From assembly GCA_002162675.1 (NCBI GenBank), contig MAAE01000047.1:1-64000 (forward strand): 64,000 bases of DNA. Direction: 5' to 3'. A program made the position numbers and the translations under genes. Origin of the DNA: Colwellia sp. 39_35_sub15_T18 (GTDB taxonomy: Bacteria > Pseudomonadota > Gammaproteobacteria > Enterobacterales > Alteromonadaceae). Below are positions 1-64,000 of this stretch, piece after piece. How positions within the stretch are numbered: the stretch's first letter is position 1; each line of letters starts with the position of its first letter. The notes below the pieces were generated by a model. That model saw nothing but the letters and a program-made list of their open reading frames with translations, had not been told where the DNA came from and searched no databases.

Positions 1-53
1 TTTAAAGACAAAACTTGTGACTAGTACTACAGATAAGAAATTTAAGGATACTA

Positions 54-473
54 ATGAAATTTTTACACACCATGGTACGTATTCGTGACGTTGAGGAATC
101 TCTCGACTTTTATATCAACAAACTAGGCTTAATAGAGACCAAACGTAATGAGGTACCAGCAGGTAAGTTTACGCTTATTTTTTTGGCAACAGCAGCAGGT
201 GAAGCTGAAATTGAATTAACCCATAATTGGGACTCTGTAGAAGAATATAGTAGCGGCCGTAATTTTGGCCATTTGGCGTTTGAAGTGGATGACATTTATC
301 AAACGTGTCAGCACCTACAAGATAATGGTGTAGTCATTAACCGCCCACCGCGCTGCGGAAGAATGGCCTTTATAAAGTCACCTGACAATGTCTCTATTGA
401 ATTACTGCAAAAAGGTGCCGCTTTAACGCCGCAAGAGCCATGGTTAAGCATGGCTAATACCGGCGTTTGGTAA
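54..473 (+). CDS. VOC-family / lactoylglutathione lyase-like protein
   Basis: 139-aa ORF; glyoxalase-like fold motifs (RIRDVEESLDFYINKLGL, NFGHLAFEVDDI, IKSPDNVSIELLQ). Confidence 0.85.
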   Translation: MKFLHTMVRIRDVEESLDFYINKLGLIETKRNEVPAGKFTLIFLATAAGEAEIELTHNWDSVEEYSSGRNFGHLAFEVDDIYQTCQHLQDNGVVINRPPRCGRMAFIKSPDNVSIELLQKGAALTPQEPWLSMANTGVW

Positions 474-510
474 AGCAGAGTTCACCATTTGGCAAACTCA
501 AACCAGTCAT

Positions 511-1632
511 TTATCTCGTTAGCGCGTCTTTAAGCGCTGCTAAACATAAAGCAACATTTTCACTACGTGCTGCATAACCCATTAAGCCAATGCGCCAAGC
601 GCTACCCGAAAACTGGCCTAAACCGGCACCTATTTCTAAGTTATATTCATTTAGCAAGCATTGGCGTACTTTAGCATCGTCAATACCTTGGGGAATATAA
701 ACGGCATTAAGTTGTGGCAAACGCTCTTGCTCAGGCACAATAAAGTCTAGTCCTAAATCAGCAAAACCCGCGGCTAATTTATTATGTTGTGCACGGTGGC
801 GTGCCCAACTTTTTTCTAAGCTTTCATTTTGCAACATCACTAACGATTCATGTAAGGCATACAAAGAGTTAACTGGCGCAGTATGATGATAACTACGTTT
901 GCCCTCGCCTGACCAATATTCCATCACTAATGATTGATCTAAAAACCAACTTTGCACTGCTGTTTTTCTATCTTTAATCACTTGTGCTGCTTGCTCACTA
1001 AAACTCACCGGAGACAAACCTGGCACACAAGACAAACACTTTTGGCTGCCAGAATAAACAGCGTCTATTCCCCAGTCATCTACTTTCAATTCAACGCCAC
1101 CTAGCGAAGTAACGGCATCAACTATGGTTAAACAGTTATATTTACGCGCCACTTCACATAACGTTTTGGCATCAGAAAGTGCACCCGTTGACGTTTCGGC
1201 ATGCACAAAGGCAACAAATTTAGCTTGTGGCGTTTGCTTTAAAGTATCTTCTAATGCTTGAGGGTCTACCGCTCTTCCCCAAGTACCATCAACTACTACC
1301 ACTTTTGCACCAACACGCTGCACATTTTCAATCATACGAGCGCCAAAAACACCATTGCGACAAACAACAACAGTATCTCCAGGGGTTACAAGGTTAACAA
1401 AACAAGCTTCCATACCAGCAGAGCCTGGCGCTGAAATAGCCATGGTATAAGTGTTTTTTGTTTGAAAAGCATATTGCAGTAGCGATTTAACTTCATCCAT
1501 CATACCAACAAAAGTAGGATCAAGATGACCCACGGTTGGTCTTGCTAATGCTGATAATACTCTTGGGCTTACATCTGAAGGCCCAGGTCCCATTAAGGTT
1601 CGCTGTGGTGGTATAAAAGATTGAATAGTCAT
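511..1632 (-). CDS. PLP-dependent alanine-glyoxylate / serine-pyruvate aminotransferase family protein
   Basis: 373-aa ORF; MGPGPSDVSPRVLSALARPTVGHLDP and SGSQKCLSCVPGLSPVSFS typical of class-V aminotransferases. Confidence 0.9.
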   Translation of the reverse strand: MTIQSFIPPQRTLMGPGPSDVSPRVLSALARPTVGHLDPTFVGMMDEVKSLLQYAFQTKNTYTMAISAPGSAGMEACFVNLVTPGDTVVVCRNGVFGARMIENVQRVGAKVVVVDGTWGRAVDPQALEDTLKQTPQAKFVAFVHAETSTGALSDAKTLCEVARKYNCLTIVDAVTSLGGVELKVDDWGIDAVYSGSQKCLSCVPGLSPVSFSEQAAQVIKDRKTAVQSWFLDQSLVMEYWSGEGKRSYHHTAPVNSLYALHESLVMLQNESLEKSWARHRAQHNKLAAGFADLGLDFIVPEQERLPQLNAVYIPQGIDDAKVRQCLLNEYNLEIGAGLGQFSGSAWRIGLMGYAARSENVALCLAALKDALTR

Positions 1633-1806
1633 GATAATCTCGCAGAAAAATAGATGAATTTAATGTTGGCAGCATATCATTAGTTGAAATCATTTACTAA
1701 ATTAATAGTTTTTATCTCAGCTATTCACTATGAAAATATAACACTAATCCTCTTACTTACTGTTATCATTCTACGATATAAATAAACCAACAATGGCGTA
1801 CCTTTA

Positions 1807-2352
1807 ATGGCACTCAAAGCAACAATTTATAAAGCCAATATAGAGCTGGCAGACATGGATCGCAATTACTACGATTCATTACAATTGACCTTAGCACAGC
1901 ACCCCTCTGAAACAGCACAGCGCTTTATGGTGCGTTTAATTTGTTATGTACTCAATGCTCATCAAGACTTGCAGTTTGGCAAAGGCGTTAGTGATGAAGA
2001 TGAAGCAGCCCTTTGGCAAATAAATTACAGTGATGAAATAGCATTATGGATAGAGCTTGGTCAAATAGATGAAAAACGCATTAAAAAAGCCTGTAACAAA
2101 GCAAAACAAGTAAAACTCTATTGTTATGGCTCTAGTGTCGACACTTGGTGGTCTCAATCGCAATCCGCTTTAAGCAAATACACTAAACTTAACATTGAAC
2201 AGTTTGAGCAAAGCACCACTGATGCCTTAACCAAACTATTAACGAGAACGATGGAATTTCAATGCAGTATTCAAGATGGCCAATTATGGTTAAGCAGTGG
2301 TGATGAGTCTTTGCTAATAGAAACCAAAAAATTACAATCAGCAAGTGAATAA
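1807..2352 (+). CDS. YaeQ family protein
   Basis: 181-aa ORF; MALKATIYKANIELADMDRNYY...LTLAQHPSETAQRFMVRL resembles YaeQ. Confidence 0.88.
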   Translation: MALKATIYKANIELADMDRNYYDSLQLTLAQHPSETAQRFMVRLICYVLNAHQDLQFGKGVSDEDEAALWQINYSDEIALWIELGQIDEKRIKKACNKAKQVKLYCYGSSVDTWWSQSQSALSKYTKLNIEQFEQSTTDALTKLLTRTMEFQCSIQDGQLWLSSGDESLLIETKKLQSASE

Positions 2353-2364
2353 TTAAGGAAAAAC

Positions 2365-3792
2365 ATGTTCAATATCATGTTCAATATCATGTTCAATATA
2401 AAGAGCAAACAACTGACAGCACTTATAATTAGCGCTAGTCTCAGTTTAACAACGCTTGCCAATACAACGCCTATTAATACAATGTCTGTTAATAACACAG
2501 CGACAATAACACTTGCGCAAGTTACTCAAGACGTAAGTTACCTAGCCAGCGATACCCTTAATGGCCGTGGTAATTTTTCTACTGACATCCACCAAGCAGC
2601 TGATTATATAGCCAAACGTTTTAAAGAAGCAGGGCTATCCCCCGTTGCTGGCAATGATGGTTTCTATCAAGAATATGCCGTGCAACAGATCCACCCAAAA
2701 ACACTTGAACTGCATATTAATGGCCAATCAATCGCAACAGAAAAGCTAGCTTTTGCCAGCACTGTTGAAAACTTTACTTGGACTATGCCTGATACTAAAA
2801 AGCAGCCTTCCTCAGTTAAGGTACATAGCATTGGTAAAAAAGACGATATGCGAGCAGCGTTAAGTGAATTAAATAATCAAGGTGGTCAACACCTAGTATT
2901 ATTACACTCGGCACATAAGGATATATTCCAACGCTATCAGCATTATTTTGCCCAAGGTTTGACAAAACTTGCTAGCAGTGAGACTAACTCCCAACAAGGC
3001 GGCACTATTGTTATTGCCTTAACCGACACCTCTACTGAACAACTAAACAGCTTTTCAGTTATCGCCACTAGCACAATTAGCATCAGCAAACTAACTAATG
3101 TGGTTGCTATGTTGCCTGGCACAACAAAGGCAGATGAAATTGTACTCTACAGTGCCCATTACGACCATTTAGGCTCAACAGAAAACACTGGGGCAACTGA
3201 TACCATTTTTAATGGCGCCGATGATGACGCTTCAGGCACAGCTGCGGTTATTAACTTAGCACAACACTTTGCTCAGCAAGGCAATAATAAAAGAAGCTTA
3301 TTATTTGCCGCTTTTAGCGCTGAAGAAATTGGTGGCTTTGGTTCACGATACTTTTCTAAACAATTAGATGCTCGCACGATAACAGCCATGATTAATATTG
3401 AAATGATAGGTAAGCCATCAAAGTTTGGTGCCGGCACTGTCTGGATGACAGGTATGGAACGCTCTGATTTAGGTGAACAATTAAACGCAGCCTTAATAGG
3501 TACTGGCATGAAAATTCACCAAGACCCTTATCCTGAACAAGGACTATTTTATCGCTCAGACAACGCAACATTGGCAAGGCTTGGGGTACCCGCGCATAGT
3601 TTTAGTAGTACACAGCTCGACAAAGACCAGCATTACCATCAAGTGAGTGATGACTTAGCGTCTTTAAACTTACCTTCTTTGCATAAAGTGATTAAAGCGT
3701 TAGCTATCGCAACTCAACCCTTAGTTGATGGAAAAATAACACCATCACGCATTGATACTAATTTAGTTAAAAAGAAAGGACTTATTTATTAG
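2365..3792 (+). CDS. Secreted M28-family metallopeptidase
   Basis: 475-aa ORF; YSAHYDHLG, NGADDDASGTAAVI, AFSAEEIGGFGS, HSFSSTQLDKDQHYHQVSDD motifs; N-terminal signal after MFNI repeats. Confidence 0.85.
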   Translation: MFNIMFNIMFNIKSKQLTALIISASLSLTTLANTTPINTMSVNNTATITLAQVTQDVSYLASDTLNGRGNFSTDIHQAADYIAKRFKEAGLSPVAGNDGFYQEYAVQQIHPKTLELHINGQSIATEKLAFASTVENFTWTMPDTKKQPSSVKVHSIGKKDDMRAALSELNNQGGQHLVLLHSAHKDIFQRYQHYFAQGLTKLASSETNSQQGGTIVIALTDTSTEQLNSFSVIATSTISISKLTNVVAMLPGTTKADEIVLYSAHYDHLGSTENTGATDTIFNGADDDASGTAAVINLAQHFAQQGNNKRSLLFAAFSAEEIGGFGSRYFSKQLDARTITAMINIEMIGKPSKFGAGTVWMTGMERSDLGEQLNAALIGTGMKIHQDPYPEQGLFYRSDNATLARLGVPAHSFSSTQLDKDQHYHQVSDDLASLNLPSLHKVIKALAIATQPLVDGKITPSRIDTNLVKKKGLIY

Positions 3793-4156
3793 CTGCCTTT
3801 ACGGCCTTTTTCTTCAAACGCTCAACTTATTTTTCAAACGTCGACTGAGTTAAAACTAGCCCCCTAATAGCTCCCTCTAACTACTTGCAATAGAATATCA
3901 GTCTAGTTCATATCCATTTATAAACTTAAAGCCAGCCTATTATCTTCATCAGAGATAATAGGCTGCTTCAAAGCATAACAATACCCCAATCAGCATGATA
4001 ACTATATATTATCGTAATGATAAAATATCAATATTATTAATTATTGTTATGAGTCGATAATATCTTTCTCCGTTGAGAGGCAAAAGTCTTAACAAATTAA
4101 TTAACCAATTTATTTAACTAATTTAATAAAACAAAACCTAACTGGAGAATACCCTT

Positions 4157-4924
4157 ATGTCACACAATACACTTGCAAATACCCCAAAAACTGTTGTTAT
4201 CACTGGCGCTTATGGCGGCATGGGCATTGATATGGCAAAAGCCTTTATTGCACGTGGTGATAACGTTGTTATTAACGGACGTAATGAAGCTAAATTACAA
4301 CAAGCCAAACAAAAACTTGATGACGGTAATACTAACCCTAGCGTTGGTCAGGTCATCACAGTAGCGGGTGATATTTCAGACGCTAATACCGGCAAAAAAA
4401 TAGTTGAAATGGCACTTGAGCACTTTGGCAGTGTTGATGTACTCGTGAACAACGCCGGTCAGTTTTACCCTAAAGCCTTTATTGATAGTACAACAGAAGA
4501 TTTAGAGCACTTTTTTAATGTCAATCTTAAAGGTACTTACTTGACTACTCAGGCGGCTGTGCGTCAAATGATAAAGCAAGGCAGTGGCTCTGTTATCAAT
4601 ATCGGCACGGTATTGGTTGATTCTGGCTATAGCGTTTTTAAAGCTTCAGCGGCACTCACCAGTAAAGGCGGCATTCATGCGTTAACCATTGCCTTAGCTA
4701 GCGAACTGGCTGAGCACCAAATCCGTGTTAACACCATTGCTCCAGGCGTGATTCGTACGCCTTTACAAGGTGATGCCGTCGATAGTCACGCGGGAATACA
4801 TTTACTAAATCGTGTAGGTGAAGTTGAAGATACCACCAGAGCCACGCTGTATTTGGCTGATGCAAATTTTCAAACGGGCACGGTAGTTAATGTGGACGGT
4901 GGTTATGTCGCTGGCCGCTCTTAA
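4157..4924 (+). CDS. SDR-family oxidoreductase
   Basis: TGAYGGMG cofactor motif, NNAG, C-terminal VNVDGGYVAGRS. Confidence 0.88.
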   Translation: MSHNTLANTPKTVVITGAYGGMGIDMAKAFIARGDNVVINGRNEAKLQQAKQKLDDGNTNPSVGQVITVAGDISDANTGKKIVEMALEHFGSVDVLVNNAGQFYPKAFIDSTTEDLEHFFNVNLKGTYLTTQAAVRQMIKQGSGSVINIGTVLVDSGYSVFKASAALTSKGGIHALTIALASELAEHQIRVNTIAPGVIRTPLQGDAVDSHAGIHLLNRVGEVEDTTRATLYLADANFQTGTVVNVDGGYVAGRS

Positions 4925-5085
4925 GTGGTATTAAAATTTCATAGCGAATAGGCTCGGTGTCTTTTTGTACCGAGCTTAGTAAGCCCTTGGCGATTAAAGA
5001 GCTATATAACAGCACGAATAAGTAATCGAAAACGTTTTATTGCCAGCAACACAATTAATTTCAAATTAATCAACGGAGAATTTAC

Positions 5086-5364
5086 ATGTCTACTTATATC
5101 ATTGTCGGATTTACCCCAAAAGATACCGGCTCATTGCAACAATATGGAGCATCTGTGCCTGCCACGTTAGCTAAGTATGCTGGAAAAGTTTTAGCAAAAG
5201 GTCCAGTAGAACAACTTCATGGCAAGTCTGCTTTTCAAATGCAAGTTATTCTTAACTTTCCCACCAAAGAGGATGCCTATAACTGGTATCAATCTCCCGA
5301 ATATCAAGCGCTTATTGAAACACGTAACGCTGGCATGGATTCTCAATTCCAGCTTGTCAGTTAA
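5086..5364 (+). CDS. DUF1330-like small protein
   Basis: 92-aa ORF; LAKGPVEQLHG...FPTKEDAYNWYQSPEYQALIETRNAG. Confidence 0.75.
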   Translation: MSTYIIVGFTPKDTGSLQQYGASVPATLAKYAGKVLAKGPVEQLHGKSAFQMQVILNFPTKEDAYNWYQSPEYQALIETRNAGMDSQFQLVS

Positions 5365-5385
5365 CTAATAAATTAAAAGGAAAAT

Positions 5386-6018
5386 ATGATGAACTCTAAT
5401 ACCATAAAACTACACAGACACCCACTTTCAGGCCATAGTCATCGCGCAGAGCTGTTTCTGTCGCTACTTAATAAAGAGGTCGAACTTGTGGAAGTGAATC
5501 TTGCCAATGGCGAGCATAAAAGCGAAGCTTTCCTGAAACTTAATCTGCTGGGTCAGCTACCCGTATTACAGGACAAAGACACTGTGATTTCAGATTCAAA
5601 CGGGATTTTAGTGTATTTGGCTGAAACCTACGATGCAAGTGGTGAGTGGTATCCAAAAAATCCTGTAGTCAGAGCACAAATACAACGCTTTTTATCTATT
5701 GCTGCTAATCAAGTTGCTAACGGACCTGCGGCGGCCCGTTTAGTTACTGTATTTGGTTATAATCTGGATCATGAGTTATTAATCGCGAAGGCCAACACAT
5801 TACTACAAATGTTAGAGCAACATTTTGAAAATAATAACTTTGCAGTAGAAAATAAACCAACCATTGCTGATATAGCATTATATACCTACATAGCCCATGC
5901 ACCCGAAGGCAATGTATCACTTGCACCTTACGTGAACGTTACCGCTTGGTTAAAACGTATAGAAGCTTTATCTGGCTTTATAGCGATGGCAGCAACCAAA
6001 GTTGGTTTAGCTGCTTAA
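5386..6018 (+). CDS. Glutathione S-transferase family protein
   Basis: HPLSGHSHRAELFLSLLNKEVELVEVNL; LGQLPVLQD; ISDSNGILVYLAE; C-terminal TIADIALYTYIAH. Confidence 0.88.
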   Translation: MMNSNTIKLHRHPLSGHSHRAELFLSLLNKEVELVEVNLANGEHKSEAFLKLNLLGQLPVLQDKDTVISDSNGILVYLAETYDASGEWYPKNPVVRAQIQRFLSIAANQVANGPAAARLVTVFGYNLDHELLIAKANTLLQMLEQHFENNNFAVENKPTIADIALYTYIAHAPEGNVSLAPYVNVTAWLKRIEALSGFIAMAATKVGLAA

Positions 6019-6108
6019 ATGGCCAAATTAATAATGATTTTTACTGAACGGACTACTAGTTTATAGCTGATAGTCCGTAGATAAATTAAACTATGCAGGA
6101 TAACTACA

Positions 6109-8349
6109 ATGGCTCACGATGAAGGCTTAGATGTTGGCTCACTTTTTCATGAGGGAGAAATACGGGTTCAAAAAAAGGCTGGTGTCGAAGGAGACACTGA
6201 TCTTGGCCGGCGCAACATTCATGACTATATGCCACAACAGCATCGTGAGTTCTATCATCAGCAGTCATTAATTTTTATCGCCGCTCAAGATAAGCAACAG
6301 CGGCCTTGGGCCAGTGTTATTGTTGGTAAAAAGGGTTTGCTCAAGACACCGACAGAAAACGAAATGGTAATTTCAGGCTTACCTTTTAGTAATGAACCTA
6401 TACAGGAAGGTTTAGCTAAAAACGATGCCGTGGGTTTATTAGGTTTAGATTTTGGCAGCAGACGTCGTAACAGAATGAATGGACGTATTAAATCTCGTCT
6501 CATTACCACTCACTCACCGGCTATAGGGGAAATAGCTGATTCATTAGTTCGCCGATCGTTAACTATCAGCGTCGATCAAGCCTTTGGTAATTGCCCTAAA
6601 TATATTCAATCCAGAATAATTTTAGACAATAAAGGCATGACAACAGTAAAAAAACCCCTCTCACCGCTTCAACATAGCCATAAATTTTCTGAGGAACAAA
6701 GACAACTTATCGAAGCCGCAGATACTTTTTTTATCGCGACTCAACACTTACCTGATGAGCTATCGACTAAAGAAAAAAACTCATCAAGGGAGCTTTATGG
6801 TATTGATATGTCTCATCGTGGAGGAAAACCAGGCTTTATTAAATTCGTCGATAATAACACTATTCAATGGCCTGATTTTAACGGTAATGCTTATTTCAAT
6901 ACCTTAGGAAACCTTCAGCAAGACCCCAGAGCTGGCTTATTATTTTTAGATTTTAAAACCGGCAGTATGCTCAGTGTTACCGGTCATGCTGAAGTTATTT
7001 GGGACGGTATAGATATTAACGAATACGAGGGGGCAGAACGCTTGGTAAGGTTTAAGTTAGACGAAGCTGTTTATATCCCCAATGCTTATCCATTGAAATG
7101 GTCTACCGTCGATGCTTCGCCTTTTCTTGCAGCCACAGATTCATGGATAGAGCTTGAAAACAGAAGGAAATACAATAAAGAAATTGAAAAAAAAACTAAC
7201 CAATATCAATCATATAAAGTTGTTAAAGTTCAGGATGAGACAAAAGATATTCGTTCCTTTTATTTAGAGGCAACAAGTAAACAACCCCTTGCACCATTAT
7301 CATTGCCATTTAAAGCGGGACAGTTCCTCCCTATTAAAATCAAAGCTGCTGATGGTAAAACACATTTTCGCAGTTATAGTTTATCAGACTCCCCAAGCCA
7401 AAATCACTATAGGATCAGCGTAAAAAGACTAGTGGGAGATGCTCCAGGTTTAGTCTCCAACTTGTTGCATGAGCAACTACAGGTGGGCTCTTTACTCGAA
7501 AGTATGTCACCAAAAGGTGAATTTGTACTCAGTGATAACCAGCGCCCTGTGGTGCTGCTCAGTGCAGGAGTAGGCATTACACCGATGATCAGCATGTTGC
7601 AATCAATTATTGAAGATAATGTCAGAACAGGGGCGAATCGATTAATTTATTTTATTTATGGCACTCAACATAGCCAAAACCATGCCTTTCGTGACTTAGT
7701 CGATTCAATAGCTAAAACTACACCTTGGCTAAAGGTTGCTTATTGTTATAGTCAACAGAGTGTCGAAAACGAAACTTTTACTCGTCAAAATCAAGATAAA
7801 ATTCAATATTTTTCGGGGCACGTTAATAAACAAGTGCTGCAACAAATTCTGCCTATTGATGATTATGAGTTTTATTTATGTGGTCCCAGTGAGTTTATGA
7901 CAGCAACATATCAGCTGCTCACAGAGTTAAATATTACTAAAGAAAGGATCAACTATGAATTTTTTGGACACAGTACTATTTTAAATAACACTTTAGATGA
8001 AAATACTTTGCAGGGTGAGGCTACACAAAGCGATAAAACACGGATCAATCAAGATAATACTAAAAGTGCTAAAGCTCCTGTGATAGTGAAATTTACACGT
8101 TCTCAAAAAGAAACGGTTTGGAAGCCGGAATTAGGCAGTTTATTAGAGCTAGCAGAGTCAGAAGGACTCAGCCCTGATTTTGGCTGCCGCAATGGCCAGT
8201 GTCATGCTTGTATAACAACGATAAAAAAAGGAAAAGTACACCAGTCTGTTGGTTCTGTATCTGACAATGCTGTGTTAATTTGCTGCGCTACGCCTGAATT
8301 AGCGCATGAGGCTGAGCTTAAAAATCAGCCTCTGCTACTGGATTTGTAA
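6109..8349 (+). CDS. Multidomain redox enzyme: pyridoxamine-phosphate-oxidase-like domain + FAD/NAD ferredoxin reductase + 2Fe-2S ferredoxin
   Basis: 746 aa; N-terminal flavin-binding PNPOx-like region, central FRSYSLSDSP...SAGVGITPMISML, C-terminal FGCRNGQCHACITTI. Confidence 0.85.
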   Translation: MAHDEGLDVGSLFHEGEIRVQKKAGVEGDTDLGRRNIHDYMPQQHREFYHQQSLIFIAAQDKQQRPWASVIVGKKGLLKTPTENEMVISGLPFSNEPIQEGLAKNDAVGLLGLDFGSRRRNRMNGRIKSRLITTHSPAIGEIADSLVRRSLTISVDQAFGNCPKYIQSRIILDNKGMTTVKKPLSPLQHSHKFSEEQRQLIEAADTFFIATQHLPDELSTKEKNSSRELYGIDMSHRGGKPGFIKFVDNNTIQWPDFNGNAYFNTLGNLQQDPRAGLLFLDFKTGSMLSVTGHAEVIWDGIDINEYEGAERLVRFKLDEAVYIPNAYPLKWSTVDASPFLAATDSWIELENRRKYNKEIEKKTNQYQSYKVVKVQDETKDIRSFYLEATSKQPLAPLSLPFKAGQFLPIKIKAADGKTHFRSYSLSDSPSQNHYRISVKRLVGDAPGLVSNLLHEQLQVGSLLESMSPKGEFVLSDNQRPVVLLSAGVGITPMISMLQSIIEDNVRTGANRLIYFIYGTQHSQNHAFRDLVDSIAKTTPWLKVAYCYSQQSVENETFTRQNQDKIQYFSGHVNKQVLQQILPIDDYEFYLCGPSEFMTATYQLLTELNITKERINYEFFGHSTILNNTLDENTLQGEATQSDKTRINQDNTKSAKAPVIVKFTRSQKETVWKPELGSLLELAESEGLSPDFGCRNGQCHACITTIKKGKVHQSVGSVSDNAVLICCATPELAHEAELKNQPLLLDL

Positions 8350-8396
8350 AAAGAAGGCATAATAAATAGCTTTCAATAATCCCATACTATAGATTT

Positions 8397-9284
8397 CTAA
8401 AGCAGATTTTTGGTTACTGTGAGCATATCCCAAATTGCCGTTGCCACAGTACCTATAGGTTTATCGGTACGACGAATAAGATATTGTTGTGAATTACGTA
8501 TCTCAAAACTGTCTACATGAACCCGAACCAATTTACCTGATGCCAACTCTTGGGCAATAACATGTTCTGGCATTCCTCCCCACCCCATTCCCGCCATAAT
8601 AATATCTTTTTTAGCAGCAAAGTCTGTGACATGCCAACGTCTGTTTTGTGGTATCAAATCGAGAGACTGCTTGTCTCGCGACTGGCTGCTGTCGGTGACA
8701 ATGACTTGCACATAGGGTTTAACATCATTGACTGAATGTATACCCAAGCTTTGTGCTAGAGGGTGGCTATAATGAGCTACCGGAATAATCCTGATACTTT
8801 GATAAGGCACCGCTTCCATAATATCCAGATCAATACCTGTTTGAGTAGTAATGACCAGATCAGAACTGTCGTCAAATAACTTTTCTGTAGCACCGCCCAT
8901 TTGCTCTGTCGCTAAGCGAATTTGAGTTGCGGGATATTTTTGCTCTATGAGTTTTAAGGCTTCAAGCACTGGCGGTAGTGGACAAACGGCATTGATAGCA
9001 ATAGTCACTAGAGGCTCTTCAAACTTGGATAAGCGTTTAGCAAAACTGGCAAGTTGATGGGTCTTTTGTAATACCTCTAAAGATCGCTCATAGAACACTC
9101 GTCCTGAATCTGTAAGTATTGGACGGTAGTTGTCCCTAGAGAATAACGAAATCCCTAACTCCTCTTCGAGTTTTTTAATCATGGCGCTAATCGCAGGTTG
9201 TGACTTATAGAGTTTTTCTGCCGCCGCTCGAAAAGTACCTTCTGTTACCACGCTATGTAAAACCCTAAGTTGTTCGTAAGTCAT
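8397..9284 (-). CDS. LysR-family transcriptional regulator
   Basis: N-terminal HTH MTYEQLRVLHSVVTEGTFRAAAEKLYKSQPAISAMIKKLEEELG. Confidence 0.92.
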   Translation of the reverse strand: MTYEQLRVLHSVVTEGTFRAAAEKLYKSQPAISAMIKKLEEELGISLFSRDNYRPILTDSGRVFYERSLEVLQKTHQLASFAKRLSKFEEPLVTIAINAVCPLPPVLEALKLIEQKYPATQIRLATEQMGGATEKLFDDSSDLVITTQTGIDLDIMEAVPYQSIRIIPVAHYSHPLAQSLGIHSVNDVKPYVQVIVTDSSQSRDKQSLDLIPQNRRWHVTDFAAKKDIIMAGMGWGGMPEHVIAQELASGKLVRVHVDSFEIRNSQQYLIRRTDKPIGTVATAIWDMLTVTKNLL

Positions 9285-9301
9285 TATTTTTCTTAATTAG
9301 C

Positions 9302-9350
9302 ATTATCTTGGCTAAATGATAAGTAAAATTTATCATTTAGCCAAGATAAT
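9302..9350. promoter_or_regulatory. 21-bp perfect inverted repeat with 7-bp spacer in the LysR/GST divergent intergenic region (candidate operator)
   Basis: ATTATCTTGGCTAAATGATAA gtaaaat TTATCATTTAGCCAAGATAAT read directly. Confidence 0.7.
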
Positions 9351-9436
9351 AATATCATTTATTTACCAACACTGGCGCTATATTTATTCCGACGTAAAGA
9401 CAATCCCATTAATTTACACATTTAGCGAGAATATTT

Positions 9437-10057
9437 ATGATTGATTTCTATTCATGGAATACAGCCAACGGTCGAAAAATTTCTATCATGCTTGAAGAAA
9501 TGAAAATACCTTACCGTTATCACCCTATTAACATTAATAATGGAGAGCAGTTAACCGATGCTTTTCTGAAAATCAACCCAAACGGTAAAATTCCAGCAAT
9601 CATTGATAGCGATGGGCCTGATGGCGAGCCAATCACTATTATTGAGTCTGGAGCTATCTTAATTTACCTTGCTAATAAAGTTAGTAGCGAATTACTTCCT
9701 GAAAATCCAAAGCAACAAACTCAAGTGCTGGAATGGTTGATGTTCCAAATGGGCGGAGTAGGACCTAATTTTGGACAAGCATTACATTTCTATAAATATG
9801 CCAAAGAGCGCATAGATTATGGCGTACAACGCTACATGAGTGAAGTTCATCGGCTCTGCTTAGTGATGGATAACTGGTTGCAAAACAGGGATTACTTTGC
9901 CGAGCATTATTCCATCGCAGATATTAGCATTTATCCTTGGTTGGCTCGTTGGGAGTGGTTGGATTTAAACTGGGAGCAATACCCTAATCTATATCATTGG
10001 TTTCAATTGGTTTCTCAACGCGAAGCAGTAAAGCGGGGATTAAAGGTGCTAGCTTGA
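9437..10057 (+). CDS. Glutathione S-transferase family protein (YfcG/YghU-like)
   Basis: MIDFYSWNTANGRKISIMLEEMKIPY...KINPNGKIPAIID...IIESGAILIYLA. Confidence 0.88.
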   Translation: MIDFYSWNTANGRKISIMLEEMKIPYRYHPININNGEQLTDAFLKINPNGKIPAIIDSDGPDGEPITIIESGAILIYLANKVSSELLPENPKQQTQVLEWLMFQMGGVGPNFGQALHFYKYAKERIDYGVQRYMSEVHRLCLVMDNWLQNRDYFAEHYSIADISIYPWLARWEWLDLNWEQYPNLYHWFQLVSQREAVKRGLKVLA

Positions 10058-10115
10058 AGACAAACCGTAATTAATAGACATGAATTATCGGTATTAATTT
10101 CTTAAGCACAAGCTA

Positions 10116-10583
10116 TTAAGCAGCGATCACTTCAAGCGGGCAACGCATTTGAAATTCAACTTTGTTCTTACCTTCTATTTGAAAACCGTGTCTTAAATAA
10201 AGCCCTCTTGCCGGGTTTTTTAATAACACATTAAGCGTTATAGGTAATTGCAGCTGTAACGCTTTCTTTTTAACAACCAGCAACACTTTACTGCCAATAC
10301 CCTGCCCTTGATATTTAGGTAATATTTGCAACTGTCTAATATGTAAGCTTTTACTGGTACCTTTAAGGGAAACAACGCCGAATTTTATTAAGCCGATAGG
10401 TTTTCTATCGCGTAAAATAATATGTGAGTCATAATAATGTTCTTTTATTCGCTCAATATGTTGCTCTTGTGTCAATTTGATTTTGGCATTCTCTAAATGC
10501 TTATTCATTGACAGTTTTCGCAACTGTAACAAAAAATCAAGATCTTCATGTTTTACATTTCTAAAACCAAGAGTAAATTTCAT
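10116..10583 (-). CDS. GNAT-family N-acetyltransferase
   Basis: LQILPKYQGQGIGSKVL acetyl-CoA-binding motif. Confidence 0.8.
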   Translation of the reverse strand: MKFTLGFRNVKHEDLDFLLQLRKLSMNKHLENAKIKLTQEQHIERIKEHYYDSHIILRDRKPIGLIKFGVVSLKGTSKSLHIRQLQILPKYQGQGIGSKVLLVVKKKALQLQLPITLNVLLKNPARGLYLRHGFQIEGKNKVEFQMRCPLEVIAA

Positions 10584-10706
10584 TACACCTTACATCACAG
10601 ATAAGATTAAAAAATTATCATAACAATTTTTTAATCGCAATAGCTACACCATAGCCAACAGACGAACACAAAATGGTCTAACTCGGCTTTAATTGCTTAT
10701 ATAAAA

Positions 10707-10919
10707 TTATTTACAACACGCCTTACTTTGCTGAACTGGCGGACATTTAACCGTACCAAATGAACAAAAAACACAACAATCACCTGATAATGGCTTTAAA
10801 AGAGAGTGACAAGCAGTGCATTCATAAAAATACTGACAAGCATTGGTTGGCATAGTCTCTTCTTTTTCAAAACCACATTGAGGGCATTTTATTTTGGAAA
10901 CTAACATTATATTCGTCAT
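10707..10919 (-). CDS. GDCCVxC-domain small cysteine-rich protein
   Basis: 70 aa; IKCPQCGFEKEETMPTNACQYFYECTACHSLLKPLSGDCCVFCSFGTVKCPPVQ. Confidence 0.85.
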   Translation of the reverse strand: MTNIMLVSKIKCPQCGFEKEETMPTNACQYFYECTACHSLLKPLSGDCCVFCSFGTVKCPPVQQSKACCK

Positions 10920-11384
10920 ATTGACCTTTAATTATTATCAGCTATAAAACATTAACTAGATTGGGTTATTAATAGCACTTACGAATAGAACTCACCAACA
11001 GGAAATTGCAACAACAGAAGTTCCACCAATTTTATCAAAGAGATGAGCGAAGTAATTTTACTCATTTTGATTATGTACACCAATCTGACAAAGCTCATTA
11101 TAAATTATGTTATGCACAACGCTCTGATCCTCGGTGCTTGATACTACAACGTCAATAGTAGTGTTCACAAATCTGTGTCATTTCAGTAAACTAATAAAAA
11201 CTGTGTAGTGCAGATTAAATGGATTAATTACTACCCCGTTTGTTTGAACATTTTCAGACCAACCTCATCTTTACACTAAACTTACAATTCACTAACTTTT
11301 CTTTACTTAAATTTTGTTATAAAGGATAAATGCATTCGGAAATAAAAATGCTTTATTTTATTTAAAAAACTTAAAGGGTAAATT

Positions 11385-14330
11385 ATGAGCAGCACTTTAA
11401 CTTACATCACTTATGGTCAAATAAGATCATTTCGCGTATTGAACTTGTTAATATTACTTTGTTTAGCGTTCAGTCTAGCCAGCTGTGGTGGTGAAAGCTC
11501 AGAAACCACTGATGAAGAAGTCGTTACAATAGATCCTTGCGATTTAAGTACATGTGAAAACCCAGTCGACGAAGACGTACCTACACCCAAGACAAATAAG
11601 TCGTCGTTTAATACAAACTTTGAAAGTGGGCAAACGCACCCTTTGCGTTTATCTCCCGATGGTAGTCATTTATTCGCAGCCAATACAGCGGCCAATTCTG
11701 TCTCTGTTTTTTCCTTATCAGATCCGTCAGCCCCAGCACTAATTGCAGAAATACCAGTCGGTATCGATCCTGTGTCTGTGTGGCCAATCAGTAACGAAGA
11801 AGTGTGGGTAGTTAATCATGTTTCTGACAGTATTAGTGTGGTTTCAGTATCACAAAAATTAGTGATTGATACCATTGCATCAGGAGACGAGCCCGCTGAC
11901 ATTGTGGTCGCAGGTTCACCAGCACATGCTTATGTTTCTGTGGCGCGCTCTAAAGAAGTTCGTGTCTTTGATCTGAGCACACATACACTAGTTAAAATAA
12001 TCCCTTTGCAAGGCGAGTATCCTCAGGCATTGACGGTGAGTCCAGATGGTGAAAAAGTGTATGTCGCTTTTGCATTATCTGGCAATCACACAACCATAGT
12101 ACCTCGTACCGCTAGCGTTATGCCGCCACTAGAACCTGCAATTTCAGGTCTTCCGCTAGCGCCAAGAACAGGTTTAATTATTGACGCTTCGGATCCAGAA
12201 TGGTTTCCTTCAGTTTTAGATTACACCGTTTTAGATCACGATATCGCAGAAATATTCACCTCAAACCAAAGCTTAAGCCGTTATTACGACCGCGTTGGTA
12301 CCGTCAACCTTGGTTTAACCGTCAATCCAACCAATGGCGATCTTTTTGTCACCAATACCGAAGCGCTTAATCTAACCTTTTTTTTACAAAATTTGCGCGG
12401 TCATTTTGTTGATAATAGAATTACCCGAGTGACGACCAATGATACATTTACCAGCACATCATTTGATTTAAACCCTGATATAGATTATTTCCAACTCCCG
12501 AACAATTCAGCATTATCAACCACGTTAGCGCAACCTACAGATATTTTATTTGACCCTTCAGGTGACTTTATGTGGCTAGCATCTTTTGGTAGCGATCGTA
12601 TTGCTAAGGTCAATACTCAAGGGGAAGTTATCGCCCGTATCGAAGTAGGTAATACGCCGGGCTCACTGGTGGACTCAGAAAATAAACGAGGCCCTCGCGG
12701 GTTAGCGCTAAAGGCTGCAGATGAACGTTTATACGTACAAAATCGCCTCTCTAACACCCTTACAACCATTGATACTAAAACGTTAAGCATTCTAAATGAA
12801 ACCACCATTGGAGATGACCCAACACTCTTAGTAATCAAACAAGGACGCGGTTTTTTTTATGATGCTAAATTAAGCGGTAATGGCACAGCGTCCTGCGCGT
12901 CTTGTCATGTTGATGGCACGACCGACAACCTAGCTTGGAATTTAGGCGACTTAGAAGGTGCAATGGTCAGCGTCACCGATCCCATCTCTGGAACTATAGA
13001 ACGCATGCACCCAATGAAAGGGCCGATGGTCACCCAAACATTAGCGGGCCTAAAAGATCATGCGCCTTATCATTGGCGTGGAGAAATGCCGAGTCTATTA
13101 GATTTCAACGTTAATTTTGACAAAATAATGGGTGGTGTTGAACTTAACAGTGCAGATATGCAAAAATTAAGTGAGTTTATTAACAGTATCACTTTACACC
13201 CTAATCCAAACCTTACACTCGACAGGACTTTCTCAGCTGAGGTGTTGGCTGGCGATCCAGAAGCGGGACTTAATAGGTTTCAACAAGCTGGCTTTCTTGG
13301 CTTTGAACAAGCTTGTAGTTCATGTCATTCACTACCTAGTGAGCCATTTAAGCTGCAAATATCACCCGCTGCCGATGATGTCAGAGCCGCAAAAGTCCCC
13401 AGATTAACTCAAATTTATAAAAAGCAATCCTTTGACAATTCTAACGGCGCTATTACAACTTTAGGTTTTGGTGAAACCCAAGACGGTGCTGTCGCCAATA
13501 TGGGAGGCAACGGCCTTGTTTCGTTTTTAGTATCATGGGATACCGGCACAGCCCCAGCTGTAGGTGTCACTCAAACTATCAAGTCGAATAATGTTAATAA
13601 TACATCCGTTATCAATACTTGGAGCACCTTAGAAACTCATGCCCTTGCTGGCGACAATGGTATCTTTGTTCATGGTCAGATTAACGGAGCAATAAGGCGC
13701 CTTTACTATTCGGTAACAGATAACACTTATGTGGATTGTAACGATGACCTGACGCCTCTAAGCCATGCAGAGCTAGTAGCTGAAGCGACAAATGGCTCAA
13801 CTTTTAGCATCATGGGGATTCATCCTGACAGTATTGTTTGTGCCTCAAATATCAGGCTACAAGCCGATGGATGGAACAGTGATAATGGCTTTGAATTATC
13901 GGCCACCTGTGATGGTGAAAATATCAGCCCTGCGCTAGCGATTACTAATTCAAATAATACGATTCAGTCTTGGGCTCTGGTGATGGAGGATCCCGATGCG
14001 CCAACCAATGATCCCTTTGTGCACTGGTTACTTTATAATATTGACAAAGACGTCTCTTCAATTCCATCGTCTCTCCCGAATACCCCTACAATTGAAACAG
14101 CTCAGTTACTTACCGGTGCCACTCAAGGAATAAATAGTTTCACCAATGGTGAGCAAATTGGCTATCGAGGACCCTGTCCTCCCGCTGATGAATCACATGG
14201 TTACGAATTTACGCTTTACGGCTTAGATACCGATACTGAAATACCCGCAAATTTAACTAAAAACGAGCTATTAGAAACTATTAGCGATGATATTATTTCG
14301 ACAGATAGGCTCACCGTTTTTTATCGTTAA
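11385..14330 (+). CDS. Lipoprotein with YVTN-like beta-propeller, two CxxCH haem motifs and C-terminal YbhB/YbcL (PEBP) domain
   Basis: 981 aa; lipobox LASCGG; CASCHVDG and CSSCHSLP; C-terminal ISPALAITN...VMEDPDAP...VHWLLYNID...GYRGPCPP...YEFTLYGLD. Confidence 0.8.
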   Translation: MSSTLTYITYGQIRSFRVLNLLILLCLAFSLASCGGESSETTDEEVVTIDPCDLSTCENPVDEDVPTPKTNKSSFNTNFESGQTHPLRLSPDGSHLFAANTAANSVSVFSLSDPSAPALIAEIPVGIDPVSVWPISNEEVWVVNHVSDSISVVSVSQKLVIDTIASGDEPADIVVAGSPAHAYVSVARSKEVRVFDLSTHTLVKIIPLQGEYPQALTVSPDGEKVYVAFALSGNHTTIVPRTASVMPPLEPAISGLPLAPRTGLIIDASDPEWFPSVLDYTVLDHDIAEIFTSNQSLSRYYDRVGTVNLGLTVNPTNGDLFVTNTEALNLTFFLQNLRGHFVDNRITRVTTNDTFTSTSFDLNPDIDYFQLPNNSALSTTLAQPTDILFDPSGDFMWLASFGSDRIAKVNTQGEVIARIEVGNTPGSLVDSENKRGPRGLALKAADERLYVQNRLSNTLTTIDTKTLSILNETTIGDDPTLLVIKQGRGFFYDAKLSGNGTASCASCHVDGTTDNLAWNLGDLEGAMVSVTDPISGTIERMHPMKGPMVTQTLAGLKDHAPYHWRGEMPSLLDFNVNFDKIMGGVELNSADMQKLSEFINSITLHPNPNLTLDRTFSAEVLAGDPEAGLNRFQQAGFLGFEQACSSCHSLPSEPFKLQISPAADDVRAAKVPRLTQIYKKQSFDNSNGAITTLGFGETQDGAVANMGGNGLVSFLVSWDTGTAPAVGVTQTIKSNNVNNTSVINTWSTLETHALAGDNGIFVHGQINGAIRRLYYSVTDNTYVDCNDDLTPLSHAELVAEATNGSTFSIMGIHPDSIVCASNIRLQADGWNSDNGFELSATCDGENISPALAITNSNNTIQSWALVMEDPDAPTNDPFVHWLLYNIDKDVSSIPSSLPNTPTIETAQLLTGATQGINSFTNGEQIGYRGPCPPADESHGYEFTLYGLDTDTEIPANLTKNELLETISDDIISTDRLTVFYR

Positions 14331-14450
14331 CCTTGTTTAGCCATTATCGAGTTTGGTAAAATTAGCTTAATGAGAATTACTGCGTAATGAGGAATAAGTG
14401 AGACATAAGTGGGACACATAGGAAACGGATAGGAGACGGCCTAAAAACAA

Positions 14451-14484
14451 AAAGGGTGAATAATTTAATATTCACCCTTTTTTT
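14451..14484. terminator. Bidirectional intrinsic terminator downstream of rplS
   Basis: AAAGGGTGAATA atttaa TATTCACCCTTT, 12-bp perfect stem with T/A tracts on both sides. Confidence 0.85.
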
Positions 14485-14521
14485 ATCATCATTTTTTAAG
14501 AAAAAACTGCTTTTAGCAATT

Positions 14522-14875
14522 TTACTTCTTAGCCAATTTCTCTTTGATACGTGCAGAACGGCCAGAGCGTTCACGCAAGTAGTAAAGTTTAGCTTGACGA
14601 ACGTCACCGCGACGTTTCACTTCAATTGAATCAACAATTGGGCTATGTGTCTGGAATACACGCTCTACACCAACACCGTTCGAAATTTTACGAACAGTGA
14701 ACGCAGAATGTAAGCCACGGTTTTTAACAGCAATAACAACACCTTCAAACGCTTGAAGACGTGATTTCTCACCCTCAGTAACTTTTACTTGCACTACAAC
14801 AGTGTCGCCCGGAGCGTATGCTGGTAGGTCTTTTTTTAATTGCTCTTGTTCGAGCATTTCAATAATTTTACTCAT
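14522..14875 (-). CDS. rplS: 50S ribosomal protein L19
   Basis: [46 protein letters not shown]; operon context. Confidence 0.97.
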
Positions 14876-14912
14876 AATACCTTCTTCCTAGTTTGCACAG
14901 ACAATAAGTGGA

Positions 14913-15734
14913 TCATGCTTGCTTCTTATTATTTTTCTTAATAAGAGCTAACATTTTTTCCTGCTCAGCTGTCAGAGCTAGGTTTGTTAATAATTCTGGT
15001 CTTCTGATCCATGTTCTTAATAGAGACTGCTCTTGGCGCCATAAGCGTATGTGTTCGTGATTTCCGCTTAACAAAACTTTTGGTACTGACATTTCATCCC
15101 CGTTCGAGGTAGCCAATACTTCTGGCCTAGTATAATGAGGACAATCTAATAAACCGTTCGAGAAGGAGTCCTGCTCTGCTGATTCTTTATGTCCCAATAC
15201 ACCCGGCACTAATCGTGCTACGGCATCTATTACATTCATCGCGGGGAGTTCTCCACCACTTAAAATATAATCGCCAACCGACCATTCTTCGTCAATATCT
15301 GACGCAATTAATCGCTCGTCTATGCCTTCATAACGACCTGCTATAAATATCAGGCAGTCATCTTGCGCTAATTCACTTACACCCACTTGGTCCAATTTTC
15401 GTCCCTGTGGCGACAAATAAATAACCTTAGCTTTTCTACCAGCATCCTCTGCTGCTTTACGCGCAGAAGTTATGGCATCACGTAGTGGTTGCACCATCAT
15501 CAACATGCCTGGACCACCGCCATAAGGGCGATCATCAACAGTGCGATGTCGATCATGAGTAAAGTCTCTTGGGTTCCATTTATGAAACTCAATTAACCCA
15601 CCGCGGATCGCTCGGCCTGTCACCCCATACTCGGTAATAGCGTCAAACATTTCGGGAAAAAGGCTTATCACCCCTATCCACATTCTGCTCTTCTCTTTCT
15701 TAGTAGTATAACTACCAGAATCAACACTAGTCAC
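14913..15734 (-). CDS. trmD: tRNA (guanine37-N1)-methyltransferase
   Basis: [47 protein letters not shown]; true start is probably internal at MWIGV. Confidence 0.97.
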
Positions 15735-15737
15735 AAG

Positions 15738-16265
15738 TTAGAAACCTGGGTCCCAGTCAACACAAATTTGTTTATTTTCAATGCTTACCGATTCAACAAC
15801 TTGTTCTAAAAGATAAGGGATTAACCGTTCTTTTTTACTAAAGCCATCATTAAGGTTCGCTTTCACAACCAGTACATCGTTAGCGCCAGTTTCCATCATG
15901 TCGGAAACTACCCCTAGATCGTAACCTTTGGTGGTCACAACATTCATGCCGATTAAATCACGCCAGTAAAATTCACCTTGCGGTAAACCCGGTAGCGCAT
16001 TTTCACTGGTTAGTATTTCAGAGCCGACTAATGCTTGCGCTTCATCTCTGTCATCAACACCAGCAACTTTTACAATCAAGCCTTTGTTATGCTTACGCCA
16101 ATCAGTTATTTCTACTGTTTGTGTATTATTTCCTAATTTTAATGACCAAGGAAAATAGTCAAGTATGGCATCAAGTTCACCAGTGAATGAATGAATTTTC
16201 AACCAACCTTTGATACCGTAAACAGCGCCTACTTTACCTAAGATAATTTGATTTTCTTTACTCAT
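15738..16265 (-). CDS. rimM: Ribosome maturation factor RimM
   Basis: LGKVGAVYGIKGWLKIHSFT; operon context. Confidence 0.96.
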   Translation of the reverse strand: MSKENQIILGKVGAVYGIKGWLKIHSFTGELDAILDYFPWSLKLGNNTQTVEITDWRKHNKGLIVKVAGVDDRDEAQALVGSEILTSENALPGLPQGEFYWRDLIGMNVVTTKGYDLGVVSDMMETGANDVLVVKANLNDGFSKKERLIPYLLEQVVESVSIENKQICVDWDPGF

Positions 16266-16316
16266 AACAACTCACTAACTACTATTATTACCTACTAAGT
16301 TTTATCAAAGATGCAA

Positions 16317-16559
16317 TTAAGCTTGCGCGTCTTTAACTAACTTAGCCACACGATCAGATACACCAGCACCTTGACCAACCCAATGGTTGATACGGTCTAG
16401 GTCTAAGCGTAATTTCTCAGCTTGACCTTGTGCTGTTGGGTTGAAGAAACCAACTTTCTCGATGAAACGACCATCGCGAGAGTTACGGCTATCTGCAACA
16501 ACAACCTGATAGAATGGACGCTTTTTAGCGCCACCACGAGCTAAACGAATGGTAACCAT
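16317..16559 (-). CDS. rpsP: 30S ribosomal protein S16
   Basis: [41 protein letters not shown]. Confidence 0.98.
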
Positions 16560-16700
16560 ATCGCCCTCTTATATTTTAGTGTTAAAACGGATTTTTCCAG
16601 ACACTTTCTGCCGACAGGCGACAGAAAAGCTCGCGTATTTTACGCTTTTAAGGAAAAAATGCAAGCATTGGTTTGCTAAAGAGAATATGATTAAAAACAA

Positions 16701-16744
16701 AAAAAGCCCCAAACATACTTATTTTAAGCTGTTTGGGGCTTTTT
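16701..16744. terminator. Intrinsic terminator between ffh and rpsP
   Basis: AAAAAGCCCCAAAC ... GTTTGGGGCTTTTT inverted repeat. Confidence 0.85.
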
Positions 16745-16793
16745 AAACTTTGAAGTGATGGTTATAGCTCTATATAAGATATAAAATCGTTAT

Positions 16794-18176
16794 TTAGCGG
16801 CCAAACATTCCGCCACCCATTCCTCCGCCTGGTGGCATCATACCCTGCATGCTGCGCATCATTTTTTTCATTCCGCCCTTGCCTGACATTTTTTTCATCA
16901 TTTTTTGCATTTGAGTAAACTGTTTCAATAGTTTATTTACATCTTGAATTTGTGTCCCTGAGCCTAATGCAATACGGCGTTTACGAGAGCCTTTAATGAT
17001 ATCTGGTCGTTCACGCTCGCTAGGAGTCATTGAATTGATGATGGCTTCCATTCGGCCGGTAAGTTTATCATCCATTTGATCTTTAACTTGGGCCGACATA
17101 TTGCCCATACCAGGTAATTTATCCATCATACCCATCATGCCACCCATGCTTTTCATTTGCACAAGTTGATCACGAAAGTCTTCTAAACTAAAACCTTTAC
17201 CACTTTTAACTTTTTTAGCTAATTGTTCCGCTTTTTTCCGATCTACTTTTTGCTCTATCTCTTCAACAAGTGATAAAACATCCCCCATGCCTAATATACG
17301 TGAAGCGATACGATCGGGATGAAACGGCTCTAACGCTTCAATTTTTTCACCAACACCCATAAATTTAATAGGCTTGCCCGTAATATGACGAATTGAAAGA
17401 GCAGCACCGCCACGTGCATCACCATCGGTTTTCGTTAAAATAATCCCCGTCAAAGGTAGAGCGTCATTGAAAGCTTTAGCAGTATTCGCCGCATCTTGAC
17501 CTGTCATGGCATCAACAGTAAATAAGGTCTCTACAGGGTTAATAGCGGCATGTAGGTCTTTAATCTCATCCATCATGCTTTCATCAACATGCAAACGACC
17601 CGCAGTATCAACAATTAGCACATCAAAGAAATTTTTCTTGGCATGATCTATAGCAGCGTTGGCGATATCAATAGGTTTTTGTTTAATATCACTTGGGAAA
17701 AAACCAACATTTATTTCTGTTGCTAAGGTTTCAAGTTGTTTAATCGCTGCAGGGCGATATACATCCGCACTCACCACCAGCACTTTTTTCTTTTCACGCT
17801 CTGTCAAAAATTTTGCTAGCTTAGCAACTGAAGTGGTTTTACCCGCACCTTGCAAACCTGCCATCAATACTATTGCTGGCGGAGCGGCTTTCAGATCAAG
17901 TGTTTCATTAATGCCGCCCATAGCAGCTTCAAGTTCTTTTTGAACAATTTTGACAAATACTTGTCCTGGGGTCAGGCTTTTAGAAACATCTACGCCAACC
18001 GCTTGTTCTTTTACTTTAGCAACAAATTCGCGAATAACGGGTAAAGCGACATCGGCCTCAAGCAAAGCCATACGAACTTCGCGTAGGGTATCTTTAATAT
18101 TATCTTCAGTTAAGCGACCACGGCCACTAATATTTTTAAGGGTTTTACCTAAACGATCGGAAAGATTCTCAAACAT
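16794..18176 (-). CDS. ffh: Signal recognition particle protein Ffh
   Basis: GLQGAGKTTSVAKLA, DTAGRLHVDE, Met-rich C-terminal M domain. Confidence 0.98.
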   Translation of the reverse strand: MFENLSDRLGKTLKNISGRGRLTEDNIKDTLREVRMALLEADVALPVIREFVAKVKEQAVGVDVSKSLTPGQVFVKIVQKELEAAMGGINETLDLKAAPPAIVLMAGLQGAGKTTSVAKLAKFLTEREKKKVLVVSADVYRPAAIKQLETLATEINVGFFPSDIKQKPIDIANAAIDHAKKNFFDVLIVDTAGRLHVDESMMDEIKDLHAAINPVETLFTVDAMTGQDAANTAKAFNDALPLTGIILTKTDGDARGGAALSIRHITGKPIKFMGVGEKIEALEPFHPDRIASRILGMGDVLSLVEEIEQKVDRKKAEQLAKKVKSGKGFSLEDFRDQLVQMKSMGGMMGMMDKLPGMGNMSAQVKDQMDDKLTGRMEAIINSMTPSERERPDIIKGSRKRRIALGSGTQIQDVNKLLKQFTQMQKMMKKMSGKGGMKKMMRSMQGMMPPGGGMGGGMFGR

Positions 18177-18348
18177 GAATAACTCTAATAGCGCTATTTA
18201 TAGCGAAAAGTTGCGAAAAACAATGTCGCTATTATACCTGTGCTATGACTATTGTCGAGGCAAGCATCAACCTACTGTTTATTTGTGAGTTTGAACATAA
18301 ATATATGGAGTAACATATCGCCAATATTTATCATCGTAAACACTTGTT

Positions 18349-19584
18349 TTGATAAAAACATGGTATGATGTGGAAGTTGATTTTGTGGTAACTTTCATAG
18401 GCATAGATATGGAACAACTAACTTCTCTGATTAATAATCTTCTTGACCTAAGTGCAGAAGCAAGCCCTTGGTTATTACTAGGTTTACTTATTGCCGGGTT
18501 AATGAAAGCTTGGGTACCAAGTAAGATATTAAGCAAACATTTAGGAAAAGGAAAATCTGCAGTCGTAAAAGCAGCCTTAATAGGTGCACCTCTGCCACTA
18601 TGCTCTTGTGGCGTTATTCCCGTAGCCACCGAGCTTAGACGCAGTGGCGCCTCTGCCTCGGCTACCGCCTCATTTTTAGTAGCAACACCTGAAACGGGTA
18701 TTGACTCTGTATCAGTATCTTATGCCCTACTAGGCCCTGTATTTGCTGTTTATCGTCCTTTGGCTGCTATTATGTCAGCTATTGTTACTGGCCTTCTGGT
18801 TACCACGATTAAAGATGAAAAAATAAAATCCCCCGTTATTGAAGCACAAACCAGTGCTAGCTCTTGTTGTTCAAGCCAAACTGTAAAAAAACAAAACCCT
18901 GCTCCCACAACGAGCTCATGTTGTAGTTCAACACCAACTGCTGAAAAAGTAATAATTAAACCTGAGTCCAGTTCATGTTGCGCAACTAGCGAAACCGCAA
19001 CAATAACAGACATGCCATTAACACAACCATCAGCTTTGAATGACTTTTTCGAAAAGACTAAAACAGGTGTTTATTACGCCGCAACTAAATTAATTGATGA
19101 TATTATTGTCTGGCTGGTTATTGGCCTTACTTTTGCGGCTATTGTACGCACTTTTATGCCTGCAGAGTTTCTATTAAGTTACGGCAGTGGTTTACCTGCT
19201 ATGTTATTAATGATTGTTATCTCTATTCCCATGTATATTTGTGCCACAGCCTCAACCCCTATTGCCGCAGGTTTTATTATGGCTGGTTTATCTCCAGGTA
19301 CCGCATTAGTATTTATGATGGCTGGCCCTGCCACTAACATTTCGACTTTAGGGGTGATTAAAAATGAAATGGGTAGCGCCGTACTAATACGCTATTTGTT
19401 AGGTGTTTCATTATGCGCCATAGGTTTCGCGACATTACTTGATTTTGGTTTGAATTTTTATCACATCGACATTAATAATCAAATGCAACATGCTCATGAA
19501 ATTCTTCCTCACTGGTTTGGTCTATTTTGTGCGGCATTAATTACTTTATTAGCGATAAAACCATTAAGAAAGTTAGTGCTTTAA
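18349..19584 (+). CDS. SO_0444-like metal-efflux permease; probable start at 18409 (MEQLTSL)
   Basis: PLPLCSCGVIPVATELRRSGAS, two permease halves separated by a loop with three SSCC motifs. Confidence 0.82.
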   Translation: MIKTWYDVEVDFVVTFIGIDMEQLTSLINNLLDLSAEASPWLLLGLLIAGLMKAWVPSKILSKHLGKGKSAVVKAALIGAPLPLCSCGVIPVATELRRSGASASATASFLVATPETGIDSVSVSYALLGPVFAVYRPLAAIMSAIVTGLLVTTIKDEKIKSPVIEAQTSASSCCSSQTVKKQNPAPTTSSCCSSTPTAEKVIIKPESSSCCATSETATITDMPLTQPSALNDFFEKTKTGVYYAATKLIDDIIVWLVIGLTFAAIVRTFMPAEFLLSYGSGLPAMLLMIVISIPMYICATASTPIAAGFIMAGLSPGTALVFMMAGPATNISTLGVIKNEMGSAVLIRYLLGVSLCAIGFATLLDFGLNFYHIDINNQMQHAHEILPHWFGLFCAALITLLAIKPLRKLVL

Positions 19585-19681
19585 CCTACATCAAGTAATG
19601 GAATATTTGTCATGGTAGTTATGAGGTTATCTGATAGAATCAATAAAATTCGTGTCAGTATCTTTTTAGGAGTTTAATTTA

Positions 19682-20482
19682 GTGGATTTTTTGGTTATCG
19701 GCTCTAGCATAGCTTTTATTGCTTATTTACTTGCGACAGTAGCAATTTTATCGCGCTTGTTTCATCCCCAAGGCCCTAATCTTAAACTAGCTTTAGTACT
19801 CGCCTTTATTGCCATAACCACCCATTTATCCAATGAAGTGCAATTACTTTTTAATCAAGAAGTCATTAACTTTAGCTTGCCCAATGTTATCTCTTTAGTT
19901 AGCTTATTTATCACTATTACTATTTCAATAGTCGCATTGCGCAGTAAAGTAAATTTATTATTGCCGGTGATATATGGTTTTGCTGGTATTTGGCAGCTAG
20001 TCATGATTTTCATTCCTAAAGTCGAGTCAATGCCGCTAGTGGCTGAAAAAGTGATTCTTGTTAGCCATATAAGCTTAGCGCTTATTGCTTATTGTATTTT
20101 AATTATTGCCACCTTGTATGCCTTTCAAGTTGCTTATATTAATATGAAATTGAAGAATAAAAATTTAACTGCGGTAGTACATTTACCGCCATTAATGCAG
20201 GTTGAAAAACAGTTATTTACCATTTTAACGGTGGGTACTATTACCCTGTTTGCCAGTCAGCTAATGGGCTTATTCTTTCTTGATGGTTTTTTTGCCAAAG
20301 AAAACATTCACAAAACCGTGCTTTCTTTAATCGCATTATTTATCTATACCGTTATTTTATTTGGTCACTTCAAACAAGGCTGGCGCGGGCATAAAGTATT
20401 AGTGTTAACTATAACGGCTAGTGCCATACTAACCTTGTCATATTTTGGCAGTCGATTCGTGCAAGAGTTTCTGCTATCTTAG
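19682..20482 (+). CDS. Cytochrome c assembly / CcsA-YpjD-like inner membrane protein
   Basis: Multi-TM 266-aa ORF; GTITLFASQLMGLFFLDGFFAKENIHKTVLSLIALFIYTVILFGHFKQGWRGHK. Confidence 0.85.
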   Translation: MDFLVIGSSIAFIAYLLATVAILSRLFHPQGPNLKLALVLAFIAITTHLSNEVQLLFNQEVINFSLPNVISLVSLFITITISIVALRSKVNLLLPVIYGFAGIWQLVMIFIPKVESMPLVAEKVILVSHISLALIAYCILIIATLYAFQVAYINMKLKNKNLTAVVHLPPLMQVEKQLFTILTVGTITLFASQLMGLFFLDGFFAKENIHKTVLSLIALFIYTVILFGHFKQGWRGHKVLVLTITASAILTLSYFGSRFVQEFLLS

Positions 20483-20544
20483 CGTTACATTTAGCTTGGC
20501 GCTCAACTCACTAATACAACAAAAACAACAAAAGGATCCCCTTT

Positions 20545-21831
20545 TTGGATAACATATCAACTCAGATGCTATTTACAATTCTTGGCATACTGATCCTCAT
20601 TTCAGCCTATTTTTCAGGCTCCGAAACTGGCATGATGTCACTTAACCGCTACCGGTTACGACATCTTGAAAAAGAAAAACATAAAGGCGCGCAACGAGTG
20701 AGTAAGCTGCTGAATCGCCCTGACAGACTGATAGGTTTGATTCTCATTGGTAATAACTTAGTTAATATTGCCGCTTCTGCCATTGCAACCATTATAGGTT
20801 TACGTTTATTTGGTGATATGGGCGTACTTATTGCCACTATTATATTAACCCTTGTTATTTTAATCTTTGCCGAAGTAACACCAAAAACCTTAGCTGCGCT
20901 TTATCCTGAAAAAATAGCGTTTCCAAGCTCAATATTATTATCAATGTTACTCAAAGTACTCTTTCCGCTTGTTATCACAGTAAATTGGATCACCAATGGC
21001 ATTTTAATGTTGTTGGGCATTAGTTCAGAGCAGCGCGAGCAGCATAGCTTAAGCTCTGAAGAATTACGTACGGTAGTGCATGAGTCTGGCGCATTATTGC
21101 ATGAGCAAGATCAAAGTATGCTGATGAGCATTCTTGATTTAGAAAAAGTCAGTGTTGAAGATATTATGATCCCTCGTAGCGAACTAGTAGGCATAGATAT
21201 CAACGATGATTGGAAAAAAATTCAGAAACAGCTAACTCAAGCTAATCACACTCGAGTATTACTCTATCGTGATAACATTGACGATGTTGTTGGTTATATT
21301 CATGCCCGCGATGCCTTAAAACTTTTATCAAAAAGTCAGTTTACTAAAGCAACCCTATTACGCGCCGTCAGAGAGATATATTTTATACCTGAAAGCACAC
21401 CATTAAACATTCAGTTATTAAAGTTTCAGCATGCTAGAGAGCGTTTAGGCTTGGTCGTTGATGAGTATGGTGATATTCAAGGCTTAGTCACACTAGAAGA
21501 TATTTTGGAAGAAATTGTCGGTGATTTCACCACAACCATGACACCAACCGTTAGTGATGAAGTAACTTTACAACCCGATGGTAGTTATTTAGTGGATGGC
21601 AGTGCCAGCATTAGAGATGTAAATAAAGAAATGTCTTTGCAGCTACCAACCGATGGTCCCAAAACATTAAACGGTTTGATTATTGAATATTTAGAAGATA
21701 TTCCACAAAACAAGCTCAGTGTTCGTATAGCGGGTTATCCTATAGAAATTGTTAACGTGACGGGCAGCATGATCAAAACAGTGCGTATTATGCCTGAATA
21801 TTTTATCGGCGAAACAGCCGAGGAAGAATAA
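20545..21831 (+). CDS. CNNM/CorC-HlyC family transporter with CBS domains
   Basis: FSGSETGMMSLNRYRLRHL, VEDIMIPRSELVGID, LVVDEYGDIQGLVTLEDILEEIVGD. Confidence 0.93.
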   Translation: MDNISTQMLFTILGILILISAYFSGSETGMMSLNRYRLRHLEKEKHKGAQRVSKLLNRPDRLIGLILIGNNLVNIAASAIATIIGLRLFGDMGVLIATIILTLVILIFAEVTPKTLAALYPEKIAFPSSILLSMLLKVLFPLVITVNWITNGILMLLGISSEQREQHSLSSEELRTVVHESGALLHEQDQSMLMSILDLEKVSVEDIMIPRSELVGIDINDDWKKIQKQLTQANHTRVLLYRDNIDDVVGYIHARDALKLLSKSQFTKATLLRAVREIYFIPESTPLNIQLLKFQHARERLGLVVDEYGDIQGLVTLEDILEEIVGDFTTTMTPTVSDEVTLQPDGSYLVDGSASIRDVNKEMSLQLPTDGPKTLNGLIIEYLEDIPQNKLSVRIAGYPIEIVNVTGSMIKTVRIMPEYFIGETAEEE

Positions 21832-21864
21832 TCAGTTTAAAGGCAGGAAAAAGTTAATAACAAA

Positions 21865-21917
21865 GTTATCCACAGGTGATTTTATAGAATGAGCTTTCCA
21901 CAATTTCTGTGGATAAC
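21865..21917. promoter_or_regulatory. Inverted pair of perfect consensus DnaA boxes
   Basis: GTTATCCACAG (21865-21875) and CTGTGGATAAC (21907-21917); TTATCCACA on both strands. Confidence 0.6.
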
Positions 21918-21974
21918 AAGGTCAACCCCTATCGGTTACAGCTTTTAACTATTTCAACCGTTATTTCATAAAAA

Positions 21975-22007
21975 AGTCATCTTTATTTTAACTAAATAAA
22001 GATGACT
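21975..22007 (-). terminator. Intrinsic terminator for the minus-strand lipoprotein gene
   Basis: AGTCATCTTTATTT taact AAATAAAGATGACT, 14-bp perfect stem; U tract on minus strand. Confidence 0.75.
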
Positions 22008-22128
22008 CTATATAAGTGCTAATTTACTTGCCTAGCGAGCAATACTAAAAATTTTCATAATAAAATGAACAAACTGGCAAGATTTATGCGATGCTATCAC
22101 TATTGTTCATGAATCAAACAAGCACACT

Positions 22129-22749
22129 TTAACCAAAAAATAATCGCCATAACCAACCGTGATCTAAATCAGCCTCACAGCTTTTTAATTGTGACGAATA
22201 ACGACGGGCACGGTTATCTACTTTTCTCGCTACTTTCACCAGCCAGCCTTTCTTTTTATATGTTTTACGCTTAAAGCCACCCCAGCCTTCGTGATAATTT
22301 AAATACTGGCTATAGGCATCCCATTTAGAAACACCATTGATTTTTTGTGTTTTATAAATAAACCAACCCATAAAATCAATAGCGTCATCAAAATCATCTC
22401 TATCAGCTCCTGAATTACCCGTTTCGCGGACATAATCACCCCAAGTCATCGTCTTGGCTTGTGAATAGCCATAAGCACTACTGACTCTTCCCCAAGGAAT
22501 AAAGCCCAATAAATAATCCCGTGGCGGTAAAGCATCATGCCTAAAAGAGCTTTCCTGATACATCATACTCATTGGCACATGAATCGGCACTCCCCAACGC
22601 TCTCTGGCATCTTTCGCGGCAAAATACCAATTTCGATGTTCACGGAAAATTTCACAAATATTTTCAGGATTTTTAGGTGGAGGGGTGGCGCAGCTTGATA
22701 AAAGTAAAATAGATATTGCGGTCACACAAATAGGTTTTACGAACAACAT
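22129..22749 (-). CDS. Transglycosylase SLT-like lipoprotein
   Basis: lipobox LLLSSC; MMYQESSFRHDALP, SSAYGYSQAKTMTW, YLNYHEGWGGF. Confidence 0.85.
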   Translation of the reverse strand: MLFVKPICVTAISILLLSSCATPPPKNPENICEIFREHRNWYFAAKDARERWGVPIHVPMSMMYQESSFRHDALPPRDYLLGFIPWGRVSSAYGYSQAKTMTWGDYVRETGNSGADRDDFDDAIDFMGWFIYKTQKINGVSKWDAYSQYLNYHEGWGGFKRKTYKKKGWLVKVARKVDNRARRYSSQLKSCEADLDHGWLWRLFFG

Positions 22750-22882
22750 AAAAAAAAACTATTAACAGAAAGTACTGACCTCAATAATGCCAGAGTTTTC
22801 AATCAATTTGCAGTATTTATATAACGCTATCGAAGATAAATTAAAATAGGTTGAATATTTTTATATTTTTTATAATTAATAT

Positions 22883-22911
22883 TGAACTTAATCAGAATGA
22901 AGCACTCTTAC
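22883..22911 (+). promoter_or_regulatory. Sigma-E-type promoter of array unit 1 (same architecture at 23044-23072, 23205-23233, 23356-23384, 23729-23757)
   Basis: TGAACTT-N16-TCTTAC; boxes and spacing invariant while spacer sequence varies. Confidence 0.65.
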
Positions 22912-22916
22912 TTATC

Positions 22917-22994
22917 AGTAATGTTATGTTATTCCTCCCTTTAGTAGATATGTTTCATGTTTTATGCGCTTATATTTTTAAGCGCATTTTTTTT
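22917..22994 (+). ncRNA. Array unit 1, type A sRNA (5' end estimated)
   Basis: TTATTCCTCCCTTTAG core; terminator ATGCGCTTA tatttt TAAGCGCAT + T8. Confidence 0.75.
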
Positions 22995-23077
22995 GCCTGA
23001 TTTTCAAGTGAATAATTTAAAAACATAAATTTTAAATTAATATTGAACTTAAACTAAATACAGCACTCTTACTTATC

Positions 23078-23155
23078 AGTAATGTTATGTTATTCCTCCC
23101 TTTAGTAGTTATATTTCATGTTTTATGCGCTTATATTTTTAAGCGCATTTTTTTT
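23078..23155 (+). ncRNA. Array unit 2, type A sRNA (5' end estimated)
   Basis: Same promoter; TTATTCCTCCCTTTAG core; terminator ATGCGCTTA/TAAGCGCAT + T run. Confidence 0.75.
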
Positions 23156-23238
23156 GCCTGATTTTCAGATTATGTAATTAAAATTAAAAAACATAAATTA
23201 ATTTTGAACTTAAACTAAATACAGCACTCTTACTTATC

Positions 23239-23306
23239 AGTAATGTTATGTTATTCCCTTAGTGTTTCATGTTTTATGCACCTATTTATGTAGGTGCATT
23301 TTTTTT
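23239..23306 (+). ncRNA. Array unit 3, type A sRNA with short internal deletion
   Basis: Same promoter; TTATTCCCTTAG; terminator ATGCACCTA tttatg TAGGTGCAT + T8. Confidence 0.7.
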
Positions 23307-23389
23307 GCCTGATTTTCAGATTATGTAATTAAAATTAAAAAACATAAATTAATTTTGAACTTAAACTAAAAAGAACACTCTTACTTATC

Positions 23390-23465
23390 AGTAATGTTAT
23401 GTTATTCCTCTCTTTATTAGTTATATTTCATGTTTTATGCATCTATTTTATAGATGCATTTTTTT
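23390..23465 (+). ncRNA. Array unit 4, type A sRNA
   Basis: Same promoter; TTATTCCTCTCTTTATTAG; terminator ATGCATCTA tttta TAGATGCAT + T7. Confidence 0.75.
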
Positions 23466-23503
23466 GCCTGATTTTCAGGTGACGGACAAGATAAAATAAC
23501 ATG

Positions 23504-23571
23504 CAGTTATTCCCGCTCTTATTAGATACGTTTCATGTTTTATGCACCTATTTATGTAGGTGCATTTTTTT
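23504..23571 (+). ncRNA. Array unit 5, type B sRNA (5' end uncertain)
   Basis: GTTATTCCCGCTCTTATTAG core; candidate -10 TAAAAT at 23492-23497; terminator ATGCACCTA/TAGGTGCAT + T7. Confidence 0.65.
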
Positions 23572-23610
23572 GCCTGATTTTCAGGTGATGGGACAAGATA
23601 AAATAACATG

Positions 23611-23679
23611 CAGTTATTCCCGCTCTTATTAGATACGTTTCATGTTTTATGCACCTATTTATCTAGGTGCATTTTTTTT
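23611..23679 (+). ncRNA. Array unit 6, type B sRNA (5' end uncertain)
   Basis: As unit 5; terminator ATGCACCTA tttatc TAGGTGCAT + T8. Confidence 0.65.
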
Positions 23680-23762
23680 ACCTAATTTTCAGATTATGTA
23701 ATTAAAATTAAAAAACATAAATTAATTTTGAACTTAAACTAAAAAGAACACTCTTACTTATC

Positions 23763-23838
23763 AGTAATGTTATGTTATTCCTCTCTTTATTAGTTATATT
23801 TCATGTTTTATGCATCTATTTTATAGATGCATTTTTTT
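23763..23838 (+). ncRNA. Array unit 7, type A sRNA (reads as identical to unit 4)
   Basis: TGAACTT-N16-TCTTAC; TTATTCCTCTCTTTATTAG; terminator ATGCATCTA/TAGATGCAT + T7. Confidence 0.75.
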
Positions 23839-23877
23839 GCCTGATTTTCAGGTGATGGGACAAGATAAAATAACATG

Positions 23878-23945
23878 CGGTTACTCCCGCTCTTATTAGA
23901 TACGTTTCATGTTTTATGCACCTATTTATCTAGGTGTATTTTTTT
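23878..23945 (+). ncRNA. Array unit 8, type B sRNA (5' end uncertain)
   Basis: GGTTACTCCCGCTCTTATTAG core; terminator ATGCACCTA/TAGGTGTAT (one G-U pair) + T7. Confidence 0.6.
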
Positions 23946-24019
23946 CTGATTTTCAAGAAATGAATAAAACTAAGAAGATCAGCACATTAAAAACAGGTTG
24001 ACTTTTCATGCTTGTTTTT

Positions 24020-24048
24020 TGAACTATTTGTTTTTTTCCGCGTCTTAA
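24020..24048 (+). promoter_or_regulatory. Sigma-E-type promoter of the MicA-like sRNA
   Basis: TGAACTA-N16-TCTTAA preceded by G (GTCTTAA). Confidence 0.6.
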
Positions 24049-24053
24049 TAAAT

Positions 24054-24170
24054 GAAAGCAACACTCCCTGAACTGCTTTCATATTGTTTTATTTTATAGA
24101 GTTGTTTAAGGTTTTTTAGACAAACCGAATGGCTTTATCCATAGCGCGTTGCCCTAACGCGCTTTTTTTT
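24054..24170 (+). ncRNA. Candidate MicA-like sRNA convergent with gshA (5' end estimated)
   Basis: ATGAAAGCA acactccctgaac TGCTTTCAT hairpin and terminator AGCGCGTT gccct AACGCGCT + T8. Confidence 0.65.
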
Positions 24171-24223
24171 GTCTGTGTTTTATCTTTATGCTTTTTGCTT
24201 TTGTGAGGAAGTTTTTCAGGTGC

Positions 24224-25810
24224 TTACTGTTGAAAGTAATCCGTTAAAAAATCGTCAAAGCTTAATTCGTCACCAGCTTCTATTTCACTCTGTGCTTGGT
24301 GAGATTTTTCAGCTTCATCAATAAAAAATTGCTCTGAATAGAACTGGTAATCTCGTGCTAACGCTTGTTGGCGATATTGAGCCGCTTTATTTAACGAGTA
24401 TTGAGAAAGGCTTTGCTCTTGCTCTAGCATAATCGCTAGAATTTGTGCCGAAGGGGTTAATTGCGCATCATTGATTTTTGCGCGTTCACGAGCAATTGAC
24501 TTGCTGTAATTATCACTTTGATAAGCCTTATCCAATAACGTCGCTACCTGTGCCATATTATCAAGCAGCTCATTGCCCCATTGAGTAATAGATTTAAGTA
24601 TGACTTCACCTTGGCAATTAGCATCAGATAATAACAACTCGGGATCTCGACCACGCATAACAACATCATTCATATTATTTTCATGATGTTGCTGTGAGTC
24701 ACAATCAAATTCTTTATTATCAACAAAAGCACAATAGGTCAAAAATATATCTAAAAAGTAAATTTGCTCAATATTAATCCCCGTATCTGCAAAAGGGTTT
24801 ACATCAAGCGCACGTACTTCTATATATTCAACACCACGGTCACGTAAAGCTTGTGATGGTTTTTCACCTGACTTAATCACTTGCTTAGGTCGAATTGGTG
24901 CATATAATTCATTTTCAATTTGCAGTACATTAGTATTAAGCTGTTGATATTCACCGTTAACTTTCAGGCCTATATCAGAGAATTGCGCTGACTTTAACGC
25001 TATCGCTTTTTGTACACCATCAACATAACCATCTAAATTGTTATAACAAATTTTTAAATTCGATTGCTCGCTACTCGTATAACCTAAGTCGCTCATGCGC
25101 AAAGAGGTTGCGTGCTCTAAATACAAAGCACCACCAGGCGATTTTTTAAAAGGTAATTGATGCTCCTTTCCTTGTAGAAAAGAGTCACACAAGGCTGGCG
25201 AACTACCATACAGATACGGAATCAACCAACAATAGCGCTTATAGTTACGCAAAATAGAGAAATAACGCTCTGAAATAAAATCAGATAACGGTGCTTTATC
25301 TTCATGAAGCTCTTGTTGTACTTGCCAGAACTCAGTGGAAAATGAAAAGTTAAAATGAATACCCGCAATAACTTGCATCATTGAGCCATAGCGATTTTTT
25401 AACCCTTGGCGATACACCGTTTTCATTTTACCAATATTTGAATCACCGTATTGCGCAAGTGGAATGTCATCTTCTTCGTCAACAAAACAAGGCATGCTCA
25501 TCGGCCACAATAACTCACCGTCAATGTTAGCAAAGGTATATTTTTGAATATCTTGTAATTGGGCTATCGCTTGCTCAGGGGAATGACTTACTGGGGTAAT
25601 AAATTCAAGCAAGGTTTCAGAATAATCAGTGGTAATTTGACCATGAGTTAATGCCGAGCCAAGCTGGCTATAATGGCCGTGCTTTGACAATTCGCCATCA
25701 GGCAATACTCTTAACGCTTCGCGTTCAATGCCACGACCAATACCAGTTAAGGCGTTCAGGTTACTCTCTTGATTAAATGCAGTGATGTAATCGTTTAATG
25801 ATAATGTCAA
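24224..25810 (-). CDS. gshA: Glutamate-cysteine ligase
   Basis: GRGIEREALRVLPDG...LTHGQITTDYSETLLEFITPV; YIEVRALDVNPF. Confidence 0.97.
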   Translation of the reverse strand: MTLSLNDYITAFNQESNLNALTGIGRGIEREALRVLPDGELSKHGHYSQLGSALTHGQITTDYSETLLEFITPVSHSPEQAIAQLQDIQKYTFANIDGELLWPMSMPCFVDEEDDIPLAQYGDSNIGKMKTVYRQGLKNRYGSMMQVIAGIHFNFSFSTEFWQVQQELHEDKAPLSDFISERYFSILRNYKRYCWLIPYLYGSSPALCDSFLQGKEHQLPFKKSPGGALYLEHATSLRMSDLGYTSSEQSNLKICYNNLDGYVDGVQKAIALKSAQFSDIGLKVNGEYQQLNTNVLQIENELYAPIRPKQVIKSGEKPSQALRDRGVEYIEVRALDVNPFADTGINIEQIYFLDIFLTYCAFVDNKEFDCDSQQHHENNMNDVVMRGRDPELLLSDANCQGEVILKSITQWGNELLDNMAQVATLLDKAYQSDNYSKSIARERAKINDAQLTPSAQILAIMLEQEQSLSQYSLNKAAQYRQQALARDYQFYSEQFFIDEAEKSHQAQSEIEAGDELSFDDFLTDYFQQ

Positions 25811-25915
25811 AATAATTCCTACGCTTAAGAGAACATAAGGTAAAGCCCCTATTTAATGTATTATAAATGAGGGGCTTTTGTTAATTTTCAATGGTTAGAC
25901 AAAGTTAAATTTACT

Positions 25916-26046
25916 GTATTTATTCAACTTAAAAAGCTTTACCACAGAGAGCGCCGAGGTGCTTCGCACTACAGCAAGCATAATAAAGCCTCTGTATAGG
26001 TTTGAAGAGTCCTCTGTGCTGCATCACGGCTCGGTGGTGAACCACT
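25916..26046 (+). repeat. Dispersed repeat family copy 1
   Basis: TATTTATTCAACTTAAAAAGC TTTACCACAGAGAGCGCCGAGG ... CTCGGTGGTGAA. Confidence 0.8.
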
Positions 26047-26051
26047 ACAAT

Positions 26052-28958
26052 TTACTTAGCCAACTGCAGTTCAACAATGTCTAATTTCATTTTTTCTAAT
26101 TGTGGCTTAATCACTTGACCGTCGCCAACCACAATCCATTGCATAGGTTTGCTTAATTTGTTTTTAGCCAGCGCATTTAATTGCTCAAGTGAGATGGTTT
26201 TAATAATTTCACTTTGTTGCTCACCATAATTATCGGCTAAGTCAAATTGTAGTAATTGTCTTAAAAAGCCGCTTTTTTGACTGGGTGTTTCATAACTGAG
26301 CGCTTCATTTTGTGAAATAGCTTGGCGCATAAAGTTTACTTCAGCCTTAGTTAAACCATGTTGCTGATAATTTCTCAGCTCATTTTCTATTTCAATCATG
26401 GCATCATAGGTATGTTCTTTCTTGACACTCGCGCCCGCCGCGAAACTTCCTAAGGTTTTACCGGCAGAAAAATAACTTGAAGCGCCGTAGGTGTAGCCTT
26501 TATCTTCACGTAAATTTAAATTAATACGGCTGTTAAAAGCGCTGCCTAACGGGTAATTCATCAAGGTCGATTTAAAGTATTCTCCTGTTGCATCGTAAGT
26601 CATCGCTCGACGAGAGTACTTGATCACCGACTGGCTAGACTTTGGTAAATCAACAAAATAGAGTTTATTCGGGCTCACTTCTGGAAAGTGGTTATAGCTA
26701 GGAATACTATAATCTCCACCTTGCCAAGACTTTAAATAACCCAGTTTAGACATAATGTCATTTTGACTAATATCCCCGACTATCACTAAACTGGCCTGTT
26801 TTGGTGAAAAATATTGTTGATAAAAATCGTTAATATCTTTAAGGCTAATAGCAGAAACCGTGGCAACAGTACCACTATTAGGTAAGCCGACACGGTTATT
26901 TACACCATAAGTGACTTGCTTTAAGGCTCTGCTTGCCAATGTACTAGCATCTTTACTGCCTTGCTCTAAATGTTGAATTAATTGATTTTTAACCCGATTA
27001 AAATCAGCTTCCTCAAAAGCGGGATTTAGCATCATATCCAGCATCAATAATAAAGTTGCATCAAGGTTTTTAACCAAAGAGCTTACTTTAATATACGTAT
27101 TGCGTCCTGAAGCGCCAATAGAAATATCACTGCCCAGTTTTGCTAACTCATTTGAAAGCGCTTCTTTACTATAATTTGTTGTGCCTTCATTCATCAAACT
27201 TGCGGTGAGTGAAGCAAGACCGGCTTTTTTAATGGGATCTAACAAAGGACCGCCCTCAATGCTCAGTAACAAACTCACCGTGGGGGTTTCGCTATTGCGT
27301 GTGGCAATAATTTCAATGCCATTACTAAAGCTATCACGCCACAATTTAGGCACCTCAATTTGCGGATTAACACCCGCTTTAGGCATGATGGTACGATCAA
27401 AACTGCTGGTGTTTTTCATTATTGCTGTATCAAGTACCGCTAACTCAGGCGGGTTACTCACGTCAGGTAAAACAAAATCATCGGCTTTAGCAATAAACTG
27501 TTTTTTCCCGTGGGGATAAATAGATAATACCGCAGCCCCCTTACCTTTAATGTATTTTTTATAAACCCGCATGACATCATTTTTAGTCACTTGATTATAA
27601 CGGGCAACTTGCGCGTGAGTATAATCAGCATCACCTAAAACAGTTTGATATTGAGCTAAGGTTGACACCTTACCCGACACACTTTGTAATCCATAAATGG
27701 TACCGGTTTCAATACTCACTTTAGTTTTGAGTAAGTCATCGTCATTAACACCACGTTGTTCAAACTCAAGCAAGGTTGTATTAATTACTTGTTCTATTGT
27801 TGACAACGCCATACCTTGCTGCGGATTTGGTAATGCAAAGAAGCTCATTTGACAACTTAATTCTTTACAAGGATGACTAGCCCCCGCTTGCACGGCAACA
27901 CCTGATTTCACTAAATTTTTATAAAGCAGTGACGTTGGACCGTTGCCAATAATGTTAGCAAACACATCTAATGCGGCTTCATCTTCATGCATGCCATAAA
28001 CCGTAGGAAAACTAATATAAAGTAACGGCAAAGAAACATTATCACTAAAAGAGTAATAACGATTTTTTTCTAATGTGGTTAGTGTTTTAGCAATATTATC
28101 AACCTTAGGGCCGGCTTTTAACTCACCAAAGTACTGGTTAACCCAAGCTAACGTTTGCTCTTCATCAATATCACCACCAATAGTTAACACCGCATTATTA
28201 GGGCCGTACCAGCGGCTAAAAAATTCTTTTAAATCAGTAACGGTGCCGCGATCTAAATCGCTCATATAACCGATAACGGGCCAAGAATAGGGGTGTTCTC
28301 TGGGATAGATCATTTGATTAATCGTTTCAGTTAAACGTCCATAAGGACGGTTATCAACATTTTGACCACGTTCATTTTTTACTGTTGCTCGTTGAATTTC
28401 AAATTTCTCTTCAGTGATAGTTTCTAAAAGAAACCCCATTCGGTCTGATTCCAACCAAAGCATTTTCTCTAACTGATTTCTGGGTACTGTTTCATAGTAA
28501 TTGGTTCTATCCGTATTCGTGGTGCCGTTTAAGTCGCCGCCACTTTGAGTCACTATTTTAAAGTGCTGTTCATCAGCAACATTTTTTGAACCTTGAAACA
28601 TCATGTGCTCAAAAAAATGCGCAAAACCAGACTTGCCTAATTGCTCACGGGCTGAGCCAACATGATAGGTAACATCAACATGTACTAAGGGATCAGAATT
28701 ATCTTGATGTAAAATAACCGTTAAGCCATTAGCAAGGGTATATTTTTTAAAGGGAATAGCTAACCGTTCTTTTGTCGCGACAACCGTTTCAACTAAGCTC
28801 ACGCCAGCAGGTAAAACAGCATCATCGTCAGTTTTATTGCTATTATTATTGCTTGTGCATGCAAATAATAAAGACGTCGTCAAAGCAACGATGCTAAGAC
28901 TAGCGATTAAGTGGGAAATTTTTTTCAAAATAACATCCTGTAAGCAGAGTAAAAACAA
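26052..28958 (-). CDS. M16-family (pitrilysin) zinc metalloprotease, two-domain lipoprotein
   Basis: HFFEHMMFQGS (HxxEH), 968 aa duplicated M16 domains, lipobox LLFAC. Confidence 0.93.
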   Translation of the reverse strand: MFLLCLQDVILKKISHLIASLSIVALTTSLLFACTSNNNSNKTDDDAVLPAGVSLVETVVATKERLAIPFKKYTLANGLTVILHQDNSDPLVHVDVTYHVGSAREQLGKSGFAHFFEHMMFQGSKNVADEQHFKIVTQSGGDLNGTTNTDRTNYYETVPRNQLEKMLWLESDRMGFLLETITEEKFEIQRATVKNERGQNVDNRPYGRLTETINQMIYPREHPYSWPVIGYMSDLDRGTVTDLKEFFSRWYGPNNAVLTIGGDIDEEQTLAWVNQYFGELKAGPKVDNIAKTLTTLEKNRYYSFSDNVSLPLLYISFPTVYGMHEDEAALDVFANIIGNGPTSLLYKNLVKSGVAVQAGASHPCKELSCQMSFFALPNPQQGMALSTIEQVINTTLLEFEQRGVNDDDLLKTKVSIETGTIYGLQSVSGKVSTLAQYQTVLGDADYTHAQVARYNQVTKNDVMRVYKKYIKGKGAAVLSIYPHGKKQFIAKADDFVLPDVSNPPELAVLDTAIMKNTSSFDRTIMPKAGVNPQIEVPKLWRDSFSNGIEIIATRNSETPTVSLLLSIEGGPLLDPIKKAGLASLTASLMNEGTTNYSKEALSNELAKLGSDISIGASGRNTYIKVSSLVKNLDATLLLMLDMMLNPAFEEADFNRVKNQLIQHLEQGSKDASTLASRALKQVTYGVNNRVGLPNSGTVATVSAISLKDINDFYQQYFSPKQASLVIVGDISQNDIMSKLGYLKSWQGGDYSIPSYNHFPEVSPNKLYFVDLPKSSQSVIKYSRRAMTYDATGEYFKSTLMNYPLGSAFNSRINLNLREDKGYTYGASSYFSAGKTLGSFAAGASVKKEHTYDAMIEIENELRNYQQHGLTKAEVNFMRQAISQNEALSYETPSQKSGFLRQLLQFDLADNYGEQQSEIIKTISLEQLNALAKNKLSKPMQWIVVGDGQVIKPQLEKMKLDIVELQLAK

Positions 28959-29008
28959 GTAGATTGAATTATCATAGCATGTAAAAAGCGGCTTAGTAGA
29001 CCAAATAA

Positions 29009-29731
29009 ATGTATAAAATTATTACACAAACTGACGATTTTGTTGTTGTTTCCAAAAGTGCAGGGGTTAATTTTCATGACGAAGGGGATATTGGCGCTGG
29101 CTTATTTTCTCAGGTCAAAGCCTTCCTTCAAAAACACACCAATACTACTGAGCTTTATCCTGTACATCGCTTAGATAAAATGACTTCAGGGCTGATTATT
29201 TTTGCCACAAACTTAATCAGTGCTCAGCTATTTTCTGAGCTTTTTAAACACCATTTAGTTGAAAAATACTACCTTGCCATTAGCGATAAAAAACCCAATA
29301 AAAAACAAGGTTTGCTCAAGGGAGATATGGCAAAAAGTCGACGTGGTATGTATAAATTAATGCGCAGTATGGAAAACCCCGCCATCACTCAGTTTTTTTC
29401 TTACCCCTTAAATGATAATAAAAGACTTTACTTGTTAAAACCTCATTCAGGAAAAACCCACCAATTAAGAGTGGCGCTTAGTAGTATCGGCGCGCCTATT
29501 ATTGGTGATCCCTTGTATTATTCCCGTTCAAGTAACGATTCAACAGAGCAAGCTAAATTGTTTACTGACCGAGGTTATCTGCACGCTTACGCTTTACGAT
29601 TTGAATTTTCAGGTAAAGTATATGAATTTACCTTACCGCCAAGTGAAGGGCGTTTTTACTTATCAGATAATTTTAATGGCTGTTTAAACGAAATCAAACA
29701 GCCATGGTTGTTAAATTGGCCTAAGATTTGA
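29009..29731 (+). CDS. RluA-family pseudouridine synthase
   Basis: LYPVHRLDKMTSGLIIFA, LKPHSGKTHQLRVALSSIGAPIIGDPLY. Confidence 0.92.
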   Translation: MYKIITQTDDFVVVSKSAGVNFHDEGDIGAGLFSQVKAFLQKHTNTTELYPVHRLDKMTSGLIIFATNLISAQLFSELFKHHLVEKYYLAISDKKPNKKQGLLKGDMAKSRRGMYKLMRSMENPAITQFFSYPLNDNKRLYLLKPHSGKTHQLRVALSSIGAPIIGDPLYYSRSSNDSTEQAKLFTDRGYLHAYALRFEFSGKVYEFTLPPSEGRFYLSDNFNGCLNEIKQPWLLNWPKI

Positions 29732-29797
29732 TAACTAATCCCCTCCAAAGGGCAATAAATTCAATCCAAAGAAAGGCAGCTTAGCTCTACCTATTAC

Positions 29798-31144
29798 TTA
29801 AAGCGAATGCCAAAACACAATCGCGATAGCACTTGGGCAGATAAATTTGGTGTACCACGGCCAAATTTTCCAAAACAAGCCGTGCTCAACATCCTCATTA
29901 CCGAGCTTAATTTCAGCCAGTATACCGCTGCGTTGCCAGATCCAACCGACAAAAACACAACATAGCATGGCAATAAGAGGTTGTCCGTAAACCGTAGAAA
30001 TTGAAATAACCAAACCAAAAAGCACATCAAAATTTAATACAATTAAAGCGCTGAAGATAAAAATACCAAACCCTATTAAGGTGGTGGCTTTTTTCCGTTC
30101 GATATGATGGCGTTCAACCACAAACGAAACAGGCCCTTCTAGCATTGAAATTGATGACGTTAGCGCCGCGATTGACATTAAAACAAAAAAACCAAAACCA
30201 ACAAATAAACCAATAGCGCCCATACCATTAAATAATGTTGGTAGTACATCAAACACTAAGTTGGGGCCTGAAATTAAGGCACCATCATCACTAAAAATGG
30301 CCACACCTTGTGCTTGAGCAACATACATAGACGGAATAATTAATAACCCAGCCAAAAAGGCAATTGAGACATCAATTAAAGTAACTTGCGCACCAAGAGA
30401 CACTAAGTTTTCTGACTTAGAAATATAAGAACCATAAATCACCATCACGCTTGTGCCTAACGACAAAGAAAAAAACGCTTGCCCAAGGGCACTAATCAGT
30501 AAGTCTGGCTCAAATACCCGCGAAATATCAGGATTTAAATAAGCGGCAAAGCCAGCTTTTGAACCTTCTAGCGTAAAAACATAAATAATCAGTAAAATTA
30601 ATAAACCAATCAACATTGGCATTAAGCGTTTAGACCATTTTTCAATGCCTTGTTCAACACCGCGGCGAATAATAGCAATGGTGAGCATCATAAATAACGC
30701 CGTAAAAATTAAATTACGGGCAATAGATTGTGAAGTTAGCCAACTTGACGCTTCATTCAGTCCAAGGAGCGAGGTAATTGGTTCAATGGCATAAGACATC
30801 ATCCAACCCGCTAAAATGCCATAAAAACTTAAAATTAACGTGGCACAAATAATCCCCCCAAAACCAACAACAAAAGCAAACCGCCTTTGTCCTGAATTAC
30901 GTGACATTTTTTCCATTGAGCTCACCGCATTAGCTTGCCCATAGCGGCCGATTAGCAGCTCTGCCATAAAAGCAGGATAAGCTAAACAAAATGCCAGCAC
31001 TAAATATACTAATACAAATGCTGCACCACCATTACTGGCCGTTTGCGTTGGAAAACCCCAAATATTGCCTAGACCAACCGCTGAACCAGCCGCCGCTAGA
31101 ATAAACCCCATACGCGAACTAAAGCCGCCTCTTGCATTATTCAT
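29798..31144 (-). CDS. Neurotransmitter:sodium symporter (NSS) family transporter
   Basis: FSSRMGFILAAAGSAVGLGNIWGFPTQTASNGGAAFVLVYL. Confidence 0.93.
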   Translation of the reverse strand: MNNARGGFSSRMGFILAAAGSAVGLGNIWGFPTQTASNGGAAFVLVYLVLAFCLAYPAFMAELLIGRYGQANAVSSMEKMSRNSGQRRFAFVVGFGGIICATLILSFYGILAGWMMSYAIEPITSLLGLNEASSWLTSQSIARNLIFTALFMMLTIAIIRRGVEQGIEKWSKRLMPMLIGLLILLIIYVFTLEGSKAGFAAYLNPDISRVFEPDLLISALGQAFFSLSLGTSVMVIYGSYISKSENLVSLGAQVTLIDVSIAFLAGLLIIPSMYVAQAQGVAIFSDDGALISGPNLVFDVLPTLFNGMGAIGLFVGFGFFVLMSIAALTSSISMLEGPVSFVVERHHIERKKATTLIGFGIFIFSALIVLNFDVLFGLVISISTVYGQPLIAMLCCVFVGWIWQRSGILAEIKLGNEDVEHGLFWKIWPWYTKFICPSAIAIVFWHSL

Positions 31145-31544
31145 TGATAGATCTCATTATTATGTTCATTATTGCCACTAGTATGACCCAAGTGATAGCA
31201 GCTTAATTTACTTAAAAGTAAACAAAAAAAATAGTGTTATAAAAAATATATTTTGTTGCTAATGTAATTATGCTGTTACAGATTATTGTAAAGTTCATCA
31301 ATAAAATAATAAATGTTTCCTGATTGATTTACCTAAACACATTTAATTAAACTAGCAATGACTGTTCACCTCTGAGCTGCGATGCTGGACTTCATTTCTC
31401 TGTAGTCAATATTTTTAAGCTAAATAAATATAATCACACTTCATTTTTGCTAAATAGCCGCCAAAAAATATATAATATTGATGCTTTATTTCATCAAACA
31501 AGTTATTTTTAATCAACCAAGTCATCATCAAAGGAAGGTCTGTC

Positions 31545-34500
31545 TTGAAACCCCTAACGTTAATCAATAAGTGCTTATTATTTGCTGTTTTTGTTATCTG
31601 CTTTTTGATCTTCTCCACTAGCCTTGTTAACGCTAACAACCTAGCTAAAATAAATAAATCCCCCCCCTTATCTGATTACTTTACTCAGTCGTGGAGCACC
31701 TTAGACGGCCTCCCCCATAACGGTATAAATGCCTTATCACAAACCAATGATGGTTATCTTTGGATTGGTACATGGGAAGGGTTAGCACGCTTTAATGGTA
31801 GAGCATTTAAGGTATTTTCTCGAGGTTCAAAAGTTGGCTTACCTGACTCAGCAGTGAAAAGCCTAGTTGCCACCAAAGCAGGTAAATTATTAGTTGCTGG
31901 TGCTCGCGGTGGTTTATCAGAGCGAGTCAATAAGCTCTGGTCCGCAAAGCCTTTAGCGAGCACTATGATCAATCATGCCATTTACGATAACGAAGGTAAT
32001 ACTTGGTTAGCATTAGAAGGTCGAGGCTTAGTTTATCGGCACCGTGATACGCAACAAGACAGGGTAATAATTGACAACCTTCGTGCCTATAAAATAGCAC
32101 AAGATAACGAAGAGACTGTTTGGGTAGCTACCAGTAAAGGCCTGTTTTCAGTAAAAAACAAAACTTTAGTCCAACATTTTGATAAAAATCACGGTTTACC
32201 CAACGCCCCTGCATATACCGTGGTCTTTACAAAAAACAAACAATTATTAGTAGGCACTCAACAAGGTGTTTATAAGTTTGTTAATGGCTTTTTCAAACCA
32301 TTACATGCGCAACTGGTCAATGAAAGAGTGACCAGTATATTACAAGACGGTGATAATAATATTTGGCTCGGCACCGATAATCACGGTATCTTCAGGCTTA
32401 GTAAAAAAGATTTAGAACAGTTAGATGACCGCAACGGTTTACCCACTAATAAAGTATCAGCGCTCTATCAAGATAAAGAACAAAGTATCTGGGTGGGCAC
32501 CAGTGGCGGTTTATTTCGTTTAAGAGAAGCTCCTTTTATCACCTTAACGAGTAAACAAGGCTTAGCTGGAGACTATATTCGTAGTGTTCTATCTCATTCT
32601 GATGGCAGTTTATGGGTTGGCAGCAGTAAAGGCCTAAATAAGCTGCAAAACAATACCATTAGCACAATAGCAATAGCAATAGCTAACAACAATCAGCAGT
32701 TGTCAGTATTAAGCTTGGCAGAAAATTCACATCAGCAAGTTTTGGTAGGAACATACAATAGCGGTCTTTATAGCGTTATCAACAATAAATTAACACCTTT
32801 ACTGACAACGGAACAAGGCCTGCCCAGTAATGAGATTCGCAGCATATTAGCAGACTCTCATGAAAATATTTGGCTGGGCACGTCATCAGGTTTAGTCAAA
32901 ATACAACCCGATGGCACTCAGGAGCATTTCGATAAACAAAACGGTTTACCGGCAAGCTTTATTATGTCAATTGCCGAAGACAGCCGCGGCACTATATGGA
33001 TTGGTACAGGCAATGGTATCGTTGCTTATAACCAAGGAACTCTACAAACTTATCACCTGCATGATAAATTTGATGCAGAGTACGCTTTTGGCTTTCATAT
33101 TGAACCTAACTCTCTATGGATGACAACAGACAGAGGCTTGATTCATATTGACTTAAACAGTCATAAAATGACCGCAGTGACTAAGGAAAATGGCTTACCC
33201 ATCGACAAGTTATTTCAAGTGGTTATTGATAATAACAACACCTTTTGGTTAACCAGTAATCGCGGCGTGATAAGCGTTACTAGAGCACAAATTAATAATG
33301 TTATTCAAGGTAAAAGTCAAACCGTGCATTATGAGCTATTTGCTGAAGGCGCGGGCCTATTGAGCTCACAAGCAAATGGTGGCTCAACTCCGTCAGCAAC
33401 CCTTCATAAAGATGGCAGTGTCTGGGTTGCGACAGCAAAAGGGGTTGGCCAAGTCAGTCATCAAAGATTACAACGTATGGCTGAAACCGTAATCCCCGTG
33501 GTTATTGAACAGTTTAATGTCGATGGTAAATCTTATCCTATAAATAATTATATAAACATTAAACAGAATTCATTTGCACAGGGTTCGCTTACACAGGATT
33601 CACTTACGCTAGGTTCACTTACACAAGATAATAGAACCCAACAAAAATATCCTGATGATGAGATCAAATTGCCAGCAGGCTCATCGCGCATCACCATTCA
33701 TTATGCTGGTTTGGGGTTTTTACTGGCAAAACATATTGAATATCAAACTCAATTAATTGGTTTTGATATTCAATGGCAAAACAAAGATAACCAAACCTTT
33801 ACTGAGTTTACTAATTTAGACCCTGGCCACTATACCTTCCAAATGCGCGCTAAATATCCTAACGGCCAATGGCAAAAAAATCTGGCCAGCATCAGCTTTA
33901 CTATCATGCCTTTTTTTTGGCAAACCATTTTCTTTAAATTATTTGTGGCACTCAGCTTGTGCTTAGCCCTCTATGCTGTCTATCGCCTTAGAATGGTAAC
34001 TATCGAGCGTGGACAAATAAAACTGAAAAATTTAGTCGCACGGCAAACGATTGACTTACAAAAACAGGCAGAATTATTTGCCTATCAAGCTAATCATGAT
34101 CAGCTAACAGGCCTGTTTAATCGCCGGGCTTTTGATCATTGGTGTAATGAAGACTTTGCGCTGGCAAAAGCAACTCAGCAGCCATTAACTATCGCCATCC
34201 TTGATATTGACAACTTCAAGCATGTCAATGATGAGTTTTCTCATCTAATTGGCGATAAAGTCATTAAAACAGTCGCCGATATTTTACAGCAACTTGTTCA
34301 AAACCATTCACCGCAAACCAAAATAGCGCGATGGGGAGGCGAAGAGTTCACTTTTCTCATTAGTGATAAGAAAACAAAGGCTTATGATTTTTGCGAATTA
34401 GTGCGCGCCAGTATAAAAAACCATGCTTTTGCTAAAATAGCGCCAGATTTAAATATCACGGTAAGCATTGGTTTAACCGATAACAGCGAAGTAATAGAAT

Positions 34501-34664
34501 ACGACAAAATGATTAGCCATGCTGATCAGGCCTTATATTTTGCCAAGAATCATGGTCGTAACCAAGTCAGAATTTATCAAAAAGAAGACAGTGACGATAA
34601 TGAGAAAGTGGGTGAGCGGCTCAGTCAGGTGATGCGAGCAACATCGCGCATCGACAACAATTAA
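31545..34664 (+). CDS. Two-component-regulator beta-propeller sensor with C-terminal GGDEF diguanylate cyclase
   Basis: Repeated IWxGTxxGL propeller motifs, Y_Y_Y region, TM, DQLTGLFNRRAFDHW...RWGGEEFTFL. Confidence 0.92.
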   Translation: MKPLTLINKCLLFAVFVICFLIFSTSLVNANNLAKINKSPPLSDYFTQSWSTLDGLPHNGINALSQTNDGYLWIGTWEGLARFNGRAFKVFSRGSKVGLPDSAVKSLVATKAGKLLVAGARGGLSERVNKLWSAKPLASTMINHAIYDNEGNTWLALEGRGLVYRHRDTQQDRVIIDNLRAYKIAQDNEETVWVATSKGLFSVKNKTLVQHFDKNHGLPNAPAYTVVFTKNKQLLVGTQQGVYKFVNGFFKPLHAQLVNERVTSILQDGDNNIWLGTDNHGIFRLSKKDLEQLDDRNGLPTNKVSALYQDKEQSIWVGTSGGLFRLREAPFITLTSKQGLAGDYIRSVLSHSDGSLWVGSSKGLNKLQNNTISTIAIAIANNNQQLSVLSLAENSHQQVLVGTYNSGLYSVINNKLTPLLTTEQGLPSNEIRSILADSHENIWLGTSSGLVKIQPDGTQEHFDKQNGLPASFIMSIAEDSRGTIWIGTGNGIVAYNQGTLQTYHLHDKFDAEYAFGFHIEPNSLWMTTDRGLIHIDLNSHKMTAVTKENGLPIDKLFQVVIDNNNTFWLTSNRGVISVTRAQINNVIQGKSQTVHYELFAEGAGLLSSQANGGSTPSATLHKDGSVWVATAKGVGQVSHQRLQRMAETVIPVVIEQFNVDGKSYPINNYINIKQNSFAQGSLTQDSLTLGSLTQDNRTQQKYPDDEIKLPAGSSRITIHYAGLGFLLAKHIEYQTQLIGFDIQWQNKDNQTFTEFTNLDPGHYTFQMRAKYPNGQWQKNLASISFTIMPFFWQTIFFKLFVALSLCLALYAVYRLRMVTIERGQIKLKNLVARQTIDLQKQAELFAYQANHDQLTGLFNRRAFDHWCNEDFALAKATQQPLTIAILDIDNFKHVNDEFSHLIGDKVIKTVADILQQLVQNHSPQTKIARWGGEEFTFLISDKKTKAYDFCELVRASIKNHAFAKIAPDLNITVSIGLTDNSEVIEYDKMISHADQALYFAKNHGRNQVRIYQKEDSDDNEKVGERLSQVMRATSRIDNN

Positions 34665-34770
34665 AAATTTACCACGGGGAGAGCCAAAGCCCCCACTACA
34701 CCAAAAACATATCCTTTGTGTCGGTTCGAAGCACCCTCTATGGTGTATCAACGTTCAGTGCTGAACAGTT
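34665..34770 (+). repeat. Degenerate dispersed repeat family copy 2
   Basis: TTTACCACGGGGAGAGCC ... TTGTGTCGGTTCGAAGCACCCTCTATGGTG... weak similarity to the other copies. Confidence 0.5.
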
Positions 34771-34848
34771 ACAATAAGTAAAATGACGGTTGGTCGTTAT
34801 AACCAATACCGTCACTTTTAACAGTTACCGCAGTAATCTCAGTAAATA

Positions 34849-36429
34849 TTACTCTACTTCTGGACGCATGTGCGGGAATAAAATAACGTCCTTAATCGTT
34901 GGTGAGTCTGTAAACAACATCACTAGACGATCAATACCAATACCTTCACCTGCCGTTGGTGGTAAGCCATACTCAAGGGCGCGAATATAATCATCATCAA
35001 AATGCATCGCTTCATCATCACCAGCATCTTTCTCTTCCACTTGCTTTTTAAAGCGTGCTGCTTGATCTTCAGCATCGTTAAGCTCAGAGAAACCATTCGC
35101 TAATTCACGGCCGCCAACGAAAAACTCAAAACGGTCGGTAATAAAAGGATTGTTATCATTACGGCGCGCTAACGGAGAAACTTCCCACGGATATTCAGTG
35201 ATAAAAGTTGGCTGATCTAATAAATGCTCTGCTACTTCTTCAAAAATTTCACAGATATATTTACCTGGCCCCCACACTTTAGCCGCATCTCCTTCTTTAA
35301 CCCCAGCAGCTTTTGCCATGGCCTTGATAGCATCAAAGTTATTTTCAGGGTCACGTAATGCCGCTTCATTAATTTGATGTCTTTCTTCGCTATACTTAAT
35401 AATGGCGTCAACCATAGATAAACGTGTAAATGGTTGACCAAAGTCGTAGAATTTTTCTTCTACCACTTCACCATCAGCATTTTTCACCGTGTTACGAACC
35501 ATGCTTGTGCCCAGTACATCTTGAGCAACCGTACGTAGCATTTCTTCAGTTAAGTTCATCAAATCGTTATAGTCAGCATAAGCTTGATAGAATTCAATCA
35601 TGGTGAACTCTGGGTTATGGCGAGTTGATAAACCTTCATTTCTAAAGTTTCTGTTAATCTCGAAAACACGCTCAAAACCACCAACCACTAAACGTTTAAG
35701 ATAAAGTTCAGGAGCAATACGCAAGTACATATCGATATCTAAAGCATTATGATACGTTTGAAAGGGTTTAGCCGTGGCGCCACCAGGGATAACTTGCAAC
35801 ATTGGCGTTTCAACTTCCATAAAATCACGATCGACGAGGAAACGACGAATGCCATCAACAATTTTTGTGCGCATTTTAAAGGTATTACGCGTGTCTTCAT
35901 TGATGATCAAATCAACATAACGCTGACGATATTTCATTTCTTGATCTGATAAACCATGGAATTTTTCAGGCAACGGACGTAACGATTTAGTTAATAAAGA
36001 ATATTCGTCCATATTAACGTAAAGATCGCCTTTACCTGATTTGTGCAAAATACCTTTTACGCCAACAATATCACCGATATCTAAGCTGCCAGAGTTAGCT
36101 CTAATTTCTTTTTGTACGGTTTTTTCAGCGTAAGCTTGAATGCGGCCAGACATGTCTTGTAGTACCAAAAATGGCCCGCGCTTAGCCATAACTCGGCCGG
36201 CAATAGCATAAGTAACTTGTAAAGCTTCAAGCTCTTCTTTGGTTTTTTCACCATGCTCTGCTTGAATATCTGCCGCTAAATGTTCACGGTTAAAATCATT
36301 TGGAAAACCGTTTGCTGAGCAATTCGAACGAATTTTTTCTAACTTGATACGACGCTCAGCAATAAGTTTGTTTTCATCTTGTGCTGGCGCTTGGCTGTTT
36401 TTTGCATTGTCAGTCATTTTATTTCTCAT
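34849..36429 (-). CDS. lysS: Lysyl-tRNA synthetase
   Basis: Class II aa[49 protein letters not shown]. Confidence 0.97.
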
Positions 36430-36459
36430 TACGTATATGTAAATTAATCTTTAATTCTT

Positions 36460-37558
36460 CTATAAACCAGACTTTAAACTGGCTTCTAAAAATTTATCTA
36501 AATCGCCGTCTAGTACTGCTTGCGTGTTGCGATTCTCAACGCCTGTTCTTAAATCTTTTATGCGGCTATCATCTAATACATAAGAGCGAATTTGACTGCC
36601 CCAACCTATATCAGATTTTCCGTCTTCAAGCACTTGCTTGTCTTCATTTTGTTTTTGCATTTCTAGCTCAAACAATTTCGCTTTTAATAGTTTCATCGCA
36701 CTAGCACGGTTTTTATGCTGTGACCTATCACTTTGACACTGTACTACCGCACCCGTGGGGATATGCGTTAAACGAATAGCCGAGTCAGTTTTATTTACAT
36801 GCTGACCACCTGCGCCAGAAGCACGGTAAGTATCGACGCGTAAATCTGCGGGATTAATCTCAATGTCGATATTGTCATCAATTTCAGGATAAATAAACGC
36901 TGAGGCAAACGAGGTATGACGTCGGCCACTGGAGTCAAAAGGTGATTTACGCACTAGCCTGTGCACGCCCGTTTCGGTGCGTAGCCAGCCATAAGCATAG
37001 TCACCACTATATTTAATGGTACAGCCTTTAATACCCGCAACATCACCGTCGGTAACTTCGACCACTTCGGTTTTAAAACCATGCGCTTCACCCCAACGCA
37101 AGTACATGCGCATCAGCATTTCAGCCCAATCTTGCGCTTCTGTACCACCTGAGCCCGATTGAATATCTAAATAACAGTTGTTACCATCTTGCTCGCCTGA
37201 AAACATGCGGCGAAATTCGAGTTTAACTAACAGTGTATCTAAAGCCGCCGCTTCGGTTTGCGCGTCATCAAAAGTATCTTGATCTTCTTCTTCAACGGCC
37301 AACTCAACTAAACCTTCAATGTCTTCACAGCCTGATTCTAACTCAACAATGGTGTTAACTATGGCTTCTAAATCGCTACGTTCTTTACCCAATGCTTGCG
37401 CACGTACTGGCTCATTCCAAACATCAGGTAATTCTAATTCCCGTGACACTTCAACTAAACGTTCTGCTTTAACATCGTAGTCAAAGATACCCCCGAAGTA
37501 GGTCAGCACGTTCACGAATTTCTTTTAATTTATTTAGGATAGGATTTATTTCAAACAT
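36460..37558 (-). CDS. prfB: Peptide chain release factor 2, expressed by programmed +1 frameshift (TGA at 37481-37483)
   Basis: Upstream frame [99 protein letters not shown]. Confidence 0.97.
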
Positions 37559-37701
37559 AAGCCTTCGAACATGAGCCTTCAAAAAAGATAAGTCTGCGAA
37601 ATATATGCACTAGGAGCTTATATTTCAGCTAAAAAATAGTCGGGCATTGTAGCTTAAATAGCCGGGCAAATAAACGCTTTTTTGAGAGGTTAAAGCATGA
37701 C

Positions 37702-37794
37702 TAAAATCCCGCCTACATTGCAATATGCCAGAGCGCGATTAAAATCCCGCCTACGTAACAACATGCTAGAGCACGCTTTAAATTCCGCCTAGAT
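37702..37794 (-). repeat. Three copies of an approximately 38-bp tandem repeat running into the recJ stop codon
   Basis: TAAAATCCCGCCTAC at 37702 and 37740; degenerate TAAATTCCGCCTAG near 37779 overlapping the recJ stop. Confidence 0.7.
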
Positions 37795-39534
37795 GGTAAT
37801 ATGTTTTACCATTAACTGTACGCTACGTTTACCACGAAATTCATTAATATCTAAATGATAAGCAAGCTGTACTTTTTCAGCCTTTAAATTTGGCCAAGCT
37901 TTAATATCAACATTAAAAGCGATGGCATCAAATATTTGCCCTGCTTTTTTCACCACCAATTTCAAGTGTTTTTCGCCAACAATACGTTGCTGAACAAGGG
38001 TGAATTCATCGTCAAATAGGGGTTCAGGAAAATTTTGTCCCCACGGACCGGCATTTCTTAATTGCTCAGCAAATGTCAACGTCATCTCCTGAGCTGATAA
38101 TTTCCCATCACTAAGCAGTACCGATTGTAAGTGCTCCTTGGTTAGCCATTGCTCAGCGACTTTGTTAAAAAGTTGTTGAAACTTATCAAAATCTTGCCCT
38201 TTAATTGACAAGCCTGCTGCCATGGCATGACCGCCAAATTTTAAAATTAAATCAGGGTATTGGCTGGAGATATGCTCTAGTAAGTCACGAATATGTAAAC
38301 CAGAAATAGAGCGAGCCGAACCTTTAATTTCATAATTTTCATCCGTTTCGTCACTGCTATTAGCAAAAACGATACAAGGTCGATGGAATTTCTCTTTTAA
38401 TCGCCCGGCAACAATGCCAATAACACCTTGATGCCAATCTTGTTGATAAAGTGCAATGGCACTTGGCAAGTTATCTTCATTAAAGTTAAGGGATTTAAGC
38501 ACTTGTTCAGCTTCAACTTGCATGCCCTGCTCTATTTCACGACGCGCTTTGTTAAGATCATCTAAATCACGTGCCATAACTCTAGCACTAGCTAAATCAG
38601 GGGCAAGTAAGCAATTTATACCGTAAGCCATATCATCTAAACGACCAGCGGCATTAATGCGTGGCCCTAAAGCAAAGCCAAAATCACTGGCGATCAGTTG
38701 GCTTTGATCTCGCTTGGCAATATCTATTAAGGCTTGAATACCGGGGCGAGTTTGCCCAGCGCGAATTCGCTTTAACCCTTGCGCGACTAAAATACGGTTA
38801 TTGGCATCAAGCGGCACAACATCGGCCACAGTGCCTAAAGCGACTAAATCAAGTAATTGGGCAATATTAGGCTCAGGTATGCCGCGTTTGGTGAAATAGC
38901 CTTGTTCTCGACCATGTTTTCTCAGCGCCAGCATCAAATAAAAAGCCACGCCTACGCCCGCAAGCGCTTTACTTTCGAACTGACAGCCATGTTGATTTGG
39001 GTTAACAATAGCATCGGCGTTTGGCGTTATTTTTCCGGGTAAATGATGATCAGTAACGACGACTTGCAAGCCCAGTTCTTTTGCGCGATTAACGCCAGCA
39101 ATACAGCTAATACCATTATCTACCGTGATTAAAAGCTGCGCCTTTTGAGCGGCGGCAATATCAACAATTTCAGGTGTTAAACCGTAGCCATATTCAAAGC
39201 GGTTTGGCACGATGAAGCTATGATTATGACTGCCAAACATGCTAAGCGCTGACATCATCAAAGCGGTACTCGTCGCACCGTCAGCATCAAAATCACCGAC
39301 AATAACAATGGCGGTGTTATTTTCTATAGCAGGGAGTAAAATTTCACACGCTTGCGTTAAGCCTTTTAATTGCGCGCTATCTGCACTCAGCCCCTGCAAA
39401 TTAGCAACTTGATGATCTAGCTCTTTCGCTGAAGTAACGCCACGACTAGCATAAATTTGCTTAATAATTGCGGGTAAATCATGGGGTAAATGATCATCCG
39501 CAACTAATTCACGGCGAGATATTGTTGTAGTCAT
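37789..39534 (-). CDS. recJ: Single-stranded-DNA-specific exonuclease RecJ
   Basis: IVGDFDADGATSTALMM, VTDHHLPG, GGHAMAAGLSI. Confidence 0.97.
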   Translation of the reverse strand: MTTTISRRELVADDHLPHDLPAIIKQIYASRGVTSAKELDHQVANLQGLSADSAQLKGLTQACEILLPAIENNTAIVIVGDFDADGATSTALMMSALSMFGSHNHSFIVPNRFEYGYGLTPEIVDIAAAQKAQLLITVDNGISCIAGVNRAKELGLQVVVTDHHLPGKITPNADAIVNPNQHGCQFESKALAGVGVAFYLMLALRKHGREQGYFTKRGIPEPNIAQLLDLVALGTVADVVPLDANNRILVAQGLKRIRAGQTRPGIQALIDIAKRDQSQLIASDFGFALGPRINAAGRLDDMAYGINCLLAPDLASARVMARDLDDLNKARREIEQGMQVEAEQVLKSLNFNEDNLPSAIALYQQDWHQGVIGIVAGRLKEKFHRPCIVFANSSDETDENYEIKGSARSISGLHIRDLLEHISSQYPDLILKFGGHAMAAGLSIKGQDFDKFQQLFNKVAEQWLTKEHLQSVLLSDGKLSAQEMTLTFAEQLRNAGPWGQNFPEPLFDDEFTLVQQRIVGEKHLKLVVKKAGQIFDAIAFNVDIKAWPNLKAEKVQLAYHLDINEFRGKRSVQLMVKHITI

Positions 39535-39582
39535 CTTTTTGTCGTCATGTAATGATATAAGCCTAGCTAAACCTAATTATAA

Positions 39583-39695
39583 GTGTATTTATTCAGCTTA
39601 AAATATTTACCACAGAGAGCACCGAGAATAGCAAAGTCTCTGTGTAGGCTCGAAGAGCCCTCTGTGAAGCATAGCGGCTCAGTGGTGAATAGTTT
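39583..39695 (+). repeat. Dispersed repeat family copy 3
   Basis: TTTATTCAGCTTAAAATATTTACCACAGAGAGCACCGAG...CTCTGTGTAGGCTCGAAGAGCCCTCTGTGAAGCATAGCGGCTCAGTGGTGAATAG. Confidence 0.85.
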
Positions 39696-39698
39696 TAA

Positions 39699-40493
39699 TT
39701 ATAAGTTTTCTAATAATTGCTCTAATTTCGCGGGTGGTTGATAGCCAGGTACCATCATGCCGTTAGATAACACAATGGCAGGGGTACCGTTCACCCCAAC
39801 CTGACGGCCGAAATCAAACTCACTTTCAATCGGCTTATCACAAATACGATAAGCAATACTTTGACTATTTTTAGCCGAAGTCATCGCTGCTTTTGGATCA
39901 TCTGCACACCATATTGAACGTAAATCTTTAAAGCCTTGACTATAATCACCTGCTCTGTTTTTTATGCCTGAACGTGGATAAGCTAAGTAACGAAAGGTAA
40001 TACCGCGCGCATTATAATCTGCCATTTGTTTATGCATTTTACGGCAATAACCACAGGTGATATCGGTAAAAGCAGTAACGACATACTTTTCATCTTTCGC
40101 TTTAAAAACGATCATGTCGTCTTTAAACTTTTCCAAACCCTCTAAACGCATGTTAGCCAAACTTTGTTCTGCTAAGTCAGTCACTTCGGTCACTAAGCTG
40201 TAAACTTTACCTTGAATGAAATAATCACCATTATAACTTGCATAAAACAAGCCTTGGTTAGTGATAAGTAACGCTATACCGGGTACAGGTGTTGCTTCAA
40301 CTTTTTCAACGTCTATACCCAATTTGCCTTTAATTTTAGCTTTTAAAAATTCTGCATTTAACTGCGTAGGATCTGATTTTGCTATACTACTTGGCACCAA
40401 TGAATTGTTTGCCACAGCCGACTCATTTACTGAAAAAAACACACTTGCAGCAACAACCGCTAAACCACCGGCAATTAATATTTTCTTAAACAT
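39699..40493 (-). CDS. dsbC: Thiol:disulfide interchange protein DsbC
   Basis: FTDITCGYCRKMHKQMADYNARGITFRYLAYPR; NGTPAIVLSNG; synteny with recJ. Confidence 0.95.
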   Translation of the reverse strand: MFKKILIAGGLAVVAASVFFSVNESAVANNSLVPSSIAKSDPTQLNAEFLKAKIKGKLGIDVEKVEATPVPGIALLITNQGLFYASYNGDYFIQGKVYSLVTEVTDLAEQSLANMRLEGLEKFKDDMIVFKAKDEKYVVTAFTDITCGYCRKMHKQMADYNARGITFRYLAYPRSGIKNRAGDYSQGFKDLRSIWCADDPKAAMTSAKNSQSIAYRICDKPIESEFDFGRQVGVNGTPAIVLSNGMMVPGYQPPAKLEQLLENL

Positions 40494-40670
40494 AGTTAAT
40501 TTTCCTAAATTTACTTCAATCTTTAGTTATCTAGACAATGTAGACCGTTTTATTGCCAATGAAATTACAGTCGTTATGATAACTTTGCAACAATAAATTG
40601 AATTGTACTAAATGCTTTTGCTAAAATCGCCCTCAAATATGTTTCCAATCATTATAATCAGGAAATTTTC

Positions 40671-41186
40671 ATGAAAATCGGCTTATTTTACGGCTCCACC
40701 ACTTGTTATACAGAGATAGCCGCAGAAAAAATTCAGGCGACCATTGGCGCAGAGCTCATAGAACTACATAACCTTAAAGATGAACCTTTGGCCCATTGCC
40801 TTGATTATGATTTCATTATTTTTGGTATTTCTACCTGGGATTATGGCGAGTTGCAAGAAGATTGGGAGTCATGCTGGCAAGACATCGCCGACCTTGATTT
40901 TTCAGGAAAAACCATTGCCTTATATGGCATGGGCGATCAAATAGGCTATACCGAGTGGTTTCAAGACGCGCTAGGCATGCTGCATGAGCAAGTAACAGCA
41001 CAAGGCGCACAATTAATAGGCTACTGGCTAAATAAAGGTTATGAGTTTTCTGCCTCGAAGGCTCTTAGTGCCGATAAAAGTCATTTTGTTGGCTTATCAC
41101 TTGATGAAGATAACCAGTATGATTTGAGTGAAGATAGAATTAACCAGTGGTGTGAGCAAATTTTAATTGAGTATGCTGAGTTATAG
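40671..41186 (+). CDS. fldB: Flavodoxin
   Basis: [18 protein letters not shown]...[13 protein letters not shown]; next to dsbC-recJ. Confidence 0.9.
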
Positions 41187-41478
41187 TGATGTCAAATTCG
41201 ATCTGACACTTTGACTTTATAGGTTTTAATCAAACCTGACAGTCCCAAAAGCCACCATTGCCGTCGTTCATCATTTACATTTTAAATGTGCGCTTTATAG
41301 ACATAGGATTCAAAACTTTTTGCTATATATTTTCTAATGAATTCTTATGAGGCCGTCCCAGTAACTGTGGTGCTTCATCAATAATGATAAACGTGTCACG
41401 CCATGAGAAAATTTAACAATTAATTTCCAACGATTCGTGATTACGCATACTGTTTGAGGTTATCAAGCGGGAATATCC

Positions 41479-41518
41479 TATAATGATAAATGATAAATGA
41501 TAAATGATAAATGATAAA
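41479..41518 (+). repeat. TATAAT -10-like hexamer followed by five TGATAAA heptanucleotide repeats upstream of the ORF at 41551
   Basis: TATAAT at 41479-41484; (TGATAAA)5 at 41484-41518. Confidence 0.85.
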
Positions 41519-41550
41519 ATTTATACCATTTGTAAATAGGAGAATTCGAA

Positions 41551-42000
41551 ATGAATATAAAAAATCTTATTATCCTAATATATGCAATAACAGGCTTTTC
41601 ATTTAACGTTGTAGCCGCTCAAAATCCGAGTATTTCAGAATCTAGGGTAAACAAAAATGTGAAAGATTCAATTACAATAATGACTATGTTGGAACTTTGT
41701 AATGAAAAGCATAGATCACTTCAAGATCAAATAGTAAAGTTACAATTCCCCTTTATTTTAATTAGTGCAATATCGATAGGAAGAAGTAACACCGGGATAA
41801 TGATGAGACAATACCCTCAATTAGCATCGACAATGAGAAATGATAAAACAAAATGGGGAAACGTTACTATTAAGCGGTGTTACAAAATAATAAGTACTAC
41901 TGACAACATCATTAAGACTTTTACAAAAAATTTCCCAGATGAAAAAACACCTGAATGGCTCAACTCAGAAGAGCTAAGAGCAATAATAAAGCAAAACTAA
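41551..42000 (+). CDS. Hypothetical secreted protein
   Basis: 149-aa ORF with signal peptide-like start and RBS AGGAGAA. Confidence 0.65.
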   Translation: MNIKNLIILIYAITGFSFNVVAAQNPSISESRVNKNVKDSITIMTMLELCNEKHRSLQDQIVKLQFPFILISAISIGRSNTGIMMRQYPQLASTMRNDKTKWGNVTIKRCYKIISTTDNIIKTFTKNFPDEKTPEWLNSEELRAIIKQN

Positions 42001-42518
42001 AATTGGCCTAATTTCTCAAGTGACAATACCTGCTTTATTTTTCCATCGATTAAATAGTCACGATTAACAAATTTGACTAATATGTTGTCACATGAAGCAC
42101 CCATACTTCCGTGAACTACATCACACACTTCTAATTTATAAGAGTCATTTTTGAGTCTCTCAATTATTTGGTAGCTAATCTCATTACTACCAGGATAATT
42201 AGCGGCAATACATCCTCTAAGATCTGCTCGATTAATGAATACGGCTGCAATGTAGTTATCACCATTTAACTCTGTCATTAATTGACCAAAGCAGCCATTA
42301 GGTATATCACCTTCAGATGTTATAAACCTGTCATTCTTAATTGTGTAATCTAAATCATCTGCCATTGAAGGCATAGCCAAACTTAACAGTGAAGTTATTA
42401 AAATTAGATATTTCATTCTGATACTCCAAATTATTCCCTGCTTAATACTTGCCATTAGAAAAAGTATAGCAAACTTAAAAGTGCGAATATAAACTGCATT
42501 TTCGCTAACATTCAGCAA
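41997..42518 (-). CDS. Hypothetical secreted protein (probable start at MKYLILITSLLSLAMPSMA)
   Basis: Internal Met followed by signal peptide; overlaps the end of the convergent ORF. Confidence 0.6.
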   Translation of the reverse strand: MLNVSENAVYIRTFKFAILFLMASIKQGIIWSIRMKYLILITSLLSLAMPSMADDLDYTIKNDRFITSEGDIPNGCFGQLMTELNGDNYIAAVFINRADLRGCIAANYPGSNEISYQIIERLKNDSYKLEVCDVVHGSMGASCDNILVKFVNRDYLIDGKIKQVLSLEKLGQF

Positions 42519-42709
42519 GTTAACATTCTGAACTGATTTCTTATGATTTATTCTCTGCCAACACCCGCTGAGAGCTTGCAGGAGGCATAGCTACAAGATT
42601 GTATGTAGATTGCCCTCATTATATGTCTTGTCTCGACTTAATCTAACATTTCCTATTCTGTTAACTCTGAACCGCCGATGTCTCATTTGTGTTGAGAGTG
42701 CAATTTTAA

Positions 42710-43384
42710 TCAGTAATATTCGTAATTTAGGCGATAAAATTCATTCCATATATCGTTTTTTAACGACTTTAATTCTGCGGAGTTCATACCATTCGATCTT
42801 GCAACCTCAACAAACAACAACATTCTCATATTTCTTTCGCTGAGGTCATAAAAGTGTATAAAGTCACGTTCGTTATTTCTGTTTTGTAGAGTAACTGTTG
42901 CATGCACCTGAAAACATTTCGTTAAATACAATGGGACTTCATCAATATCAAACGCCTTCGATAGAGCAATACTATCCTTCGTTTTCGCAAACAGATCTGT
43001 AGCCTTCAGCAACAATGTTTTCTGGGGTGCAGGCATTTCAATAAGCGCACAAGATGCAGAGTTTGTTTGCTCCTTTGTTGCCATACTCACCAATTTTTTC
43101 GTCATAGATACACTTTTAGTCACTTCATGATCAGTTTCTGTAAATAAAAGTAGTGGCCAACTCAATCCTTTAATCCACAATTCTGTGCTATATGCACCAA
43201 CCCCATACCTTGTTTTAGGTGTTTCATCACACCAAAACAAACCTTTTAACCATCCTTCTTTGTCAATGCACTCCTTTCTATCATCAAATGCGTAAATTAT
43301 TCGGGCTAAGCCAGTTCCTAAAATCCATACAGCGAAAATACCGATTGCTAAGCCTTTAATCGTGTTCATTTCAGATTCCTCCAA
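42710..43384 (-). CDS. Hypothetical membrane-anchored protein
   Basis: 224-aa ORF with N-terminal hydrophobic segment. Confidence 0.55.
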   Translation of the reverse strand: MEESEMNTIKGLAIGIFAVWILGTGLARIIYAFDDRKECIDKEGWLKGLFWCDETPKTRYGVGAYSTELWIKGLSWPLLLFTETDHEVTKSVSMTKKLVSMATKEQTNSASCALIEMPAPQKTLLLKATDLFAKTKDSIALSKAFDIDEVPLYLTKCFQVHATVTLQNRNNERDFIHFYDLSERNMRMLLFVEVARSNGMNSAELKSLKNDIWNEFYRLNYEYY

Positions 43385-43917
43385 TATTTACTCATATTTC
43401 GAATTGATAAAAATAGTATTCATCCACAATAAATTGAGAGTTATCATTGCTAAAACACGAAGGGTAATTAATGTATATTAGAAATTTTTCATTATTACCT
43501 AACCCGAAACAAATTTTCTTAAGTATAGCCGAAGTACGGTGTTGTTAAAGGGGGCAGCCTTAAGACAGGAAACAGAGTTATGGAAAGCTCAGAGTTTCAA
43601 ATCAATTAATTGACTATCAGTGTATTATTTGTGTAGTGAGCTGCCGCCCAACACTTACCTCGCGAGAAGGTTCGGAATAGTTTAGTCTTCTATATCAGAG
43701 AAGGGTGGCCATAAATTAGGAGGCTAGCAGTATATATAGACAGCTAAGCGGCAGCCTTGCCCATTTACCACATTGATAATCTTTTTAATGCCCTCAACTA
43801 TTAACAGCCAAGAGGTCAAGTAATTAAATTTACATTATCGAACACTTTTATCAATATCACCAAAAGCTAGGCATGAGTGCTGCGTTTCTCTCAGTGACAT
43901 AGTCAAAACTTACCACT

Positions 43918-44145
43918 TTAATATTTAATGGCTAATTGTTTGGACACATTCCGACACTTCAAAAGAACTTTGGTTGTATTCGGGTAAAATTGAAATTCTT
44001 GGTATTGAACCGTCAAAGTATCTTTATTAATATTATAATTAGTGCCATCACCAGCATCTTTCATTGCCATACCGTCATATTGATGCGACGCACAACCTAG
44101 CATGGATAATAAGGTAAATAGCATTAAACACAGCCTTTTTATCAT
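43918..44145 (-). CDS. Small putative lipoprotein
   Basis: 75 aa; lipobox LSMLGCAS. Confidence 0.5.
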   Translation of the reverse strand: MIKRLCLMLFTLLSMLGCASHQYDGMAMKDAGDGTNYNINKDTLTVQYQEFQFYPNTTKVLLKCRNVSKQLAIKY

Positions 44146-44487
44146 GATATATATTCCTATAATTTAAAGGGCTAACTAGAAATATAGTTTACCGGATTAA
44201 ACATTACTAGGGACTGCAAAAAAATGTGATTAAGAAAATGACTAGAAGTTTGCTCAAAGCCTGATAACAGGCAATTTTTTTGTTCAAATATAACACGGGA
44301 TTACTTCTGCAAAGTGGTACTACTGCCCTTAAAGTTTCACTCAATAAAATTAACTGTTTCAAAAATCAATGATATTTACTAATGTCTTTTTCGTGTCTTT
44401 TCTGCCATATTTTAATCGTGCGCGTTGAGGCATGAGGGCTAAAACATTAGCGATATGTATTATAATACTTCTTCGAATACGTGTTAA

Positions 44488-45372
44488 ATGTTCTACACTT
44501 ACACATTTGTGCATTGTAGTCACCAGCGGGTATGTTTAAATGGCATTTTATATCAATCATCTAATTTGTTTTTTATGCTTGGAGAATGGAGGAGACGAAT
44601 GAAAAACAAAGTTGTAGTAACATGGCTCTTGGCTATTGCCTCTATCGCCATTTCAGCTAAAGTAGTGAAAGCAGAGACGATCTACTGTGGGCTAAAGACC
44701 ATTACCGTTCAGAACGGAAAAATGACTCAGATACGTCATGAGGATGGAACCATTCATAAATTAGGTTCCGATTCTAAATACTGGAGCTATGACGGAAAAT
44801 CAATCAAGCATAAACTCATTGGTGAACGACTTCCATGTGGCACTAATCCAAAGTCCAGAGATGAGATTATTGATGGACTGTCATCACGGTTCATCAAAAA
44901 CCCAAGTATCTATAATATGGATAAACAAGAAGCCCTATGGATGACTAGCTTTACTGCCAATCTGATGAAGACCGATAAGAATTGTCATGTACTAGTTGAT
45001 GCTTCAAAATCAGTAGTGCGAAATGATATGTTTTACATTGATTGCAGTGATCACTCAGACAAATCACATAGATATTGGGTGACCCGTGGTGATTTAAAAG
45101 CTGGTAACTCCAGACCACCAGCAACAGCAGTAACTAAGCTTGTGGCAATCAATATCTGTAGCACTGAATTACGTTCGAAGGCAATGATTCCATCTACTTA
45201 CAACCCTGCTTTACTTACAGGGACTTCCAGCAGAATTGTAGAAAATGTCGGGCGTAACATTGTTGAGATTAATTTTACCGCTAAGAGTGCCATCGGCGTA
45301 GAAGGTAAATTCCGAGGCAGGTGTGTTTTGGAGTCTGGACGTTTAATTGAAGCGATAGTTCTTGACCGCTAA
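44488..45372 (+). CDS. Hypothetical secreted protein (probable start at 44599, MKNKVVVTWLL)
   Basis: Signal peptide after internal ATG with GGAGGAGAC RBS-like sequence. Confidence 0.6.
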   Translation: MFYTYTFVHCSHQRVCLNGILYQSSNLFFMLGEWRRRMKNKVVVTWLLAIASIAISAKVVKAETIYCGLKTITVQNGKMTQIRHEDGTIHKLGSDSKYWSYDGKSIKHKLIGERLPCGTNPKSRDEIIDGLSSRFIKNPSIYNMDKQEALWMTSFTANLMKTDKNCHVLVDASKSVVRNDMFYIDCSDHSDKSHRYWVTRGDLKAGNSRPPATAVTKLVAINICSTELRSKAMIPSTYNPALLTGTSSRIVENVGRNIVEINFTAKSAIGVEGKFRGRCVLESGRLIEAIVLDR

Positions 45373-45704
45373 AGAAATCAATAGGTAAAGTGCAGGTTAT
45401 TTTGGTAGTTATCAATACAAAATCTAATCCTAAATGTTATTTCAACACTAACTCTTAACTTCCGTTTTTGGTAAAGGTTAGCGTTCTGAGGTGAAACTCC
45501 ACAGGCAGCAATGAGCTTGAAGCTGCCTGTCAGATATAATGCCCCCCCTGATCTTTCTAATCGTTAGATCTACATATAAGTTATCAATAATAGACGTTAA
45601 GTGTTAGAAGTAGTGCTAGGTTTTACTAGAAGTTTCACTTCTCCTAGATCCTTCTCCCTAAAACCACTATAATTGCCACCATATTAATATTCCTCCCTAT
45701 TTTA

Positions 45705-46964
45705 GTGATTTCCCTTATGTTTGAGCAATTTGATCTCGACTCTGAATTATTAGCCGCTGTTAAAGCGTTAGGCTACAAAAAACCAACGTCTATTCAAGAA
45801 TTGGTTATTCCACACGCTATGACAGGCAAAGACGTGCTGGCTTCAGCGCCTACAGGTACGGGTAAAACCGCAGCCTTTTTATTGCCCATTGCCCAGCATT
45901 TATTAGATTATCCTCGTACACAGCCAGGCTTTCCTAGAGTATTAATTTTAACGCCAACCCGTGAATTAGCGATTCAAATAGGCGAAGACAGCGAAAAACT
46001 CAGTCAATTAACTAAAATAAAAACCGGCGTGATCACAGGTGGCGTAAACTATGGTAGCCACAATGATATTCTCAACAGCACCACAGATATTCTTGTTGCC
46101 ACTCCCGGGCGATTATTAGAATACATTGAAAACGAACAATTCGATGCCCGTGAAATTGAAATTTTAGTGCTTGATGAAGCGGATCGCATGCTTGATTTGG
46201 GCTTTCGCGAAACCATTAACCGTATTGTTGGTGAAGCTCGCTGGCGCAAACAAACCATGTTGTTTTCGGCGACATTAGAAGGCGCGGGGGTGACTCGTTT
46301 TGCAAAAGAGGTGTTGACCGAACCCACCTTTTTAGAATCGAATCCATCTCGCAAAGAAAAAGCGAAAATTCACCAATGGTTGCACCTTGCTGATAGTGCA
46401 CCACATAAACTTAATTTACTGGTAAACATCCTCAAACAAGAAGGTGTTGACCGTACTGTGGTATTTGCCAACAAACGTGAAACAGTACAATACCTATCGG
46501 GTAAGTTATACGCTGAAGAGTTACCTTGTGTTTGGCTGGAAGGAAAAATGCCTCAAGACAAACGTAACAGAGCGATTGAACGTTTTAAAAATGGCGAGGT
46601 CAAGGTACTCGTTGCCACTGATGTTGCTGCTCGAGGGTTAGATATTGACGGTATTAGTCATGTTATTAACTTTGATATGCCACGTACAGTAGATATTCAT
46701 ATTCACCGCATTGGCCGTACAGGCAGAGCTGGCGCTAAAGGCACGGCAATTTCTTTAGTTGAAGCGCATGATATGGCCGTTATTGGTAAAATTGAGCGTT
46801 ATCAAAACGAACGCCTTCAGCGTCGTGTCATTGATGAACTTCGTCCTCAAAACAAAGAATCTCGCGTAGCCAACAAAAAAGCAAAAGTGAAGTTAACGAC
46901 TGCCCAGAAAAAAGCTAAGGCTAAAAAACAAGCAAAGAAAAAAACTAAGAAAGCGAAATCTTAA
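45705..46964 (+). CDS. srmB: DEAD-box RNA helicase SrmB (probable start 45717)
   Basis: SAPTGTGKTAA, VLDEADRMLDLGF, FSATLE, HRIGRTGRAG; Lys-rich tail. Confidence 0.92.
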   Translation: MISLMFEQFDLDSELLAAVKALGYKKPTSIQELVIPHAMTGKDVLASAPTGTGKTAAFLLPIAQHLLDYPRTQPGFPRVLILTPTRELAIQIGEDSEKLSQLTKIKTGVITGGVNYGSHNDILNSTTDILVATPGRLLEYIENEQFDAREIEILVLDEADRMLDLGFRETINRIVGEARWRKQTMLFSATLEGAGVTRFAKEVLTEPTFLESNPSRKEKAKIHQWLHLADSAPHKLNLLVNILKQEGVDRTVVFANKRETVQYLSGKLYAEELPCVWLEGKMPQDKRNRAIERFKNGEVKVLVATDVAARGLDIDGISHVINFDMPRTVDIHIHRIGRTGRAGAKGTAISLVEAHDMAVIGKIERYQNERLQRRVIDELRPQNKESRVANKKAKVKLTTAQKKAKAKKQAKKKTKKAKS

Positions 46965-47263
46965 GCAATCCCTATCAATAATTACCAAGATAATAGCTGC
47001 CTGTTAATAACAAGTGGCTATTTTTTTCTCTGATTTTTACAAATCAAAAACCTCTACTACACTAAAGCCTGAGTACTACTTTATTAAAAAGGACTTTATC
47101 GTGCAGTTCAAACCTCCATACAGTCAACATAGTGTGCTAATCCGCGCGAACATTAAGCGATACGAGTAACTAACCACAGTATATAACTGAAAATTTCCCT
47201 GAAAAACATAGCAAGCAGTACTAAAAAATAATCTCTTCAACATAAATTAAGTGAAACATAAAG

Positions 47264-48172
47264 ATGAATAAACACCCTGAAAATTATAGAATTTTATTGG
47301 TAGAAGACAACCGAATAAATCAACAGATTGCTTTAGGGTTATTAGCAAAACTTAACTTAACTGCTGATATTGCTGCTAATGGTTTGCTGGCCATTGATGC
47401 GCTAACAAGCTCAAGGAATGAATGCCCTTACACATTAGTGTTAATGGATTGCCAAATGCCGGAAATGGATGGTTACCAAGCCAGCCAAGAAATTCGCAAC
47501 GGCGGTGCAGGTGAATTGTTTAAAAATATACCTATTATTGCTATGACAGCCCACGCCATGACAGGTGATAAACAAAAATGCCTTGATGCGGGCATGACTG
47601 ACTACTTAGCAAAACCTATAGAACCAGAGCTACTGGCAGAAAAATTAACACGTTATCTCAACATTAATACCACTAGCAATGGTGCACATAGTACTTTATC
47701 GACACAAGCTAAGCATTACCAAGAAATAGCTAGTCCCGCTATTATTGAGGGAGTAAATGAGCCGATAAATCAACAAGAAACTGACTTAGTTTGGGATAAA
47801 AGCGCTTGTTTAAAAAGAGTCAGTAATAACCAAGCATTACTGAAAAGTTTAATTGTTCTTTTTATCGAAGATACACCGATGATGATCAATTCGCTAACGG
47901 TATTAATAACGAAACTTTTAAGTCAAAAAATTCAGCTAAAAAAAGAAGCAAACCAAATTTTATTTGAAAAAATTTATCAAAATTCTCATAGTATCAAAGG
48001 CGTTGCCGGCAATTTGAGTGGTATCATCTTACATCGTCTTGCCAGAGAACTAGAGTTAGCCGCAAAAAGTGCTAACTTAGTAGAAATACAACAAATTCAA
48101 CCTGAATTAATTAACAGCCACCAAGCCTTAATGCAGCAATTAAAAAGTTTTGTTGAAATCACTGTCGATTAA
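47264..48172 (+). CDS. Stand-alone receiver + HPt domain protein
   Basis: RILLVEDNRINQQIALGLL, VLMDCQMPEMDGYQ, AMTAHAM; C-terminal NSHSIKGVAGNLSG HPt motif. Confidence 0.85.
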   Translation: MNKHPENYRILLVEDNRINQQIALGLLAKLNLTADIAANGLLAIDALTSSRNECPYTLVLMDCQMPEMDGYQASQEIRNGGAGELFKNIPIIAMTAHAMTGDKQKCLDAGMTDYLAKPIEPELLAEKLTRYLNINTTSNGAHSTLSTQAKHYQEIASPAIIEGVNEPINQQETDLVWDKSACLKRVSNNQALLKSLIVLFIEDTPMMINSLTVLITKLLSQKIQLKKEANQILFEKIYQNSHSIKGVAGNLSGIILHRLARELELAAKSANLVEIQQIQPELINSHQALMQQLKSFVEITVD

Positions 48173-48262
48173 ATAAACATCCATGTGTTTAGATTAAAAA
48201 GTTAGACTTTACATTAAAATCCAGTCTACACTGTCAGCCTAACTGTTTTTCATACCACTAAA

Positions 48263-48847
48263 ATGACCAACAAAAATAATAAAAACCAGTTCACTAATAC
48301 CTTTATAAGTTATCAAAACACAATTCGTGGTTTTATTAGTCGTATTGTAAAACCTGACGATATTGATGACATAGTGCAAGAAACATTTGTACGCACCTAT
48401 GAAGCTAACCTTAAGCAAGAAATCAAGTACGCTCGCAGCTATATGCTTAAAACAGCCAAAAACCTCGCTTTTAATCATAATGCCAAGTGGGATAATAAAT
48501 TCAACGTCTCTATAGAGGATTTTATTGAACCACCTGTCGAATTAACTAGCACAACTTTTGAAGATGATTATGAATCAAAAGAACGGTTTTTATCTTTTTG
48601 CAAAGCCACAGATCAACTATCAGGCTCTGTACGCAAGTGCTTCATTTTAAAAAAAGTCTATGGTTTAAGCCAAAAAGAAATAGCGCAATATTTACAGCTG
48701 AGTGAAAGTACCGTTGAAAAGCATGTAGCGAAAGGGTTATTAAAAAGTGTACAATACATGCAAAAGTTGAACTATAACACCGAGCAAGGCTCTAAAGCTC
48801 AACTAAATAAAGTAAAAAAAACAAAATCGCAATCGTCAAATGGGTAA
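48263..48847 (+). CDS. ECF sigma-70 factor (FecI-like)
   Basis: DDIDDIVQETFVRTYEA; LSQKEIAQYLQLSESTVEKHVAKGL. Confidence 0.92.
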   Translation: MTNKNNKNQFTNTFISYQNTIRGFISRIVKPDDIDDIVQETFVRTYEANLKQEIKYARSYMLKTAKNLAFNHNAKWDNKFNVSIEDFIEPPVELTSTTFEDDYESKERFLSFCKATDQLSGSVRKCFILKKVYGLSQKEIAQYLQLSESTVEKHVAKGLLKSVQYMQKLNYNTEQGSKAQLNKVKKTKSQSSNG

Positions 48848-48888
48848 TAAGTTGAGTGCAACAACTTGTTGCGTAAATGAGTAAGTAG

Positions 48889-49971
48889 ATGAATAAGCAA
48901 ACCAATAATGTCAGTCAGTTCCACTCTAAAGAACAAATTCAAGAGCAAGCTTGTCTTTGGATAAGTCGTATGGATCGAGGCTTAAGCCCAAATGAACAGC
49001 AAGATTTAGTTACTTGGTGTAATCAAAATACCAGCCATCATAGCACTTTGCTTGAAATGGCTGCTTATTGGGATGATATTTCTGTACTCAATGAGTTAAG
49101 TGGCTTATTCCCTTTAGAAAAAAATAATCAACCCCGTAATAAATTTGCTGTTTTTGCCTTAGCAGCCAGTGTTGCACTTGTGTCTTTACTCGGTGCTAAC
49201 ACATTGATGAGTAAATCATTCTTACCATTTTTACCTTCTCTTAATGAGCACACCTTAACGCAAACTCAAACCTTGAGTAGCCCCATTGGTAAACAAAGTA
49301 CTTTCACCATGAACGATGGTACTCATATTCAATTAAACACTAATAGCGTTGTTGAAGTCGCTTATACTGCATCGTATCGCCAACTAACTTTAGTTAAAGG
49401 TGAAGCGAGATTTGATGTTGCTAAAGATAAGTCTCGACCATTTACCGTCACCTCAGGTGAAAAATCTTTTACCGCTTTAGGTACTATTTTTAATGTGCAG
49501 AAAGATGGTGATCATGAAATGGAATTAATGGTTACTGAAGGTCGAGTATTGATTACCAAGGCAAGTGCAGCCATTGAAATAATAAAGCAAACCTTGCTGA
49601 CCTCAAATGAGCATACCTCTGCTAAAGACCTTCCCGGAATTTTAGTCACCTCAGGTGAAAAAGCGGTAATAGAGCAACATATTGCCACGCCAGTACAAAA
49701 GGTATCTTTAGATCAAGTACAACGAGATCTTGCTTGGCAACAAGGCATGCTTGTCTTTGATGGCGAATTATTATCAAAGGCATTGGTTGAGATTAGTCGA
49801 TATACCTCAAGCCACTTTGAAATAGTAGATCCTCAAATAGCCAATGTTAAAGTATCTGGTTATTTTAAAGCTAATGATGTTGACGGTTTATTAGCGTCAC
49901 TAAATAGCAACTTTAATATCAGTTTTAGCAAACGTGCTGATAACACAATATTACTCGCTTTGGCTGAGTAA
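48889..49971 (+). CDS. FecR-family anti-sigma/sensor protein
   Basis: SPIGKQSTFTMNDGTHIQLNTNSVVEV...LVKGEARFDVAKDKSRPFTVTSG. Confidence 0.92.
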   Translation: MNKQTNNVSQFHSKEQIQEQACLWISRMDRGLSPNEQQDLVTWCNQNTSHHSTLLEMAAYWDDISVLNELSGLFPLEKNNQPRNKFAVFALAASVALVSLLGANTLMSKSFLPFLPSLNEHTLTQTQTLSSPIGKQSTFTMNDGTHIQLNTNSVVEVAYTASYRQLTLVKGEARFDVAKDKSRPFTVTSGEKSFTALGTIFNVQKDGDHEMELMVTEGRVLITKASAAIEIIKQTLLTSNEHTSAKDLPGILVTSGEKAVIEQHIATPVQKVSLDQVQRDLAWQQGMLVFDGELLSKALVEISRYTSSHFEIVDPQIANVKVSGYFKANDVDGLLASLNSNFNISFSKRADNTILLALAE

Positions 49972-50116
49972 GACTTAAATCATCTATCTTTAATTTTATC
50001 CCTCTTACTTTCTCTATATATTACTGGCTATTTTCAGCTATTTAACTTAATTTAGACAATTCTCAAAGAATAAAAAAAACTATAGAGGATTTCCCCTGCT
50101 CACTTGTTTATTAATA

Positions 50117-53059
50117 TTGCGCAGTTGGCGAAAGTTATTTCGCCTGCTTCAAAACACAGCGTCATTCAAAAGCACCATCACCATTGTCACTACCGTGTTA
50201 ATGCTGCTTAGTGCTTCAAAAGTTTATGCTGATGATTTGAATCGTTTTGATATTGACAAACAACGAGCTGACAAAGCTTTAATTGCATTTGCACAAAAGG
50301 CAAATCAAACTATTATATTTTCGTTTGATTTAACTAAACAACACCAAGCAAATGCATTAAAAGGCTACTATTCAGTACAGTCAGGCCTAAAAAAATTATT
50401 AAAAGGCTCTGGTTTAATCGCTGTTGTTAATAACTCTGGTCAACTGAGCATTCAAGTTGATAAACACTATAGAGGAATAACAACAATGAAAAATAAAACA
50501 ATAAAAACCATTTTGGTACCCATGATCTTAGGGGCGGCCAGTCAAACTGCTTTGGCTCAAGAGCCAGCACAAGTAACAGAGCAAGAAGTAGAAAAAATAT
50601 CTATTATCGGCAGTCGTGTTGCAGGACGTTCAGCAGATGACTTACCCGTACCCGTTGATATTCTTTCAGCTGAAGCTTTAGCCAATACCGGCCAAACTGA
50701 AGTGGGTAGAATGCTACAGGCTATTGCTCCTTCTTTTAACTTTTCTAGCTCAGCGATTAGTGATGGTACCGATGCCTTACGTCCAGCGACCTTACGTGGT
50801 TTAGGACCAGATCAAACCTTAGTATTGATTAATGGTAAACGTCGCCATCAAGCCAGTTTAATTCACATTAATACTTCAGTGGGTCGTGGCACAGCGGGTA
50901 CAGACATGAATGCTATTCCCGCATCGGCAATAAAACGTATCGAAGTATTACGTGATGGTGCAGCAGCCCAATATGGCTCTGATGCTATTGCTGGGGTAAT
51001 TAATATTGTTTTAAATGATACTGATGAAGGCGGTAAAGTAGCAGTATCTTATGGCGAATACTCAGAAGGTGATGGTGAAACCACCAACATCGATATAACT
51101 AAAGGCTTTGCTTTAGGTGATAGTGGTTATTTAAATACTACATTAAACTTTCGTGACCGCGGCTTTACCAACAGAGCGGGCTTACATGGCTCTTGTCAAT
51201 TTTCTGGCTGTACCGATGCTGGTAATGGCAGTATGTTATTAGGTGACCCACGTGAAGCGACAGCAACGCGTAATACCTTTAGAATTGGTGATGCTGATTC
51301 AAATCAATTTGGCTTAACGGTTAACACAGGTTACCAATTAGGTGATGGCGAGCTTTACGGCTTTATCACCTATTCAAAACGTGACAATGAATCCGCAGCC
51401 TTTTTCCGCCATAATGCTAATAATGGTGGTAATGCCCCTTTACAAGATGGCGATGCTACTATCCCGGCAGGTTTTTTACCTAAAATCAATTCAGATATTA
51501 AAGATATGTCTTATAACTTTGGTTATCAAACTGACTTTGAAAATGGTGCGAGTTTAGACTTCTCATATACCTATGGTCAAAACAATATTGACTATACAAC
51601 GAGTAATACAATCAATTCATCTTTTGCTAACTCATTGCAATATAATACTGACGGCTCTCTTGCCAACATTACCCCTGATGAAATTCGCAGCGCTGTGCCT
51701 CGTCAAGCTTTTGCTTACGGGTTAGAACTAGCCTTATCAACCTTGAACCTTGATTATACTCAAGACTTCGATCTATTTTCATTAGCAATGGGCGCTGAAA
51801 TTCGTACCGATACTTATAAAATTACCCCGGGTGATGAGTATTCTTATCGTGATTACGATACAATTTTGGGTGAAAGTTTGTTTGACACAGATAGAAGTGC
51901 TGGTACCCAAGGTTTTGGTGGCATAGGCCCTGTTTCTGAAGTTGATGAAACTCGTGATGTTATTTCTTTCTACGCGGATGTAGAAATGGAAATAACTGAA
52001 GATTTAATTGTTAGTGGTGCCGCTCGTTATGATGACTATGAAGGTTTTGGCGATAGCACCAACTTTAAACTCGCTGCTAACTGGTCGTTAACCGAAGATG
52101 TAGCCATTCGTGGTGCGGTAAGTACAGGTTTTAGAGCACCATCAATGCAACAACTATATTTTAACAATATCAGTACTCAGTTTAAAAGCAATCCAGATGA
52201 TCCTGGTGGTGACCAAATTGCCGTTCAAGTGGGTACTTTTAGAAATGACTCTACTTTAGCGCAAGCTATTGGCATTCCACAGCTTAAAGAAGAAGAAGCG
52301 ACTAACTTAAGTTTAGGTACCGTTATTCGACTTGCTGATAATATCAACCTGACTATTGACTGGTATTCCATTGATATTGACGATCGTATCGTGCTTAGTA
52401 ATTCATTAGGCGAAGGTTTATCTCCTGCATTAGATGCGGCTTTAACCGCTTCTGGCGCTGGCGGTGGACAATTTTTCTTAAATGGTGCTGATACTGAAAC
52501 CACAGGTATTGATATTATCGCCACTTGGAATACTGAACTGTTGGGTGGTGATTTAGACTTAACGTTTGCAGCCAACTTCACCGAAACAGATGTGGTCAGC
52601 ATTTTTGCACCAAAAGATAGCGGTTTAGGTAATATTGCCCCAGAAGATATTTTTTCTGAACAAGATATTTCTATTATTGAAGATTGGCAACCACAAGACC
52701 GTATAAGCTTAAGTGGCTTGTATAAAACGGGTGATTTCACTGTCAATTTAGCCTTTAATCGTTATGGCGAATACACCATTACTGATGGCGGCACACAAAC
52801 TTATGGCGCTGAAATATTAACGGATTTACGTGTTAGCTATCAAATGACGGATAACTTATCATTTAATATTGGCGGTAATAACTTGTTTGATGTTTACCCA
52901 GACAAGAATGAGATTGGTAACTCTCGTACAGGAAGTATTGTTGATGGTAACGGTAACTCGATTGTCGATAGCCAAGGGGTATTTACCTACTCTCGTCGCT
53001 CTGCGCCGTTTGGCTTTAACGGTGCATTTTACTATGCCGGTGCTGAATACACATTCTAG
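50117..53059 (+). CDS. TonB-dependent receptor with N-terminal STN (signalling) domain
   Basis: STN region RADKALIAFAQKANQTIIFSFDLTK; plug/barrel VLRDGAAAQYGSDAIAGVINIVL, C-terminal AFYYAGAEYTF; TTG start in the ORF track. Confidence 0.9.
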   Translation: MRSWRKLFRLLQNTASFKSTITIVTTVLMLLSASKVYADDLNRFDIDKQRADKALIAFAQKANQTIIFSFDLTKQHQANALKGYYSVQSGLKKLLKGSGLIAVVNNSGQLSIQVDKHYRGITTMKNKTIKTILVPMILGAASQTALAQEPAQVTEQEVEKISIIGSRVAGRSADDLPVPVDILSAEALANTGQTEVGRMLQAIAPSFNFSSSAISDGTDALRPATLRGLGPDQTLVLINGKRRHQASLIHINTSVGRGTAGTDMNAIPASAIKRIEVLRDGAAAQYGSDAIAGVINIVLNDTDEGGKVAVSYGEYSEGDGETTNIDITKGFALGDSGYLNTTLNFRDRGFTNRAGLHGSCQFSGCTDAGNGSMLLGDPREATATRNTFRIGDADSNQFGLTVNTGYQLGDGELYGFITYSKRDNESAAFFRHNANNGGNAPLQDGDATIPAGFLPKINSDIKDMSYNFGYQTDFENGASLDFSYTYGQNNIDYTTSNTINSSFANSLQYNTDGSLANITPDEIRSAVPRQAFAYGLELALSTLNLDYTQDFDLFSLAMGAEIRTDTYKITPGDEYSYRDYDTILGESLFDTDRSAGTQGFGGIGPVSEVDETRDVISFYADVEMEITEDLIVSGAARYDDYEGFGDSTNFKLAANWSLTEDVAIRGAVSTGFRAPSMQQLYFNNISTQFKSNPDDPGGDQIAVQVGTFRNDSTLAQAIGIPQLKEEEATNLSLGTVIRLADNINLTIDWYSIDIDDRIVLSNSLGEGLSPALDAALTASGAGGGQFFLNGADTETTGIDIIATWNTELLGGDLDLTFAANFTETDVVSIFAPKDSGLGNIAPEDIFSEQDISIIEDWQPQDRISLSGLYKTGDFTVNLAFNRYGEYTITDGGTQTYGAEILTDLRVSYQMTDNLSFNIGGNNLFDVYPDKNEIGNSRTGSIVDGNGNSIVDSQGVFTYSRRSAPFGFNGAFYYAGAEYTF

Positions 53060-53089
53060 TATCGCTTAAGTAAGCAATAACACTAAGCT

Positions 53090-53117
53090 AAAACCGCTAG
53101 TTAACCTTAGCGGTTTT
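53090..53117 (+). terminator. Intrinsic terminator after the TonB receptor
   Basis: AAAACCGCTA gttaacct TAGCGGTTTT. Confidence 0.75.
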
Positions 53118-53409
53118 ATTTTAACTAATAACAGCTAAGCACTCCCTGCCTGCAAAATATTCCCTTCAAGCTACAAACGCCTCACTTTAAGCACTAAACG
53201 CTCTAGTACGGCATTCTCTTGTCCTTGGTAATTTGATTGACCATCGCCAGCTAGATCGCCTAACTTTACCACTTAAAATTGACTATTCACCGTCATTTCT
53301 CCGGTAGAAAATAAGTTGTTTTGCTAATAGCGTTAACATCTTTAATCCTTTACCTTAGTTACGAACACCGGGTTAGTCGTTTAGAATAAAATGTCTATTT
53401 AGTATTTTT

Positions 53410-54183
53410 CTATATTTCTTTGCGGGTAAAAACCCAATCATTGCCCTGAGTTAAATCAGCATTAAACTCATAACCGGCTAAATCAAAAGTTTTCAGCTGC
53501 TCAATATCCGTTAGCTGATTTTGAATAATAAACCTCGCCATTAAACCTCGCGCTTTTTTGGCAAAAAAGCTGATCATTTTATACTGATCATTTTTCCAAT
53601 CTTTAAACTGTGGCGTAATAATTTCTGCCTTAAGCATTTTTTTATTAACGGCTTTAAAGTACTCGTTTGAGGCAAGGTTAATTAAAACCTTATCACCTTG
53701 CTCGGTTAATGCTTGGTTTAATTCTGCGGTGATAATATCACCCCAAAATTGATACAAGTTGTCACCGCGAACATTATCAAGTTTAGTGCCCATTTCTAAG
53801 CGATAGGCTTGCATTAAATCTAATGGTTTTAACAAACCATATAAACCCGATAATATGCGAAAGTGCTGTTGAGCAAAGCTAAAGTCTGCATCAGAAAAAG
53901 AATTAGCATCTAAGCCAGTATAAACATCACCATTAAAAGCAAGTATAGCTTGGCGAGCATTGTCAGGGGTAAACGGCAATGACCATTCACCAAAACGTGC
54001 AGCATTTAATCCTGCTAATTTATCACTTAGCTTCATCAGCGATGCTATTTGATCAGGAGAAAGTTTTACACAGCGCGCCATTAATAGCTCACTGTATTCA
54101 AGCAAGGTAGCTTGGCTAAATTCATTAGTCGCTAACGGGGTATCAAAATCGAGTTTTTTCGCAGGAGAAACAACAAGTAACAT
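53410..54183 (-). CDS. yaaA: Peroxide stress protein YaaA
   Basis: [17 protein letters not shown]...LAGLNAARF...DVYTGLDA. Confidence 0.95.
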
Positions 54184-54407
54184 AATATTTTTCTATGCCT
54201 TTAAACGGCTTTCTAGGATAGCACCACTATAACACCGGGTAAATGCATTCTTCCTATTTACCGCATTGGCGCTCTTTTTAGTACTTTTCATAAAAAATCA
54301 CCAAAACCTGCAACAAATCTATGATAAATAGCGTACATTTATTATTTTATGTAGTAATATTTCATCAACTTAATTCATTAATTTCTAGTAACATATAAGG
54401 TATTGTC

Positions 54408-55370
54408 ATGACCAACTCCCCTTCTCAACTTGAGCAATTAAAGCAAGTTACCACAGTCGTTGCTGATACTGGTGATATTGAAGCAATTGCTAAATTTCAG
54501 CCGCAAGACGCTACCACCAATCCTTCATTGCTGTTAAAAGCCGCAGCTTTGCCCAATTATCAACAATTACTTAACGATTCGGTTATGTGGGCTAAAGGGC
54601 AATCGACTAATGCCGAGCAACAAGTCACTGATGCCGCCGATAAACTTTCTGTTTTAATCGGTTTAGAAATATTAAAAATTGTCCCTGGTCGTATCTCTAC
54701 CGAAGTTGATGCTCGCTTGTCATTTGACACCCAGGCCTCTATTGCCAAAGCGCACAAATTAATAGCTATGTATAACGAAGCAGGAATTAGCAATGATCGT
54801 ATTTTGATCAAACTAGCTTCAACATGGGAAGGCATTAAAGCCGCAGAGCAACTTGAAAAAGAAGGGGTTAACTGCAACCTCACCTTACTTTTCAGCTTTG
54901 TTCAGGCTAGAGCCTGTGCCGAAGCAGGTGCTTATCTTATATCCCCTTTTGTTGGCCGAATTCTTGATTGGTTTAAAAAAGACACCGGTCGCACTGACTA
55001 TCCAAGCGATGAAGATCCAGGCGTGGTATCAGTGACCAGCATTTATAATTATTACAAAGCGCAAGGTTATAATACGGTAGTGATGGGCGCTAGTTTTAGA
55101 AACAAAGGCGAAATTTTAGCCCTTGCGGGTTGTGATCGATTAACCATCAGCCCACAGCTTATGGACGAATTGGCACAATGTAGCGACACCGTAGAGCAAA
55201 AACTTAAAGCAGGTGCTGCTCAAGCAAGCAATGAATCGCCACTGACCCAAGCACAATTTCGCTGGCTAATGAATGAAGATGCTATGGCAACAGAGAAACT
55301 AAGTGAAGGTATTCGCAACTTCGCTATTGACCAAGTAAAGCTTGAGAAACAATTAGTAGAGCTTTTTTAA
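54408..55370 (+). CDS. tal: Transaldolase
   Basis: [51 protein letters not shown]. Confidence 0.97.
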
Positions 55371-55423
55371 TCCTGCTTTTAAATAGACAAGCCCCGAAAA
55401 ACAAGTAAGGCTAAAAGTACTAT

Positions 55424-55458
55424 AAACGCACAATTTTTAACTAAATTGTGCGTTTTTT
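55424..55458 (+). terminator. Intrinsic terminator after tal
   Basis: AAACGCACAATTT ttaact AAATTGTGCGTTT + T run. Confidence 0.85.
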
Positions 55459-55502
55459 ATTTGAATTGCTTGAAAAGTATGGTATTAAAAAGGGGTAGTT
55501 GA

Positions 55503-55715
55503 TTGGTATTTTGCCGTGTAGAGTCATTTAAGGGGTGCTTTATGGATAATTTAAACCGAATATTAGAATCAATTAGTCAGCCAGCAAAAGGGAAAGCAAC
55601 GTCGAATAAAAAAAGAAAATGGCGTGAAATAGAACAACTTAGAGACAGATTTCAACTTGAAAAAGAACTTAAAGCTTATGAGGACTCATTAGAATACATG
55701 TTGGAAGAGTTTTAG
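55503..55715 (+). CDS. DUF3545-like small protein (probable start 55542)
   Basis: MDNLNRILESISQPAKGKATSNKKRKWREIEQLRDRFQLEKELKAYEDSLEYML. Confidence 0.7.
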   Translation: MVFCRVESFKGCFMDNLNRILESISQPAKGKATSNKKRKWREIEQLRDRFQLEKELKAYEDSLEYMLEEF

Positions 55716-55906
55716 TTTACCGCCCAACATACCGCTCTTTCTTCATCATTGAAAGCCCAGTCATACTGGGCTTTTTAATGCTTTCAAATCAATTACATTT
55801 AAGCAAAGTAAACTAAAATCAACACGAAATCGTTGACAAAATTCAAACACCCGTTTAACTTAGAATATACTTTACACCGTTCCAATATAAAGAATTCGTT
55901 ATAAAA

Positions 55907-56707
55907 ATGTCAAAAACCTTAATTAACTTCGTCCATGCCAATGGCTTCCCCGTTTCTAGTTATCAAACGCTATTCAATTATTTTCCAGAACAATATCAAG
56001 TGGTTGGTCATGAAATGTATGGTCATAATGAGGCTCACCCAGTGCAAGATAACTGGCAGCCTTTAGTGGATGAACTTATTATTTATGTAAAACAGCAATT
56101 AGCCTTACATAAACAAGAAAAATTAATCAGTGTAGGTCATTCTTTTGGTGGTGTACTTGCTTTTATTGCCGCTTGTCAACAGCCGCACCTGTTTAAAGGC
56201 TTGGTAATGATTGATCCCCCCGTAGTGACTGGCACCACGGCATTCGTGATGAAGTTTATCAAAAAAACTAAATTAATTGATAAATTCAGCCCTTCAGGTA
56301 AAGCCAAAGTAAGACGCACGCATTGGCCATTAGGTACAGATATTGCCAAGTTATTTTCTCGCCGACAACTATTTAAAAACTTTGATAAACGCTGTCTTAA
56401 TGATTATGTTAGCCATGGTATTGTTGAACGTAATAATCAGTTGGAGTTAGTTTTTAGTGCCCAGGTTGAAGCGGATATTTTCAGGAATTTAGCTGAAAAC
56501 TTATCTAGTTATAAAAACAAGCTTAAAATACCTGCCACTTTAGTATACGCAGAGCAAACGGATGTTTGCCCACACATTTTCTTCAAAAAATTTGCCAAGC
56601 TCAATAGCAATATGACATTAGCAACAACGCATGGCGGTCACATGTTTCCGTTCGAACGCCCAGAAGAAACCGCTAAATTGATTACAGAAATTACAGCAAG
56701 TTTATAA
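55907..56707 (+). CDS. Alpha/beta hydrolase
   Basis: NFVHANGFPVSSYQTL; SVGHSFGGVLAF nucleophile elbow. Confidence 0.88.
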   Translation: MSKTLINFVHANGFPVSSYQTLFNYFPEQYQVVGHEMYGHNEAHPVQDNWQPLVDELIIYVKQQLALHKQEKLISVGHSFGGVLAFIAACQQPHLFKGLVMIDPPVVTGTTAFVMKFIKKTKLIDKFSPSGKAKVRRTHWPLGTDIAKLFSRRQLFKNFDKRCLNDYVSHGIVERNNQLELVFSAQVEADIFRNLAENLSSYKNKLKIPATLVYAEQTDVCPHIFFKKFAKLNSNMTLATTHGGHMFPFERPEETAKLITEITASL

Positions 56708-56767
56708 TTAAAAATAACGAGTTTCGAGTTACAGATCTTCATTTCGACACTCGTAGCTAATAACTCG

Positions 56768-57166
56768 TAGTGTATTTATTCAGCTCAAAAAATATTTACC
56801 ACAGAGATCACCGAAGCAGTTTATATGCTCCATGCATAACCTAAGTGACCTACATCCATGTAGGCCTTGCTGGCACTACACCGAGCATAACAAAGCCTCT
56901 GTGTAGGCTCGAAGAGCCCTCTATGGAGCATAGCCGCTCGGTGGTGAATAGTTACCTAGTAGCTATGTATATCCTAATACTAAACAACAAGCCGAATAAC
57001 CGGCACCAAACGAACCTTGCTGCGCACTACACTGAGCATAACAAAGCCTCTGTGTAGGCTCGAAGAGCCCTCTGTGGAGCATAGCGGCTCGGTGGTGAAT
57101 AGTTACCTAGTAACTATGTATATTCTAATACTAAACAACAAGCCGAATAACCGGCACCAAACGAAC
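56768..57166 (+). repeat. Dispersed repeat family copy 4 (long form) plus an approximately 151-bp tandem duplication (copy 5) carrying the 3' end of the adjacent KAS gene
   Basis: CCTTGCTGGCACTACACCGAGCATAAC...CCAAACGAAC (56865-57015) repeated at 57015-57166. Confidence 0.85.
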
Positions 57167-58244
57167 AAAGCACCGCTTTATCGCCTGAGCTTAAACCATC
57201 ATGATGTTTATGTAGGGCAATGATACAACCAGCAGAACTCGTATTAGCATATTCATCTAAAATAATCGGCGCTTCCTCAGCTGTCGGCTCTCGTTCTAAA
57301 ACCTTTTTACCAATAAAGTTATTCATATTGATATTCGCTTGATGTAGATAAAGGCGCTTGATATCACTAGGGGCTACTTGTGCTTTCTCCATTTGTGAAG
57401 CGATTAAACTAGACACCATCGGCAGCACTTCTTTAAAGACTTTACGGCCTTGCTGGATAAAGTACTTATCGTCAGCATGTTCAGTTTCAGGGCTACATGG
57501 GTTCATATAACCAATATTACTGCGAATATTATTTGAAAACTGCGTGATAGGCTGCTCACCAATGATTTTAAAAACGTGCTCACCTGTCGCGGTTGCCTCA
57601 TCTTCGATAATTGACGCTGTAGCGACATCACCGAAAATAAAATGACTATCTCTGTCACGATAATTAACTTGTGGAGTTAGAATTTCAGGATTAATCACTA
57701 ATACGGTTTTAGCGGTGCCACTGCGAATAGCATTAGCGGCATTGATAATGCCAAACGTTGCTGCCGAGCATGCCACTAGCATATCGAATGCCCAGCCACC
57801 ACAACCAAGCTCTTGTTGTATTTCAATCGCTATAGCCGGATACGAGCGTTGAGTATAAGCGCAGGCAACAATCACTAAATCAATATCTGCTGCGGTTTTA
57901 TTCGCGGCTGCCATTGCTTGCTTTGCTGCGGCAACACCTATTTCAGCTTGCAATGAAAGCTCTTCATTGCTTCTTTCTTTAAAAGTTGGTCGCATTAAAT
58001 CAACATTTAAAATATCACTTTTTGACATCACATAACGGCTTTTAATACCTGATGCCTTCTCAATAAAAGCACTACTTGAATGCGATAAAGCTTTTACTTC
58101 GCCTTTTTCAATGCTTTGCTCATTAACACTATTAAATTGATCAACATAGCTGTTAAAACACACAACAAGTTCATCATTAGAAATGCTTTCTGACGGGGTA
58201 AATAACCCAGTACCACTAATTACAACAGACATTACTTCTCTCAA
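57114..58244 (-). CDS. 3-oxoacyl-ACP synthase III-like (FabH family) protein
   Basis: VACAYTQRSYPAIAIEIQQELG...DMLVACSAATFGI; LHQANINMNNFI; FGAGYSACCLVLEY. Confidence 0.88.
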   Translation of the reverse strand: MREVMSVVISGTGLFTPSESISNDELVVCFNSYVDQFNSVNEQSIEKGEVKALSHSSSAFIEKASGIKSRYVMSKSDILNVDLMRPTFKERSNEELSLQAEIGVAAAKQAMAAANKTAADIDLVIVACAYTQRSYPAIAIEIQQELGCGGWAFDMLVACSAATFGIINAANAIRSGTAKTVLVINPEILTPQVNYRDRDSHFIFGDVATASIIEDEATATGEHVFKIIGEQPITQFSNNIRSNIGYMNPCSPETEHADDKYFIQQGRKVFKEVLPMVSSLIASQMEKAQVAPSDIKRLYLHQANINMNNFIGKKVLEREPTAEEAPIILDEYANTSSAGCIIALHKHHDGLSSGDKAVLCSFGAGYSACCLVLEYT

Positions 58245-58292
58245 CTAAATAGATATGGCTATAAGTGTATTTTATTTAACATCTTTTGTCGA

Positions 58293-59315
58293 TTATCGCT
58301 CGGTATTCCAACTAAAAAAGTAAGCGCCTAAAGACAAAAAGACCATGCTCATTATCAGTAATATGTTTACATGATAACTAATGTCGCCAAGACTTGCCCC
58401 TTCGATAATTATTTTTCTCGCCCCGGCGACTAAATGCGTTAGCGGTAAAAAGTCTGCAAATATTTTTAATGCCGGTGGCGCACCTTCTAAACTAAACCAA
58501 ACACCTGACAGCATCATCATTGGCCACGAGCTTAAATTTAATAAGCCGCCGATCAATTCTTCACTTTTGCTCCGACTAGCAACGAGTAAACCTAAACTGA
58601 TTAAGCAAAAAGCCCCTAACATGCCCAAAATAAATAAGTTGATGTAACGACCCAACATGAAAAAATCAAACAATAAGTTACAGCCGCTGTAGACCACTAT
58701 TGACATAGACATAACGATAAACAAGCGCGATAGCAACTGCGCTGACACAAACTCAAACGCTGATAATGGTGTCGCCTTTAATCGTTTTAGTACCGCATTT
58801 TTTCGATATCGAACAATAACGTAGCCCACGCCAAATAAGCAGCTAAACATCATATTCATGCCTAGAATACCCGGTAGAACCCAATCAATATAACGGATTT
58901 TTTTACCTGAGGTTTCTAATCGTGAGTAACCATTAAGTTGCTCACTAAAAATTCGTTCAACTAAATAACTTTTTGCAGACTGTTCATTGACCCAATATTG
59001 TTGCTGTTGGCTATCTATCACTAAGTCGATAGTATGTCGTGATAACCTTTCTTTCGCGGCAACAACATGTTCATAATCAATAAAAGTGATAAAACGAGTG
59101 TCGGTAAAGTTATTATTATAAACTTCTGCTGCCGTTAAAGGAGCTTTAACCACCAAGCCTACTTTATAAGCTGAACGGCCATCCCCCGAAAAGATAAACG
59201 AAAAACCGACCAAGAGTAATATTGGAAATACTAGGTTCCAACTCAGTGAAGACTTATCTCGGAAAAACTCAATATTGCGTGCTTTAAAAACCGCTAAAAA
59301 ACGTTTTAACTTCAT
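58293..59315 (-). CDS. ABC-2 type transporter permease
   Basis: 340-aa multi-TM ORF, ABC2 membrane topology, adjacent ATPase. Confidence 0.88.
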   Translation of the reverse strand: MKLKRFLAVFKARNIEFFRDKSSLSWNLVFPILLLVGFSFIFSGDGRSAYKVGLVVKAPLTAAEVYNNNFTDTRFITFIDYEHVVAAKERLSRHTIDLVIDSQQQQYWVNEQSAKSYLVERIFSEQLNGYSRLETSGKKIRYIDWVLPGILGMNMMFSCLFGVGYVIVRYRKNAVLKRLKATPLSAFEFVSAQLLSRLFIVMSMSIVVYSGCNLLFDFFMLGRYINLFILGMLGAFCLISLGLLVASRSKSEELIGGLLNLSSWPMMMLSGVWFSLEGAPPALKIFADFLPLTHLVAGARKIIIEGASLGDISYHVNILLIMSMVFLSLGAYFFSWNTER

Positions 59316-59316
59316 A

Positions 59317-60204
59317 TTATGCTTCTCCCCTTAATGCGTGCCCGGTTAAATGTAAAAACAAATCATCTAAGTTGGCTGATTTTACATGTAAGCCATCTAG
59401 CGAGACATTCTTTTTCATTAGCAAGGCTAAGGTTTGTTCAACATTAGCGGTAGTAATTTCTATGCGTTCACCATGCTTTTGCCACGAATGCTCTGCGCTC
59501 AACTCAGCAGGAACTTGTTCTTTAGGCAAATAAATAAAAACCTCGTTAAAATGTTTACTCAACAATTGAGTTGGCGTGCCCGATTCAATTATTTTACCTT
59601 GATCCATAATAACAATGTCATCACAGAGTTGCTCGGCTTCATCCATGTAATGAGTGGTTAATATAATGGTTTTATTGCGCGCTTTTATATTTTTAATGAG
59701 CTGCCAAAAATTCCGTCTGGCATGGGGATCTAAACCCGTTGTCGGTTCATCAAGAAAGATTATTTCGGGATCATTAATTAAGGCTAAAGCAAGTAATAAG
59801 CGCTGTCTTTGCCCCCCTGAAAGCAAACGATTATCTCGATTTAAAAAATCACCTAAATCACAAAGTTCAATGAGACTTTCTTGCTCAAGAGTGTGCTGAT
59901 AAAATGATGAAAATAAATTCAGAGTTTCTTTTACTGTTAAAAAGTATTGTAAAGCAGTATGTTGAAATTGAATACCTATTTGCTGTGAAATACTGGCATC
60001 AACTTCTCTCCCTTGATATAACACCTGACCTGAGCTGGGGGCAATGATCCCTTCCATTATTTCTATGGTGGTGGTTTTTCCGGCACCATTTGGCCCAAGC
60101 AAGCCAAAACAATGGCCTTTATTAACCGTAAAGCTGATGTTATCAACCGCTGTTACATCTTTATACTGTTTAACCAAATTTTCTACACAAATAGCGATAC
60201 TCAC
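59317..60204 (-). CDS. ABC transporter ATP-binding protein
   Basis: GLLGPNGAGKTTTIEIMEG; LSGGQRQRLLLALALINDPEIIFLDEPTTGLD. Confidence 0.95.
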   Translation of the reverse strand: MSIAICVENLVKQYKDVTAVDNISFTVNKGHCFGLLGPNGAGKTTTIEIMEGIIAPSSGQVLYQGREVDASISQQIGIQFQHTALQYFLTVKETLNLFSSFYQHTLEQESLIELCDLGDFLNRDNRLLSGGQRQRLLLALALINDPEIIFLDEPTTGLDPHARRNFWQLIKNIKARNKTIILTTHYMDEAEQLCDDIVIMDQGKIIESGTPTQLLSKHFNEVFIYLPKEQVPAELSAEHSWQKHGERIEITTANVEQTLALLMKKNVSLDGLHVKSANLDDLFLHLTGHALRGEA

Positions 60205-60359
60205 GTAATCCCCCCCTAGTAAAGAATAACTCTACTATCACTCATTGCTTTATTACTTTTGTAGCAGAGGATTCATCCTCGATAACTTCGGGGAAAAAAC
60301 ATTCCTAAAAATTAGTTCAAACCAGTAATAATATCGAATAACAGAGTAAAAAATAATGT

Positions 60360-60533
60360 AATTGTTCACCACCGAGCCGCGATGCTCCACAGGGCTCTTC
60401 GAGCCTACACAGAGGATTTGTTAGTCTCGGTGTAGTGCATAGCAAGGCCTACATGGATGTAGGTCACTTAGGTTATGCATGGAGCATATAAACTGCCTCG
60501 GTGATCTCGGTGGTAAATATTTTTAAGCTGAAT
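60360..60533 (-). repeat. Dispersed repeat family copy 6 (long form, inverted orientation)
   Basis: TTCACCACCGAGCCGCGATGCTCCACAGGGCTCTTCGAGCCTACACAGAGG...CCTCGGTGATCTCGGTGGTAAATA. Confidence 0.85.
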
Positions 60534-60587
60534 AAAATAATTAACTTTATTGTACTTAAATTTTAGTTAAAGGCACTTTATTTCTAC

Positions 60588-60635
60588 AAATGATAACAAT
60601 TCTTATTTGCATTTGATTTTTTATTGTTCTATCTT
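60588..60635 (+). promoter_or_regulatory. Fur-box-like operator overlapping a sigma-70 promoter
   Basis: AAATGATAACAATTCTTATTTGCATTT; TTGCAT-N17-TATCTT (60607-60635). Confidence 0.65.
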
Positions 60636-60664
60636 TATCACAGCTTAAAAATAAGGAGACTGTT

Positions 60665-60874
60665 ATGGCTATGCAAACATTAAATGCTGCTATGGCTAGT
60701 AAAGTACAAGTTGAGTTATCTAGCAGCTTACTGATCCAACTACTCAACTCGGGTTTACTACATTGTAGCGACTGCAAATGCTTAAATGCAGATGCTAAAA
60801 AAGTACTTTGGCAAGCATTGCTAACTAGCACCGCTAATACAGAACTAACAAATGAGGGAAAATTATGTGCTTAA
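60665..60874 (+). CDS. Small protein with CxxC motif, first gene of a putative iron-regulated operon
   Basis: RBS AAGGAG at the correct distance; LLHCSDCKCLNADAKKVLWQALL; downstream of Fur-like box. Confidence 0.65.
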   Translation: MAMQTLNAAMASKVQVELSSSLLIQLLNSGLLHCSDCKCLNADAKKVLWQALLTSTANTELTNEGKLCA

Positions 60875-61101
60875 AGTCTTCAACAGAGTTTTTGCAACTT
60901 GAAAACTGGTTAACCATGCTAATCACCACCTATAAAGAATATCCAAGTTGTGGCTTAGCCAAAACCATTAGTTATTACTTGGCTCGGCTATTACACCATG
61001 ATGATATTGATTTTTGTGGTGGTAAACGATGCGATTATTTAGTGATGCACAAGTATTGGCAATGGCAAAGTAATCAGCGCTCAAGTATTTATTCAACTTA
61101 A
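60865..61101 (+). CDS. Small Cys-containing protein translationally overlapping the previous ORF
   Basis: 78 aa; start overlaps upstream ORF end; YPSCGLAKTISYYLARLLHHDDIDFCGGKRCDY. Confidence 0.6.
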   Translation: MCLKSSTEFLQLENWLTMLITTYKEYPSCGLAKTISYYLARLLHHDDIDFCGGKRCDYLVMHKYWQWQSNQRSSIYST

Positions 61102-61185
61102 AAAGTATTACCACCGAGAATATAAAACCTCTGTTTAGGCTCGAAGAACCCTTTGTGAAGCATAGCGGCTCGGTGGTAAATAGAT
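61085..61185 (+). repeat. Dispersed repeat family copy 7; supplies the stop codon of the ORF at 60865
   Basis: TATTTATTCAACTTAAAAAGTATTACCACCGAG...CTCGAAGAACCC...GAAGCATAGCGGCTCGGTGGTAAATAG. Confidence 0.8.
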
Positions 61186-61188
61186 AAG

Positions 61189-63384
61189 TTACGTGTTCAG
61201 TTGTTTAATCTTGCTTGTTAAAAATTGCTCCAGTGCCTTTTTGCCAGTAAAGCCATGTTGCTGGCATAGTTCAGTGATACTTTGCTTTTGCATAATACGC
61301 TGAATCAGCACAGCGACATCGGTTTGATCGGCAAGGTTTTCGTTAAGCAATCGCTCTTTTAGCCATAAATGCAAACTAAAGACACAACAAGCGTATTGCC
61401 TATGTCCTTGCACAAAAGCGCTTACATTGGCGTTGTCATGCGCGGTTAATTTAACCCGACAAGCTTTAGGGCAATGGTATTGAATTAGGGCAATTAAATC
61501 TGCTGCCAGCCATTGATATTCGTCGTTAAGTAAATGATCAAAGCTTCGATAAAACTCATGCTTTATTACTGACTCAAGGTTGATTGCTTTATTACTGACG
61601 GCATTTAACACTAACGCGGAATGCTCACCACTGGCTTTGTCTTTAGTAAAGCCAAGTCGAGCCAACTGATAACCTTGCTGCAGCCAAAAAGAAAGCAAGG
61701 ATTTAGTTGCGCCAAAACTTGAGGCAAGAAAATCGGCTCCTTGAATTTTAGCAAAGTAATTAATTTCTTTTAAAAAAAACGAACCTATATCCTGTTGTTG
61801 CAGCTGTACATGAACCGCTATACGCATCACGCGTAAATAATGAAAATCAAAAGCTTGTTCAACACCACACTGTGTCAATAAAGACTGTGGGGTAAAGTGG
61901 TTATTGAGTCGTCTTTTTGAGTTTTTTATCCCACTAATATCCGCAGCACTTACTGGCTCAGTTCCTGAATTTCCTTCACTTATTAACATGGCCACCGCAA
62001 CCACACGCTGTTTGTTGTTGATCTCAGACAATAAGCACAGTAATTGTACGCTGGGATTATCGAGCAACATTTTCACGTCACTCGGTTTTGTTTGATAATG
62101 AGCAGTAACCAACACCGAAACCACTTGTGCTAATAAGGCTTCATCCTCTGCTAGTGCTTGGCCAGTAAAATGTACAAACGTCAAAGCATTAGTAACAATA
62201 TTAAGATTAGTGCCAGTATTGGCATCAAGCAGTGATGAGTTTGATGACTTAGCCTGATCGCAAGTTAAGTCATCGAGTTCGGCATTAAGCAAACAAGCAT
62301 CGAATATTAATTGCTCAAGCGGATCACCGGCGCGATAACGTATCGGCTGGTGAATATGCAAATTACGCCAATGAGGACAAATAAAATTTAACCTTTGCTG
62401 AAACTTTAAGGTAAAGCCCCGCCCCGCCCCCTCATAACCATGCACAGTACTAGCAAAGACCATGCGATGATAATTTTTAACAAGTTGCTCAAGCAGATAA
62501 ACAGGAATGGCAGCGGCCTCATCAACCAAGAGCAAACTGGCTTTATGGTGTTGTTTAAGTAGTTGATCAACAGCAATAAACTCAACACTCCCCTTGTCGC
62601 TGGTAAAACAATTATTGTGCCAAACGCCGGTGGGCAAACTTGTTTGCAGTTGCTGAAAAAAAACCTGCAAACAATTCACATCCGCTGCGGTAATAACAAT
62701 ATGCACAGGGTTATCTTTTTTGGCAGCCTTGAGTAGCTCAGTACTGGCAAGTGCTAGTGCCGATGATTTTCCTCGTCCTCTATCTGCTGTTAACACTAAC
62801 GGCCTTTTTCGTTTACCCGTAACCACTTTTATGATGGCATCAACAGCAGTCACTTGCTCTTGAGTAACGCAGGCATAGTTAAGCTTTACTTTTTCTGTGC
62901 TTGTCTCTTTGCTAACGCTTTCAGCACTTGCTAAAGCCGGTAAAACAAGCTTTTTTTGTGCAAGCACAACATGCGCTGGCATTTGGTTAACTACCGTTAA
63001 AAAACGTTTGAAGAACAAGCTTGTTTCGAGCTTGGTATAATCGCTAACTAATAAGAAAAATATCCCACCAGCGACTAAAGTACCAGAGAGTGCAGCTAAA
63101 GCATCAATAGAGTATTGGCTATCGGCAAAAACCACATAATCACTTTCACTGCCGAGCTTATCTCGAAAACGCTGCACAGAGACATTAGGCTGAATGTTCT
63201 CGTTGTCGCCATAAATAAAACAGCGATTTTTTGCGCTGTGACTATTTTCTATAATATCAACAGACTTTAATAATGAGTGTGCCCACAATTCATCTCCCAC
63301 CAGCACAACTAAACGACGCTCATTGAACGCTAATGCTTGTTGTTGAAAGCTTTGTAACCACTCAATGAGTGCTTCATTTATCAT
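61189..63384 (-). CDS. tmcA: tRNA(Met) cytidine acetyltransferase TmcA
   Basis: 731 aa; VLTADRGRGKSSALALA, LLVDEAAAIPVYLLEQLV, FASTVHGYEGAGRGF, C-terminal GNAT region. Confidence 0.92.
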   Translation of the reverse strand: MINEALIEWLQSFQQQALAFNERRLVVLVGDELWAHSLLKSVDIIENSHSAKNRCFIYGDNENIQPNVSVQRFRDKLGSESDYVVFADSQYSIDALAALSGTLVAGGIFFLLVSDYTKLETSLFFKRFLTVVNQMPAHVVLAQKKLVLPALASAESVSKETSTEKVKLNYACVTQEQVTAVDAIIKVVTGKRKRPLVLTADRGRGKSSALALASTELLKAAKKDNPVHIVITAADVNCLQVFFQQLQTSLPTGVWHNNCFTSDKGSVEFIAVDQLLKQHHKASLLLVDEAAAIPVYLLEQLVKNYHRMVFASTVHGYEGAGRGFTLKFQQRLNFICPHWRNLHIHQPIRYRAGDPLEQLIFDACLLNAELDDLTCDQAKSSNSSLLDANTGTNLNIVTNALTFVHFTGQALAEDEALLAQVVSVLVTAHYQTKPSDVKMLLDNPSVQLLCLLSEINNKQRVVAVAMLISEGNSGTEPVSAADISGIKNSKRRLNNHFTPQSLLTQCGVEQAFDFHYLRVMRIAVHVQLQQQDIGSFFLKEINYFAKIQGADFLASSFGATKSLLSFWLQQGYQLARLGFTKDKASGEHSALVLNAVSNKAINLESVIKHEFYRSFDHLLNDEYQWLAADLIALIQYHCPKACRVKLTAHDNANVSAFVQGHRQYACCVFSLHLWLKERLLNENLADQTDVAVLIQRIMQKQSITELCQQHGFTGKKALEQFLTSKIKQLNT

Positions 63385-63537
63385 GATAATATTTATTGTA
63401 AGTTAAACTCTTTATAGGACAAGAGTTTAACAAGCAAGCTTAGTTAAAAGTAGAAAAAGTTATTGAAAATGCGCTATTACTTGCCTATGTTGATTAATAT
63501 ATATTTAAATCACCCATATTTTTAGTGAGTAGAACTT

Positions 63538-63741
63538 ATGGTAGGTAATGACGATTTTTTAGATGATATTAATGCCGATGATGGTGAGAATGAGCAAACA
63601 ATTGATATTGAAGCGGATGAGCTTGCTGACAAGGAAGCGCAAATTCAAGCACAAAGAAATTTATTAGCTCGAAAGCGCATTGATGAACTCATCGAGAAAA
63701 AGAGGCTAAAAGAATTACTTGATGATGAGGATGACTGGTAG
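63538..63741 (+). CDS. Small acidic hypothetical protein
   Basis: 67-aa ORF, highly charged, Asp/Glu-rich coiled-coil-like. Confidence 0.5.
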   Translation: MVGNDDFLDDINADDGENEQTIDIEADELADKEAQIQAQRNLLARKRIDELIEKKRLKELLDDEDDW

Positions 63742-63842
63742 TGTGCAAAATCATCCGCTAATAACATTCGTGTTTACTAAATAAGTAAAGTATGTTTTAT
63801 ATACAACTACACATAAGTTCAATAATAATAAAAGTGTAAACA

Positions 63843-64000
63843 ATGATAAAACCACATCAATCGAAACAAAAAAAATATAAGCTAGCAGCTAAAACATTAG
63901 CGCCATTGCTATTATTAACAAGTACCTGCCAATACCTTCAAGCCAAAGAGCCCACTAACAATATTCAGGTAGAAGCCCTTGCTACTCAAGTTGAGGCTGA
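63843..64000 (+). CDS. 5' end of a CDS truncated by the window edge; exported protein, possibly an outer-membrane receptor
   Basis: ATG at 63843, open to window end: MIKPHQSKQKKYKLAAKTLAPLLLLTSTCQYLQAKEPTNNIQVEALATQVEA (signal peptide). Confidence 0.5.
   Translation, partial: MIKPHQSKQKKYKLAAKTLAPLLLLTSTCQYLQAKEPTNNIQVEALATQVEA

Follow-up and report, generated by a model that had tools for sequence, protein, structure and literature searches.

Between a transglycosylase gene and gshA, the window analysed here (a 64,000-nucleotide stretch of Colwellia DNA) carries a run of closely similar repeats. This raises the question of whether they are tandem sibling genes for small RNAs (sRNAs), as the original prediction held, and, if so, what controls them and what they act on. 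That prediction described eight units in two related classes, ordered A A A A B B A B, and the arrangement is confirmed, with all units on the + strand at 22884-23945. Its account of the extent of the array stands for these eight A/B units only, since the cluster is longer by a ninth predicted sRNA gene of different sequence, here called class C. The units and their neighbours are as follows.

22129-22749, - strand: SLT_4-domain transglycosylase (PF19489), transcribed away from the array; marks one flank
22884-22994, + strand: unit A1; sigma-E-type promoter 22884-22910, predicted start 22917, T-run ending at 22994, predicted RNA 78 nt
23045-23155, + strand: unit A2; promoter 23045-23071, predicted start 23078, end 23155, 78 nt
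23206-23306, + strand: unit A3; promoter 23206-23232, predicted start 23239, end 23306, 68 nt
23357-23465, + strand: unit A4; promoter 23357-23383, predicted start 23390, end 23465, 76 nt
23494-23571, + strand: unit B5; lacks a sigma-E-type promoter, has the conserved AAUAAC/GUUAUU hairpin at its 5′ side and a terminator reaching 23571
23601-23679, + strand: unit B6; same features as B5 (no sigma-E-type promoter, 5′ hairpin, terminator)
23730-23838, + strand: unit A7; promoter 23730-23756, predicted start 23763, end 23838, 76 nt
23868-23945, + strand: unit B8; like B5, with the 5′ stem variant GUUACU
24021-24171, + strand: class C, predicted ninth sRNA gene; promoter GAACTA-N16-TCTTA at 24021-24047, predicted start 24054; adjoins gshA
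24224-25810, - strand: gshA, encoding glutamate-cysteine ligase (PF04262) and convergent with the array; marks the other flank, outside the sRNA system

Each of the eight A/B units contains the exact 15-mer TTTCATGTTTTATGC (at 22953, 23114, 23265, 23426, 23531, 23638, 23799 and 23905, always on the + strand), which occurs nowhere outside the array in the 4.0 Mb genome. Start-to-start spacings of 151-161 for class A and 105-108 for class B bear out the unit lengths of about 150 and 105 bp first proposed. An intrinsic terminator facing the + direction lies at the end of every unit, again as anticipated; the stretch holds nine such sites versus 0.4 in shuffled sequences, so they are not attributable to chance. 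A further element, GCCTGATTTTCAG, is exact in five of the eight units and present as a variant in the other three. Among the class A units, A3 is the form nearest the genus consensus, and the predicted RNA of A7 is identical to that of A4.

The conservation is not due to protein coding, since no ORF of at least 80 aa lies in the array, in line with the original prediction, and the linkers between conserved blocks differ in length by non-multiples of three. A short class A frame, AUG UUA UUC CCU UAG, is not kept in class B, and a coding role was rejected. The predicted RNAs are more stable than shuffled sequences (z -3.2 to -4.3), and the terminator stem covaries, with 51 double-changed cells against 18.6 in shuffles, a value that none of 500 shuffles reached. 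The 5′ part of the class A genus form is open in predicted folds. Class B has the 5′ stem AAUAAC/GUUAUU, complete with six pairs in 28 of 47 distinct sequences; shifted controls gave five pairs in about 1%. Conserved promoters, a mostly open conserved 5′ part, covarying terminators and genus-wide presence together support the reading of the array as tandem sibling sRNA genes, the transcripts of which are as yet unobserved.

All five class A units of the array carry the motif GAACTT-N16-TCTTA, a sigma-E-type promoter. Class A had been predicted to have its own promoter and does so, of sigma-E rather than sigma-70 type; no sigma-70 promoter-like pair is found in 22700-24250. The same motif lies just upstream of this genome's rpoE (contig C26, 25630-25656; gene at 24973-25542, identified by a TIGR02939 match of 317.7 bits), as expected of a sigma-E gene under autoregulation. 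In the first scan of relatives, which allowed spacers of 10-22, the spacer measured 16 in every one of the 62 class A promoters, and a position logo has conserved -35 and -10 blocks with the spacer free. Our control, Escherichia coli micA, has GAACTC-N16-TCTGA and starts 7 nt downstream. When this 7-nt rule is applied, the class A RNAs are predicted to start with AGUAAUG and to be 68-78 nt long, which agrees with the 68-80 nt first suggested. Genome-wide, the promoter pattern with a free spacer is barely commoner than in a reversed control (13 versus 10), so that the assignment rests on position and conservation. The criterion for a sigma-E-dependent sRNA of a promoter resembling that of the genome's own rpoE is met at the motif level only, and control of the array units by sigma-E in the cell is inferred from sequence. 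Elsewhere in the genome, a sigma-E-type promoter (contig C2, 123167-123193, - strand; L009) lies 53 nt before the gene for a 222-aa multi-pass membrane protein, which by eye we take to be Bax-inhibitor-1/YccA-like.

In most loci class C closes the row of units. Its terminator lies at 24143-24163, followed by a T-run, and its predicted RNA of about 118 nt (24054-24171) has a hairpin at the 5′ start with CUCCCUGAAC in the loop. The position beside gshA is also kept in other genera of the family. Weak matches to the class C model beyond the family lack a sigma-E promoter, resemble unrelated terminators and were rejected.

The eight units are real, but the account based on them missed two solitary class A copies on other contigs (C47, 1342-1411, and C39, 68495-68572; L099 and L110), each with its own sigma-E-type promoter. 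With these, the class A/B copies in this genome (G000) number 10. As the promoter pattern and the RNA model found the solitary copies separately, the two lines of evidence support each other. No common neighbours of these copies were found in short flanks. A short palindrome, CTGATTTTCAG / CTGAAATTCAG, follows most T-runs of the array (window 23000-23960) and is also present in relatives; it is absent after the solitary copies inspected.

A covariance model built from the eight units matched 35 of the 39 genus genomes, mostly in several copies, and a second model recovered two of the remaining four, so that at least 37 of the 39 species of the genus have matches. Among 395 genomes of the order, ten match, all within the same family (seven genera), and an exact-pattern scan of 84,980 species genomes yielded 33 loci, all named Colwellia or Litorilituus. 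By these searches, the predicted sRNA family is confined to one bacterial family. Comparison of the region downstream of gshA, which had been proposed along with the original prediction, places an array in that slot in about 20 relatives. The genes follow one another in a fixed order: CNNM/CorC-like gene, transglycosylase (-), array (+), gshA (-), M16 peptidase. The succession transglycosylase, array, gshA is seen in 29 loci having both flanks (about 20 species, some counted twice), with 1-12 units and unit strings ranging from A to ABBBAABABABB. One complete relative genome (G021) has two arrays, at C1:3413600-3414593 and 3427397-3428092, 13-14 kb apart.

In another family of the order, four genomes (L155, L163, L165 and L171) have sigma-E-type promoters followed by short RNAs containing UUUUCAUGACAUC/UUUUCAUGUCAYAUCCCUG and a terminator. 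These putative RNAs lie about 1.3-1.5 kb from a gshA match, are tandem in two of the four genomes, and possibly form an independent sigma-E sRNA cluster near gshA. Three sites in other genera or families (L158, L162 and L172) show a single sigma-E-type promoter just downstream of gshA and then a terminator, and are candidate sRNAs in the gshA slot.

What might such RNAs do? We consider it probable that the locus represses outer-membrane proteins in the manner of MicA, from several gene copies and under sigma-E. The sequences themselves show the architecture, the conserved motifs and slot, the covariation and the excess complementarity, whereas transcription, sigma-E control, Hfq binding, repression and class B expression are all inferred. 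Under this proposal, outer-membrane stress would cause sigma-E to transcribe class A and class C from the GAACTT/A-N16-TCTTA promoters, and every transcript would end at its own terminator, giving RNAs of about 118 nt for class C and 68-78 nt for class A. In class A, the single-stranded core, AGUAAUGUUAUUCCC..UUAGUGUUUCAUGUUUUAUGC, would pair, most likely with Hfq, with TonB-receptor mRNAs in their Shine-Dalgarno and start-codon regions (AAUAACAU, AACAUGAAA) and so block translation, the copies multiplying the dose. Class B RNAs would come from read-through of the upstream terminators and subsequent processing, or else depend on some weak promoter that is not of this type. Sequence features of Hfq-dependent sRNAs, namely an hfq gene in the genome and terminators with a run of at least seven U, are present; the binding of Hfq to the array RNAs is an inference.

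The choice of TonB-dependent receptors as targets depends on complementarity in start regions. In this genome the TonB receptor barrel family has 41 matches. The test set comprised 698 genes called from around 0.86 Mb, about a fifth of the genome, with gene starts from our own simple calling method. A perfect complement of at least 8 nt to class A is present in the start regions of 39% of 28 TonB-dependent receptors. Among 68 other signal-peptide genes the share is 9-10%, and among 599 genes of other kinds it is 8%; only 0-2 of 500 dinucleotide-shuffled sRNAs reach the receptor value. Ten further receptors of this genome gave 30%, in the same direction, and three other genomes gave 33% of 27 receptors, a figure reached by 3 of 500 shuffles. 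Start-region complementarity is marginal for class B and shows no excess for class C. In the best case, the receptor at C47:150984, 11 nt (AAACATGAAAC) span the start codon, and upstream CTAAGGG is complementary to the UCCCUUAG part of class A. Mean duplex energies separated receptors from other genes weakly, in the same direction, and proved too noisy as a target test; seed counting was used instead. Two observations concern receptor genes themselves. One TonB-receptor gene of this genome (C1:426027-428704) lies in two frames of 347 and 545 aa, possibly through a frameshift or sequencing error. In the window at 48269-52885, an ECF sigma factor-like gene (48269-48721) stands upstream of a TonB-dependent receptor (barrel 51362-52885) in a FecI-like arrangement.

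It could be argued that the RNAs are indeed sigma-E-driven siblings but that their main targets are not outer-membrane receptors, the start matches being a by-product of ATGAAA-rich starts. Outer-membrane genes often begin with ATGAAA after AAAC, letters shared with the class A core, of which the part UUUCAUGUUUU mirrors the common start context, and duplex energies alone discriminate weakly; the signal-peptide control lowers this bias and may not remove it. The excess nevertheless persists when the comparison is with other signal-peptide genes (p about 0.001-0.002) or with shuffled sRNAs, and it recurs in other genomes, while the class C RNA, serving as a control, has none, and we think this explanation unlikely. 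Far less credible still, and scarcely tenable in our opinion, is that the repeats are a DNA element or terminator bank, REP/MITE-like or insulating the convergent genes, without an RNA product. Unequal recombination would produce just such tandem copies in variable number, but it is the promoter hexamers and 5′ core that are conserved while terminator letters change in covarying pairs; moreover, all units point one way and the same promoter is found on solitary copies elsewhere. Nor is this a mobile element, since the slot is fixed across the genus.

Within the preferred reading, a sigma-E-driven repressor locus, class B is the least certain part. Class B units have no sigma-E-type promoter and always lie behind another unit: in the 29 loci, an A or B unit precedes 81 of the 82, mostly at a distance of 91-113 nt, and the remaining one carries a class A promoter that departs from the motif at a single position, TCTCA. 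Only 20-35 nt separate the upstream T-run from the class B 5′ hairpin, which leaves little space for a promoter. Our preferred route, which is inferred, is read-through and processing, for which Pseudomonas PrrH provides a precedent of reading through a tandem sRNA terminator; a caveat is that a promoterless class B would need passage through up to four terminators. Class B units might instead be separate genes with weak sigma-70 promoters, or ageing class A copies that have lost theirs. TAGAAT/TAAAAT-like hexamers do precede many class B 5′ hairpins, and terminators are decayed in some class B copies. Yet no conserved -35 region accompanies those hexamers, nor is there a sigma-70-like pair in the interval searched, and decay can account neither for a class-specific 5′ hairpin kept across species nor for class B never being first in an array. 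We find these alternatives somewhat unlikely without being able to set them aside. If read-through does operate, the locus may be a graded-output device, in which each of a small number of sigma-E promoters (A) serves a trailing series of promoterless sisters (B) that appear only on read-through of one or more terminators, the dose and kind of sRNA shifting with the strength of the stress; copy number (1 to 12) would be tuned by recombination between species to match large sets of TonB receptors. This idea is tentative, and we would sooner expect it to fail than to hold.

What is unusual about this system is how many siblings it has, that two classes interleave, and that copy number varies while the slot stays fixed, and to our knowledge the array would rank among the largest sister-sRNA arrays. 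If the proposal is true, the sigma-E sRNA branch, mainly studied in enteric bacteria and Vibrio, extends to marine Colwellia and relatives, with TonB-dependent receptors as the predicted main clients. The A(B)n order would then offer a natural test of terminator read-through setting sRNA dose, and the conserved gshA slot raises the question of whether the micA locus is older than MicA as now defined.

An Rfam search of the window, one of the checks first proposed, returned nothing at gathering score, and no earlier report of these RNAs was found in the open-access literature. Matches to JA04, RprA, SpF41 and VqmR fell far below threshold. The best of them, the Aggregatibacter sRNA JA04 (RF02732), resembles class B in its layout of 5′ hairpin, linker and terminator, but at 31.4 bits (E 0.028) against a gathering score of 81, membership was rejected.

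The closest parallel in position is MicA. In E. coli K-12 the slot reads luxS(-), micA(+), gshA(-), and MicA, like the array, lies 3′ of and convergent with gshA and 5′ of a divergent gene (PMC4618604). MicA also has a sigma-E-type promoter with an N16 spacer, a length of about 70 nt and a 3′ terminator, and, like the predicted class C RNA, it starts GAAAG.. and contains UCCCUGAA. MicA acts on ompA, which it represses through pairing of its 5′ end. MicA is, however, single-copy, whereas the Colwellia locus has eight class A/B units plus class C, and the place of luxS is taken by the PF19489 transglycosylase. The MicA model (RF00078) found nothing in the window up to E 5 and nothing in relatives at gathering, with an E. 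coli positive control of 83.9 bits; the class C model scored only 12 bits (E 1.8) on E. coli micA. Homology to MicA by sequence is unsupported by model searches in either direction, and class C is not provably homologous to it. Slot and promoter agree with MicA, but the failed model test and the missing luxS mean that the locus cannot be assigned to it.

Other sigma-E sRNAs, RybB, MicL, VrrA and MicV, are single-copy genes at other loci with no sequence match to the array in Rfam. They share with it the sigma-E promoter and, in the case of the array as a prediction, outer-membrane start-region pairing. In enteric bacteria and Vibrio, such sRNAs pair close to the start codon of mRNAs for outer-membrane proteins and repress them (PMC1804206, PMC2628432, PMC4618604).

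In its near-identical copies within one genome, the array resembles the sibling sRNAs Qrr, OmrA/B, PrrF, csRNA, AbcR, Listeria LhrC1-5 and Rhodobacter CcsR1-4, some of which are tandem. These families are driven by other regulators, and LhrC has UCCC-type anti-Shine-Dalgarno motifs that the array shares. The interleaving of two classes, with and without promoter, is a feature of the array not described in PMC4211561. Eight copies had been thought unusually many, and this is borne out by the comparison: the eight consecutive class A/B units, and the maximum of 12 reached by one relative, stand against the 2 to 6 members, tandem or scattered, given for Qrr, OmrA/B, PrrF, csRNA and AbcR in a review (PMC4211561).
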